From: Cadophora sp. MPI-SDFR-AT-0126 | Taxonomy: Eukaryota; Ascomycota; Leotiomycetes; Helotiales; Ploettnerulaceae | Direction of reading: 5' to 3' | Assembly: GCA_020747065.1 (NCBI GenBank) | Contig: JAGMVK010000028.1 | Location: forward strand, 62,001-126,000 | DNA length: 64,000 bases | In this document: in pieces, positions 1 to 64,000 of the stretch | How the letters are laid out: each line of letters begins with the position of its first letter | Numbering within the stretch: the first letter of the stretch is position 1 | Notes under the pieces: model-generated | Told to the model about the DNA's origin: nothing | What the model saw: only the letters and a program-made list of their open reading frames with translations | Databases searched by the model: none | Program-made: the position numbers and the translations under genes

Positions 1-54
1 ATGTGCGCAATATCCTGAATAGTCGCTTACTCTAAAGTGCCGTGCTATCTCGTT

Positions 55-1551
55 CTAATCTATGTTTCCGACGCTATCGCTCACAATATCTGACAGAACA
101 TATATGGTATGTAATGTGAAATCGCAAGCACGCCTTTCCGGAAGAAGCACCACATTTCCAGGCAAAAGCTTTGAGAAAATGCCGCTCTGCAGATGTTTTT
201 GGAGCCAAATGCAAAGAATTTGACTCTGTTTATCGGCCCCAGAGTCTATGCGGCATATCAAAGCCAAATATGTGCCAGGTCTCAGGTTTGATCCGTGGCT
301 TGATTTCTGGAAGCGGCGGAAGGGAGCAAACCTTTTGCTTCCAGCTCTGCCAAAGATCCGATGCCGAGCCACTGCACCTGATTCGAACACATCGATCTTC
401 GATATATCTCTATGTAGGAGTGGTAATGCAATGAGCATTCCTCTGCTAGTCAATGTAGCTGGTTCATGAAGTTGTTGCACTGGTGTTGTGGATTGCGAAG
501 CGAATTGTAGACTCTTCAAGGAGTTATTCTGAGAGCGCACGTGGCTCCTGAATTCATCAGGGGATCGTGCAAACAGTCCACGTTAGCGGGATTCGATTCG
601 AGCACACTTCCAAGCGAAGATAGTACAATCTTCTGATTGCTTCATGATCTCTTCTTGCAATCGCATAAAGGCCCGACTTCCTTCTCCATATAGCATTGGC
701 ATGAACACATTGAAGAGACCCATAAGCGAGTACGCAGTGTCCTCAATACGTGATGTTGATCGACTAGAAGCCCAGGACATCCGCTCAGCAACTGTTTGAA
801 TGGTTGGATCTGCTCCACGGAGAACAAGAGGATCAATAGCGGTAATATCAGCGAGCTGCAAACAGAGACTAGCTTTTGTTCCAAATAAATTCCACTTGGA
901 GTCATAGAGTTCGACAGAAGAAGGTGCGATGAGTTCCTCTGTAAACAATGTCAGCAAGTGAGTGGTTGTTATTCAGTGTGCTCTGGACTCACGTAAAGTC
1001 CAGCCTCTTCTGAACCATCTGCATGATGAAGGCCCCGATGTTGTACCAATCCGCGACTTATAGTCCTCCAGATATACATAGCAAATCTTTGCATTTCGGT
1101 ACCACTTGTACATGGAACATATTACTTCCTGGAGCTCTGCACTACTGGTTTTATCAATGCAGCAAGTATCAACCCACAAATATTTGAAGCCGTGTCGTGC
1201 TGTTTGTTCACAGCAATTCTTGATCTTCTGGTATTATGGATCAATTTTCTCTTTCTTGACTCCCGTATGGGGGTCGATCCGCGAGCCAAGAAACCTTTTC
1301 ATGTTCAATCGCCCGACAAATAGGCTGGAGGCCGGTTGGTTGTCAATTGCAATTGTCATGTGTCAAGTCGTTCCATCTAGAGCTACACATGGAAATGCAT
1401 ATTTTGGCCACTCCGGAATGCCTCCCTTGTTTGGCCGGCAGACGGTTACGCAAGAGGTAGGTTTGCCGGTGTGCTGACGGAATGGGTGAGGTTGCACAAG
1501 TTTACCCTGCATCAAGGCGAGAGGGTTGCTTTGCCGCTTGAGAGTAAACAT
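55..1551 (-). pseudogene. Broken HET-domain (heterokaryon incompatibility) gene
   Basis: HET-domain proteins trigger cell death when genetically unlike hyphae fuse. The core is plain on the minus strand: a WVDTCCIDKTSSAEL block, MYKWYRNAKICYVYLED, then RGWTLQELIAPSS and RIEDTAYSLMGLFNVFMPML. RGWTLQ/ELIAPSS forms only when a 54-bp intron is removed (donor GTGAGT at 992, acceptor ending at 939), so the splice sites survive. The single long frame is interrupted by TAA at 583-585, TAA at 1234-1236 and TGA at 1363-1365. Homology to the family continues past the first of these (RGLFARSPDEF). The segment upstream of 1234 stays in frame but I do not recognise it, so the 5' limit is uncertain. I call it a pseudogene with intact HET core residues. 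A truncated product from an internal start cannot be excluded. Confidence 0.85.
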
Positions 1552-1881
1552 GAGACTGTGCCACTTTCATTCGCTGAGTGATTGCCCTCTTACCGAGATC
1601 CGATTTCTGTTAGGATTGTGAGGAACATGAGGAGGTTTGTTAAGGAGATGTGTTTGCCAAGGCTACGTATGTGCTGAACATAATCGTTGTATTTACAGGA
1701 GGATGCTTACCAAACCGTACACTAGGCGCAGCCGACGACGCCCTATCTACAGTTTTGCTCCTGAGCAAGATCAGCCACATCTTCCAAACACTTCCTTTCC
1801 ATCACACCTCCTCCAAAGGAGCATAATGTTGCCAGCTACATGGTTCTCATCCTGTGCTACGCTACCACACACTAAGCCCTC
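1552..1881. other. Intergenic, no gene seen
   Basis: I see no credible coding sequence between the HET relic and the end of the ABM gene. The short open frames lack codon bias and family motifs. Confidence 0.5.
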
Positions 1882-2316
1882 CTAAGCGGTGCACGCATTC
1901 GGCATTGCTATCTTCTTCAACAACACTGGGTAGACATGGGTTCCCGCAGGGAAGTTCTTCAGGTGCATCTGGAACTCGGGATTATGAAACGCCTCGCGGA
2001 AGGCCTTGGTCGACTCCCATTGAGTGACATTGACAAACATATTGCTTGCCTCGCCCAGTGCACGGTGTAGTTGCGTCGACAACATGCCGTACTGCTTCCT
2101 CATGAAATCGGAGTCGCGCTGCCAATTCTCAAGGAAGAGCTCGGCCTCGTTCGAGGACTTGAGGACAAAGGTGTTAATGATGGTGATAGCATGGACGTCG
2201 ACCTTGGCTTCTTCTAAGAAAACGGTGGCGCTCCCTGGCATTTGATAGAAGTTGGGGAGCGCTCTCTCTGGCTCACCAGACTTGGTAGTGGTGGTAGTGG
2301 TGGTAGTTGATGCCAT
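1882..2316 (-). CDS. ABM-fold (antibiotic biosynthesis monooxygenase-like) protein
   Basis: Single-exon protein of 144 residues. After a Thr-rich start (residues 3-10), residues about 40-130 read as an ABM dimeric alpha/beta-barrel: a first strand HAITIINTFVL, a helix with FLENWQRDSDFM, a strand MFVNVTQWES and a second helix AFREAFHNPEF. This fold covers cofactor-free monooxygenases, such as those acting on polyketide quinones, and haem-degrading enzymes. The substrate cannot be read from sequence. No signal peptide is seen, so it is probably cytosolic. A TATA-like element lies about 77 bp upstream of the ATG. It is transcribed divergently from an FAD monooxygenase, which suggests shared oxidative chemistry, but that is inference. 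Confidence 0.8.
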   Translation of the reverse strand: MASTTTTTTTTKSGEPERALPNFYQMPGSATVFLEEAKVDVHAITIINTFVLKSSNEAELFLENWQRDSDFMRKQYGMLSTQLHRALGEASNMFVNVTQWESTKAFREAFHNPEFQMHLKNFPAGTHVYPVLLKKIAMPNACTA

Positions 2317-2392
2317 TGCTGTGAGTCATCGGAAGCTTGGATGAATGTTGAGGGCGTGGTTTTTGGATCTTTCTAGTTCGAGGCTGGCTTTT

Positions 2393-2399
2393 TTTTATA
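2393..2399 (-). promoter_or_regulatory. TATA-like element of the ABM gene
   Basis: TATAAAA on the minus strand, about 77 bp before the start codon at 2316. Confidence 0.4.
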
Positions 2400-2540
2400 T
2401 GTTCTCTCGGCCCTCAAGCCCCGAAGGTCTCGTGGACTACGTCGGAGCAACTTTCTCTTTAAACTGTCTGCATAGGGTGTCTGCATAAGGACGTCGGAAG
2501 CGGTGTCCTCATATACCAGATAAGAAAAGGGGTATTATAC

Positions 2541-2620
2541 GCCTTCCGAGGGGAATAGAGACCTTCTGAGCATGATGTAGACTTTCTCCGCGGGAGATAG
2601 ACTTTCGGAGCGGGATAGCG
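2541..2620. repeat. Four tandem 20-bp units in the divergent promoter
   Basis: Four consecutive units of exactly 20 bp start at 2541, 2561, 2581 and 2601. They share an ACYTTC-like head, a variable CGG/CCG-bearing centre and a GGGATAG-like tail. The copies are imperfect and the period is not a multiple of three, so this is not a coding repeat. The array lies between the starts of the ABM gene and the FAD monooxygenase. It may be an array of regulator-binding sites, because the CGG/CCG triplets resemble half-sites for Zn2Cys6 proteins. Confidence 0.65.
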
Positions 2621-2882
2621 AAGTTTGGGGCCTATAAATCGGGTGGGGTAGTGCCGGAACGGAGCCCAATGCCACTCGAACTTGTGGGGTCTCCGCTCCC
2701 ATAAGGTTTCATGCAGTGCGGGGTGCAGGTTGGGGAATCCTATTCGTGACAAGACCACCATACACTTTCGTCTAGCGTAAGAGTGAACGCATTTCGGAGT
2801 GCCATGGACACCGACGAGGAGAGCAGACGGAACGGACCAGACGGTATCATTTGTGACATTCCGACCAGACCTGCAGGGAGAT

Positions 2883-2890
2883 TTATAAAA
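2883..2890 (+). promoter_or_regulatory. TATA-like element of the FAD monooxygenase
   Basis: TTATAAAA about 240 bp upstream of the chosen ATG at 3130. The distance implies a long 5' leader if this element is used. Confidence 0.3.
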
Positions 2891-3129
2891 TGATTTCCTC
2901 GTGCTAAGTCCCCAGTATAGTTCAGTCCAACCAAAAACCCTCTAAATCTTGATTACCAAGCCAAATCCTCCAACTCCACGGTTCATTGGGTCCTCGATTT
3001 ACCTGCGGGGGCAATCCTAGCTTGAGTGGGTACTATGAATCTCTTCGTGGGGAATATTGCAGACAGCCACTAATCTCCTACAGACACCAAACCGCTTCCA
3101 CTGAAAGCCGAACTAGAAGAGGCGAAACC

Positions 3130-4431
3130 ATGACATTCAAAGTTGCGATCGTCGGCGCTGGCCCAGCGGGTCTCGTGTGTGCACGTCTACTGAAAATTGC
3201 AGACATTGACATAGAGATTTCTGTTTTCGAGAGAGATCCCTCAGCTGAGGTACGAGTCTTTCGGGGGGGCAGTCTTGATTTACATGGCGATTCGGGTCTG
3301 CTTGCCATCAAAAATGCCGGACTGTTCGAGACATTCAAGAAGTGGCTTCGCTGGGATGGCGAGGAGATCTTCGTTTCAGACAAGCATGGCACGATAATAT
3401 TCCACATGAAGGATCCACCCAAGTCAGATCTGGCAGACTACGAGCGACCGGAGATTGATCGCGAGATGTTAAAAGAGCTACTGCTGGACAGCATCGGGAA
3501 GGAAGCGGTCCAATGGGGAAAGGCCCTTGAATCAGTAGATACCGATAAGCGGACTCTTAGTTTCCGTGACGGCAGTACAGCTGGGCCTTTCGACTTGACC
3601 ATCGGTGCCGATGGAGCCTTCTCGAAATTGAGACATGTCATGACCGATGTCAAACCACGCTATTCGGGAGTCTGTGGGTTTGAGTGTACTGTTGCCTCAC
3701 CAGATGAGAAGCACCCAAATCTCATTAAACGGGTCGGTGGTGGATCTTTGTTCGCCTATGGCGACCACAAGAGCATCACCGCTCAGAGAGTCCATGACAG
3801 GAGCCTCAAACTTGACATTTTCTTCCGCACAGAGGACGAAAATTTCACGAACGACATGTTCACGACCTATCAGTGGAGCCAAGAGAAACTGAAAGCAAAG
3901 ATGCTGGAAAGTTTTCAAGATTGGGTACCTGAGATGCAAGAATTCATAACAAGCTGCAATGTTCAACGACCGTCAAAGTTATGGGAACTTCCTGTCGGCA
4001 ATTCCTGGCGGCACAAGAGTGGCTATACCTTGATTGGAGATGCTGCAAATTTGATGACTCCATTTTCTGGAGAAGGGGCAAATAAAGCATTGACAGATGG
4101 CTGGAAGCTTTCCGAGGCTATAATTGAGGCGTTGAAAAACAAGGGTGACGTTGATCATGCGATTGCCAATTTTGAAGAAACGATGTTTCAGAGAGCCAAG
4201 AAGGTCCAAGCCCGGACAATGCTGAACAAAAACAGAATATTTGATAACTGGGGTGCTTCGTCGTGGCCGGTTACGATCAGTGGATTTGTTCTGGAAGACA
4301 TGGGCTACAATTTGAACAAAGGCTGGCTGTCGTTACTTCCTATTGCAGGGGTGATGTTACTTTACTTCCGCATCATTGAACTGCTTGGAGGCGTCCGAAG
4401 AAGGACAAAGGATGCTCTTTTCGGGCGGTAA
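3130..4431 (+). CDS. FAD-dependent monooxygenase, TetX/PHBH-like
   Basis: Single-exon flavoprotein of 433 residues, a class A monooxygenase that uses NAD(P)H and O2 to hydroxylate aromatic or polyketide-like substrates. The FAD-binding GAGPAG motif is at residues 9-14. An RGGSLDLHGDSG segment matches the TetX subgroup. The DG motif GADGAFSKL is near residue 161, and LIGDAANLMTPFSGEGANK, which binds the FAD ribityl and pyrophosphate, is near residue 304. A hydrophobic C-terminal stretch (GWLSLLPIAGVMLLYF) could anchor it to a membrane. I chose ATG 3130 because it puts the Rossmann strand at the N-terminus; the longer open frame upstream starts at a TTG. It diverges from the ABM gene, 813 bp away. 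The substrate is unknown. Confidence 0.9.
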   Translation: MTFKVAIVGAGPAGLVCARLLKIADIDIEISVFERDPSAEVRVFRGGSLDLHGDSGLLAIKNAGLFETFKKWLRWDGEEIFVSDKHGTIIFHMKDPPKSDLADYERPEIDREMLKELLLDSIGKEAVQWGKALESVDTDKRTLSFRDGSTAGPFDLTIGADGAFSKLRHVMTDVKPRYSGVCGFECTVASPDEKHPNLIKRVGGGSLFAYGDHKSITAQRVHDRSLKLDIFFRTEDENFTNDMFTTYQWSQEKLKAKMLESFQDWVPEMQEFITSCNVQRPSKLWELPVGNSWRHKSGYTLIGDAANLMTPFSGEGANKALTDGWKLSEAIIEALKNKGDVDHAIANFEETMFQRAKKVQARTMLNKNRIFDNWGASSWPVTISGFVLEDMGYNLNKGWLSLLPIAGVMLLYFRIIELLGGVRRRTKDALFGR

Positions 4432-6333
4432 AGTACATTTCTCGGTCCTCTCCTTTCCCTGTCCAGGGTTAAAAGCTGACTTGCGGCTAGTATGCGTAAT
4501 GTTTTCCTTTCACAGCCTCCTCGTCCCCTCTTTAAGCAGATCTGAACTTCTTCTACCACTGGTCCTTGAATGTTACAAGTTGTGAGGTGACTGGAGCATT
4601 AGACGACGTGGCGGCTTCCTAACGGCGAGACAGGGTGGAGTTAAGTTTATCTTGGTTGATCTTGCGTTTCTTACTAGAGCATATATGTAAACACAGCAAA
4701 ATGAAGGATGATGGAGAGTGATTACAGTAGGTGGAGCGGATGGAGACGGGTCGCAAGTGTTCATGAGAAATTGTTTGAAATATCGTGCAAAGCCAATGTC
4801 AAAATTAGTACATTCCATACATATTGTACGCAGTCTAGAATTCAACAGATGCAAGTTAGTGCAGTTGATGTTAGCCTTCCGAATACGCACTGAACCAGCA
4901 ATCTTAACATGCTGTAATATTGTTGAGTCGGCCGTCAGAGCTGCATTTGAAAGTCTCCCGTAGTTCTTTGTGCTTGGCCATTAAGTGTAGAATTCAAGAT
5001 CAAAAGGCAAAAGTAAACACGATCCCATGCTGGAAAAGGGGCTCGCTTGAACGTGATTGATTGATTGTTGATTGATATCTCATGCGCGGTTCCAGCAGCT
5101 TAGTCAGCCGCTATGCCGGAAAAGGCATCCATGGCTCCCCCCTCATCATCAAAACAAACATCGCCTGGAGAAGGCAGCTATCAGGGATAGGTCCAGAAGC
5201 GTAACTTAGTGAGATCTGGTAGGTATGAAAGTGACGATTGATGTAGTGCACAGGCAGTCGAAAGTGTGATGGTGTCTACAGGTCAGTCATGCTCACCAGG
5301 GGCATAATTAGATTGTACAATTAGTGTATACAGTATGGTATCATTTCAATCTTGCCGTTGTTCTCGGAATACGTATGAGAAAGAGCAGAGTCGGAGGCTT
5401 TGGGGTCGCTGACGAAGAAGAGCGAGACGAGCGTGAGGCTTCCGTGTTGGGCTTGCCGTTTTGCCGTGTCACTGACTGTTGGCGATGCGCATGTTCGTCA
5501 GACTCTCAGACGCTGGGTTAGATTCTTGAAACCCAGAGTATTGTGAGGGAGCTTAGGAAGCCAGCCACCAACTAATTGTCTCCGAAACTTAAGCAATTCA
5601 CCTCGTTCGTCCACTTTTAATATTTTTTTGAGGGGGGATATAGTGACGACCAAATTGCGCAGCTCCGTACGCTGGTTGTTTCGGCGGAGAATGCAGTAAA
5701 GAGTCAGCCAGGGGGCCCAGAATCAAGAATACAAATTCTTTGTATCAATAGACTCAGAGCACAGGCAATTTGGTGAAAGCGAAATGAACGAAGAGAAGAG
5801 AGTTGCATCCACTGATTGGATTAGGTCTCGCCGTTCGCGTTTCGGAATTTAGACGTAGGCCGAAGTGCGACCTCCACGATTCCCATCCGTCGAGCGCGGC
5901 ATTACTAAATATACCTTCATCGCCTTCAAAGCTCGACCCAAATTCTGGTTAGTTATGGAGGCAAGGGTAGTTGTAGAAGCTTCGAGACCCCCCGTGGCCC
6001 TTGTTAGAGGCTAAAAACTCGCTGAGGTATTAGACAACCCCCCTACATTACTACCTACACAAGGCTCATTTTTCATGAGGTTTAAAGTTTGTTTAGGGGG
6101 AGGTAGAGTGTTAAATAAAGGTCGAGGCTTCGCTCATGTTTCTTGGCGGGGTTGCTCTATTTTAATTATTTGTTTGTGTTCATTCCCGTTGCATCTGTGT
6201 CAACGCATGTCAACGGCAATTCAACCAGGCTAGAGCTAGAGCTGGGGTTACCTTTTACTTCGTTCCAGACTCAGGAGATACAAGATCCCGCTGCATTCTG
6301 CAGCATTTGGTGACGAAAGGGGTTCTTAATTTC
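4432..6333. other. Intergenic, no gene seen
   Basis: A 1.9-kb stretch without a convincing gene. It holds a short GATTGATT-type repeat near 5057-5077 and homopolymer-rich patches near 5640 and 6360. No tRNA or transposase fragment was recognised. Confidence 0.5.
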
Positions 6334-7588
6334 ATGATGTCTTCTTCCGGGGCAGTAAGTTCTCCCCCCCCAGGTCACGTATGAACTCATTAACAGCATC
6401 TACCAAATGCAGCAATCGCAATCTAAACCTTATCCTCCCACGAATGCAGGACTCGGGCTTACTCCAGCAAAGACTCTCGATGATCCAATTACAGCCGTGT
6501 TCCTCGCGCTTTTCGTTTGCGGAGCCGCAACACACATGACCATCCTACAAGTCAACCGGCGCTGAGTGCTCTTCGGTTTCTGCATGGCTCGAATCACAAC
6601 ATGCACCATGCGCCTCGTCTGGACTTCCTACGTCACAAACGTTTCAATCGCTATCGCGGCCCAAATCTTCGTTGCTGCAGGCGTAGTACTGCTCTTCATT
6701 ATCAATCTCATTTTCACGCAACGGGTTATTCGCGCTTCACATCCAGAATGGGCGTGGACGAAGGCTTTTTCATTGGCTTTTAAGCTATACTACGTGTCAA
6801 TTGTCCTCTTGCTTATAGCGATCATCTTCTGCACCGTCGAATCTTTCTACACCCTGAACAAAAATATCCGACGCATCGATCGAGATATCCAGCTTGTAGG
6901 ATCAACCTACTTCACCGTCGCCGCTTTCTTACCCGTGCCACTCCTCGCCCTGAACGTCATCCTGCCCAAACTTTCCCCCGTCGAAAAATTTGGCAAAGGC
7001 AAATTCAGAACTAAGATCTACATCTAGCTCTTCTCGTCCTTCATCCTTACGTTTGGAGCTGCTTTCCGTGCTGGTATTGCGTATGTCCCCAGACCGAAAA
7101 GTAATCCAGCTTGGTACCATTCTAAAGCTTGCTTCTACATCTTCAATTTCGCAATCGAGATTGTCGTCGTGGCGCTATACGCAATTATCATAGTGGACAA
7201 GCGATTCCATATCCCGAACGGTAGCCATGGACCTGGAGATTACTCTGGCAAGGGGGATGCAGACCTGGAACGCAAAACTTCCTTCGTGGACGGGGCCATA
7301 AATGAGGAACAGATGTTTGACGATCAGCCGGGGACTGACGAGAAGAGGTCACGTGGAGATTTAGAGACGGGGAATATGGATAATGAGCCTGAGGATAAGT
7401 TCGAGCATCTGGGAGAATTCATATCCGGCGTGCCTTCACCAGCGAATCAAGTGGATCCGAGATCAAGTCGTGGGCCTTTAAAGGAATCTGGCAATCATGA
7501 GAAAGTGAAGCAGTTCGATGACGAGAATTTGAAGCCGATGCATCCTAACAATGAGACGAGGTTCAGCAATGTTCCTACTCGCGCCTGA
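6334..7588 (+). pseudogene. Broken multi-pass membrane protein, DUF3112-like
   Basis: A family of fungal multi-spanning membrane proteins of unknown function. The predicted first exon is 6334-6354, followed by a 58-bp intron (GTAAGT to CAG at 6412) and one long exon. Conserved blocks are THMTILQVNRR, LFGFCMARITTCTMRLVW, IAAQIFVAAGVVLLFIINLI, LPKLSPVEKFGKGKFRTKIY and FILTFGAAFRAGIAYVPRP, with a hydrophilic tail of about 130 residues. Two in-frame stops interrupt it: TGA at 6563-6565 and TAG at 7025-7027. At the first stop a few residues seem to be missing between the NRR and LFGFCM blocks, from memory of the family. The frame is otherwise open across both stops, so decay is recent, or one of the stops is a sequencing error. 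The family name is from recall. Confidence 0.75.
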
Positions 7589-9669
7589 GATTCCCGAGGA
7601 CGGGAAGGCAAGGGAAGAGTCACTGACGACATCCCCGATTCATGCGGCGGATGTGACGCCAATGATGTCTAATAAATTTTAGATGGATGAAGTGTATATA
7701 TTGTGGAGGGGAAGACCCCAATCCCCCCCACGACAAGAGAGTAGCAAATGTACGGTGCATAAGGTGTAAGGTTTGCGAAATAACAGATAGACGGAATCGA
7801 AAGATATCACATATCTAAAGAGTACGAATTGTCAATTGAAGAGAAGAGTGTGAAACCTATCAGAAGGAAAAGTGCTATTGTTGCTGTTGTTGTTTCTCCA
7901 AGGAGATTTCAACTTACGTACGTCTTAGGCTTACATTTATTAAGCCAGCTCCAGTGAAGCTGATTCCAGTGGGTCTCGTCAACGTCTCGTCAACCCTTGC
8001 ACGGCAGTAGGGTAATGCTTTAATGAACAATCCTAAACTCTAGAATTTTGTCTACAAGTTTCCTTATATATTAAGCCAGAAACTGGGGGTCGGGTTGGGT
8101 TGGGTGGTGACGAGATCCACTGGAAACCGCCTTCCGTCCCGAACCGCGAGGCGATGGCCCTACAACAGTTCACTCACCACAGCAGCCACAAACCTTGTAA
8201 GGGCTTCCGAAATATAAATAAAGTAAACCTAAATTTAGACTTAAATAAAGGCTTTCTAAATAAACGTCCGTCTAATTCCCATTCTTATTCACAACCTTGT
8301 CGTTGAGTTTGTTCTCGATCAGCACATACGGTAATTGAAGAGTTCCCTGTTTTCCATATCTAAAGAAGGGGACAAAGAAGGAGGAAGGATGATTTAGTCT
8401 GGAAAGTCACTGATGCGGGGGTGGAAGGGTGGGTGGTAAGGGATGGTCCAGAACCTGGACTAAGAGTTAGACGGTAATGGAAATAAATTGAATTAGCTCA
8501 ACGAAACTCGACACAAACACAAGAAAATTTAATTAATTCTCCTTGACATCTCACACTCGGAACTCTCTCCTCAAGATGCAAAGATTGAAGACGTACAACT
8601 CGTTCGTAGACACCTCACAGTTCTTCACAACATATCCGGTCTGTCTCTCATTTCTCGACAGGGACCGGGTATCCTTACATGCTGGGCTTTTGCTTTTTCT
8701 TAGCTGCATTACTTTCATAGAGAATTGAAACAGGTCAGCTAGCTGCTGTGAGAGAAGCTGTGAAAACCTTAATATGCTATGGACAATTCGAGGCGGGGCG
8801 GGGAAGAGGATAATGCTAGTAGAGTACCTTCTGCCAATTGCCTCGAGATGCTTGGGACATCTTGGAGGCGTCTATTTGATGAGCAGAGTCCTAGGAGGCT
8901 GAGTAAGGAAGGAGGAGAAGTGGTGGTATTGGATGGTATTTTTGGTTAGTGGGGAAGGGAATGGTGGAGGGAGAGAGGGGGGATCTATAGCGGAGAAAGC
9001 AGAGAGGAGGTGTGGAGAATTATCATGTGCATCTTTCTGAGAATCGAGAATCGTTCAAAAAAGTAAAGTCATTTTCGCAGGCAAGAACACCACCTGTCTC
9101 TCCAATCCAAATATAAACAATAGAGATCATAGGAATATTAGAAGTATAGGTACCAGTACCAAAAAAAACAATGGTTTGTAAGAGTTTCCTTAGTTAATAT
9201 TTGATTGACAGGAAAATGGAATACTAATGGGAAAGTGGGGAAGATTTTGGATGCATGTGTTAAGGAGGATTTGCAAAAGATGAGTAGGTGTTGGGGGCTG
9301 GTAAGAAATGTCTTGCTATTGCCACGAAGCTTGATTTGGAAGGGTGAACTAGTGGAAAATGATGGGTGTGAAATGGCGAAAGGATACAGGCGACATGGAC
9401 CCAGATCTAGAATGGTTGCATGCTGTACTTCACCAACCTCGAATCGTTGCCCAGAACTCTATCGTAAGTCCCCAAGGAAGGTAGGGCCTTCGTCAGATGA
9501 GGTTATTTCATGTCACGACGAACACATCTCAGATGAAAGTCAATGCTTTTGTTTTGTTACAAACGAACCATTAGGGTCTCCATGACAGTCGGCACGTCAG
9601 CGGAAGCAGCACCCACCAATCCAGCCAACGCAATTCAAATCCATGAGAATACTTCAACACCCTCACACC
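7589..9669. other. Intergenic, no gene seen
   Basis: A 2.1-kb stretch with no supported gene. It contains a GTTGTTGCTGTTGTTGTT-like microsatellite near 7877 and an AT-rich patch with repeated AAATAAA words at 8213-8266. The open frame at 9205-9585 begins at TTG and shows no family features. Confidence 0.5.
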
Positions 9670-10330
9670 CTACTTAGAATTCTTGACAGCATTGGCAAGA
9701 TCAGCCAATGCCTCACGACGCTTAAACTTGGCATCCTCGATGACACCTTTACTTCATTAGTACTTGACTGCATTGAATGGTCGGGATCATGGACGTGTGG
9801 ATGAAAGGGACACATACCGGCATCAGCATCACTAGAGAAATGAGCAGTCCATTGAACGAAACTCTGACCTTCATGACGACCAGAAGTAATTGGGAAGCAA
9901 CGGATGGTGCTCAGGACTGAGGAGTAGGTGAGTTGAGGTTGGGCTGTGATGACGGAGTAGGTGATGTAGTGATCGATAGACTGTATATCCCCATATCAGC
10001 AAACCTTCACTCACTTCGTATCAACCCCTCCGACACTCAGAAATAATTTTCCCTCTATGCATAATTGATATATCAAAGTGAAGACCATAGACCGTGCTAG
10101 AAACTCACCGAATGCTCCTCCTGCTTAACCTCCAGCACCTGACCATCCTTGAACGTCCACTTCACGACATCTGTGTCTGGCGACACGCCCTTGACGGTCT
10201 CGCTCTTCTCAAGTGCGGACCAGAAATCGGCGAAGTTCTCGAGCTTGATCATGTGCCAGACGTGACTGAAGGTTGCGGAGACGACGGCGGATTCGGTGAC
10301 TGTGGTGGAGGTTGGGATGCGGGAGGCCAT
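9670..10330 (-). CDS. SRPBCC / polyketide cyclase-like (START-fold) protein
   Basis: Three exons (10330-10109, 9980-9818, 9746-9670) give 153 residues. All splice phases agree, with donors GTGAGT and GTATGT. SRPBCC proteins form a helix-grip fold with a deep hydrophobic pocket that binds or converts lipids and polyketides. The family pattern is visible: an N-terminal strand followed by FSHVWHMIKLENFADFW, then VVKWTFKDGQVLEVKQEEHS, then YSVITAQPQLTYSSVLSTIR, a W-centred strand (FVQWTAHFSSDADAG) and a C-terminal helix with ALADLANAVKNSK. No signal peptide or membrane segment is seen. The ligand is unknown. The region just upstream is purine-rich (GGAGAGG runs near 10440). Confidence 0.85.
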
Positions 10331-11897
10331 TGTGTGTGGGTTTGGATTTGAGTAGGCTGAGTTAGTGAAGTGGTATTTTGTGGTTGGTGGTATGGAGGTT
10401 GGTGGTTTGTTTTGTTTCGACGGTGATGTGATGTTGAAGGAAGAGGAGAGGAGAGGAGGAGAAAGTGAGGGGTGGCATGATGGAGGGGTAATTCTGTAAG
10501 GGTCTGGATGACGTCATCAGCGTGCAGCTGGATCAGAAGTGAGTCGGGCAGTTGCAGACTCTCAAACCATTTTGACCTTGCAAAGAAGATATATCAAAGT
10601 ATTTAGAATACATTTACGGCAGATACCCTTGGTGTAAGTCAAATATCATAAAAGGATGGGCATGGAGGTAAATGGTTGGTGGGACAGTGCCTTCAGGGCT
10701 TGTTTCGGCGTGGAGTACCAAATTCTGGGCTACCTCCAGGGGTGTACCGCTGGAATTATGCGCTAATTGGGACTGCAGGTCACTACTTTTAACGTACCAG
10801 CCCCTGCCTGGAGCAGGTGCGGGGTGCTTAGAGATCGTTCGAATTTCAATCACTATCATCACTTCAATACAGCTTGATAATGGATTATGCAGTCATTGTG
10901 AATTTAAGATTATCTCATGGGAAGTATAGTGATCTCTCATACAGAATTATTATGAGTTGCAATTTTACACAAATGTACAAAAAGTTGTACCTAAATGCCG
11001 GATACTCCCAGCTTGCTTCCAAAGAATGATCTTGCATCCAACAAGCAAACAGAGGACGGAGAGTAGCATATCACCATGCACCTCCCAAAGATAATCTGTA
11101 GCATTTGAAAAACTCCCCAGATCCTATTCAGATCTATTCTCATACCAAGCTCTAACCACAGCCTTCTCAGTCAAACCCATCGCGTGGAACCCCACAAACG
11201 CGCATGAAGCCGCTTCAATAATGCATCAGCCTGATCCTCATACAAACGCCAGAGAAATACTGTGGTGGGGATCGACCTCGGTACACTTTTGTCACCTGAC
11301 CTGTGCACTCAGCATTGTACTTAAGCTGAGATCTCCCCGAGAGATTAGAAACAACAACAACAGCTCTTTTCCCTCTAATAGGTTTTACACTTCTTTCTTC
11401 ACTCGACAATTCGCACTCTTCAGATATGTGATATCTTTTGATTCCGTCTATCTGTTATTTCGCAAACCTCACACCTTATGTACTATGCATTTGCTACTCT
11501 CTTGTCGTGTGGAGATTGGGGTCTTCCCCTCCACAATACACAACAGTGAATAGACGTTTGTTTGTTTGAATCGTCCATCAAGATCCACCCAAGTACCCAC
11601 AAGTCCGATATCTCTTCTACAGCTCAAGAACTCTGGTCTCGGCCCATAAGAAATATATGCCCCAGCCATATTTGCCGATATCAATGCTCGCCTTCATGCG
11701 ATCCATAAAGATGCTCGTCCTTCCATACCCAGCTGAAAAATGATTTCCGCTCCTGTGCCTCTGACCGTGTTCCTGTCGTTTAAGACAATCCATTGGTTTC
11801 AAGTCCCGATAGTCTTCTCTGCAGTGCCGAATCCCCAGCATGCAAATTACCATCCCATCAAGAGCAAGCCCCAACGCTCAACCCAAACACTGTCCCA
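10331..11897. other. Intergenic, no gene seen
   Basis: The open frames here overlap on both strands and lack motifs or convincing splice structure. Confidence 0.45.
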
Positions 11898-12125
11898 TTA
11901 AACCTCTGCCCTCACCTCCCCATCTCCCACCAACACCCCCCTATCCAAACAAACCCCTTTCAACGTCCCATTCCACTCCCCTCCCTTCCCATCAACAGCG
12001 AACGAGAATGCGTCCGACTCGTAATCCCCGAAGACATGGACGACCCCTTGCTGAGTGTGACCAAGAGATAGATAATAAGTAAGAGCATAGACGAGCAGCA
12101 TATAGCAGCAAACGAGAGACCCCAT
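11898..12125 (-). CDS. Possible small hydrophobic-leader ORF, unrecognised
   Basis: An ATG at 12125 opens 75 residues. A hydrophobic leader (LVCCYMLLVYALTYYLSLG) is followed by a polar part with FGDYESDAFSFAVDG. It could be a small secreted or membrane-anchored protein, or the first exon of a longer one. No family is recognised, and a complete gene model cannot be built. Confidence 0.2.
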   Translation of the reverse strand: MGSLVCCYMLLVYALTYYLSLGHTQQGVVHVFGDYESDAFSFAVDGKGGEWNGTLKGVCLDRGVLVGDGEVRAEV

Positions 12126-12836
12126 GGTTTTGGATGGGGTTGTGGTTGTGGCATGGATGGTCGAGCGGGAGGGAGGTTGGAGGTAAGTAAATGATGAGTA
12201 TTCGAACTTATGAAAAGGAGAAAGAGTTTTTAGGGTGGAAGAGTTGCTTATATAAACGAAAGATTTCTTCTCGTTTTTTGAGAACAAGTACACCGAGACT
12301 CAGCTGATATATTTTTTTTATCTCATCCTCATTGACATCTCATCCCCTCCCCTGTCTGATCGTGTATTTTCCCTGGGCACGCCGTTCATTCAGCCAATCA
12401 GAGAGACTCGCCTTTCGATGTATCCACTCGCGCCGTTTATTTGGCCAATGGTTCACAACCGAGTTCACTGCCACGTCTCGATCGGTAAACAAATGTACCG
12501 TCGCCATGGTTGGTATCACTGGTTGTGCGTATTGTTCAGGGGATTGTTACGCAAGGTGTGTTCTCAGGAGAATAATGTTCGATTTTTCAGTGGCTTGGAG
12601 GATTTGATGAGTGGGTGGGTTTATGGTGTGTGACTGGAGAACTCAACGAGATCTTCTGGACTGGAGTACAGGGCTAACGTTCTCGGTTTCAAGTAGAAAG
12701 AACACTGAATTGATTCCAAGGTCGATACAAAGCCTCAAAAGACCAATTCTTTTTATATTTTACACAACCCTCTATTACCAACCCCAACAAAGCCAACATA
12801 ATCCGCTCCAAGAATTTACCCCAAATCTTTTCTTTT
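12126..12836. other. Intergenic, no gene seen
   Basis: No supported gene lies upstream of the alcohol dehydrogenase stop. The sequence contains short AT-rich runs only. Confidence 0.4.
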
Positions 12837-13918
12837 TCAACAAACATGTCCCGCCCCCTGCGTCACAACCAAAACCCCCCTATACCTCATCTTCCCCTCC
12901 TTCAGCCTCCCCATCGCCTTCTCAATCCCCCCCACCGTCATGACAAACTCCTCAATGATAGGCTTGACACCGTGCCTCGACGCAAACTCCAGCATCTTCC
13001 GGTGCGTCACCACGGGACTGACCACACTGCCCTGGACGCGCATCTCCAGGTTGATCATCGTCTGGTAGGGCAGCACGAGGTCGCCTTTGTCAATGGAGAG
13101 TGGGTAGATGGCGCCGCGGGGGGCGATTAGTGGGAGGTAGACGTTCCAATTTGGGGGCTTGCTTGTTGTGACGAAGAGATGGTCGAGTGGGGGACCGATA
13201 TCCAGTTCATCTTTCCCTCTCGTAGCAACGAATTGACTCGCACCCAACCCCCTAGCCTCCTCGCGCTTATCCTCCGTGCTGCTGAAAACCACAACATCGC
13301 AGCCCATCTTACTCGCAAACTGCACCGCCAGATGACCCAGCCCACCAACGCCAATGACACCCACGCGATCGGTAGACTTGACGTCGCGCATAGCGTGGAA
13401 TACCGTCGCGCCGCCGCACATGAGCGGAGCGGCGTGCTGGAGTTCCATGGAGGCGGGGATCTTGAAGAGGAATTCGGGCTTCCAGACGCCGTGCGTGGCG
13501 AAGGAGCCTTGGTCGAGGTTGGCGTTGCCGTAGGCTTTGCTGTGGGGGCAGAGGTTCTCGAGGCCCGAGAGGCATTGATTGCAGTTGCCGCAGGTGGAGT
13601 GGACCCAGCCCCACCCAACGCGGTCGTTTATGGTGAGGGTTTTGACATCTTTACCTACTTGCTGGGGTTGTGTTATTAATGTGCTGTGTGTATGGAATGG
13701 ATGGTTTGGATGAGGGAGGGAGGTACGGTACTTACTTCAACTATTCCGGCGCCTTCGTGCCCGAGGGCCATATCTGTGTTCTGGAAATGTATGTCGGTGC
13801 CACAGAGGCCCGAGTGTGTGATCTTGACGAGTACTTCGTCTGGTCCCACCTCTCGGGTTGTCTTGCTTTGGATGATTGTCCCATTTTTGGAGCCTTTGAA
13901 GACGGTGAATGATACCAT
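12837..13918 (-). CDS. Zinc-dependent alcohol dehydrogenase (MDR superfamily)
   Basis: Two exons (13918-13736, 13661-12837), 335 residues. Medium-chain dehydrogenases interconvert alcohols and aldehydes with NAD(P)H. An N-terminal GroES-like domain holds the catalytic-zinc Cys (SGLCGTDIHF) and the GHEGAG motif. The structural-zinc cluster CGNCNQCLSGLENLC follows directly. The Rossmann motif GVGGLGHLAVQFASKMG begins the coenzyme domain. The pattern GWGWVHSTCGNC with CPHSKAYGNANLDQG resembles the cinnamyl/ADH6-YahK class, which is usually NADPH-dependent with broad aldehyde specificity. The intron (GTAAGT to CAG) joins VE to QVGKDVKTL in phase 0. No targeting signal is seen, so it is probably cytosolic. 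Confidence 0.92.
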
Positions 13919-15052
13919 TTTTGATGCAATTTGAATGTTAGAGAAGTGACTTAGTGCTGATGGGCTTGAAGAAACGATGATGATTGAAGGAAAAAGGCGT
14001 TATGTTCGAATTGCTGATCTTTAATTGGGACGAGACAGCCTTCAGCTTGTGCTTTGTGTATATCATATCAGAAGTGCGTCCTCCTCAATTGCCGTCTTGG
14101 CTTAACGCATCCTGCTGACTTGAAGAATGTATCTAACGAGCAACGATCCAATGACACGGAACCAACCAAAGTATAAAACAAATAGAATGCAAGTACGCTT
14201 ACAAAGCTCATACTCGACATGGTATTCCTCCACAACGAAATGTATAGTAGCACAGACACAACCTTAGCACCAGTGAGCGTCTCTGCATCGTACCAATATT
14301 CCAAAAGTGCCGTGTAACCACATTTGCTCCACCCAATCCAAACAAATCGTCGTCATCAGGAAATCTAGACTTGGACTTACGCAAGACCTGACAAACCATG
14401 CAGAAGCAACGTGGAAAAACGCACCCCACAAGCTTGATCTAGACTTGAAACCTTACAAACTTCCATTGACCAACAATCATCTAGACATTGGCCCATCGTG
14501 GTATGATTCTTCTGCCCCACCCCTCATGCCGAGTGAAGCGAGCTAAGCGAGGAAGAGCTTCTGCAGTCAGCACACCTGCGTAACAACTCTCCACCTTCAG
14601 CCTGTGCCCCTAACCCGCATTATCATCACCCCGCACCGTTTCGTTCCGCGCCAATGAGGGGATATTGCGATTGACAGCGTGGCCACTTATATTTCGGTGC
14701 CGAGATATGAGAAGCCGAGATCTTGTCCGGATGTGAATGATATTTCCGAGTGGCTTCATTCAGCGGAGCTGGAAGGCTGCCAACAGAAGATGGCTGATGC
14801 GGTGTGATTTGTCAGGAATTGAGGGTATAGTATCGTTGAGCTCATGGGGTTAAGGGCGTAGTCGATCGGAGATGGCTGGAAGTTTGCAATGATGCTTGTT
14901 GGTGTTGTGAGGCTGGATCGTGGGAGTCTTGTATATATATTTCGAACCCGCCACCTCACTCTCAGCCTCAGCATCAAACCAGCATCCCCCACACTGCGAC
15001 CTCAATCACTCAAACATCTCTTCGAGTCTGAAAAATCCAATCTTCCAGCAAC
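13919..15052. other. Divergent intergenic region, ADH / DJ-1-like
   Basis: No gene is seen. The region separates two genes transcribed away from each other and carries a TATA-like element near the right end. Confidence 0.5.
14930..14940 (+). promoter_or_regulatory. TATA-like element of the DJ-1-like gene
   Basis: TGTATATATAT about 115 bp upstream of the ATG at 15053. Confidence 0.45.
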
Positions 15053-15853
15053 ATGTCTAAGCCTAGGATCTTGACCGTTTTGTCTTCCCACTCAGCAGGA
15101 TGGTACCTGGTAAGAGCATGTATCCCTCATTTCCCTCCATTGATTTTGACAAAGACCTTCTCAGCCAGAGCTAGCACACCCATACGAAGTCTTATCACCA
15201 TACTGCGAAATGATCATGGCATCTCCCAAAGGCGGCGCCACGATCTTGGACCCAGTCTCCATCGAGCTCTTCAAAGACGACGCATACTGTGTCGAATTCG
15301 CAGCCACGAAATCCAAGTTATGGCTTGAGACTGAGCCGCTAGAATCATTCATAGGGAAGGCGAAGGAGTTTACTGCAATTCTCTATGTTGGCGGGTTTGG
15401 ACGTGAGTTTTGACTTTGAAACTCGAGAGGAGCAGGATTTTCGTTGATAGGAGATGTTTAGCCATGTTTGACCTCTCCGACAACCCCACTTCCGCCCAAT
15501 TGATCCAAGAATTCTACGTCGCAGACCGGATCGTCTCAACCGTGTGCCACGGCGCTGCCGCACTTCTCAAAGCTAAGCTCCCCGACGGAACACTTCTGGT
15601 AGCCGGCGAGAAGATCACGGGTTTCAGCGGCCAGGAGGAGATTGATGTGGATAGGCAGAAGGACATGCCGTTCCATTTGGAAAACGCTCTGAATGAGGCG
15701 AGTGGCGGGAATTATGAGAAGGCGGAGAAAGCTTGGGCGCCGCATGTGGTTGTTAGTAGTACGAAGAGGTTGGTGATGGGGCAGAACCCGGCGAGTGCGG
15801 CACCATTTGCGCAGGCGTTGTTGAAGAAGATTCAGGCTTATCCGGCGGCTTGA
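15053..15853 (+). CDS. DJ-1/PfpI-family protein, Hsp31-like
   Basis: Three exons (15053-15109, 15165-15402, 15462-15853) give 228 residues. The DJ-1/ThiJ/PfpI superfamily includes Hsp31-like chaperone/glyoxalase III enzymes that detoxify methylglyoxal. Visible family features are ILTVLSSHSAGWYLPELAHP at the N-terminus, YVGGFGPMFDL in the middle and the nucleophile elbow STVCHGAAALL with the catalytic Cys-His pair. The C-terminal half has FSGQEEIDVDR and MPFHLENAL, as in Hsp31-type members. The acceptor at 15461 was chosen because it restores GGFGPMFDL. The gene ends 110 bp from the convergent Zn2Cys6 gene. No targeting sequence is seen. Confidence 0.92.
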
Positions 15854-15963
15854 AGGGTTGATGTCAGAATTGATCTGTTGAAGAAAGGTTCAGAATACAT
15901 CTTAATGAATTCATTGCCTCGAACCAGGATGTGTACTCAATCTCTTGAGAAGAGAGCGACTGC

Positions 15964-17867
15964 TTACGGTTGCTCGATAAATCCTTCTCGGACGTTCGTT
16001 GACAAGTATCCGTGCCATCCTCCCTGCACAGCTTGCCGCCAAGAATCAAAGAGGTCGAATGCATGGGGTCTGAGTGGCAAGTTCACGTCGTCAGAAATAA
16101 CACTATCATAGACCTCAACGTTCACGGCTTGCATGACTCCTTGTGGGTCTTGTTTCCAGGAAGCTTTTGCAACGACCTGAACTGCATCTTCATCATTGTC
16201 AAGCTCAGTGTAACCATATCGCATATAGAAAGCCAAGATATCGCCATCTTCAGACACTGGCATCAATAGTGGGATGAGCCGACTCCGCAATGGGCCCAGG
16301 TAGGAGTTCACACCCAGCCGTTCCGGGTTGTTTCGATTAATCCTCGCTTGCAACTGGCACATGATTTCGAGTGTGTTAGCCATCGCAAATCCATTTGAGA
16401 GTCCTTCGTGACCGATCACGCGAAGTGTATCGATTATCCACTGCTGCCAGGCTACCGAGTAACAGCGACGGGCTCCGTGGTAAACAAGAGTTGAAATCCC
16501 CATGTTCACGGCATCGCACGGCTTGTATGGTTTCGAGGAATTTTGATTGTCTCGCCCAGTCAAGCCGGCTGTAATTGACAGCGTCTGATAAACAAGATTG
16601 AAAGCTTCGAGTTCTCGCGGTTGTGGATCAGGGTCGGTTGTGCTGAGCATTGCCACTGCACAGCCCAAATAGCAATTCGCTGTAGCGAGGTTGAGAGCTG
16701 CATCGTTACAAGCGAATCGACATGGCCGAGGTGGAATTGGATGCGTCGCGACATCTTTAGGATCCAAAGCTTCGATCACTTCAAGTTCCTGGCAGCTCTC
16801 GAAAGTGCCCGGTGAATTTGCTTTCCAGAGCTGCATTTCCGAATAGAAACCAAGAAGCTCGGCACGATTCGGACGTTCCGAGACTGGACTCCAGCATCCC
16901 CAAACGACTCGGCTGAATGTGTTGTGAGCACAGATTATTTGTATCTGGCGGAAGCCTTCACTAGCAATTCGATCATTGAGCGTCATTCCGCAGTATTCGA
17001 TTGCCGGTCTGTTCCAGAATGGGCGCTCCATGATTGCTCTGTCTGAGAAACGTAGGAACGACGAGCATGCGTAGGGCACTACTTTCTGTGCGAGAAAGTC
17101 TAGCCGTAACATTGCATCGTAGACTGGAATCATGTTTGAGATCTCCCGCTCGGAAAGTTGTTCTTCAGAGTTCCTCATGACCTGGATCGCAGCCCAAAGA
17201 TGACCAAAAGCACCTTTTGGATTCTCCATAAAACACTAGGGGAAATAAGCAATATTCCACTTCTACTTTCCAATAAACATACCTCAAAATAAGCAAGTAG
17301 CATGAGAACGGCCATGATTGCAAGAATATCCGGCACTGATCTACTACCTAGATGACTGGGAAGCATTTGCAAAGTCTTGCCGTACGACTTCAACCCCAGA
17401 ACCTTCATCTGCGCCGCACCCTGGAGGTCTCTATGCTGGCAGGCCAAAAGAGTCGCACGATGCATCGCTCCGATCGCCAACAATGCTTCATACACTATAT
17501 CGACACCATACGACATCTGAGCGACCTGATCTCGCCAGAACTCGATATGGTCATTGCGGAAGAGGCGAACCGCTGTCGTCGTGATGAAGTGATGATACAG
17601 AGGCAGCTCTTCCTGTCTCCAGTTCGTGTGCCTCCATGCTAGATCCTGTACCAATTCTGATGAGCCTTCACGAGAGCTTTGCTGTGGCGATGTTCTCGTC
17701 ACGGATCGTGGACGCGGGGCTTCTCCTGCTGACCGCGGAGGATCGTACCCGCCACATTCGAAATTCGCAGTGCGACAGCGAGAGCAAGCTGGTTTTCCTT
17801 CGTCGCATTTCACACGTCTCCTTCGACATGTTATACAGCCGGTACGGACTCGTATTCTTCGGTCCAT
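15964..17867 (-). CDS. Zn2Cys6 transcription factor
   Basis: Two exons (17867-17283, 17235-15964), 618 residues. The N-terminal binuclear zinc cluster has Cys 11, 14, 21, 28, 31 and 38 with the basic run CRRRRVKC, the DNA-contacting helix of GAL4-type fungal activators. The long remainder is helical and resembles the fungal-specific transcription factor regulatory domain (ENPKGAFGHLWAAIQVM, LLGFYSEMQLWKA). The intron joins AYFE to CFMENPKG in phase 0 and has a clear GTATGT donor. It is a nuclear DNA-binding regulator. The target genes are unknown. The neighbouring DJ-1-like gene is convergent and shares no promoter with it. Confidence 0.92.
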
Positions 17868-18477
17868 GGCTGCGAAGATAATCGAGATGAGATATATTTG
17901 ATGTTCCGGATTGAAGGTGTGGCTTTGAGGACGTTGGAGGTTGAAGAATTGATTTCTAAGCAGGGCACAGCACTGTGCCCAGACTGACTAACTGGTGTGT
18001 GCAGAACGAGCCTGCAAATCAGGAAGTGCTCGCTAAAACTCAGGGGCGATTTCGGATTCGCTTCGCTGAATCGTTCACTGGTTCAATGATTTTAGGGGTA
18101 AACAATCAACGCTTTCAACTCTGCTGGGCTGGCCATGAAAGTGTCCAAAGACACAACTTTTAGGAACGAAACAAAATCATCAATAGAGTTGAATGAAAAG
18201 GATGTGATGGTTCATTGGCTCATGCCTGCTACAACATCGTTCTAACAAGGTACATCACTTCATTTAAGAGCGCTGCCTACGATCTTCGTCACCGAACATC
18301 GTGGAGTCGTTGAACCAGGCTTCCCAGTTTCAAGCAAGATCATGGTTCGGATAAACTCCACTCCACATGTGCCTTATAAACCCACGAAAGCTGACATCAT
18401 GCAGACAGAACAATCTAGCAAGAGATCCTCATTATATCATGAGTATGAGGCACAGTGGTACCTTTGTAGCTAGCCTA

Positions 18478-18509
<32 letters not shown>

Positions 18510-19095
18510 AAATAAACTGCCCAAAGGAAATATTCCGCAGGGCATATCCACTTTACAGACTACATGAATTCCCGCTCCAATTGGAATCGCCATGTTGAGC
18601 GGCGGCGGGCGGATGCGGTGCAAAGCGTGCGGCCGCAGATAGCTTATCCCATTTACCTCTTTTATGTTAAACGAATTATTAGTAGATACGTCGCAGTCGA
18701 TAAAGAGCACGTTGAATTGTTGTCAAGATCAACTCCACAAATGGCTAGGCTATCTGCGGGTTGGACGACTAGCAGTAGTGGTCTCACTACAGGCGTTTGA
18801 CGAGGTGTAGCCGCTAGTCCGGCTCATCTTGGAGACACTATCGTCAATCTCATGCACTTCCATTTTCCCATTAATTCGAAAAACAAACGCTGAACGCTGA
18901 GGGGCACGAGATGTCACTCAAGAACCAAAGCTCAAGAATCGGTAAATGAATTATCTACAAAAGAAAGGGTAGTATCATACCCCATTGTCTATCGTCTATC
19001 TGCATCTTCTCTGAGAGATTTTATCTTCCTCTGAGCGATTTTATCTTCCTCTCTAATTTGTCTATCATCGACGAAAGCATAATCCATCTCATTCC
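17868..19095. other. Intergenic with long poly-G tract, no gene seen
   Basis: No credible gene. The stretch holds a 29-base G run, and a tandem TTTTATCTTCCTCT pair near 19018-19053. Confidence 0.5.
18481..18509. repeat. Poly-G homopolymer, 29 bases
   Basis: An uninterrupted run of 29 G on the plus strand, flanked by CTAGGA and AAATAAAC. Such tracts are prone to slippage, so the exact length may vary between isolates or be an assembly artefact. Confidence 0.9.
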
Positions 19096-22000
19096 TCAAT
19101 TCGTCACGGACTTGTCGAGCGGATGTGAAGCAACTGCATCGCTCTTACTCAACTCCGAAATCAATCCATTCGTAGCCCAGGTTTGAAAAAGCGGGTAGGC
19201 GCCTAGAATTACAAAGTCAGCGCTGTTCTCACATTTTCGGGGCTGGAAAGCTGAACTTACTACAATCACCGCCAAAGTACGCTCCGTACCGCTCCTCCTG
19301 GCATGATCCTGAGCCGATAGTCGTCGCACAGTCCTTGACATTTGTTTGAGTGAGCGGTACCTCCATGTACGCGGCCTTGGACATGTCGTCTGCTTTGAAA
19401 GTTACGCCAAACCAGCCGTCGAGGGTGCCGCCTGAGACGACTTGTGTTGCGCTGCCAGAGTAGCCAGACCCGCAAGTGAGTGGGCCTGCTCGGCACTATT
19501 CTGAGGTTAGTATTATCTTGCGAACTCCATTTGAACATCTGAAATGGAAGTGAAAGAGGAAAGAGGAGACGTGGGTTACATACCACTGGAGGAAGAATGC
19601 CTCCATATTCACGGAAGTCGTCACACCATTCTGCACCACTGCACACTTCTGTCGAAACACCCTTGTAGACAACCACACCGTTGATAGTCCCCCTATCAGC
19701 CGTAGATTGCGAAGAAGACGTAATGATATACACAGCCAAGCAGTCAGGAATCAGAGCGGCGGCAGTATTACTAGGTGTAGACCCTCCGGATGTCTTTGTC
19801 GCAGTCGCAGTAACTAGAGGTGTTGACCCGCCCCAATTTCCGTAGTTTGGACTATCTGGATTCTGGACACTGTCTGGGTTCGAGGGATCCTCGAAATCGG
19901 GATTGTGAGTGAAGTTCGAGTTTGAACAGAAGTATCCAGAGCATATCACGCCGCAGCCTGCTCCTGATGTGCATGTAGGAGATGGGGTTACGGCGGATTG
20001 AATCGTGATGGGCGAGGGTACTGGCACACTACCAATAGCGCCGTCGCCGCCTACAACACTGCCGCTACCTGTTTGTCCATTCCAAATGACTTTCTGATCA
20101 TAGCGGATATTCAGTGCGTTTGCTGGAATGCCGGGGCGCCTTTGGCGAACGTATGCAAGGCGTAGGATCTCTGCCTTGACGGACGCGGCAGTGTTGAAAG
20201 TTCCTGGGGAAACACCTCGAAGGTAGGCGGCGAGTCCGGCGACTGTCGCTCCAGCGTATGATGTTCCGCTGGCGTATGTATACGCCGAGTAGCCACTCAG
20301 AGGATTTGGCAGAGCGACATAGGCACCAGGTGCATAGACAGTAACCCAGTCCGCCATGCTGTGGGCGTCATATGTCATGCCATCGCTTTGCACCGAGCCA
20401 GTGATAATCAGATCCGGAATGTAATTAGCGTTGGCTGGATCACCGAACAGCCCTGGGTAGCCTTGTGGATAGCCTACGGTATTGCCCGCGCCAGTCACGA
20501 AGACGGCTCCGGTATCAATGATCTTTTGGATGATGTATGCCATCTTTGCAAGGTACGCCGGCGTCAACTGGCTCTTGGGAATAGAAAGGGACATGTTGAC
20601 CACTGCGGACTTTCCCCTCGCCCATGCAACGATGTCCTCATGAATCTTGACGAGGGAATCGAGCCAGTGATCGTTAAATCTCTTCTCATAATTGATGACT
20701 GTGGCGGTCATTGAAGTTTTTTTACCTAGACCAAGGTTTTTTCCAGCCATCTTGCCGATGCATTTGGTTCCGTGGCGTTTGTCGTCGATCTCCTAGAGTA
20801 AGGCGACATGAGTCAGTATGCGTCTTCCGAGAGGTACCAAGAGAGTCTAGAGTAGATGTGAACTTCTCGGGGGCATGAAATGTAGAACACGCCGAGACTT
20901 AGGGGGTGTACATACTTGGACAGAAGACAGCGGGAACGGCCCGGGGTACAGAGGCGTGATTAGAAGATCGGACAGCTCATCATGGTTGGGTTCGAAGCCC
21001 CAATCACAACTGTAGAGATATGTTCCCTCCCCAGCTGAGTCGTCGTAGTTGAAAGACTGACCAATCCCGCCATTTGACGACTGGCTCGTTGGTGGCCACG
21101 AGAGCTGGATCATGTTCTCGTCGATGAGTCTGTCTTTGTACGGCACCGAGGCGCGCTTTTCTATCAGAGGCATGGTGTCATTGAAAAGATAATCGTTTTC
21201 ATGAGCTCCTTCATCTTGGACGCTTGGATTAGTGACAATGCCTTCATACGCGGCTGCAGTTGCTGGCCCTCGAGGGATGTAGACCTCTGCGACGCCTGCG
21301 ATGGTACTGAAGTATTCCGCTTGAAGATCGGTGCAACTATTGAGGTAGAAGAAGATGGTACCAAGAGCGTTACTCTTTGACTCGTAAGTGATCGTGGCCC
21401 GGCCTGCGAGTGAGGTTCTGATACTGGCAACGTTATTCGGATCAGTTGGAATGACGATTCTTGGCCAGGTGGTTGCCACTGAGGCTTCAGTGGTTGTGCG
21501 TGTAATATCTTCAGCACCGCAGCCCGTGACCTGCGTACAGAAAGAAATCGTAGTGGTTGCAGTGGTAGTCACTCGCTTCTTCAAGTTGGCAAACTCTCCA
21601 TATGGAATTTCAGGCCCTGGGGTGACTGAGGGGGCAGAAATTGCACGTTTGGCAACAATGTCGTAAGATAGTGTAGTAGTGCAGACACTGGCTACCGCAG
21701 TTTCGCAGTACTCCTCCGCGGGATCCTGGGCACGAAAGGTGGGTACGCGATTGGTGCCAATACTAAAGGTATTATTGTCAGTCTGTCGGAAAAAGAAGCA
21801 AGCAGGTTGATATACGTACGTTATTTCTGGCCAGTCAATCGGAGGTAGAGTGACTCCCGGGGGCAGTGGTGCTGGTCCAATGGGAGGTGGTCCTCCACTT
21901 TGCTAGATGTTAGTATGCAGTAGAGTAGGTGGAGGTTCTAGATCCTCACATAGGGTAAATGCCTGGGAGCCAGCCACTAAGAGTGATACCTCCGAAGTTC

Positions 22001-24782
22001 GGGGGGCATATCTGGAAGAAGTGTGAGCACATTTCTCTTTCAATTGTCGTTAAACTTACCCAGATGAACCAGGCCCAGCACGGGATAACAGGCGTAGGAT
22101 TACCATTCACCGGAATGACCGTGGGTTCCGAGATCCATTGAGTGACCCACTACATCAATGTTAAGTTAGAGCCGAACATTATTGATATGGATTTATACAT
22201 ACAGATACAGTCTGTGGGGGAAATGTTGTCACTGGCGTCGGATCAGCAGTCCAGTAGAAGTAGAACGGCGCAGCATTAGAAGTCGAGGAGCTTTGAGTGC
22301 CAGTTGGCACCGGGGCTGTAGTTCCGTAGGGCCATGGAGCTGGCCAGATGGATCTCGGCGATGGGGTCCCAGGAATACCAGAAACTGACCTTGGAGTGAT
22401 CATGAAAGGAGGGGGCTGAACACTTGGCAATGGGTAAACCACTGGTGCGAAAGCACCGCTGGTTGTGGTTGTCAGATTGTAATTCGACACGCCTATCTTC
22501 GAAGTCGTCACGGCTGGTTGAATGATGACAGTCGTGATGGTTGTCGCGGTGTATGATCCATCACCACCAACACCACCAATCTCAAGGGACGTAGTAATCG
22601 GAGGGAGGCTGATGGTAGTGGGTTCTCCGAGAGTGATTGGTGGCAGTACCATTATGCATGGAGGGTCGCATGCTGCTGTGGGATTAGCCCATAGGGCTGG
22701 GTCGTAAGTGACGATTGGAATATCTCTGCCGACACCATTCCCATCACCGTCACTTTCTGTGCAGGAGTCCGGTGTGTAGCCGTGACCAACAGCAAAATTG
22801 CACAGACCATAATCCTCGGTTCCATCTGTGTAGTATCCTGTCTTACCTGTCGAAGGGGGCGCATCAACGAGGATGCCTGTTTGGGCTGAGGTATGAAGTC
22901 AGTATTTATTGCTCTCTGGGTTAGATTTTCTCCACAAGAACGAGTGCTTCAAGAGTGCGCATTGACGGTCCTCGAATAGCCACACAGGGCCAATAAGTAA
23001 AAGGGAGAGAACTTACTGCATGTGCAGGCGTGCATGGGGCAGAATCCGTAGTTGCATCCGAAGCTACAAAGCCCAGAAAAGCCGCCAGATCCCGTACCAG
23101 CTATACAAGCTGGGGGCAAGAAAGGCGAGAAGGTTGGAACCGTACCAGCATTCGGGGTTGTACTGCAAAGCTCACTTGGGCAGTAGCCATGATTACAAGC
23201 AAAGCTGCAAAGTCCGGCAAGAATCATGCTCATCCCAGCTGCTGGATACCCTTCGACGCCCACAATCTTGGGGGGATCAGCGACCCCCATCTGGAGGCAA
23301 ATGCATGCACTGCTCGGGCAGTATCCATTTGCGCATGTGAATGAACAGATTCCCTCATATTCGTAAACTCCAGTGCCTCTTGTGCAATTCAACTCGGCAA
23401 GATTCTTTGGGGGAGCGACTGGGGATGCGAGATCGGGTCCTCGACCGACACCAACCCAGGCATTATAGTTTTGGTAGCCCTCTGAGCATCCTGTTGAAAT
23501 CGCCTCGCCGTTCATGGTCATAACCGTCGAGCCACTACGGGAAATCGTGACTGTGACTGTGCCAGTGGCTCCATTGAGCGGGACACTGCCGTAGTAGATA
23601 CCAACACCTCCGTACGGTGTAAAATCCCACGCGGCTTTCTGAGAGCTTCCACCAATACTCACAGTGACATCAGCTAAACTGGTCAACAAAGCTTGAAAGT
23701 AGATTTTGTCGGTCAGCAGGTCCCCCGGTGGATATTCCAGATGTAGCTGAGTTGCAGTGTCACCAGTCGTGCCGCCATCACTACAAGCACCAAGTGGACT
23801 GAGACGATACCAACTAACAACTGCCTCCTGGAGAATCTTGGCAGTTCCAGTTTTGTACAAACCAATGTAGTAGTAAAGGAATTCTCGCCATCCATCGTGC
23901 GGCATTGCCTCGACGTAGTTGTAGGGAGCTTTTCCGGTCTCGAAAGCCTCGTACTGAGTGGGATCACGTGCACCGATGTAGTGTGATTCTCCGAAGTCGT
24001 TCCATGAGATGATTTCGATGAACTCTGGTGGGTGGTCGATGGAAATCATTTGCTGCCATCGATGAAACCAGAGATCATCACCTCGCCATAACCAATTCTT
24101 GTTGTATCCAGGCAGGTTGGTGTAAAACCATGGCGAGACAGGTGCCATGTACGGTAGTCCATTCAGGAATTGATAATAAGAAGCGTCAGGATAGGTGGTC
24201 ATGTTCTGTTCCCCCTTTGGCCATGCATCCCACGAAAAGAGTCCATCCGCTGTTCCGAGCTCAACCGCATCTTGTGCCCCAAGTGATGACCAATCTGGAA
24301 TAAAAAAGCAATTGGTCGACTTCTTTACTTCCGGCCAGTCGTCAGACCTTTCAGGTCCTTCGAAAGTAGATACGAGTGGTTGAGATCCTCTGTTGAAGTA
24401 TGACGAGCTTGCCGCGTATGTCTTGATCAGGCTTTCGACTGTTGCTTTGGGCCAAGCTCCGTTTCCAGCGTAATCGAAGGAGAAGAACAGCTTGAAGCCA
24501 GTGCTCTCAGCTGCTTTGAAGGCTTTTGGAAGAGCATCATCATTGATGCCATCGTTGTAGGCGATGTTGAGGGCAAATGCGTCGATGCCTGCACTCATCG
24601 CGGTGGTCATTTCGAAGGACCAGTCATTCCACTCCCAAGAACGAGTGTTTCCAACCTAGATCAACATTAGTATATGGGAGTAGGAGTTGGAAATCATAGC
24701 TTACCATGAAATGAGCGAAAACGGACTTCGCCTGCACACGGGCAAGGCCCATGAGCAGAACGACAGACCAGAGGAGAAGCAT
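19096..24782 (-). CDS. Secreted GH71 alpha-1,3-glucanase fused to S8 subtilase
   Basis: Ten exons: 24782-24705, 24655-23017, 22885-22203, 22149-22060, 22011-21950, 21897-21820, 21762-20916, 20792-19584, 19495-19261 and 19202-19096. All phases agree, giving 1675 residues. Residues 1-18 are a signal peptide (LLLWSVVLLMGLARVQA). Residues 19-330 are GH71, with SVFAHFMVGNT, DAFALNIAYNDG and SWNDFGESHYIG. A beta-domain follows, then three GLCSFxCxxGYCP-type Cys repeats (residues 461-572) and a fourth degenerate one. Next come a Ser/Thr/Pro linker and a WFIWICPPNFGG module. From residue 1120 an S8 domain has Asp1130 (CDWG), His1166 (RHGT), Asn1263 (GAGN) and Ser1337 (GTSYAGA). Dibasic sites lie at 915-916, 938-940 and 1079-1080. 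It should hydrolyse fungal alpha-1,3-glucan and proteins outside the cell. Least certain are the AAG acceptor at 21898 and the ATAG acceptor at 19496. Confidence 0.88.
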
Positions 24783-24833
24783 AGTGAAATCGATGTGGAT
24801 GGATAGTTAAGTACACCCAGAGGATGGCCTTCA

Positions 24834-24841
24834 TTATATAG
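24834..24841 (-). promoter_or_regulatory. TATA-like element of the GH71-S8 gene
   Basis: TATATAAT on the minus strand, about 52 bp before the start codon at 24782. Confidence 0.45.
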
Positions 24842-25177
24842 CAGAACGAAGCATTGTTAGATAATGGCGACACATTGAACTTGTCATCGCCCTGTCATCT
24901 GGGATGTTAAGTGATCCTTGCCAGGCAGTGGTGTAAGCGAGCCTTACGGGCAACCCGACAGGGTTTTGGCCGGGAGAACCCTTCAACTTACTCCACTATG
25001 CGTGGATCTGAGCCACTTGCAAGAACCGAAAGGGGGGGCTTCTGTTAGCAAGACCGGCGCTGCCACCGAACAGAATACCCTTTTCGTCCAAACCTTATGG
25101 GGACACCAAAGTCAGCCAATTTACAGGAGAGAAAGTCCACACAAAATTCTTCGAAGCTGATATGAGCACTAATTTCT
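24842..25177. other. Intergenic, upstream of the GH71-S8 gene
   Basis: No gene is seen. This is the promoter region of the GH71-S8 gene and the 3' flank of the Ras-like gene. Confidence 0.5.
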
Positions 25178-26072
25178 CTATGCTCCTTTGTCTGACATCC
25201 CCACACCGAGCAAACGCCTAAAAGCTTCTTCCATCTCTGATGCCTGGTCACTGTGATCCATTGTTGCGGCGGCCGGCATTTCGACCTCGTGGTTTCTGGC
25301 TTTTGTGGCAAAATACCCGAAGCTTTCGTACACACCATGACCCGATTTCGACGAACACTCGCTGAAATAGCAGCCGAGATTTCTAGCAATTACCTCGCCT
25401 TCTCTGTACGAGATGCATGCTTCATTCTCGCTCTCGGGTCTTGTATCCGATTTCAAGCCGAAGATCGCAGTCGGAATCGTGATGGTTGGTGTAATGCTTC
25501 TATGGGTAATCTCGTCGTGAAGCTTTGACACAAAATCTAGCGATGCCCGAGAACAAACGTCGTAAGCAAGAATGAGCCCAAAGTAATCATATCTCAAGAA
25601 CATGCCAGGAAATGAAGCTTCGACGTCAGTGGCGAACACCACTTTCAGACAGTACATGTAGCCGTCGCAGTAATACTTCGGGACTTCGTCTTCCATCATT
25701 AACAAAGATTCTTCTAGCTTCGCCCCGCCGTGCATATGCCCGTAGAGTAACTGTAACACAGATTTTGTCAGTGATAGAGGCAGATTGGGAAATGCGACGA
25801 AGACATACGCTGTTCAAAAGCGTCTTCTTTCCAACTCCGGGCGCTCCCATTACAAGCAGAAGGATCTGCTTATCCATATTACAGTCTGGCTTGAGAACGA
25901 ACTTGCCATCACGTTTCAGCGACCCCCATTTACTCTCGTGAATCGCGTCGAGTATCGTGGCTCGTTCGACGCCTGGATCTGATCCTGAAATTCCCGTTGC
26001 CGAAGACAAGGGCGCGGGCATCCGGGCCGACCTCCTTCTCCTTCGGATGAACCAGTTTTTGAAGGATGGCAT
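25178..26072 (-). CDS. Divergent Ras-like small GTPase
   Basis: Two exons (26072-25809, 25750-25178), 278 residues. After a basic N-terminal stretch (FIRRRRRSARMP) a P-loop reads LVMGAPGVGKKTLLN at about residues 74-88. A Ras-like fold follows: LILAYDVCSRASLDFV, then a G4-like FGLKSD and a G5-like CSSKSGHGVYESF. Two key features are altered. The residue after GK in Walker A is Lys, where Ras proteins have the Mg-binding Ser or Thr. The G3 DxxG motif is replaced in FATDVEASFPGMF. The C-terminus ends SDKGA with no CaaX box, so prenylation is not expected. GTP hydrolysis is doubtful. It may be a pseudo-GTPase or a nucleotide-binding adaptor. The intron falls just after the P-loop. Confidence 0.75.
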
Positions 26073-27257
26073 TTAGAGTCCCATGTACGGCCCAGACAAT
26101 GGACATTAATTGTAAAGAGATCTTTGTGAGATTGCCTACAAATGTGACAAGCGAGATGTCACCAGACAGTAGATTTGAATACTGGGGATTGAGCTTACCG
26201 TGGGTCTGGGATGCTTGTGGAGACAGTGCTTTGCCGTATTGCATGTACGGCACAGCAGACTGAGCGCTGGATTCTCGGTGAGATTCTGTCCTTGAAATCG
26301 CATGAAGTCGCATGAAGTGGCATGAGTCAACAAATAAAGGGATAGAAGGCGGGACCGAAAGACGAGAAGCTGGACATTTCAGGACGGCTGACTCAGCTTG
26401 TTAGCAAGGGATATCACGTGCGAGTCTTCAGTGGTCATGTCTTGTCTTGGTTTGACTTTCAGACTTTGGGAGCGTACACGACGAGTGAGATGAGCTCCTT
26501 TCCTTATAGATTCTAGTGCAGGCTGCGACCTGAACGTCAGCTTATGATTTTCCTTGGCTTGCCTCATTTCAACTTTTCATTACTGAGTCTGCCAAAGTCG
26601 CAGCAAAATACCCCACCACCATGTCGCGCCTCTTTTGCTCCAAATCTTACCACCGTGCTGCTAACTGGAACTACTATTCTATATAGGCTACGCCGGGCTA
26701 TGAGAACTATTCTCTAAGCTTTGTTGAGAGAGGTGCAAGTATTGTCAATCATAGTGTCAGAGCTCACAATATTTACTCGTCTTCAGCCAATGCTCACCCT
26801 CGATATTCATATTTCATTCGAAGAAAACTGACAGGATTTAAGGTAGGATGGGATTAAAACAGTGCAAGATGGTCCGAAAACCAACTCGCAGTTCAAGGTT
26901 GTCCAAACCTTGTCCGTTCCAATCACAGCAAAATTTGTGCTAACATGCAACTCGAGGAACGAATAAAATAGAAAAGGCCTCTTCAAAATCACTCATTCGA
27001 CCAACATATAGCTGTGTTTTCTCTTATGTGTCTACGTTATTACTTTCTGGATTTATGGTCATCATGGCACCTAGCTTCTCGATATGTATCCGTAAGTTCA
27101 CCCACCTCCTTTCACGAAGTTTCCCCACCTCGGTTGTTGTTTCTGCTCGCTCGCATTACGACAGGGTGGACTACAACACAAATACGGGTCTAGAATTACT
27201 TTTGTATCACGGAGTCTTATTATACCATCAGAATATATACATAGCCGTCTCCCCTTA
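26073..27257. other. Intergenic, no gene seen
   Basis: A minus-strand open frame (25930-26313) overlaps the first GTPase exon in another frame and could not be joined sensibly to it. Nothing else supported. Confidence 0.45.
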
Positions 27258-28271
27258 CTATCCAGTACTGCTTGATGCAGCAGGTGTGGCCGTAGCTGCC
27301 GGAGTGGTAACAACAACCGGCATCGGCGTACTACTCGAAGCCACGGCCGTCGAACTAGCACCCCCACCACCTGACGTGCTCGAAGGTTTAACAGCCGTAG
27401 CCTGCAGAATTTGACCCGCAGCGTTGAACACGATCTCAACCAACGAGCCCAGAGCCGGGAACAGATATTGCTTCATGACTTGTCCGTTGCCGAGTTGTTT
27501 GATCACGCCTGTTTCTGTCATGTTGGTCTTGTAGTTCCCGACGATTTGGTCGACTGTATTGCCTGCTGTGCCAACAACGGACTGTACGATATTGCCCAAG
27601 TTATCGATTAAAAAGTTCACAACTCCGCCAGGGCCGGTGATGGAGCCTAGGAGCCCGTCGACGGCGCCGATCACGCCTGTGACCTGTTTCATCTATCAGT
27701 CTCGCTCATACGACTAGGAACTTGAAGAAGAGGGAGATGCTGAAGGACATACAATACTCGTCACATCTCTCAGAACATCAATCAACAGCGGATTCAAGTC
27801 CAAACTCTTAAAGACTCGATCCACAATATCCACCAGATGACCTAACCTCACGATAAGCTCAAGCTTGACCTCCACATCCGCAATTGTGACATTGATCTTC
27901 TGCACGCTGACAGCAACACCGGCATTGATCGTCACGAGATTCGCTACTTGCGCGTTGAGATTGATGTCTGCGGTTAGATCCTCTACGATGAGCTCGATTC
28001 GCTTGACGCTGAGATCTGGAACATTGAGATGAACATCAGGCGCAGTGGAACCTGTTTGCGAAGGGCGCGTTGAGACTGAAGTTGCTGATGTGATAGTGCG
28101 AGAGGAGGAAGAGCCGCCTGATGGTGTTCCAGCGCTGGAACTAGGAGCTGCCGAAGCGGAGGATGGTGGGGGAGGTGTTGTTATGGCTGCAGTCGACGAC
28201 GGTTCTGTTTGTGCGGATACCAGAAGTATGAAGCTGGCTAACAGCAGGAGGATGGTGCGGAGCGACAACAT
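27258..28271 (-). CDS. Secreted protein of unknown function, paralogue A
   Basis: Two exons (28271-27753, 27683-27258), 314 residues. The N-terminus is a signal peptide (LRTILLLLASFILLVSA, cleaved before Q). A Ser/Pro/Thr-rich segment follows, likely O-glycosylated. The core has the pattern DVHLNVPDLSVKRIELIV, DINLNAQVANLVTINAGV and LVDIVDRVFKSLDLNPLL. The second exon ends with FPALGSLVEIVFNAAGQIL and a Ser/Thr/Pro tail. The core aligns by eye with the divergent gene at 29343, so the two arose by duplication. No GPI signal is evident. I do not recognise the family. A wall-associated or matrix role is only a guess from composition. Confidence 0.8.
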
Positions 28272-29342
28272 CTTGGTGATTGATTTTTTTGTTTTGCTGC
28301 GACTAGAAAGTTTGACGGGAACGACAGAACGAGACAAAAATCCTCAACAATTACGCCGAAGAAGGTGTCAAGGAGAGAACTTGACTGATGATTTCTCAAC
28401 CACCGAATGGAGATCTCAAGGAAAAGGAGCGTGGCAGAAGGATGTGTAAGTAAAAATGAGAGCAGAAGATCAGGCGTGATGCGAAAGCAAGAAACCCCCT
28501 ATGACGGATAACCTCCTCAGTCTTTCTCTCCAATACCAGAATCCCATGGTAATACCACCTTATTTACGACATGGGATTCCTAACCCCACCTCCCCATGCA
28601 TCTCCACTTTATCCCAAATCGCTTACCCCTATCCGCATTCATGTAACCGACGGCATGGCAAATCCTGTTTGGGGTTACATTAAGCTTAGTTTTAGTCCCC
28701 GGTACCTGACCGTCAACGCTGGGTTGATACCTGCCGCACACCTGTTACTGGTCCGTGAAGCTTCTACCCCAGATAGGGGCAAACTTCGGCACTTAATAGG
28801 AGATTTATTGTTGCATTGCCAAACGTGGCTATCGTGCGAATCTTAAATTACCTTGTTTTCTACCATGCAGATGTCCGCATCTAGATTGTCGCGAAATGGG
28901 ATTGGTCCCCTTTGATTGGTACCCGCTCCTTTAGATCAGACGTAAGAAGGGAAAATGCTATTTAGGAAAGGCATCCCCGTTACTTGTGGCGTTTGCGGCA
29001 TAGTGCAACGGTGTGATTTTAAGTGGAATGGAGATTTGGCCCATCATGTTGCATGGCGGGGATGATGGATGTTCTCGAATAGAGAAATGAGGAGGACTGT
29101 TACCAGAATTTTACTTGCCGATCGAAACTCACTTGCTGCCTGGTTTTTTCTCGTCTCTCAGTCTTTCACGTCTCCCCCTTACTCGAGCTGGTCTATCATC
29201 GGTCGCCTTGCTTGAATCTGGAGCAGCGTTCTCCTGCACTTCCGTGCATTCGTTCTTTTCATACTTTCCTCTTTTGTTCCTTCTTCACATACCCAGAATC
29301 TCGAGGCACGAAGGCTTGTTGAGAAAGAGTAACAATATCACG
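28272..29342. other. Bidirectional promoter region of the secreted paralogues
   Basis: This 1.07-kb region separates two divergent paralogues. No coding sequence is supported. A pyrimidine-rich stretch lies before the right-hand start (29140-29290). Confidence 0.5.
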
Positions 29343-30381
29343 ATGTCTCCTTTTCTACGAACGATAGCTCTTTTGCTTGTTTCTGTCTCGTTGATATCTG
29401 CACAATCAGTCTCGACAGCCAGTGCAGATGGCAGTGGCTACACAGGATACAACCTCACTCTCTCTCAAGACGAAGAGTCAGCGACTTACGATACATCTTC
29501 GACACCTGCGAATGTCTCTGTATCTTTTCGTATGTACTCACCTTACTTTGCATCAGCTTGAAGTCCAGTCGGCGTCAAGTTCAGCACAAGCTAACGTCCC
29601 ACCAGCTGAGCCAGACGTCTACCTGAATGCCAGCGTTTTCGTCGGCGAAATCTCCATCCTCGTCGCAAACCTCACCGCAAAGATAAACCTCGACGCTCAA
29701 GTACTCTCACTACTCAAGTTCAACGCTGGAGTCGACTTGCACATCGACAAGGTCTCCTTGATAATCCAAAACATCTCCGCCAAAGTCGTCCTCGAAGCCC
29801 GTCTCGAGAACCTCGTTCTCATGATCGATGACATCCTCGCATCTCTCGACCTCAACCCGATTCTAGCAACGCTCGGTCAAAGTGTAAACAACATCACCGA
29901 TTCAGTGGGAGATCTCGTTGGAGGTGTGGTTGGCACACCGAGCAGTTCTGCTGCGGGGACGACGCCGACTGCTGCTGCTGCGAAGAAAAGGAGGGCTGGG
30001 ATCGATCCATTGCAGTTTCCGTATAATTACGAGATCCAGCATAATATTCTCTACACTGTGAATGATTACACGGGACACTCGCACACCAATCGTGTTTTAT
30101 CGCAGACTGGTGCGATCGTTGATCAGTCGCTCGATGACATGGGCCATGTGGTGTCAGAGAAAGAGGTTGGCACTTATGAGAAAGATATGAGATTCAATGG
30201 GGATAATGTTACGGTCGTGCATGATGGGAAAGAGGTCTGGCAGTTGGAGTATGTGTATGAGCCGTTTAGGGGGCTGATTGTTCTGAGCTATGTTTTTGTG
30301 GATCAAGGCGGGAGGGTTGTGGGGACTCAGGTTGCGAGTGAGGGGTATGCTGGGGGGAGTAGTACGATTGGAGATAACTGA
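29343..30381 (+). CDS. Secreted protein of unknown function, paralogue B
   Basis: Two exons (29343-29529, 29606-30381), 320 residues. A signal peptide (LRTIALLLVSVSLISA, cleaved before Q) leads into a short Ser/Thr-rich spacer. The conserved core reads DVYLNASVFVGEISILV, KINLDAQVLSLLKFNAGV and LMIDDILASLDLNPIL, matching paralogue A position for position. A KKRR site precedes the C-terminal domain (HTNRVLSQTGAIVDQSLDD, GLIVLSYVFVDQGGRVV). The matching region of paralogue A is shorter. The longer open frame upstream of 29343 begins at TTG and was not used. Function unknown; the protein is probably extracellular. Confidence 0.82.
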
Positions 30382-31300
30382 TCTGGAAGTGACTTATTGG
30401 TTGTGGTGTATCTCATCTTTTTAGACATTTGGCAATTGGTTTTTCCTGAAAAGTGCCGTACAATGGATGAATGATGCTGCTCTTTGCTAAAGCTCGATTT
30501 GATGATCTTCCAGGAGTGCATTGGTCGCTTAAAAGCCAAAAGGAGCTAATTGTTGTGAACCGAGATGTGAACCGTAAGTCGAAACACGGCACGGAGTGGG
30601 TCTATAGGTCATCATGCGAAATGGGTATTTATGCATGTTGTGTTGACGCCATTGTGAGATCTAAATAAGCCCCCAAGAAGAAGCACGGTACACCTATAGT
30701 GCCCAGGGAATGGGGGAAGACCCATCCGCTGGACTTCAATCTTTATGATTGCGCTACGGTGCAAGACTCATAATTCGGTCTCTCTGCCTTACCCAGATTG
30801 CCATCAATTAAAGGTAGCATTTTATCCCAATTGCATTTTTCGCATCACCAGAGGGACTTATTAATTGGGTTGAATCAACGGCACGTGGTACTCGCTCGCT
30901 TGGATCACATGACATATGTACCACTCGTTGAACCAAAGCCTCAGAGACGAATGCCAGAAATGAGAACTTTGGTTTTCTAATGTCGAGCATCTCAGCTGTA
31001 TCAAGGCATTTGGCGATGTTGTCAATTTTGGTCACGCCCCAGCCAAGAACAACAAAGTCTATCCTTATCAGCTAACCGAAAGTGGCTTAAGCCGCCGTAT
31101 CCAAGATTAGAACTTTGACATACGACCTGGTCACCAACATCATTACCAACATCTGTATCTGTTCTTTCGCTGTGTACATTCCTGCTGTCACTCGTTTCGC
31201 AGGTATGGCTTTCGTTTGAATAGCTTCATTCTTGTAGTGCCACGCCTCGAGCGAAACGGCCTGTAGTATTAATCGACGCGACGCGCTACTGCCAGGGGCA
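30382..31300. other. Intergenic, no gene seen
   Basis: No convincing gene between paralogue B and the flippase. Small open frames on both strands lack features. Confidence 0.5.
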
Positions 31301-34300
31301 ATGGGCTACTCCAATTCCGGCGCATCCGGATTTCCAGCCTCATCAGATGTCCAGACCAATATCCAGGACAATGGGATCTCCTCAGAATCGAATGAGCATC
31401 TTGCTGCATCATCAGATGGACCTGGGCTGACTGGTGGGATTCCTCTGACCTCGTCGCCCTTATCCCCACATTCATCGCCATCACAGAGCCCCGTCACTCC
31501 ACGATGGCCATCACCTGCGCCAGCAACTCGCAACCGTGGCTTCTCCCTCCGGAGAGCTGCATTTGCTATGAACCTGTCACGGTCTGACCAAGTTCCTCCA
31601 GAGCCTGTACCTCAGCAAAACTCATCGGTTGTTGAGGAGACCCAGGAGGAGACCGGGAATAAGCGAGTGGATGTCCACGATGCTGTTATCTCATCCAGTG
31701 ACCTAGAAAGTTCAAACGAAGGGAAGAACACTATTATAGTTCCTCCTATCCAGAGAAAAGCTCCATGGTCTCCCAAGAAGCATGTTTCCAAGCTCACTGC
31801 TGCTGTCACTCAAGCGATCAAGATAATCACCAGAACAAAAGATATTCCACCAAGTAAAGACGGACGACACATTGATCTCAACCCCGCTTCTCAAGAAATT
31901 CCAATCGACGAACGGACGGGCAAGCCATATATAGGCAACACCATCACATCCAGCCGGTACAATATTTACAACTTCCTGCCTCGGCAGCTAATCTTCCAAT
32001 TCTCGAGGGTCTCCAACTTCTACTTCCTGTGCATCGCTGTCTTGCAACTCACTGGATTCAGTACAACGGGTACATACAGCACTCTCGTACCGCTCATGGC
32101 ATTCGTCAGTATTGCGATGGCAAAGGAAGGCTTTGATGATTGGAGAAGACACGTCCTCGATAGAGTGGAGAATCGGAACACAGTCGAAGTGCTCCGTCGA
32201 GGCCATCCTGGCCATGAAGACGAGTGGCTGGAAATCAAATGGTCGGCCGTGAGGGTTGGCGATGTTGTCAGACTGAGAAGAGATGACGCCGTTCCGGCCG
32301 ACTTGGCCGTCATCTACTCCGACGGTCCGAATGGAATGGCGTACATTGATACCGCTGCTCTAGATGGAGAATCGAACCTCAAAGCCAAGCAAGCTTCGCC
32401 TTTGCTTCGGAAAGTGTGTCATGATGAGAAAGATATCTCAAGTTGTCAGGCACATATCGTCGTGGAAGACCCGAACATTGATCTGTACAATTTTGACGGC
32501 CGGATCACGATCGGAGATGAGACGCTGCCATTAACGGGGAATGAGGTGATCTATCGCGGAAGTGTGTTGAGGAATACGACCTGTGCGCTCGGAATGGTGA
32601 TCAACACCGGAGAGGAGTGTAAGATCAGGATGAACGCTATGAAGAATCCGAAAGCAAAGGCGCCGTCGATGCAGAGGATTGTAAATCAGGTCAGTGCAAT
32701 ATGTGCATCGTTGGGCTAATAATGTGTACTGATGTCTGGATACAGGTTGTTGTGATCATCGCATCCTTCGTAATGGTTCTCACAGGACTCAATAATGCAG
32801 CCTACGGAGTGTGGAAATCCAAGAAAGAGAACGACGCGACATATCTTATGGGCGCTTCAGTCGGCCGAGGAGAGCTTTTCGCTAGTTCCTTCGTCATGTT
32901 CAGTACCATGATTCCACTTTCATTGTACATCAGTCTGGAAATCGTCAAGGTCGGACAAATGTATATCATGGGCGACATTGAGATGTATGATGCAGAGACC
33001 GACACACCCATGGAGCCCAGGACGAATACCATCAACGAGGAGCTCGGCCAGATTAGTCATGTATTTTCGGATAAAACGGGCACCCTCACGGAAAACATCA
33101 TGCGCTTCCGAAAGATGAGTGTAGCGGGAATGGCGTGGCTTCATGACCTTGATTTGAAGAAAGATGATGCGGTTGAAAAGATACAAACGGGAAACACAAG
33201 TGTGCCGGCAGCGAAGTCACGGGTCTTTGGACATTCGAAGCAGGTATCTGATCTAGGGCCTTTAGTGGCGTCCGAGACGAAGGACTCTGCTTTCAGAGGC
33301 AGACGGGGTCAGTTGTCACCAACAGTCACCAGGACATCTACTAGCCAGTATGAACTGCCATCGAAACGAGAGTCTACGACCGAAGAGCTTGTTGCGTATC
33401 TTCAGCGGAGATCTGATACCCCGTTTGTCAAGAAAGCCAGATTCTTCCTGCTGGCTATCGCGCTCTGCCATACGGCGCTTCCTGAAACTCAAGAAGATGG
33501 CTCGGTCGATTACCAGGCCATGTCTCCCGACGAGTTGGCTTTGGTGAGAGCGGCAAGAGATCTGGGCTTCATTGTGGTAGACAGACCATCTCAGTCCATT
33601 ACAATCGTGTCGAGAGACGGTGATAAGCAGACTCGCGAGACGTATGAGGTTTTAGACGTCGTCGAGTTCAGCAGCAAACGAAAGCGAATGTCGATCATCA
33701 TTCGATTTCCAGACGGCAAGATATGTCTCTTCTGCAAAGGTGCAGACTCAACCATCATTCCCCGTCTAAAGACAACGACGGGAGCAGTTCAGAAGGACGC
33801 CGAAATCCGCAAGAGTTTGACTGCTAAGCGGAGATCAGAGGCTCAAGAAGAACTTCGTCGACAGAGCGAAGATCAACCTCGTAACAGTCTTACTCGTCCT
33901 AGCTTCTCTCGTAACAGAAGTTCAGTTGGTCGTCCTTCCTTTGTCAGCCGCAGGAGTACGGCCGATGGACGCGCTAGCATCGAATTCTTAGGACGAGTAC
34001 TGCACGACTCGCCGCGGCCGTCAATGGTATCTAGAAGATCTTCAACTTTCGCGAACCTTAACATCGATCATTCTGTCGCATCAGATGAATCGGCAACTCT
34101 CGACGCAACGCTTCGCCACATTCACGACTTTGCCACCGAGGGACTGCGGACACTGATGTATGGTCATCGATTTCTTGGCGATGAGGAATACCAGACTTGG
34201 AAGAAGCTGTTTCACGAAGCATCAACCAGTCTTGTGAATAGACAAGAGATGATTGACCAAGCTTCTGAGACGCTGGAGAGAGATTTGGACTTGACAGGAG

Positions 34301-35807
34301 CTACTGCGATTGAAGATGAGCTTCAGAAGGGTGTGCCAGAGACTATTGACAAGTTGCGTAGGGCTGGGATGAAGGTATGGATGCTGACGGGAGACAAACG
34401 CGAGACCGCTATCAACATTGGGTATTCGTGCAAGCTCATCACGAGCTATTCCGAAGTCATTGTGCTGGACCACGAGAAGAACAACGTTGCCGAAACTATT
34501 GCGTCCGCCTTACAGGAAATCCACCAAGGCGACGTGGCGCACTCAGTCATTGTCGTCGATGGGCAGACCCTCTACGATATTGAGACAAATGCGGCCCTCG
34601 CAAACCCCTTCTTCGAGCTCGTCATAGCAGCCAACTCGGTGATCTGCTGTCGAGCAAGTCCAACACAAAAAGCATTCCTCGTCAAGACTATTCGTACGAA
34701 AGTCAAGAAGTCAGTCACTCTGGCTATTGGCGACAGTGCGAACGACATAGCTATGATTCAGGAAGCGCATGTTGGCATCGGGATCTCAGGCAAAGAAGGC
34801 ATGCAAGCTGCTCGCACGTCTGACTATTCGATTGGTCAATTTCGATTTTTGCAGAGATTGCTGCTTGTGCATGGACGGTGGAACTATGTGCGTACGGGGA
34901 AGTATATTCTGGGTACATTCTGGTATGTAAACCCAAATTCTCGAGGGTCATCGGCTGACAAATCCGTGCCAGGAAAGAAATGATGTTCTTCCTCACTCAG
35001 GCAATCTACCAAGGCTACAACGGCTTCACCGGCACCTCCCTGTACGAATACTGGTCCGGATCCGTAATCAACGTAATCTTTTGCGCCCTCTGCATCATCT
35101 TCCTCGGCATGTTCGAGCAAGACCTACAAGCATCCACGTTACTCGCCGTGCCAGAGCTCTACCGCCGCGGCCAAGTTAACGGTGCCTTCAACCTACGCAA
35201 GTACGCGTGGTGGAACTTCATGGCTGCGACCGACGCGGTGGTGATTTACTACTTTGTGGATTTGAGTTATGGGCTGGCGAAGTTTAATGATGTGTTTGTG
35301 GACTCGAGTGATCTTTTTGCGTTTGGACAGTTGGCATTTGCAATTTGTGTGGTGGTGATTAATACGAAGCTCTTGTTCGTCCCTCCTCCCAATGCTACCC
35401 TCTAGACCTCAAGCTAACAAGTTTTTGTCCCCAGATTCCTCGAGATGCATAATCGCACGATAATCTCCTTCATCGGCTGGTTCTGCGGCATCGGCGGCTG
35501 GTGGCTCTGGAATCTAATCATCAACCAAGTCTACGACCCAGCGACGTCCTTCTACGGCGTCAAGCACGGATTTGTCGATCGCTTTGGACGGAGCAGTCTC
35601 TGGTGGCTGACGCTGATTGTGGGGGCTGCTGCGGTACTGCTGTGGGAGGTGGCGGTTAGTGCGGTGAGAATTGCGTGGTGGCCGGATGAGGTGGATGTTT
35701 TTCAGGAGCTGGAGAGAAATCCAGTGTGGAGGAGGAGATTTGAGAGTATTGCGAAGGGGGAGGAGAGGGGAGATGGGGATGGGGAGGAAGAGGAAGATGG
35801 TAGGTGA
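31301..35807 (+). CDS. P4-type phospholipid flippase, DNF3-like
   Basis: Four exons (31301-32689, 32746-34922, 34973-35374, 35435-35807), 1446 residues, near the usual length for DNF3 proteins. P4-ATPases move aminophospholipids to the cytosolic leaflet of Golgi, endosome or plasma membrane. Evidence includes the N-terminal PYIGNTITSSRYNIYNFLPR and NFYFLCIAVLQL, the actuator motif DGESNLKAKQ, phosphorylation Asp572 in SDKTGTLTEN, nucleotide-domain CKGADSTI, MLTGDKRETAINI and the hinge GDSANDIAMIQ. The C-terminal membrane half includes FFLTQAIYQGYNGFTGTSLY. A long Ser/Arg-rich insertion sits in the nucleotide domain, after CKGADSTI. The last intron uses a weak GTTCGT donor, chosen because it restores NTKLLFLEMHNRT. 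A CDC50-type partner is expected but lies outside this window. Confidence 0.93.
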
Positions 35808-36178
35808 GGGAGAAGAGCGAGGATGACCGAGCGTGAATTCGGGTTTAAGAAGGACGTAGATATGTTTTGGATGAGTTGGTCCTCTCGATGGTTAGATATA
35901 GATGCATCACATAGATAAAGGCGTGGGTACATACAAGGGCAAATAATGGATATTTTCATCAAGAGTGGTCAGCAGTATTGATCCACTATTAAACGAATGG
36001 CAATTTTGCTATGTACAAGTGCTCAACATCATCAAATAGCAAATCCTCAGCCTCTCAAGAGCCATTCGCTATGCTACTCTCCTCTCTGCCCTCCGCCACC
36101 ACCCATCACCCACCACCACATCCCACCCCGCTACCCACTCCACTCTTTCTCTCGTACGAGAGAGAGACCAGCTCAAAC
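35808..36178. other. Convergent 3' region, no gene seen
   Basis: This lies between the ends of the flippase and the LPMO. A CACC/CATC-rich pyrimidine stretch occupies 36050-36160. Confidence 0.5.
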
Positions 36179-37676
36179 CTACGGGATACACTGACTATAG
36201 TATGCGCCATTAGCGACACATCGGCCCTGAGCACAAGTCGTCGGTCCAGTCCACCCAATACCACCACATTGTCCATAGAGCGCCGCTCCAGTCCCAGTGC
36301 TTGCCGAGGACGTCACAGCAGCCGCAGATGTGGTTCGCGTGGAGGTGGCGAGAGTGGTGGTGCTGCGTTGGGTTGTGGTGGGTTGGCTGCCACCGCTGCT
36401 GCCGCACGTGAAGGGGCGCTGTTTTGTTTTGGTTAGATATAAACTATGACTTGATATTGGGGTAGAGAGGAGGCGAAGGGAAGGAGGGATCGGGTGGGGT
36501 GAATGAGAAAGTGATGCAAGACATACTGGGCCTGGGATTGTGTATGACGTTAGGGGCGGGTAGTAGATACTGAGGAGGATTCCGGGATCGTTGGCCTGCG
36601 TCGTCTGGCTTAGGTGTTGCTGTGGCGAAATGTAGGGGGGCATCTTACACTGTAGGTGCCTGGTAGTGACACTGTTGCAGGACTTGCTGTACCAGTACCT
36701 CCTGAGACGTTGATTTGTGCGCATTCCATCTGATATTTGTGAGCCTGGTCCTTTTATTTCTGAGCTTTAGGAGCCATACGTAAAATTGTGCTCCAGCAGG
36801 ACTACCAGCTACGTTTTGTCAGTTGTGGACCTTTGATTAGGTAACAGGGATCCATACCGCCGTGGAGAGCAATTAGCTCGGCACGGAGAAGATACTGTCC
36901 ATTGGGCAGGCAAGATGGAATTCTAATGCTTTGATAACCGTCCGCGGCAATCTGTATCAAATTAACGCGTTGGCTTTCATGTATAAGTTGGAAGCTACCA
37001 GATCATCAACAGCCCAAGTCCCAGCTTTCAAAGATGTTAGCAAATGTGAAATAACGTGGTTGGTGCTGCTTACTAGATGGATTGTAGCCGGCTTCCTCAA
37101 TCTTGAACCACCCACCACCAATGCCTGTGTCGGTTAAGGCGTTGTCGACCTTCTTCAGATATGCCATAACTGGGCCCTGCAGAAGTCAGATGATTTTATC
37201 ATTCTCGTCGAGTATGGGTACCTTGTGGCTAGCATCGATGACCACTATTGGAAGAGTCAGTAATGATAACAACGGGGAAGTGTAATCCTGATCCACTTAC
37301 TGGCATCGGAATGTCTCCACTTGGCCTTCACAGTCGAACCAGCAACCACATTGATTATCTGGTCTGATGGGGTGGTAGGGTTCGGTCCTCCATTGCAAGC
37401 GATGTCATTAGAAGTAACATCTGTAATGGGCTTGCATGACCAGTTAGTAAATCCCAAAGCAAACAGGAGCTAAGACCACAATACTACTCACTCCGTTGTA
37501 ACTCGGCTTACGGATCCCAACGCCAACACCTGTCAAAGGTTAGCTTCGCGTATCTTGAGCTGTTTGAGAAAGATCATTAACGAACCATACTCGGTTCCGC
37601 CAGCAACAATCTGTTGGAAGATTGAGTGTCCAGAAGCGACAGCCGTTAGGGCGGACAGAGCAAATGCGTACTTCAT
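36179..37676 (-). CDS. AA9 lytic polysaccharide monooxygenase with CBM1
   Basis: Eleven exons: 37676-37586, 37529-37492, 37430-37301, 37244-37222, 37176-37074, 37024-36999, 36951-36858, 36808-36780, 36729-36649, 36595-36527 and 36418-36179. They give 307 residues. AA9 enzymes are secreted copper monooxygenases that cleave cellulose or hemicellulose oxidatively. A 16-residue signal peptide ends SG before His17, which becomes the N-terminal copper-binding His. The second His is His93 in DASHKGPVMAYL and the axial Tyr is Tyr178 in AQFYMECAQI. A Ser/Thr linker leads to a C-terminal CBM1 ([15 protein letters not shown]), which binds crystalline cellulose. Two exons are only 23 and 26 nt. Each was fixed by phase and by conserved residues. 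Confidence 0.93.
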
Positions 37677-37779
37677 ATTGGTCTCTTGTGAGCTAATATG
37701 GTAAAAAGGAGGGTGAATAGATTGAGACAAAGATCGAGCACTGCAGGGATACGAAGGAGGGACGAAGTAGCCACTCAAC

Positions 37780-37787
37780 TTATATAT
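37780..37787 (-). promoter_or_regulatory. TATA-like element of the LPMO gene
   Basis: TATATAAG on the minus strand, about 105 bp upstream of the ATG at 37676. Confidence 0.45.
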
Positions 37788-37823
37788 TTCATCCCTCAAT
37801 CCGGCCAAGATCTGATCTCAATA

Positions 37824-37890
37824 CCAAGGCGGAGTGCATGCTGTCAGCCAGTAAGTACAATGCACATGACAGACATTCCAAGGCGGAGCG
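37824..37890. promoter_or_regulatory. Paired CCAAGGCGGAG elements upstream of the LPMO
   Basis: CCAAGGCGGAG occurs at 37824-37834 and 37878-37888, 54 bp apart, about 150-210 bp before the LPMO start. Each copy contains GCGGAG, which fits the CreA consensus SYGGRG for carbon catabolite repression. Binding is inferred from consensus only. Confidence 0.5.
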
Positions 37891-38389
37891 ATCTGTTGCC
37901 ATGAGTTCTAGGCATTTGTCTTGCGAGTCGTTACCCCTAGACTTAGTCGATGACAAGGACCAGATAATGAGACGATGTAGGATCTAGACGATCAGTAGGT
38001 GGGAGAATCCGGGTCCGTCGGGCAGAAGGACTAGAGCAAGGTGCCTACTGTAACATTTGTGATATAGCCGGAATTGGTTTCGTGTCATGTGGTCGCATGG
38101 CAATTAATTTTCGGTTGACCTGCGCCGGATACCGCTAAGCGAGGAGGTTCAACCACAACAAACATGATACTTGAGGCGCAACTAGAGTTCTGTAGAGTAT
38201 CTAAGCTTGCATGCCAGGAACAGGGCTTCCCCAGGCTCCTCTGTGTTGTGACCAGTAGTAGCCCCAAGGTTTCCCCAGATGACCGGGCTGACCCCTTATT
38301 TTTCGTGAAGTGCCATTTTGTGGGAAACGCGGGGTACCTTGGCGAGCAAATACAGCGGACTCACATCCCGGGACGTGAAGCCGTCAGTA

Positions 38390-38700
38390 AGATAAGTTTT
38401 GAACAGAACGCGGAAGTCGAAAATGTCCAGATTGATGTCATGGCTTCGCCTTCGAGAGACTTCGAGATCCCGCTCATCTCTACTTCTCACATGGGGTGGT
38501 TCGCATCGCCTCTGGCATGGTAGTATGTGATGATTTGACGAGCTTCTTCGACGCGCTCGTCACCGATGAGCCTGTAACCTCTATCAGATCCGCCTTGGTT
38601 GTGTTTCTGGGAGAGCTTACCATCGAGGTGACTCGGGGGCTAACCAAACTCCGACGCAAACGAGGCCTGGACAAATCCCCTTGTTGAATCAGCATGTAAT
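38390..38700 (-). pseudogene. Relic of a sugar-type MFS transporter
   Basis: The minus strand preserves the central loop of a Lac12-like MFS sugar transporter: GVWLAPESPRW, then across a still-usable 49-bp intron (donor GTAAGC at 38620, acceptor ending at 38572) LIGDERVEEARQIITYYHAR and GDANHPM. A TGA follows, and in the same frame EVEMSGISKSLEGEAM. Upstream the frame hits another TGA near 38690, and neither end can be extended to transmembrane helices. So only about 100 codons of a protein near 500 residues remain recognisable. The sequence is dead as a transporter. It sits between the LPMO and a Zn2Cys6 gene and may mark a former sugar-uptake gene. Confidence 0.7.
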
Positions 38701-39894
38701 CCTTGGAGTAAGGATTTGAGGAAAGAGCATTTGCAGGCAATGTGGCAAACGCCATATATCAGTAAAATATCTCACGTTTGAAGAACGTGAGGGGTTTGGT
38801 CAAGGACAGTGCAATCGACATCACGCCTTGTTAGGGCCAGATCGTAAATGTTCAAGGAATGGAAGAGGTCGATAAACCTCTAAATCGAAGGTATTTAAAT
38901 CAATATGAGTGATTTTTATGTAAAGTTGGTTCGACAAAGCATTCGTTAATGGTCTGACTCGTTTGTTGACTTGGATACTCGCTTCGTCGTGACCTGTGCG
39001 AGCCCAAGAGTCTATAATTCTTTCATGAATATCCCCGAGAATGAACGACTAGCATCCGGCGTGACTTTCAAATCTCTAACAGCAAGTTAAGCAGATCTAC
39101 GGTCCATAAAAGGGCATGATACGGAGCGCTGTCGCTCTTCTCCTCCGCATGAACATAAAGACACGTAATCAGAGCAAAAGATACCGAAAAATGCTCTTTC
39201 GCGAGACGGTATCCGATATCACAGAAGCCGAGATCGAGCACAGTTCAGGAAGTTTATGTCAAACGAAGGTCAAACTACAACGTGATTTCGCAGGTCTCGC
39301 GGAAGACCTTCCTCCGCACCTCAAGCTCGGCTAGGTTCTCTTCGTCGGAAGATCCTGCACCGTTCATCCAAAAGAGTAATGTACAAACACCACCTCAAAG
39401 CAAGTCAGTTTTATTACTACTAGAGTTGGATTCTCCCAATAACAATACTGAATTTTGTACTATTGTCCATCAGAGTCGATCCATCTCCCGCCTCTGCCTG
39501 GTTCGTCTCAGCCAATTGTCGAAAACATGATACTCCGCTTGAGCGCTCCAAGCTTAACCTTAACTATGTATACACGATGTATTCTCTAGATAATCTTGAT
39601 GGTTTCCAGCTCCACTGCCATCGCCAAATACCTCGTAATTCACATCTCGATTGCCTCCTATATGACTGTCGCCAAAGAGTTATGTCTCTGCATGACACAA
39701 CAGCGCGGATACCTCTGCAGCTCGAGTTCCGTTCCTTGGCCGTTTGATTCAAAGCACCCGCGAACAAGGAGCTCCGATGGAAGACTTTCGCTTCCAGTGA
39801 GGATCCATTAAGCAGTAGAGGTGACTGCGTACAGGAATATGCTGGAAGCGATTGGCATTGGTCTCGATTCTTCCGTCCCGTGCATTCTTAGATG
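38701..39894. other. Intergenic, no gene seen
   Basis: No supported gene. A perfect 8-bp stem palindrome (CTCACGTT, 5-base loop, AACGTGAG) lies at 38772-38792. The remaining N-terminal part of the decayed MFS gene could not be recognised here. Confidence 0.45.
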
Positions 39895-41567
39895 TCACCA
39901 AGATATCATTTTCCTCCGGGGGACCATCTCTTCCGAGTTCGCAGATTTTCTCTGCCTGCAGTACAGTAATGCAGACCTTTTCTCCAAGTCGCTCGTCCAT
40001 TTCACCGTTTGAATCCTCGCCCATGCCGGAACAAAGTCGCCTTCAAGATGCTTTTCCTCAACATGCATAGCCCACTGTCCAACCTTGGCCGCGAAAGCCG
40101 TGTCCCAAACCCCCTCTCTCTTCGGCCAATCCAATAAAACTTTGATAGCTCTCCTCCTCAGCGTGCGCTCTCTGCATTGTAAGCCAACGAAGTAGAGCGG
40201 AAGGATCAGACGGGAGTCGAAACAAAATGCGGTAGTCCGGGATGTAGATGGCAATTGTGTGTCGTTTAGTACGTATTGGCAAAGGTCGATCACTTCTTCG
40301 TACATGTAATTGAAGTCATCGTAAGCCATCTGATCGAGAGTCAGACAGCACGAGAGACTGATATACGCTGCTTTCATGGTGAGTTCCAGCGTCTTGGCTT
40401 TCCGCACCACTGTGTGATGATCTGGATGCCCCTCTTCCCGAACCGTACTGGGTAGAGCAGCATATGCCGCGAGCCATCGATCAAATGCATTCACATGCCC
40501 CTGCCATTCTTCGTAGAGCTCGGCTGTTATGTCGGATGGTTTGAATTTTTCGTATCTTCTCTGGGATGATGCAAAGTTCATGCCACGTCGCAAAATCCCT
40601 TGATGGTAAAGCGTCGCCTGTTTGAGTGTGGTAAAGGCCGTCGGCATGGTAGCTGTGAACTCTGTGCCTTCCGCACGAATGATAGCCCTGCAGTCGAGCG
40701 AGCGATCACTTGCGAAGAAGCAGACTTGGATAGCCAATCGACAAAATATCTGGACCAGATCATCTTCCACGAAATTTGGACCAACGGAACTGTAGTTGGA
40801 CTCGCTTTGAGGCTTTTCCGAGTTCGATTTCCAGTCAAGGATCAACCGGATTCCCGTTTGAACTTGCTGGACAGCAAGATTAAGATTTCCATTCCAGGCT
40901 TCGAAACATAAAATCAGAAGACAGTTGAGAAGTGTAGTTCTCAGATCCATCCGTTCAACAGATGCTCGCATAAGGCTCACAGCTTTTGTATACTGCTTAA
41001 GAGCAGTGTGGTGATGTTCACTTGAGCTGGGCATGCCATCTGAGGCGTCAACAGACAGCTTCCGAAAATCCCTCGCCGTCTCCGAGGTCTTGTCCAATGC
41101 GCCGATGGCAATCAAGGCATGTCGAATAGCTGGATTCGTGTGGCACGACTGCAGCATCATCCGTCGAGTCGTACCAGAGTCAGACTCTGGAAATATCTCG
41201 AGTGCTGTCCGAGCGCAGAAAAGGTCGAAATATCGGTACTCTTCTGCATTCTCAAATGGAGATCTTACGAATGCAGTGGGGATGGGAGCTGCTAGGATTG
41301 ATTTTGGCAGCAAGTCTCGATTTGAAGGGAGAAGGCGATGCTTTTTTAGTCGTGACTCCGGGGAGGCGTAGCCATCGCAATCAACGCCAAGCTTCAGACA
41401 GCGGAAACATGCTGGCTTCTCTTCACCGCATTTCACTCGACGGACCCTGCAAACGCGATGAGAAGGGAGCAGAGAAATACAACGATCATCACTTACTTGC
41501 ATGTCAGACAGCCCGTCTTGACTTTGGGGTTTGACCTTCGCTTTGATACCATCGAGCGGTCCTCCAT
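39895..41567 (-). CDS. Zn2Cys6 transcription factor next to FAD oxidase
   Basis: Two exons (41567-41497, 41446-39895), 540 residues. The zinc cluster is split by the intron: GCLTCK comes from exon 1, and VRRVKC with CFRCLKLGVDC from exon 2, giving Cys 20, 23, 30, 37, 40 and 47. The start was chosen in the frame that completes this cluster. A longer open frame through the intron lacks the first two Cys and was rejected. The remainder looks like the fungal-specific regulatory domain (YFDLFCARTALEIFPESDSG, AIRHALIAIGALD). It is nuclear. It diverges from a secreted FAD oxidase 796 bp away, so it could regulate that gene, but this is inference from position. Confidence 0.9.
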
Positions 41568-42363
41568 TACGAGATTTAAAGGAAGAGAGACGATGCAGAG
41601 GTTGAGAGAAAGAGATGATCATATCTGCATGTCAGCTTACGTCTTGTGGGCGGGGGATATCTCTGCATCAAGGTTAACGAGCAGATCATTTCAATTGGTG
41701 CATTCGTTCCTGCTGGCCAATAGGGGCAAGTCTCTCGTTTGCGCTTGGCTCGGTTTCACGTAAATCGAGATAAGACCCGGACGAGGTCTAATGCCGACAA
41801 CGAACAAGGCGAACTAGAAGAGCCGCATAGAACGCACCACTCTACGCCGGAGATCTCCAATATATTTCCTTTTGAAAAGAGAAAGTAAACAAACCAACAG
41901 TAGGGCTATAACGCCAAGCGAATCCGGGGTCAATTTCCTCGCTTACAGCTGGCAACAGGGATAAAGCGGGGTAGTTCCCTGACCATCGCTCAACTCCATC
42001 CCAATTCTCTCACCGTCACCAAAATTGTCCAGAAATGGGACGAACCACCGAAAAGTGACATCTCAAAAGATATCTGTGATCATCTGCCTAAAGACGTCAA
42101 AGGGAAAGCATCACAGATCATCGGTAGTAGCACCAAGACAGGTCATCGCTCCGACGATAGCTTCACCTCCCCGTATCACAAGAGTCTTTTTCGGCGAGAC
42201 TTGGTCGGCATCACATGGAGTTTTTTTTCTTGCTATATGTGATCAGGACCAGCCTGTGGTTTGGAAGAAATATATATAGGAGGTGAGTTTGGAATTTCCG
42301 AGCTTGTCCGAGCGACTCCTGTTTAAGCTTCTGTCAACCAAGAATTTCATTATTGCTCCAAAC
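41568..42363. other. Divergent promoter, regulator / FAD oxidase
   Basis: No gene. It contains the TATA element of the oxidase at its right end and GC-rich CGG/CCG words (near 41778 and 41851) of the sort Zn2Cys6 proteins bind. Confidence 0.45.
42270..42279 (+). promoter_or_regulatory. TATA-like element of the FAD oxidase
   Basis: ATATATATAG about 90 bp before the ATG at 42364. Confidence 0.5.
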
Positions 42364-44091
42364 ATGGCTGCTTTTATATCTTTGATTACTTCTCTCACTT
42401 GCTTGATCGTAACTGTTAGTGCTTCACCATACAATACATTCGATGGCGAGGGATTCCCTGCTTGCCACAATGTTTCAGCAGTGTACCACCCCTCCTCCGT
42501 AAATGAGATGGTCTCCCTTGTCAAGTCTGCAGCACAGAGCAATACGCCCGTTCGAGCAAGTGGGAAAGGCCACATGTGGTACGATACCATGTGTTCAGAC
42601 GATGCATCCACAATCATCATTCAAACTGAGGGTGTCAACGGCATCAGTGGCTTCACACTGTCTGGTGGTACAGGCTCCGTTGTAATCGAAGCCGGTGTGA
42701 CGTTCTTCGAACTTGCAGATTATCTGCATGCCAGAGGTGCTTCGATGGGATACACTTTAGTCAATTGGAATATGACTATTGCAGGTGCAGTTGCCATGGG
42801 AGCTCATCGATCTTCTTTGAGAGAAGCTTCTATGGTCGCAGCTGGAGTCTTGGAGATCGACATTATTGACGGAACTGGGACTATCCAGAAGATACTAAGA
42901 GATGACACAAGCGATACATGGCTTGCTGCTTCTACGTCTCTTGGTCTACTTGGGCCGATAGCAAGGATGAAGTTCAAAATTTACAATGATTTCAAGGTGT
43001 ACGCTAAGCAAGCTACGTGAGTACTTCCACCGATCGCTTCCAGCCAGGGCTGACAAACAAAGCTTGGAGGAGAAAGATGTTCTCGACGGCGACATCTATG
43101 GCCTCATTGCTCCATATGCGACAGCAAACTTTTGGGTAAGAATTAACTCACATTACGTTGAGTGGATAGTCACTGACTTTCATCCAGTGGTGGCCATACC
43201 TCCGCAAATTCCACCATCGATACTACGATGTCGTCCCCTCAAACATTAGCGAGCAAGAAGGATTCCAATCCACATTTTCCATCTCCAAAGCCGAAGCCGA
43301 CATCGCACGCGCTCTCCTCGACAGCGGCAAATACCTTCCCACGTCCAACATGCTAGCAGAGACAATATTCTACGGCATCTGGTCGTCGCCAAACTTCCAC
43401 GAGAAGACGGATGACACAGCCATTACCACCTGGCCCGTATATGGCTGGAACTACGATGTTCTCATTGGCGGATTGTATCCTGATCAGTTGCCGGAATGGG
43501 ATTACAATCTCCATGGATACACGCTGGAGCTTGCGGTGCCGGTGACACTCGCCAACAAGTTGCTGAAGAGAGTCAGAGCATTATTTGATGACGAACTGAA
43601 GAAGGGGATTGTGATGACTTCAACGTACCGCAGTGGTATCAACATCAAATTTGGGAGACCTTATAACGATCTTTTGGGGCAAGTGTGGACGAACACGACT
43701 GATGGTTCGGATTGGTCCAAGGGCGCCATTATGTTTGACTTTCCGACTTACTGGCCAACTGTTGGGGATCATTTGAGGTTCAACGAGCCATTCTGTAAGT
43801 CTCAACCCGAGTGGCAATTTTCCTGACTAATCACGCATAGATCATAACCTGGCTACTGTCCTCATCAACGAGTTTCCCTGTCGACCTCATTGGACCAAGA
43901 ATAGTCGCGATGTCCTGACTCAAGCTGTTAAGAACCTCGATACGAGCGTAAGCTAATCTACGCCCATTTATTAGGAGTGGTTTCTAACGTCAATATAATA
44001 GCACCTGACGCGATTTAAGGCCGTTCGACAGAAGTTCGATCCAAAAGGAATTTTCAAGAGTGTCGTTGGGGAGATCATCGGGGTTATATGA
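42364..44091 (+). CDS. Secreted FAD-binding oxidoreductase (PCMH/ALO-like)
   Basis: Five exons (42364-43016, 43063-43135, 43188-43794, 43841-43947, 44002-44091), 509 residues. An N-terminal signal peptide (FISLITSLTCLIVTVSA) is followed by a PCMH-type FAD domain: AVYHPSSVNEMVSLV, VRASGKGHMWYDTMC and WNMTIAGAVAMGAHRSSL. The C-terminal half resembles the D-arabinono-lactone oxidase domain, ending HLTRFKAVRQKFDPKGIFKS. The enzyme should oxidise a sugar lactone or similar substrate outside the cell, giving H2O2. His and Cys in KGHMWYDTMC are candidates for covalent flavin linkage. The substrate is unknown. Extracellular H2O2 could feed LPMO chemistry, but there is no direct evidence. Confidence 0.9.
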
Positions 44092-44531
44092 AGTGACTGT
44101 CGCCAGGCTGAGCATCAAGAGATTTCTTGGGTCCTCGCAGGTAGACAATATATTGAACAAAATCCTTGTGTCCACCAAAATATGTGAAGGAAGAGATTCG
44201 TTGAAATATCTCCTCAAACAATGAGGTTTACGAGCCTCCTAGGTATCTAAATTCGGGCTACCAACCTCAACCAAACGGAAATGTGCACGCGATCTGCCGG
44301 GTAGGTTAACAAACTTCTCAATTGAATGAAGCCCCAGCTACATGCTTGAATGTCTGACATCGCTAGAGAACTACAATCTTCACATTAAGACGCAATGATG
44401 ATTGCCATAGAAGATCGATGATTGTAGCGATATGTTACTCATTAAGTAAAGCTCTTGCCGCTGCTGGATATCGAAGACGTAAGAAGCAAAAGTCACTATA
44501 GGCTAGCTAATCATCCAACCCATCCAATAAT
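44092..44531. other. Convergent 3' region, no gene seen
   Basis: 440 bp between the ends of the FAD oxidase and the sulfate permease, with no supported feature. Confidence 0.5.
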
Positions 44532-47206
44532 TTACAACTGCTGCGCCTCATCCTGCTCGACGACTGCAAGAGCCGCTTCAACAGCAGCAAACACGTCAAC
44601 ATGAAAGAAAGGCCGATTGACACCATATAACGGAACAGACTTCCCAGTGACAGTGACGTGCCCACCTTTCTTCTCATCGTACTTCGGAGCAGCACGATGC
44701 CCTGCATCACTCGTGATCTCGTCGTCCTTGGTCTGGTGTTCAACATCATACCTCGCCTTTTCCGGAGTTGTACTGTTGACAGTAGAAACAGAATCGTCAA
44801 ATTCAGCAACACTGATGATAGATTTCCAATTCAGTTCAGGGCTGTTGTTTTTAGGGTATCCGAATCCAGCCGAGGCGAGAGCTCGTCTGGTCCAGCGACT
44901 GGTGATGTTGGCGAAGTGCCATCCTACCGTTGCTGGGGAGGCGTAACGATCGAGTTGGTTGCGGACATCGACCAGGTTTTGGACGGCTGATACGTCGACG
45001 TTGTTGACTGCTGAGAAGTCGAGGATTACGGCCCGGAGGATGGGGAGGTGGGTTCGGACTTCTGCTGGTTGGCCTCGGCGAGGTCCTGGGTCATTCCATG
45101 GACGATCCTATAGAAAAATGTTAGCATTTCGAAGAATGACATGGGAGATCTGCACTTACACCAAGCTTAGCATAATTGTCCAGAGTCGTTCGTCGTGTTT
45201 CCTTGAAGATATGCTCTGTAAAGTGCTCCATGTAATGCTGCGAATTGGGGTAATTGAACCCCTCATTGAAGCGGTAGATGAAGACACCAGGGTGTGGTTG
45301 CTTGACTTGAATATCAGGGTTTGAACCATCCTTGCGATCCAAAGGCAAGAAGACGTCGCGCGCATGGCCCAAGGTGGCAGACTGCTCGCTATCGCTGCTG
45401 CTTCCATTTCGAGCTTCGAGTTTAGAGAAGCTGTCTTGCGAGAGCGACTGGATCTTGGTTCGTCCGACGAAACGACCCTTTGCCTTCGAAAGACGGAATA
45501 GCAAGAGAGCGCCTGATGTTGCGATGGTTGCGTAGATCCCGTTTTCGATGTTGGTAAAGAGCGTCACGAAGACACCGATGAAAAAGATTGGGACCTCAAG
45601 TGGTGACACTTCCCAGAACTGGTACACAACATTTGGCGGGGTAATTAGATCTCCGACAGCGTGAATGATAACGGCCGCGAGACTGGACATAGGGATGAAG
45701 AAGAACACCGCTGTCAAGGCATAAAGAGCGAGCAGAACGACGATGGCAGTGAAGACGCCTGCGAGAGGTGTTCGAACACCTGCCTTGGATTTGATGGCTG
45801 TCCTGGAGAACGAACCGGTAGCGGGGTATGCGCCAAGGAAGGGACCGAAGACATTCGTGAAACCAATTGCAACCAGCTCTTGAGAAGGATTAATAGTGTA
45901 ATTGTTGATACGGCCGAACGACTTCGATATTGCAATGTGTTCGATGAGAAGAACGATAATCGTGGCTGGAAGTTCGCTTGCGAAAGCGCTAATGGTCCGG
46001 GTCTTCATTGAAGGAGCTCCAGCATGTTGAAAGCCTGTAGACAATGTAAGCACCAACCTTGGTATAAGTTGAAATATCTTTACCTCGTGGAACTTTTCCG
46101 AGGATTCGAAAGTGAGCTTTCTTGGCATCTTTGATTCCGCGATTGACGAGCCAGCTGATGAGGATATACAACAGCAAAACAAAAGCAATTCGAAGAGTTG
46201 ACAGGAAGAAAAACGTCTTTTTCCTCGCTGGGTACCTTCTCGACAGAAATTCGAAGCCGAATCGAATGAAGTAAAGGAGGAACAGTGCAGAAACTCCCAT
46301 TGCTGCATCTAATCTGGCTTTCGGCAGTGCCTTCAGTGTGTTGATGAATACTTCATAGGCAGGACCACGATTGTTGATACCTGGAATACCGAGAAGTGCT
46401 GGAATCTGACCCACGCCGATGGTAATAGCCGATCCAGTCATGAATGCGGTGATGGCAGTGAGGGAAATCCATTCCACAATCCATCCGATCCTTGCAAGTC
46501 CGATGAACAACACGACACATCCCGCAACAACTGCGAGTGTTCTGGCAATTTCAACTGCTTCGATATCCGGGTGTGTCTTTTGGACTTTTATGACAATGTT
46601 GCCAACGAGCGTAGACATGACTGCAACTGTCTACGATGCTGTCAGCCGACTCGCTTCCAAATGAGGGAGAAGCCACTTACTCCGATAGTGATATCTTTCG
46701 ACGTAGCAAAAGCCCAGTACAAGATGAATCCAACGAATGAGGTGTAAAGTCCATACTCGGGAGGAAGCTTGGCCAGTAAGGCATACGCCATGCCTTGAGG
46801 TACCACAACGGCACCAACTGTCAAACCTGTGAAGTGTTAGAAATGTACCAAGGAGAGTGGTCCTGCCCAGATTTCTTGAGTCTTGTCATGAAGCTTAATA
46901 GCAGCCCGAAAAACGAAACTTACCAGCGATAACATCACCGGTCAACCATTGCAAATTGTATCTGGTAATCCAATTCAAGAAAGGAAAGAGATCCCTGAAA
47001 TAAGTCTTGACAGACTGTCCATTGGGTGCGATTTCCCTGAAATAATCTGCTGCAGTCGGTTCCTTCTCGATATAACTCTCGGCATTGGAAGTTGACAAGA
47101 CAGACTCTCCGCGACTGAGCGTCTCGGTGGCATCTTTGCGGTAGTCGGTCTTGATCAGAAGGCTCTTGGCCAAGGCATGGCCGACTTTGTCACTGGTTGA
47201 GGCCAT
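44532..47206 (-). CDS. SulP-family sulfate permease with STAS domain
   Basis: Five exons (47206-46924, 46826-46681, 46630-46084, 46034-45160, 45107-44532), 808 residues, typical of fungal sulfate permeases. SulP proteins carry sulfate with protons across the plasma membrane. Evidence includes the N-terminal YFRDLFPFLNWITRYN, the sulfate-transporter signature region with VVVPQGMAYALLAKLPPEYG, LYTSFVGFILYWAFATSKDI, and helices such as FMTGSAITIGVGQIPALLG and NVFGPFLGAYPATGSFSRTA. A long cytosolic C-terminus (ILRAVILDFSAVNNVDVSAV) is the STAS domain. Exons were joined by phase and by conservation (GLTVGA, GTVAVMS, GFQHAGAPS, LGDRPWND). It diverges from an alpha-arrestin, a class that directs endocytosis of permeases. 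Confidence 0.93.
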
Positions 47207-48124
47207 TTCTTGGATGAAAGAAAAGAGTTTCCAAGATCGAATGGCTGATTCTGCCAATGTGCCATGCAAAGTAGTAGACCAAGCTCTACTTATGTGTCCC
47301 ACGAATGCAAAGACGCTAGTGCATCTTCGAGGACCACCGAAGACCCCCATCATCTCCAGGCCCACAGATGGCGGGAGCTATCTTTTTCCTGACCGTAGCG
47401 CCGCTCGATTTCCACTAACGGGACGAATTGAAGGCCATATGGGGCCGCATCTCTTTCGTGCCTGTGAGTGAGAATACCGAAGAACAAAGACGCCACCATG
47501 GAGTGTGGAGTTGATGCTAGGGTTTAGTGTGATGAGGAACAAAGAATTCAGGTACCAAGCATTTCCAAGAATGAGCAATCCGCGCCAATTCTGACGTCTT
47601 AATTCCAAGCATGATAACATGAACGCCTCACTTGTCGAGAGTGGTCAATTAAGAGCCAAGCAAGCGCCTCTCAAACTTGGCGCGTTTGTTCCGCCAGTCA
47701 CAGTGGTGTATACACCCCATGTCTCGGGCACCAGAGCAATATTCAGACCTCACTATATTCTGTGCATGGATCAGCTGCAAAGTCAAAGTTTGGGAATGAT
47801 GGTGAACATCAAATCTCGCGCGCCTTTATCCCGAGGAGGTCTTTGAAAGTGTTGTCAGAATTATCATTTTTCCATGCCCAGCTTAGCCCAAGCATTGGCG
47901 AACTCAGCCTTTGGCTGTTTAGACCCTATCAATCCACCACCTGGTGCTATCTCAAAGTGCATCCAGAACCTCTTAGATGGCAGCAGGAAGCCATAATAGA
48001 GCAATCCGCGGCATGAATGTCGAAAGTGATAGATTCGAGTAATAAGGAACAAAGAAATGGTTTTGTAACTTATCTCCGGAGACTATCCACTTCACGACAT
48101 GAGAGTAAGCAGTGATCTCCCAAC
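47207..48124. other. Divergent promoter, sulfate permease / arrestin
   Basis: 918 bp without a supported gene. No TATA element was evident for either gene. Confidence 0.5.
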
Positions 48125-49563
48125 ATGAAGGTCGCCATCCAACTAGATCGCCCCATAAGCGATCACGACCCCCCATTTACCTGTATGGATTATGTGCGCG
48201 GCAGTGCTGTGCTCTCTCTGCAGCGTGCCGATGCAGTGTCCAGGGTTACTGTTATTCTTTCAGGTATGAGGGCCAATCTCGTGATCCACCCCCCCTCTTC
48301 TTTTTGAAAGCCATAGCATTCAAAGCACATGTCTAATTGCTTCTTTTAGGAACCCTCTTCAGCAGTGTTGTGGCTGCCGCGACTAACCCTCTGGATGGTA
48401 CCCTCCACGCCATGAATTCCCACAAGGTCAGTCTTGCTTTTTCCGGGCCCTTCTCCCAATTACCTAAAGGATAATAATCTGACCCTCCGATGAAGCTTTT
48501 TGAAGACAACCAACCCATATTCCCTCCACTCGACTTACCTATATCGTCAAAAGGCTTTTCACTACCCCAAGGCTCAAACGTCTTCCCATTCGTCCTCCGC
48601 TTCCCCCTCTTATCAACATGCAGCGACATGAACCATGATTGGATTAAGCACCTCAACACCACCTTACCTCCCACCACCAAAGTCCAGGCCCCCAACAATG
48701 CCGCCACGGCAGAAGCAAAATACCACTTGAAAGTCAAAGTCGAGCGGCCCGGAAGATTCAAACCTGACCTGACTTCTCAGCTGGAGCTGAAGTTCACGCC
48801 TCTAGACCCCTCATTGCCGCCTCCAATGCTGAATCCTGTCTCAGTCAGAACGTCTAGATCACTGCTACGGACGCTTTCGGGTAGTCCTCCTTCATCGCCA
48901 CCAGTATCTGATCGGCTAGATAATAGTGTCATCACATTTGAAGCGTCGCTACCGTCGCCGGCGATTCTACACACGAAGCATCACTTACCGTTGAAACTTT
49001 TCGCTGTCATCAAATCTGCTCCAAGAATACCAGGGACATCGGTCTACCTCAGAACGCTCCTTTTAAGTCTACGAACGGAAACCATCGTTACAGTCGGACC
49101 GAACTCAACCACATGGTTCTCTTCCAACGATCTTGTCAGCCTCTCTGGTCTTGATACTGAGCTAAGCGAAGGAGCTGCAGAATCGGGGGAATTGGATGAT
49201 CATCTGTGGAAAGATGCCACTGTCCCGAACATGACGCCTAGTTTCACGAGCTGTACACTTGTGCAGCAACATAGTCTCGTCATTGTAGGCGGTTTCTCTT
49301 ACGAGAAGAATGGGCCAATTCAGGTGAGACAGGCAACCTGTGGTGCTCGATCTTAGGCTGACAAGGAGACACGGACAATCAAAACATCGATCAATGTTGA
49401 CATTCATACGGGAATCAGGCCGGTTCCTAATCCAGACGATATTGTGGAAACTGTCGAGGAGATGCCATTCGTACCGTGGCGCGTCGGATCTGAGAGGCAC
49501 CTGGGGATCGTGCGAAGAAGTGATTCAATTTCGATGAACGCCCCACCACCAGCATACTCATGA
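48125..49563 (+). CDS. Alpha-arrestin-like protein with C-terminal PPxY
   Basis: Four exons (48125-48263, 48350-48426, 48496-49323, 49357-49563), 416 residues. Alpha-arrestins recruit Rsp5/NEDD4-type ubiquitin ligases to membrane transporters. The N-terminal arrestin fold shows YVRGSAVLSLQRADAVSRVT and the HKLFEDNQPIFPP turn. A second beta-sandwich has FEASLPSPAILHTKHHLPLK and SVYLRTLLLSLRTET. The last residues are NAPPPAYS, which holds a PPAY match to the WW-domain ligand PPxY. The splice joins SG/GTLFSSV, HK/LFEDN and Q/ADKETR are all in phase. No membrane segment is present. It sits head to head with the sulfate permease. Confidence 0.82.
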
Positions 49564-50170
49564 CGATCTGAACCTTCCACACAGCCATCTACAGAGTGTT
49601 GGAGCGGAATGACGACTGTTCTGGAGATTGGTCTAGGTCTGTGAATGTTATAATCGGCTGGAGGGTGTGGCACGCCATACCGAAGATCCGTGCCACCGTG
49701 TCCAATAAGAATTGATAGACATAAACTAGAGTAATGGAGACCTGGCATGGTAGTGGCGGAGCTGTCCTCGAGGTCTCAATTCAGCCAGAGTACGTCGCGT
49801 TTACGGCGGACATGAATATCATGGAAATGAAGTTATGGTTCCCCGCTGACGTTCGGGTGTCTAACCCCCGAGATGTGCTGGCCACCCATTTCGGGATAGA
49901 GGGATGTGTTTATACTTGTCACCATAAGCGAGCTTTGCATAAGCCAGCAGGCTCACAGATAGCGGGCAATGAGAACACATGCTGAAAATAGCATCTTAAG
50001 ATGATTAACAGGGATAGTCTAACCTAAGCGGATTTACCATAGCAGTTGATATGGAACGAAATAACAATGTTTCGCCCTCTTAATGCTAGTAATGTTTACT
50101 TTTCCATGACTATTCAATCCTTAAGTCTCTCAAAGTCAATATAACAGTCGTGTTCCTAGACGCACACAGA
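49564..50170. other. Convergent 3' region, no gene seen
   Basis: 607 bp between the arrestin and P450 stops. The open frame at 49734-49985 lacks supporting features. Confidence 0.5.
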
Positions 50171-51843
50171 TTAGCCTCCCTTCTTCGCTTCTTCGCATGA
50201 GTTTCGACAATTAAAAGTACAGACCTTCATCAGCGGCTTCGTCTCATCGCAAAAGACCTCAAATCGACTCGTGATTCCAGGCGAAGTATGTTCTGTCCCA
50301 GCCTTCACGCTCGTCCGGTACGTCCTATAGACCGCCGCTGTCAAAGTCGTCATTTCCGCCATCGCGAGACTACGGCACCACATCAGCATCAAAATCCGGT
50401 TTTCCTGCCTTTTGAAAGAGAAAGAGTAATGACATACTGAATGCCAATACACATCCTCCCTCCACTCGAGAATGCCCAAAACCACTTCTTCATCTCCGCC
50501 ACTTCCTTCGCTTCTCCCAACCACCGATCAGGGTTGAACACCAGCGGGTCTCTGAACACCTCTGGGTTACGGTGGAGATTGTATGGCGACATGCTGACAA
50601 CGGTGTTGGCTGGGACGTGAAATCCATCAATCACGCAGGCAACCGGAAGACTCCTCGGTTCAGATGCCGGAAGCGGTGCGTATAACCTGAGAGTCTCCTT
50701 GATAACCGCATCGAGATATGGCAGTTTATCCGTCGCATTCGCCGTCGGAACGCCTCTGGAATCCAACATGTCGTCTGACATGGCGCGTAACTCGTCTGCG
50801 AGCTTTTGCTGGAATGTTGCGTTTTCGGGGAGGGAGAGAGCCCAGATTAGGAACATGAGACTGTCGCTTGTGGTGTCGACGCCGGCGAGGAAGTGGTCTG
50901 CTACTTCGGATGCGATTTCGAGGTCTTGAAGGCCGCCTGCTTTTACGGAGATGTGGTGGTCTGCTAGACGGCCGATGATGGTGGATTGTTTGAGGGTGGT
51001 CTTTTCGCTGGGTGATGTGGCGCTGAATTTTTGGGATGAGGCGAGTGCGTGGTTGCGGATTCCTGTGTAGACGGTTGGTTTTGCTTGGGGGAGCAGACCG
51101 AGGGAAGAGATGATGTGCTCTGAGAGTCCGGTTCGTGTCATGAGCCATTTGGTGTAGCGTGGTAAGTGAACCGCGGACCAAGCCAGTTTTCGTCTCGAAG
51201 GATCTAGGACATCATTTAAAATCGTCCGATCTGTCGTCGAGCCCGTGAGAGAGGACGTCCCGCCATGTTCGGGTCCGTAAAGGAAGTGCGTGATGTTATC
51301 AAGCGAGTAATAATGCAAACTCGAGAACGTCTCACTCGCCGTCTCAGGATCCTTCTCAATCAATTGCATGAACTCCCAAACTTTCTCTTCAACGACAACT
51401 GCAGATGACTTCAGGATGCTTGACTTGGAATATGCATGATTCAGCAGCTTCTTCCTCTCCCCATGCTCCTTCACGCCCGCAAATGTGAAGAGATTCTGGT
51501 GGCCGTAGACGTCGAACATGCGATAGAAGGACGTCCTTTCAGACCCGCTGCCGGCTCCGTAAATGGTTTTAAGAGCTGTGATGCTGTTGAATGAGATCTC
51601 GTTTGGGCCGATCCTGACGACGGGTCCGTACTTTTGATGGAGTTGGTAGATCGATCTCGTTCGGATACCACGCCAGTCATCATATGCGAGTCGCCATTTT
51701 GAGGACGCGTAGGATTTAGGTCCTGGAATGTGTCTGAGACGCAGAAAGTTGGAAACAACACGAAAAAGGATGAAGATGATTAGAATGGCCAGAAACCTGA
51801 TAAGGATAGCGCTGCTCGCTGCGACGATTTCTGAGGCTTTCAT
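50171..51843 (-). CDS. Cytochrome P450 monooxygenase
   Basis: Two exons (51843-50438, 50369-50171), 534 residues. An N-terminal hydrophobic anchor (IRFLAILIIFILFRVV) is followed by a proline-rich hinge (RHIPGPKSYA), as in ER-bound microsomal P450s. The I-helix oxygen-activating motif reads AGVDTTSD. The K-helix ExxR is in KETLRLYAPLPASEPR, the PERF-type FNPDRWL follows, and the haem loop FSSGGRMCIG supplies the Cys465 thiolate ligand. The intron just after this Cys joins GI to HLAMAEM and restores the L-helix. The family cannot be fixed by eye. The substrate is unknown. The C-terminus is slightly unusual (NSCEEAKKGG), so the last codons are less certain. Confidence 0.92.
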
Positions 51844-52759
51844 TTTCGGTGATCAGCGAATTGAGCAGTCCGACATTCGCAGAGAGGGAGTTTTGGGGTT
51901 TAAGAATAGATCGAAGATCGATGGCCAGTTGAAGCTGGCTAATTGGAAATGTGAACATTATTGTAGTTTATCGGATACGGAGTTCAAAAAGGGTGGGGTG
52001 GCTCAACCCCACTTTCTTGAAGCGGTAATAAGTTCCTTACTTTGATGCTAATCATACTTGAGATGCATTTAAAGTGTGCCACATAATGTAGCCTCGTTAA
52101 TACAAATGTCTTTCTCTCGTGATAGAGTTCTTTCATACGCTGACCTCGCTTCATCGAAACAAGTCAGGGATGATGTTTAACGAGAGAAGTTGATGGGATG
52201 GACTGTCGCGAGGAGACAACAATGTGAATGGGACCCAAAAATGCAGCATTCTGGGAAGTATGCATTTAATGTCAAAATCATGGATTACGGGGATCCAACA
52301 TCCTTCCATGTAAAATACTAACCGGGCAGTAACGTGGAAAATCGCATATCACGTGAAACTCATCCGCTCAGACCAGAACCTTGATTCTTTACGAGCCTTT
52401 CTCTTACTAAGAGGAGAACGTCTCGTTTTGTTTCGGAATCGATTTTATGCTACTCTTACCCTGAAACTACTCGGTTGGGACTTCTGGGCCAGAAAATCAC
52501 GTGGTGTTTACTTTCCCTCTCAGCAATTTCGCCTCAATGCTGAGTGAGTCTTTGCGGCCTTCAGTACTAAAAATGAAAAACAAGACATCTGAAGCCTATG
52601 TAATGACATGAACGGTATCAATTTGCCTCGGAGGCTTTCACAGTTGGGCTTGAAAGCTGTAACAGCATGCGCTTGAATTCATGCAGTCGTCTCATTTTAC
52701 CAATCCAATCCAACAAGCTCCACCACACTCACCCGATCCACTTACACAATCCCCTCCAC
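51844..52759. other. Intergenic, P450 promoter region
   Basis: 916 bp without a supported gene. It comprises the P450 upstream region and the 3' flank of the Gfo/Idh/MocA gene. Confidence 0.5.
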
Positions 52760-54197
52760 TCATTCCCAATCACAAGGCACCGTAATCCCCCTCTCATGCG
52801 ACTCTCTCGCCATCTCCATAACCCTAATCCCATCCCTCGAGTCCCCCGGATCAACAACCACCTTTCCACCCCTCACAGCATCCACCACATCCTCATAATA
52901 CCCCCTGATCCAGCCCCTCACAGCAGGGTACTTACCCACCCATTTGCCTTTTTCGGCGTTGTGGGTTTGGCTGGGGTGGAATTGCGTGTAGGTGGTGAGT
53001 GTGCCGTGGAGGCTTGAGTCTTCGATGCCGAAGGAGGGGTCGGAGGCGGAGAGGCCGGATATGGCGTGCGCTTCTTGGGGGTCGGTTCCGTACTGGGGTG
53101 AGGAGGGGTGTTAGCTGGATGCGCTGTGATAGTAGAGGACGACGTTTAATGAGGAGAGCACGAGATGGAGATTCAGAAATAAGGGGGAATGTGGATGTGA
53201 ATACCTTCATGAACGACCCCTCCGTCCCGCGAACGAAATAATGCAATTGCTCCTCCATACACGTCTTAATCGTCGTCTTGATCGTCACCAGCAGCTTACT
53301 CTCATACTGCAAAATAATCGTGAACGTATCTTCAACCTCACTATCAGCCTCTCGCAAATCCCGAAGAAAAGCTGTGACGGACTTAGGTCTGCCGAATAAC
53401 ACCAGAGCTTGGTCGATGGAGTGAGATCCTAGATTTATCTCAGTCTGGATTTTCTTTGCGTGCACAGAGGGAGGAGTGAAGGGGGAGACTTACCGAGTCC
53501 AAACATCATGCCGTCGCCTGGGGTGTATTTCTTAGCCGACATGTACTTCATCCAAGGTGGATTCTCGAAATCGTAGTGGATTTCGGCTTCTGTGATTCGG
53601 CCGAGGGCGTTCTTCGCTAGCAACTCCTTGAGAGTCAGGAAATCGCCGTCGTATCGTCGATCTGTGATTTGTTAGTAGTGAACTGCACATGCTGGACGCG
53701 AAATGTGTGGAGAAAGGAAATGAAGGAAGAGCTCACTTTGGAATGTCGTCAAAACCTTGCCTGCCTCTTTCGCAATCCCAATGAGCCGATCTGCTTCCTT
53801 GCTGGATGTCGTGAATGGTTTCTCAACAACAACTATTATACTTTCATCAGCTGACAACCCTTCGTTTCTCCTCAAAATCTCGTTGTTACTCACCATGCTT
53901 CCCAGCCCTCAATGCCTTTTCCGCAAACTCAGAATGTGTATTATGATGCGTGCAAACAATCACCAGCTCAATATCTACATCTCCAAAGAATTCCTCGGAC
54001 GTGCGGTAGTGTTTAGCATCAGGATAATCAACAGTGCAATGCGTGCCTGGTTTGGCTTCGGCTGGGTTTGATGGTGCTTCTGCGCGTTGGAGGAATGCGT
54101 AGACTGAGAGGTCGGGGTTGGGGAGGATGTAGGGGAGGTGGAAGAAGCGGGCTGAACCACCGTAGCCGACGATTCCGAGTTTGATGGGTGTGGACAT
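52760..54197 (-). CDS. Gfo/Idh/MocA-family oxidoreductase
   Basis: Five exons (54197-53894, 53832-53737, 53661-53494, 53428-53205, 53092-52760), 374 residues. The family uses NAD(P)(H) to oxidise or reduce sugars, inositols and related compounds. The N-terminal Rossmann fold reads IKLGIVGYGGSARFFHLPYI, followed by VDIELVIVCTHHNTHSEFAE and the family's EKP motif in VVVEKPFTTSSKEADRLI, with the catalytic Lys. The C-terminal domain contains TFQNRRYDGDFLTLKELL and SHSIDQALVLFGRP, where D and H near the active site are expected. All four introns are short and in phase. It is cytosolic, with no signal seen. The substrate cannot be read from sequence. Confidence 0.92.
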
Positions 54198-55585
54198 TTT
54201 GAGAGGGAAGCAAGATTTGTTGATGTTCGAAGTTTTGGAAGAGGTGGAAGGAAGAGTGGTTGGGTTTGATTGTCAATAGAAAGGGAAGGTCAAGATATAT
54301 GTACGAGTCGAGACAACATTGATGTCTTAGCGGGAGAACAAATCAGGTGGAGATCATTTAGGCTATATCCCCATACGCAAAAAGTACGACCTTAGTTTGT
54401 TTTGAGGTATTTGGTCTTACCTCTGTATGGTGATGCCCTGATCAGTGCTTCCAGCAGTTCCCAAAGTGGGATGAGATGGTGGGGCTGGCGGGGTAGAAAT
54501 CCCTGCTTCCCGTGTCCAGAGCGCCATAAGATGGTAGAGGTGCAGCTTTCGCGGGGAGTTTCGGTTTTAAGAATTGGGCGCTAGTAAACCATCGAGATCT
54601 GATGTCTCGGTATGGTCAACCTCTCTTATTGCTTGGTAAGTATATCTTAGGGGTATCTTCATACTTTCGAGACCACACCTTGAATTCCTTCTATATTATC
54701 CTTACAGTACATGCTTGGCACAGAATAATGTGATGGATCCCACATTCACGGCAGTACCTAATCTTTCTGGATCTGACAATATCGCAAACAGAACCGTGAC
54801 AATGGCCTTTATAGTGTTGTCAGAGTGTGCCGTCAGTGACTGGAGAGAATGCCTCATATTTTTCGGAGAGTTGATATAAATTGCAATGACTTTCAATTTT
54901 TTTTTATATTTTTTGGGCATGGACAACATCTAGACAATGTGTACTCTCCGGGGAGGGACTTTGTCAAAATAGACCATCAGAAAAGAACAAAGTCGATATC
55001 ATATTCCTACCATGAATGATTCGTTTTCACACATCCGCGTAAACATTACTCTGACTCTGAATCAAGTGTCAATCTCAAGGCACACCTTTGTCAACATAGG
55101 AGGCTTCGCGACGACCCTGCCAAGCCATGCGTGGCGAAGTAAACGAACTCACCAACGAGATAGACTCAACGAAAGTTTGATCCCACTTCATGTGAAAATT
55201 GCCAGCAAGGCGAAAACAAGGTTAAAGTGCCCCGATTGTGGCTGGGTTTATCGCAGCAAGAAAAGTTAAAGTTGTGCCTGCAAACTTCCCTGGTTGCTTT
55301 GTGATTCGCTTGCTGATGTGATTAGTCAGCAGGCGGCGGTGACATCATTGGCCCCCTCGCCTGGCAGCGACGTGTTTTGCCTCGTCATCCCGACAGCCGA
55401 ACGAAGCTCAGCCACATACATGTAAACGAATGCATGCGAGATACGACTGACATAACCTGATCTCCTGAATATATATCCAAGTACTCTTCATTGATAGCTG
55501 GAGGCTTCACATTCCTCCATATTCACCTTCAACACTACTTCACCTCGTCTCATCTCATCTCCTCTTCTCTCACCATCAACCCAAC
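54198..55585. other. Divergent promoter, Gfo/Idh/MocA / SYLF gene
   Basis: 1.39 kb without a supported gene. It has a poly-T patch near 54899-54911 and a TATA element near its right end. The open frame at 55012-55269 has no family features. Confidence 0.5.
55468..55477 (+). promoter_or_regulatory. TATA-like element of the SYLF gene
   Basis: AATATATATC about 110 bp upstream of the ATG at 55586, followed by a CT-rich leader. Confidence 0.4.
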
Positions 55586-57155
55586 ATGCCAGTCTGGGAG
55601 AAGACCAAGCACAGCAGCAAAGCCGCCTTCGACAAAGGATGGGCAGCTTTCGAGAAGCTGGGGGCTCCAGTCAACAAGCTCACCAACAAAATCGGATCTG
55701 AAGCCTTCTGGCCTCAAGGCCTCGGTCCAGAATCTGACAAGGCAGCGCGAATCCTGAAATCATTCTGCAGTAAGCAAAACCCCACTTCTGTTCATGAGCT
55801 CTCTAACAGAAACAGAGGATGGATTCTACAAAGATGAGCCCGTCGCAAACAATCCCGCAGTGACAGGGCCAGCATCTCCTGGTCCTGCAATGACAGGTGC
55901 AGTTCCAGCAAGTGGTGCACCAGCGAGCCCTCCAACGCCGGGATTCACCAAGACTCCTGCGGAGAAGACGCCCGGGTCTCCAGGCCCAAAGAACAAGCCT
56001 AAGGTGCTTGTCAAGATCCCACAGAAAGTTATCCAGAACTGCGTCGGTCTCGCCATCTTCACAGTCATGCGAACTGGACTCTGGGTCAGTGGAGCCGGCG
56101 GATCCGGAGTTCTGATTGCCCGCAAGGAGGACGGAAACTGGGGTCCTCCATCTGGGATTTTGATCCACACTCTTGGTGTTGGCTTCATGGCCGGTATCGA
56201 CATCTACGACTGCGTGATCGTCATTAATAACCGTAAAGCGCTGGAGGCGTTCAAAACTATGCGTGTGTCTCTTGGAGGTGAACTTTCCGTCGTTGCAGGT
56301 CCACTTGGAGCGGGTGGAGTTCTTGAGGCGGAGCTGGTGAAGAATAGCAAGAAGCCTATTTTCAGCTATGTGAAGAGTCGTGGTTTGTACGGTGGTCTCC
56401 AAATCGATGGGACGATCATCGTGGAGCGGAATGATGAGAATGCGAAATTTTATGGGGAGAGACTGCCAATCTCGAATATCCTTGCTGGACAAGTCAAGAA
56501 TATTCCTAGGGAGACGAGGATGTTGGCTGAAGTCGTCAAGCAAGCGGAAGGCCGAACGGATGTCGACCCCGTGGTTCTCGAGCAAGCTTCTCATGTTCCC
56601 CCTCCTTCAGACTTGGATGTTGAGAAAATGAGCGAGCCTACACAGGATCAGAAGAACAATTTCGCACCACCACCTCATTACGACCCCGCTCACACGGGCA
56701 CAGCGGGAGTAGCGGCACATGACGAGAAGCATGGCTACACCACATACAACGATCCTAATATCTTCTCCACCCAACAACAACCCTACCAACAACCACAAAC
56801 CCCCACCGGAACAGGAACGGGACCAAACACTTTCGTCCCCCACGCGCAATCCGCCGCATCCCACACCCCCGCCGTCGACAGCGACGGCTTCCCCACCTAC
56901 GATCCAACACTCTACGACGCCACACCCCATACAACCGGCAACCAAAACCCCAACACGCAAGCGCATGCACAACCTCTAGGCCAACATCCTATAAGAACGG
57001 ATTCAGGGTTCGCTGCTCCTCCCGGGCCGCCGCCGGGATATGGCGTGCAGAGGACTGATTCGGGGTTCCCTGGGCCGCCACCGAGGTCGCCGAGAAGGGA
57101 TGGGAATGTGGATGGGGGAAAGCAGGATCCGGATGGGCCGCCGAGGTATGCTTGA
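55586..57155 (+). CDS. SYLF-domain (Ysc84/SH3YL1-like) lipid-binding protein
   Basis: Two exons (55586-55769, 55816-57155), 507 residues. SYLF (DUF500) domains bind phosphoinositides and, in yeast Ysc84, actin at endocytic sites. The N-terminal part has SEAFWPQGLGPESDKAARIL, then a Pro/Ala/Thr-rich insert. The SYLF core follows: KVLVKIPQKVIQNCVGLAIF, GLWVSGAGGSGVLIARKEDG, and GGELSVVAGPLGAGG with YVKSRGLYGGLQIDGTII. The C-terminal 170 residues are disordered, rich in Pro/Gln/Thr, and repeat RTDSGF with PPGPPPGYG and FPGPPPRSP, possible SH3-binding sites in place of a terminal SH3 domain. It is probably cytosolic, at cortical membranes. Confidence 0.92.
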
Positions 57156-57655
57156 ATGATAATGGAGGAAGGTACGGAAGAAGGGATTGAGGAAAGTATG
57201 GAGGGGGAAAGGATGAATGGAGGAATGATGAAAGGAATTTGGGGATTTGTTTAGAGTGGTGATGTTTTATATGATATCAGGCGGCTGAGCGTTGCATTTT
57301 GCTTTACTTTTGTAGGTGGTTCCTTGCGAATAGAATTTGCAGAATACCTCAAACCCTCTTTTAACTTCCTCCTATGGCTTAAGGATAACTACTCCTACCC
57401 AGCCACATCTACAAATTTCTTTCTCATCGCCTCTCATCTCCTTATTCTCCAAAACCCCCACCCCAACCATTCCTCCCTTCCTCCCCCCCTTACTCCCTTC
57501 TTTCCTCCCAACCAGAACAAACTCAAACTAGCAATGTAACACACCAGGGTATATCCATCCATCCATCCATCCATCCACTTATCATACAACACATATCAAA
57601 CACACATCCAGCACCAGCAAACCTCACTCTTCCCCTTCCTCAGAACCCCTCGATA
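57156..57655. other. Convergent 3' region with CCAT microsatellite
   Basis: No gene. A (CCAT)n run of about six units lies at 57552-57577, flanked by pyrimidine-rich sequence. Confidence 0.6.
57552..57577. repeat. (CCAT)n microsatellite
   Basis: About six consecutive CCAT units in the 3' region between two convergent genes. Confidence 0.85.
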
Positions 57656-59364
57656 TCATACAAAAGCCAACGCATCACCCAACCGATACTGGCAACGGAA
57701 GAAATCAGACATCAGGCCGATGGGGATGTGGTGTTCGCATTCAAACTCTAAGCCCACTGGGTGTTGGTGTTGCATCGCTTGCCCCTGTTCAAACGGAAAC
57801 GTAGCAAGACTTGCGCTCGTTTGAATCTCTGCATTTGGGCGTAAAAGTCTAGGTTTTGGTTTCGGTGCAGGCGATGGAGGTGGCGATGGTATTTCATTTT
57901 GTTTTTTGTTTTCGTTGTTTGTGGTTGTCGTTAGCCTTCGAATGCTCTCCTTCGCTCGCAATTGCAGAACCGTCGTCGTATCAGGCCATGAGACACGTAC
58001 GGGGAGTGTGCTGACTAGGAGACTCCTCCTTCTCCAGTGATGATCCTGTTTCCTTGGTTCGTGCCCCGATTCCAATTCCAAGGGGAGGACACCTCCACCA
58101 CCACCACCGCCACCACCGATGTTCCGTTCCAGGCTCCGAGACCTATGGCTCTGACCCTCTTGACACGACTCCTCCAGATCTTGAGTAAGGTTCGACTGTG
58201 TCTGGCCCAAATCGATACTGCTATTCTCAGACCTCCTCTCACCAACCAACGTACTCCTCCTCCCACTACTCAATCTCTTAAGCTGACCCTCACTAACAGC
58301 AATGATACTCTGCGTCCTCTCGTGTTTGGGCGTCCAGCTCCTCCCAGGTTCGCGGATTGGGTTGAATGCTTGCTGTTGCAGGTTGCTCTCGATTCTCGAA
58401 GTTGGAGTCGATGTAGTTTGGCTGTCCAGGTATGTTTTCCTCCTTTCTATCCTGGAGAATGTGGGATTTGGTTCGGGCAGTGTGGGGAGTGAAGGGCTGG
58501 GAGATGATACCGTGTAGGCTTTTCTACGCATGAAATTGAGGCTGCGAGCGACGCTTGAGAGGCTGGGTGGCGGTGGGAAATTTTTCTCGTTTGTTGCTTG
58601 TGGGTGTGATTGGGATTGGGATGGTGGGGGTGAAATGGAGTCTCGATGTGAGATCTTGCCGTTCTTGTCTGATGCGAAGAATTCGTCGTTTGAACCGAAG
58701 GAGACTTGGAGAGTTGGGATGTCGCGGGTTTGTGCGTCGGTGGTGGTGGGGAAGAGCCAGTCGTGGAGGGCGGTGGGGAGGTTATGGCTTTCTGTTCACG
58801 AACAAGAATGTGTTAGGTCCTTTCGTACTTGGAAATAATCATAAAAAATAGAATAGTGTTAAATGATGGAGAGTAAGTCCTACCTTGGCGAAACTCCCCC
58901 TCCATATCCTCCCAAGAAATGAAATACCTATCAAAAGCACCAAAAGCAACGCATATAATCTCCTTTACATTCTCCAACTCTTTGAGCGCAGAAGGTCCGT
59001 CTTTCGAACCTGTCCTGATATGCGACTTCACTTCTTCATTTTCCTTTGCCTGAATCTCACCACTCCATCTCTTACTCTTAATCTCTCCAACCTCAGCCTC
59101 CTCATCAATCTCCTCATCAACACTCTCCCCAGCAGTGGTAGAAATTGACGCTGAATCCGAACCGGGTATGAACTCATCGCTCGTCCGTGAGAAACTCGCG
59201 ACTCGCAAAGGCGGGTCGAAGATGGATGAGTATGAACTTCGCGCTGAGGAACCTGCGTTTTCTGAGATTGAGGCGTAGGAATTGCGTGGTGAGGAGAATG
59301 TTGAGGTGTAGGAGTTGCGTGGGGACTTTGAGTGAGCGTCTGCTGGTGAGGAGAATTCCTCCAT
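57656..59364 (-). CDS. Serine-rich protein of unknown function
   Basis: Two exons (59364-58884, 58791-57656), 538 residues. The N-terminal third is Ser/Asn-rich with repeated SPRNSY units (KSPRNSYTS, SSPRNSYAS, ARSSYSS). A compact conserved-looking segment follows at about residues 130-225: LKELENVKEIICVAFGAFDR, YFISWEDMEGEFRQ, then across the intron LPTALHDWLFP and DIPTLQVSFGSNDEFFASDK. The rest is low-complexity, with a run of nine Gly, basic patches, PSPPPSPAPKPKP and a terminal FFRCQYRLGDALAF. I do not recognise a functional family. No signal peptide or membrane helix is present. Ser-Pro sites suggest phosphorylation. The conserved segment seems familiar from other ascomycetes but has no function I know of. 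Confidence 0.8.
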
Positions 59365-60422
59365 GGTTTTTGGGGTGGTTGTTGATTTGCGTGTGATGTA
59401 TAGTTGAGGTAGGAAGACAATGGAGGTACAAAATTGTAAGAAGGATAGATCGGAAGCGCTCAGTCTGTGCTTGCCAGAAAGTCAAAGTCAACATCTCCTC
59501 AAGGTTGCCATGCCATTCCACTTTTCTCCCCTGGCAAGGACTCAAACCCTTGAGCCAGATTCCCGTACGATGCTGACCACCTACACACGATTCTTATCTC
59601 ACTTTGCTGGAACAGTAAAGTTTCGATTTTCAGTCCCCGAACCACTTTTCGCACGATGGGTTGGAGGTCAGGTCATGCTATGGGTTTTGCATGATGGTGT
59701 TTGGGATGTCGGATCATGGTACGAGTACGTCGTTGGCTCGGCGGGAGTGGGGATGGAGCTTAAGCGAGAAGGCGTTTGAGAGGTGTCTGAGATGGGGATG
59801 GTGTGAGCAAATTGTGATTGCATGTGTTGTTTCTGGAAGGGTTGAGGCTGAAGTTGCTGGATGCGATTGAGATGCTGAGCAATCCATCGGACTGTTAGTT
59901 TGATACCTGAGGTACGTCCCGTTTTGGGAACATGGCCCGGGGTGGATAAGCTTTCGGATTTCAGGCTGTAGAGTCCAGCAAGGATTTGAGATCAGTTTTC
60001 GGCCTCATTGGGACCTCGAATTATCTAAAACTGACCGATTGGAGGCCATTGAAAGCTCCTATCGACGATTAAGCGTTTGTTTAGCATTATCCCATTGGAG
60101 GTACAAAATCAAGGGAAATGATTCAAATGGGATCGATCTACGACCCCACCTCCCCTTTGATTTCAACGCAACCCCGCAATGTCCAGGATCAGGATGAAAA
60201 ACGCCAAGCTCATTGGAGGGAATTCCAGAACAATCAATTAATCTGCCTACAATCAACGGGCCGAGATATTGCGAAAAGCTTGCAAAGGGTATTCTCCACG
60301 GAAGAAATTAATATGCAGATCTTTATAAGAAATGTGTCATTTCTTGTCCGTTCTTGGTTTATTGGCACCTTGGGTTCATGTTTTGAGCATAACTTTCACT
60401 CGGTACCTATTTTTTAATCAGG
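59365..60422. other. Divergent intergenic region
   Basis: 1.06 kb with no supported gene. The open frame at 59420-59779 lacks any recognisable domain. Confidence 0.45.
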
Positions 60423-61758
60423 ATGTTGCTTAATGTTCTTCCCGTTTTGACTTTGGGGAACTCTCTATTTGGAGCTGCTGTGGTTGCACAGAATGCGTTT
60501 CCTGGGGCTGTAGGATTTGGTGCTATTGCTACGGGTGGGAACAGCGGGACGACATATCATGTCACGACACTTGCGGATTCTGGAGCTGGGTCGTTCGTAA
60601 GTCTACCTCTGCACAAGTAGTACTTCGTCTTTCTCAGAGGAGATTTTTGAGCTGTTTGAATTCCTGTTCTCTTTGTCAAATGAGACAGCAAGCAGGCGGA
60701 CGGAGCTGACCATTTTAGCGCGATGCTGTGAGTGCATCAAACCGCAACATCGTTTTCGATGTTAGTGGATACATTGTGCTCAAATCTGCTGTATCGCTGT
60801 CCTCATCTATCACTATCAATGGCCAAACAGCTCCTGCTCCAGGTATTGGGATTATGGCAGCAGAGGTATCAGCAAGCGACAAGAGCAACATCATCATCCG
60901 AAGTAAGTAGTTACCAAAAAGGGCGTGTTGTCTATCTCATAAAACATTACTGACGAAACAATGTAGATCTGCGAATGAGACAAGGGAACTTGGACAGCAA
61001 CACTGGTAAAAGTGCATTCAACATGGGGGGTGCCAAGAAGTGAGTAACTTCAAGACATGAATGAAGTGATTTAGTACTGATTGAAGCGCAGCGTTATTCT
61101 CGACCACTGTTCAGTCGCATACGGACAATGGGATTCCATAGATGGCGTAGGCATAACCAACATCACCATATCAAACTCCATCATCGCCTTCCCCATCGGC
61201 CAACAGTTCGGCGCCCACATCGAAGGAAACCAAGCCACCTATTATGGAAATCTCTGGGTCAGCGGCCACAACCGGCAGCCACTGTCGAAAGCCAACTCTC
61301 AGTATATCAACAATGTAGTCTACAACTACCAAGCAGCCTATACGGTAGCCAACACAGGAGGTGTATTCAACCACGACATCATCAACAACTATTTCATCGC
61401 AGGGCCCAGCACGACGACAGTCAGCAATTACTACTACCAGGTCAATGCAGGGCAGAGTGTTTATGCGAAAGGCAATTATGCGGATACGAGTAAAGACGGT
61501 GTTTTCAATGGCGCGCTGGAGAATAAAGTGGGGAGTGCGGTGGTGTTGAGTGCGCCTTGGGCGAGCGATTCTGCTGCTATGGCGTCGAGATCCGCGGCTG
61601 ATGCTTATACATATGTTCTTGCTAATGCTGGAGCATCGCCGCGGGATGAGGTAGATGCCTTTGCTGTTGCTACTACACAGTCACTGGGGAAGTCGGGGGT
61701 TATTTACACCAATCAGGCGAGTACTGGGTTGAGTAACGGTGGGTATGGCACCCTCTGA
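60423..61758 (+). CDS. Secreted pectate-lyase-like enzyme (PL1-type beta-helix)
   Basis: Four exons (60423-60596, 60719-60902, 60967-61039, 61092-61758), 365 residues. A signal peptide (LLNVLPVLTLGNSLFGAAVV) precedes NAFPGAVGFGAIATGG. The right-handed beta-helix pattern is clear: HVTTLADSGAGSFRDAVS, NIVFDVSGYIVLKS, SNIIIRNLRMRQGNLDSN, NVILDHCSVAYGQWDSID and ITNITISNSIIAF. AHIEGNQATYYGNLWVSGHN followed by RQPL is the region where PL1-type enzymes place the catalytic Arg. The enzyme would cleave pectate by beta-elimination. Its active Ca2+ ligands were not checked individually. It resembles the bacterial-like pectate lyase subgroup more than classic PelA, so its polysaccharide substrate should be treated as provisional. 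Confidence 0.85.
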
Positions 61759-61862
61759 TGGGCATGTTCGGAAGGAGGTGTTTTACACAAGAAAATTGCA
61801 CTCGCTTTCAGATCACGGTTTCCAGTCCTCTGCATTTCCAGTCTTTAAGCATGTCTCGCGTA

Positions 61863-62541
61863 TCAATCTGTCATATCACCCAATGGCTTCCCCCTCCTAA
61901 CCCTCTTCTCCCATCTACATAACTCCACCTCCAATACATGCCTTCCCATCCGCAACTTCCCAATCAGCATATCCTCATCCACATCGAAATACAGTCCCCA
62001 CTCCCCATCATCTTCTTTGACAGCCAGGAATCCTTCCCATTTATCCAAGGTTAACCTTTTGTCTTGTCTGGTACAATCGTAAGGGCCGGTGATGTTGGGG
62101 TTCGCATCGGCTTTTACTCCGTACTTTACTTGGTAGGTCTCGCGGTCCACGTAGATCCAGTTCAAGATTGGTGCTTCGTCTGTGATTGTTGAGACGAGTC
62201 CTTCGTATGGTGCGGCCTCGGGTGGTGTGGGGTATGGGAGGTAGTAGCCTGCGAAGGGATGGAGTCCTGTATCTGATGGGTTGGTTTTGATATATAACTG
62301 CAAGAAATGAGTCAATGTCTATCCCGTGATAGGGAGATGTGGGAAATACTCTGGAGTTCTTTAGTGCAACTTGTCTGTGATCAATCTCGACGCTCAATGG
62401 CGATGCATCCGAACAGCTAACAACCAGGTTACATCTCCTCGCTCTATGTTCTTCTCGCCTATCTTTTGTCTGTCCTTGTCTGATTGCTTCGTTCGTCGCG
62501 AGTAGTGCCGGGCATGTTAGGAGGGCGATGAGCATAGACAT
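61863..62541 (-). CDS. Small putative secreted protein, unrecognised
   Basis: Two exons (62541-62350, 62297-61863), 208 residues. The first 15 residues (MSMLIALLTCPALLA) look like a signal peptide. Few cysteines are present (around CNLVVSCSD, YDCTR and ELCRWEKR). The second exon is compact and acidic/aromatic, with GYYLPYPTPPEAAPYEGLV, APILNWIYVDRETYQVKYG and EDDGEWGLYFDVDEDMLIG. The intron uses a GTATTT donor and joins NSR to LYIKTNP. I do not know the family. A small secreted protein beside a pectate-lyase-like gene would fit a wall- or host-facing role, but this is only context. Confidence 0.65.
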
Positions 62542-63339
62542 TTTCAGATTCCTCGTGTCTATCTATCCACAGAAACTTCGATTTTGAAAAATAAATGATA
62601 TGTTCTTTCCACTACATCACATGTCACAATATCAACATCCAGATATCCCGTTCCCTTGATGCGGCGCTAGAATGACCTTATTCACGATCTCCGTCAGGGG
62701 TCCATCCTAAGTTCCGAAACCCCAACACAGACCCTATCGCACAACATCGCCAGATGATCTCCCTCGCTTAGCCGCGATGTAACAACATAAGGCCATTTCA
62801 GGGGTTTTGCATTGGAGGCACTTCGCCACTTGTGGTTCGATTTAGGTTCACCACTAGCAAGACCCTTGGGGCTGAGAACCCGGCAGTCGTACCGCTGAGT
62901 CCGTGATGATCTGTTTATTGCTCCGATGGCTCGATGGCTGCAGATTTTGACAGGTCGGTGTTGAGACGAGGGGTGCATGGGCTGTGTTTTGGGTGGGAGG
63001 GTAGCGTTGGGGAAACATCTTGGGTCCAGAATCTGAGGGTTTGCCTAATGCAGAATGTCTAAGTGCTAGGATAGGATTGGATGGCAGGCTTGTATAAAGT
63101 ATTCGCTGATCGTCCCAAAAAACAAATCTCTATCCCCATCATCATCTTCATCCCATCTTCTCTTCCATTCTTCTATTCTTCCCAAGATCAGACTCTCCCG
63201 GTGAGATCAATCCATATACAATTCGCATTAATCAACAATCACCTTCCCCATCAACAACTCTCCTGTACATTTACATCTCCCTTCAACTCCATTCATAAAT
63301 CCGTCACCCTCCTCACCGAACCCAAACAACAAAACCAAG
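62542..63339. other. Divergent promoter region
   Basis: 798 bp without a supported gene. A TATA-like TATAAAG on the plus strand at 63093-63099 lies about 245 bp before the next start codon, with a CT-rich leader following it. Confidence 0.45.
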
Positions 63340-63768
63340 ATGTCTGCCACGTAAGTTCCTGCCTGCCCATCCTCCTCTATTTTGTGCGCGATGATAGTCA
63401 AACTGACAGATAAAGAAAAAGCGCCAGCTTCAACGCCACTTCCAACAACGCCGCATACTCTCCCTCCAGCGATGATTCGTCGCGGGGAAAGTCTCTCGCT
63501 CCTGCATTCAATGCTACTCCACTCCCCACTTCGGCGAGTCTGAGAGCACCTGCTGGTACGTGATCTGTCTATCATTCCACTTCATATCTCGATGTCATAT
63601 CGAGTAGCAGATGCTAACTTAAATAGGCGGCCTTCTCAAGGGTGCCGTAGATGAGAATGGTCAATTGAAGGGTGCGGCTTTGATGGTTGGAATCAAGCTC
63701 GATCTGGAAGCGGAAGTGCATCTCACGGCTAGAGTGAGGGGTGATATCACCGTTGGATTGTACTGAGG
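63340..63768 (+). CDS. Small conserved-looking protein of unknown function
   Basis: Three exons (63340-63350, 63416-63555, 63626-63768), 97 residues. The first coding exon is only 11 nt. The N-terminal half is Ser/Ala/Asn-rich and probably disordered. The C-terminal half is ordered: GGLLKGAVDENGQLKGAALM then VGIKLDLEAEVHLTARVRGD, ending ITVGLY. This beta-rich C-terminus resembles that of small proteins found widely in ascomycetes, as far as I recall, with no function known to me. No signal peptide. Splice joins T/KSAS and PA/GGLLKG are in phase. Confidence 0.75.
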
Positions 63769-64000
63769 CGATGGAAGGTCATGGACTGAAGATGAAGAAT
63801 TCATGAAGTAAAGATATATCCAGGTCCCGATACACAGGCTGGGCCTCGATGTGGGATGGTGATTGTTCCGTCAGCTGGTCTGCTTTGGTAAATGATCGTG
63901 GATGGACTAAAGCGGAGCACATCTGCACAATACCTTCTCAGTGTAGAGAAAGAACAGTTGCGACGCTGGGGCACATCTCATAGAAAGGACCCCGCCAAAG

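Follow-up and report, generated by a model that had tools for sequence, protein, structure and literature searches.

As far as the excerpt of PMC12394665 extends, its CAZy modularity analysis lists CBMs, GH18, GT4 and a DUF among the additional domains of GH71 proteins, and no protease. The same partial text describes two GH71 enzymes of A. nidulans as minimally active on insoluble glucan when tested (PMC12394665). Kexin-processed fungal proproteins carry dibasic Lys-Arg between the parts of the precursor, according to the excerpt of PMC7761569. Here we describe a predicted gene of Cadophora sp. MPI-SDFR-AT-0126 that is confirmed, at the level of gene prediction, to encode GH71 and an S8 protease in one precursor chain. 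We consider it likely, with a probability of about 0.7, that this single precursor undergoes kexin-type cleavage at conserved Lys-Arg, freeing two halves. A literature search on the fusion and its processing, covering open-licence PMC papers at listing level, returned none that names a GH71-S8 or GH55-S8 fusion.

The window is the whole 64,000-nucleotide stretch analysed, and all positions below are counted along it, the gene lying on its minus strand. Ten predicted exons (24782–19096) join in frame, with no internal stop, into a protein of 1,675 amino acids and a calculated mass of about 176 kDa, bearing out the preliminary description of one ten-exon gene of about 1675 residues. Exon 1 (24705..24782, aa 1-26) holds the start codon (24780-24782) and residues 1-18, so that the signal peptide described earlier is recovered as a signal-peptide-like start, read from hydropathy alone. 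Exon 2 (23017..24655, aa 27-573) encodes the remainder of GH71 and the first three of four repeats. According to the exon assembly and the relatives' alignment, repeat 4 and the Ser/Thr/Pro linker lie in exon 3 (22203..22885), more linker in exon 4 (22060..22149) and CPPNFGG in exon 5 (21950..22011), and exon 6 (21820..21897) follows an AAAG acceptor. In the exon assembly, three Lys-Arg sites, the prodomain and the catalytic Asp fall in exon 7 (20916..21762), and the catalytic His, Asn and Ser with the start of the tail in exon 8 (19584..20792). The tail continues through exon 9 (19261..19495; compare relatives P0123 and P0124) into exon 10 (19096..19202), which carries the stop and ends like P0123.

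The introns are GT..AG and 48-131 nt long. Their nine junctions connect in frame, as had been claimed, and the AAAG acceptor of intron 5 is the sole odd splice site of the gene. When the protein was aligned against six relatives, seven of the nine exon junctions were gap-free within +/-8 residues in two or more of these. At introns 5 and 6 the alignment shows small gaps within that distance, including one extra column at intron 5; in the four relatives covering both, 11-14 of 17 residues are identical at the intron 5 junction and 7-9 of 16 at that of intron 6. Intron 6, if retained, would also leave the frame open, and we treat it as spliced, since the insert it would add is absent from the relatives' protein.

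The first half begins with a GH71 alpha-1,3-glucanase domain (aa 21-405, 23519..24722, intron 1 included). It spans model positions 1-374 of 375 of PF03659, at 450 bits against a cut-off of 34 (E 6.9e-135), and matches 9fnf at E 3e-56. The acidic dyad D246xxE249 (23987..23998) is kept within WNDxGESHYI, the same motif that contains D265/E268 of AnGH71C. The earlier assignment to GH71 holds. Four Cys-rich GLCSF-type repeats had also been described, and four are present in the exon translation (aa 461-611, 22770..23353), but the fourth (GLCNFAVGHGYTP) is degenerate, missing two of its cysteines. CBM24 occurs only as a word in the source names of relatives P0008, P0015 and P0018. The previously noted Ser/Thr linker corresponds to the Ser/Thr/Pro linker of exons 3 and 4, and the CPPNFGG module lies within CWAWFIWICPPNFGG (aa 824-838, 21988..22080), which is similar in relatives.

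The second half contains an S8 protease domain (aa 1081-1395, 20085..21152, intron 7 included), located by Pfam and by alignment with solved subtilases. Pfam Peptidase_S8 (PF00082) matches residues 1130-1372 at E 4.6e-14 (52.9 bits against a cut-off of 21.8), so that GH71 and Peptidase_S8 both match the single predicted protein; up to an E of 10, Pfam found nothing beyond these two on its 1,675 residues. A chance join was rejected, since 13 of the 120 protein matches listed carry both Pfam annotations; these 13 come from Eurotiomycetes, Sordariomycetes and Leotiomycetes. Moreover, a second GH71-S8 copy, 34% identical, lies in the same genome. P0014 was found exon by exon in L021.

The protease cassette, consisting of linker, prodomain, S8 and tail start, is also found behind GH55-type heads and, as far as these predicted proteins tell, behaves as a movable unit. 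In order, it runs from linker through predicted I9-type prodomain, Lys-Arg and D-aromatic-G subtilisin to tail. Counts on the cassette refer to 25 rows, comprising the window protein, 15 GH71 rows, 2 PF12708 rows and 7 of the 16 fragment rows P0123-P0138 (P0129, P0130, P0132-P0138 and the distant rows P0140-P0145 and P0148 were left out). A tree computed by a quick method from 120 GH71 domains, with long branches and with P0011 dropped by length, requires no fewer than two changes to account for the 15 S8-bearing rows. In the cassette tree, P0121 groups with P0013 and P0014 (95/95), among GH71 rows, and P0122 sits on a long branch whose position is unsure. Given the limits of both trees, the number of swaps is uncertain.

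Comparison with solved subtilases aligns their catalytic residues with Asp1130 (21003..21005), His1166 (20772..20774), the oxyanion-hole Asn1263 (20481..20483) and Ser1337 (20259..20261), in agreement with the complete catalytic set claimed before. Members of the proteinase K group (peptidase S8A) have Thr or Ser after this Asp, then Gly. The window protein reads D-W-G instead; of 24 cassette rows, 21 have an aromatic residue after the Asp, and all four stand-alone proteases have Thr. As D-W-G lacks the Thr or Ser, we call the domain proteinase-K-like S8 and not a member of the proteinase K group. The model of P0123 is about 14-24% identical to the solved enzymes listed, a distant S8 match; together with the aromatic residue after the Asp, this means that protease activity cannot be assumed. 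Behind the domain, a C-terminal tail (aa 1396-1675, 19099..20084) carries the conserved motif NPDFxDPxNPDSVQNP, and its last part varies among relatives.

Between the two enzymes lies a predicted I9-type prodomain (aa 975-1050, 21243..21470), located through the predicted fold of relative P0123 aligned to pro-subtilisins; PF05922 (I9) gave no Pfam match on the window protein at E up to 10. The AF2 model was made for P0123, and its linker, tail and pro/mature boundary are of low confidence. The alignment of cassette rows places Lys-Arg sites at K915-R916 (VAKR/AIS, 21645..21650) and K939-R940 (LKKR/VTT, 21573..21578). A third, K1079-R1080 (LIEKR/ASVP, 21153..21158), marks the pro/mature boundary by alignment and pro-subtilisin comparison. 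Including the window protein, 20 of 23 rows have a dibasic pair at this boundary (19 KR, 1 RR); in P0009 and P0012 this stretch is truncated, perhaps through gene-model errors, and P0091 has other residues. Upstream dibasic pairs occur as well in P0001, P0005, P0013, P0014 and P0128. A dibasic pair also follows S8 in 17 of 21 rows, P0124 being scored as lacking it since its RR precedes the WNGQ motif; neither the window protein nor the rows closest to it have this pair. KR dipeptides reach 5.5 times the shuffled level (13 of 16 proteins, with P0009, P0010 and P0012 left out), and kexin is apparently encoded in the same genome. Since a predicted prodomain stands between the enzymes and the boundary pair is conserved, the two are more likely separated during secretion, and the earlier view that they are secreted as one chain finds no support. 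The calculated masses are about 114 kDa for the alpha-1,3-glucanase half and about 63 kDa for the protease half.

According to this reading, the predicted N-terminal signal would direct the chain into the secretory pathway. By analogy with pro-subtilisins, the I9-type prodomain, itself a predicted fold, would help S8 to fold and hold it inhibited. Kexin would then cut at Lys-Arg 1080 and at both Lys-Arg sites upstream of it, or else the protease would cut itself there, releasing in a 1:1 ratio the protease and a GH71 half that includes the Cys-rich repeats and the linker. Once the prodomain is gone, the protease would open the protein layer and GH71 would cut alpha-1,3-glucan, as their families suggest. 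It is tempting to go further and propose, tentatively and at somewhat under even odds, a class of kexin-split wall-lysis polyproteins, in which a mobile protease-zymogen cassette docks on GH71 and GH55 glucanase heads, one messenger gives a fixed ratio of glucanase to latent protease, and the glucanase half serves as delivery head.

Two adjacent genes, one for a glucanase and one for a protease, might have been merged by our gene model and by many automatic annotations. The model was indeed predicted from sequence, and the Ras-like segment in front of P0008 suggests that annotation can merge neighbours. However, the longest of the introns that separate the halves measures 131 nt and no internal methionine is followed by a signal-peptide-like stretch (eight methionines at residues 440-1110 have a following hydropathy of at most 2.21, against 2.86 at the true start). 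Linker and protease are, moreover, conserved together whether the head is GH71 or of the GH55 type, and the same order recurs in the three ascomycete classes and in the second copy. To the extent that sequence can decide, short introns and the lack of a signal-like internal start reject merging, which we regard as exceedingly improbable. A chain that is never cut, acting as a two-headed wall-degrading glucanase–protease enzyme, would be consistent with both domains lying in a single open chain and keeping their catalytic residues. Such multi-enzyme GH71 chains may exist, since KR is rare (0.88 per 1,000 aa) in four GH71 proteins with GDSL, partly with M35. The predicted prodomain, the conserved boundary pair and the KR excess of the S8-bearing proteins argue against it here, and the prodomain of a subtilisin must come off for activity, which by itself separates the halves. 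We thus consider an uncut chain distinctly unlikely.

Alkaline protease 1 and proteinase K, the closest solved relatives, mature by autoprocessing, and with the predicted prodomain fold in place the protease might free itself without kexin, Lys-Arg being a remnant or its own preferred site. Yet all three stand-alone proteases with residues at this position (P0149 has a gap) lack a dibasic pair, whereas the cassette keeps one, and the two linker Lys-Arg sites and the pair that most rows have behind S8 would be superfluous for autoprocessing. Release by the protease itself is therefore rather unlikely in our judgement. The S8 domain could also be a catalytically dead binding or scaffold module: D-aromatic-G replaces D-T-G, P0122 is without the catalytic Asp, and the gene models of six relatives (P0006, P0008-P0012) miss pieces of S8, through either annotation error or decay. 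However, Asp, His, Asn and Ser are all but invariant in rows 26-60% identical to the window protein, and prodomain and cut site are kept together with them, which makes a dead module quite improbable.

The two enzymes would probably work together on fungal walls. The preliminary description had named this target, and it is still the best reading, judging from GH71 itself, from the GH55-type heads with the same cassette and from GH71-GH18 fusions. A profile search of the genome gave no match to PF08323, which we take to be part of fungal alpha-1,3-glucan synthases, and no PF00128 match in any frame longer than 706 aa; the control, beta-1,3-glucan synthase, was found (1,804-aa frame). If our assignment of PF08323 is right, this hints that the fungus makes no alpha-1,3-glucan and that its GH71 acts on that of others. 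Should the precursor be split as proposed, fungi would make matched wall-opening enzyme sets, each from one gene, and half of the protein would be concealed by annotations like 'glycosyl hydrolase' or 'Alkaline protease 1'. The fusion offers a testable case of modular wall-lysis evolution, with an alpha-1,3- or beta-1,3-glucanase head joined to the same protease zymogen, and possibly a ready-made enzyme mix against alpha-glucan-covered walls.

Compared with known systems, the window protein resembles GH71 alpha-1,3-glucanases/mutanases (AnGH71C of A. nidulans, PDB 9fnf; agn1, 8yfh) in its full-length GH71 and DxxE dyad, and the other GH71 proteins inspected also have GLCSF-type repeats behind the domain; unlike them, it bears a protease zymogen. 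GH71-GH18 fusions (P0052, P0061) and GH71-M35/GDSL fusions (P0096, P0116) share the GH71 head, GLCSF repeats and a second hydrolase, but their partner is another one, without S8 by Pfam; dibasic sites are many in the former type and few in the latter. Fungal proteinase-K-like proteases (alkaline protease 1/oryzin, cuticle-degrading proteases; 8gko, 5z6o) are alike in catalytic residues, fold and order of prodomain and mature enzyme. Those listed are about 20-24% identical to the P0123 model; they differ in being stand-alone, with D-T-G and, in the three with residues there, no boundary dibasic pair. Finally, the Lys-Arg sites that lie between the portions of this predicted secreted precursor recall kexin-processed fungal proproteins, with the difference that here two different hydrolases would be freed, one of them a zymogen.

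Read along the minus strand from 24782 to 19096, ten exons of the GH71-S8 fusion gene join into one open chain of 1,675 residues and a stop codon, with a calculated mass of 178 kDa. Its nine introns are all GT..AG and measure 48 to 131 nt. The splicing is predicted, as is the signal peptide, and in this model all phases fit, as the preliminary description had proposed. Six relatives were aligned to the splice junctions: at seven of the nine, two or more relatives show no gap within +/-8 residues; introns 5 and 6 show small gaps inside that interval in the four relatives spanning both junctions, and intron 5 has an unusual acceptor (AAAG).

Pfam matches only two families, GH71 (residues 21-405, E 6.9e-135) and Peptidase_S8 (residues 1130-1372, E 4.6e-14), so that both expected domains occur in a single predicted protein. 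Sequence comparison pairs the GH71 part with agn1 and with an A. nidulans GH71 of known structure (9fnf, E 3e-56), and the S8 part with proteinase K and the alkaline protease 1 of A. fumigatus (8gko, E 7e-13). Both catalytic sites are complete, and the S8 Asp, His, Asn and Ser already reported are confirmed at the sequence level. A prodomain is predicted ahead of S8.

The whole-protein search gave 210 matches at E < 0.001. The same architecture, which was to be sought elsewhere, was found in 13 of the 120 matches listed, from Aspergillus, Chaetomium, Podospora, Cercophora, Parathielavia, Cadophora and one xylarialean; a further two, P0006 and P0012, show an S8 alignment and lack a precomputed S8 domain. 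A second copy is present in the same genome (contig C36, GH71 at 792558 and S8 at 796967), with 34% identity to the window protein in the S8 piece found. The Cadophora relative P0014 (Helotiales) was found exon by exon in this locus, L021, with, for example, 100% identity over residues 1132-1245 and 98.7% over 1-155; identity drops where tblastn pieces extend into introns. None of the matches listed in the whole-protein and protease-region searches is identical to the product of the window gene. A signal-like start for the protease half was sought after eight internal methionines (482-1094), and none is followed by a stretch as hydrophobic as the N-terminus (best 9-residue hydropathy 2.21 vs 2.86 at the true start). 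Given this, together with the two-domain relatives, the second copy and a longest intron between the halves of at most 131 nt, the feature is most probably one gene, and its reading as two is disfavoured.

Conservation was counted, gaps excluded, in 25 rows of the cassette (linker, predicted prodomain, S8 and start of the tail), window protein included. The catalytic Asp is kept in 23/24 rows, His in 24/24, Asn in 22/22 and Ser in 22/22. Directly after the Asp, 21 of 24 rows carry an aromatic residue, whereas all four stand-alone proteases have Thr; the aromatic residue is a signature of the cassette, and it calls for caution about S8 activity. The dibasic site at the pro/mature boundary is conserved in 20 of 23 rows (19 KR, 1 RR; missing from P0009, P0012 and P0091). 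A second one, after S8, occurs in 17/21 and is absent from the window protein, P0123, P0124 and P0125. In the segment from GH71 to the catalytic Asp, 38 KR were counted over 13 rows, where shuffling predicts 6.9 and never exceeded 16 in 2,000 rounds; RK occurs 6 times there. KR density after GH71 is 3.76 per 1,000 aa in S8-type rows (n=16), 5.56 in the GH18 type (n=7), 0.88 in the M35/GDSL type (n=4) and 1.19 in other rows (n=94).

We think that the precursor would be cut by kexin or by the protease itself. Kexin is suggested by a P-domain piece adjoining S8 matches on contig C37 of the same genome and by KexB of Aspergillus, which processes at KR/RR (PMC7761569). After cleavage, both halves would act on one and the same wall, which may be that of a fungal prey or of a partner, or the fungus's own. 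A profile search of the genome gave no match to PF08323, despite five GH71 loci, and the control, beta-1,3-glucan synthase, was found. We take PF08323 to be part of alpha-1,3-glucan synthase.

A gap of about 400 bp separates the start of the fusion gene from the next gene upstream, which is on the same strand and encodes a Ras-like small GTPase (25178-26072, minus strand; PF00071 E 1.8e-10 for frame 25178-25813, the portion up to 26072 read by eye). The Parathielavia model P0008 has a Ras-like segment ahead of its GH71-S8 (26.9% identical, E 8e-10). The two genes may have stayed neighbours in two classes of fungi, or the block may have been transferred; no Ras-like gene was found next to the second copy in L021. 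Downstream are a run of 29 G (18481-18509, about 600 bp away) and Zn2Cys6-like zinc-cluster regulator-type frames (15964-17987, minus strand; motif read by eye).

The protease cassette behaves as a movable unit across heads. A protease-region search restricted to proteins of length similar to the whole fusion gave ten matches, eight GH71-S8 and two with a PF12708 (GH55-type) head, P0121 (Dothidotthia, named GH55) and P0122 (Colletotrichum, named pectin lyase-like); both heads are followed by a related version of the linker, prodomain and S8, and P0122 carries another residue in place of the catalytic Asp. In the cassette tree P0121 falls within the GH71-S8 rows, where it groups with the second copy from Cadophora and with P0013, a close relative of that copy (support 95/95), and on the GH71 tree the GH71-S8 rows require at least two changes. 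Further GH71 heads are joined to GH18, or to GDSL and M35-type domains, and the families of heads and partners would fit fungal-wall material. GDSL lipase domains occur in P0096, P0111, P0115 and P0116, and an M35-type metalloprotease in P0096 (27.1 bits, under the Pfam cut-off of 30), P0115 and P0116; these last three are a possible second glucanase-protease fusion, with another protease class and few dibasic sites. The GH71-GH18 proteins P0052, P0053, P0061, P0063, P0079 and P0082 (about 2,300 aa) have 14-18 dibasic sites each, 13 of 14 located after GH18 in P0052, and are possibly split too.

Neither a GH71-S8 nor a GH55-S8 fusion is the subject of any paper listed by literature searches on the fusion or its processing. 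Since relatives already stand in public databases, labelled for example 'Alkaline protease 1' or 'glycosyl hydrolase', the GH71-S8 fusion is, as far as could be seen, an undescribed combination of known parts and not something new in kind. In the portion of a GH71 modularity analysis over CAZy considered here (PMC12394665), the extra domains are CBMs, GH18, GT4 and a DUF, with no protease, whereas the window protein carries S8.
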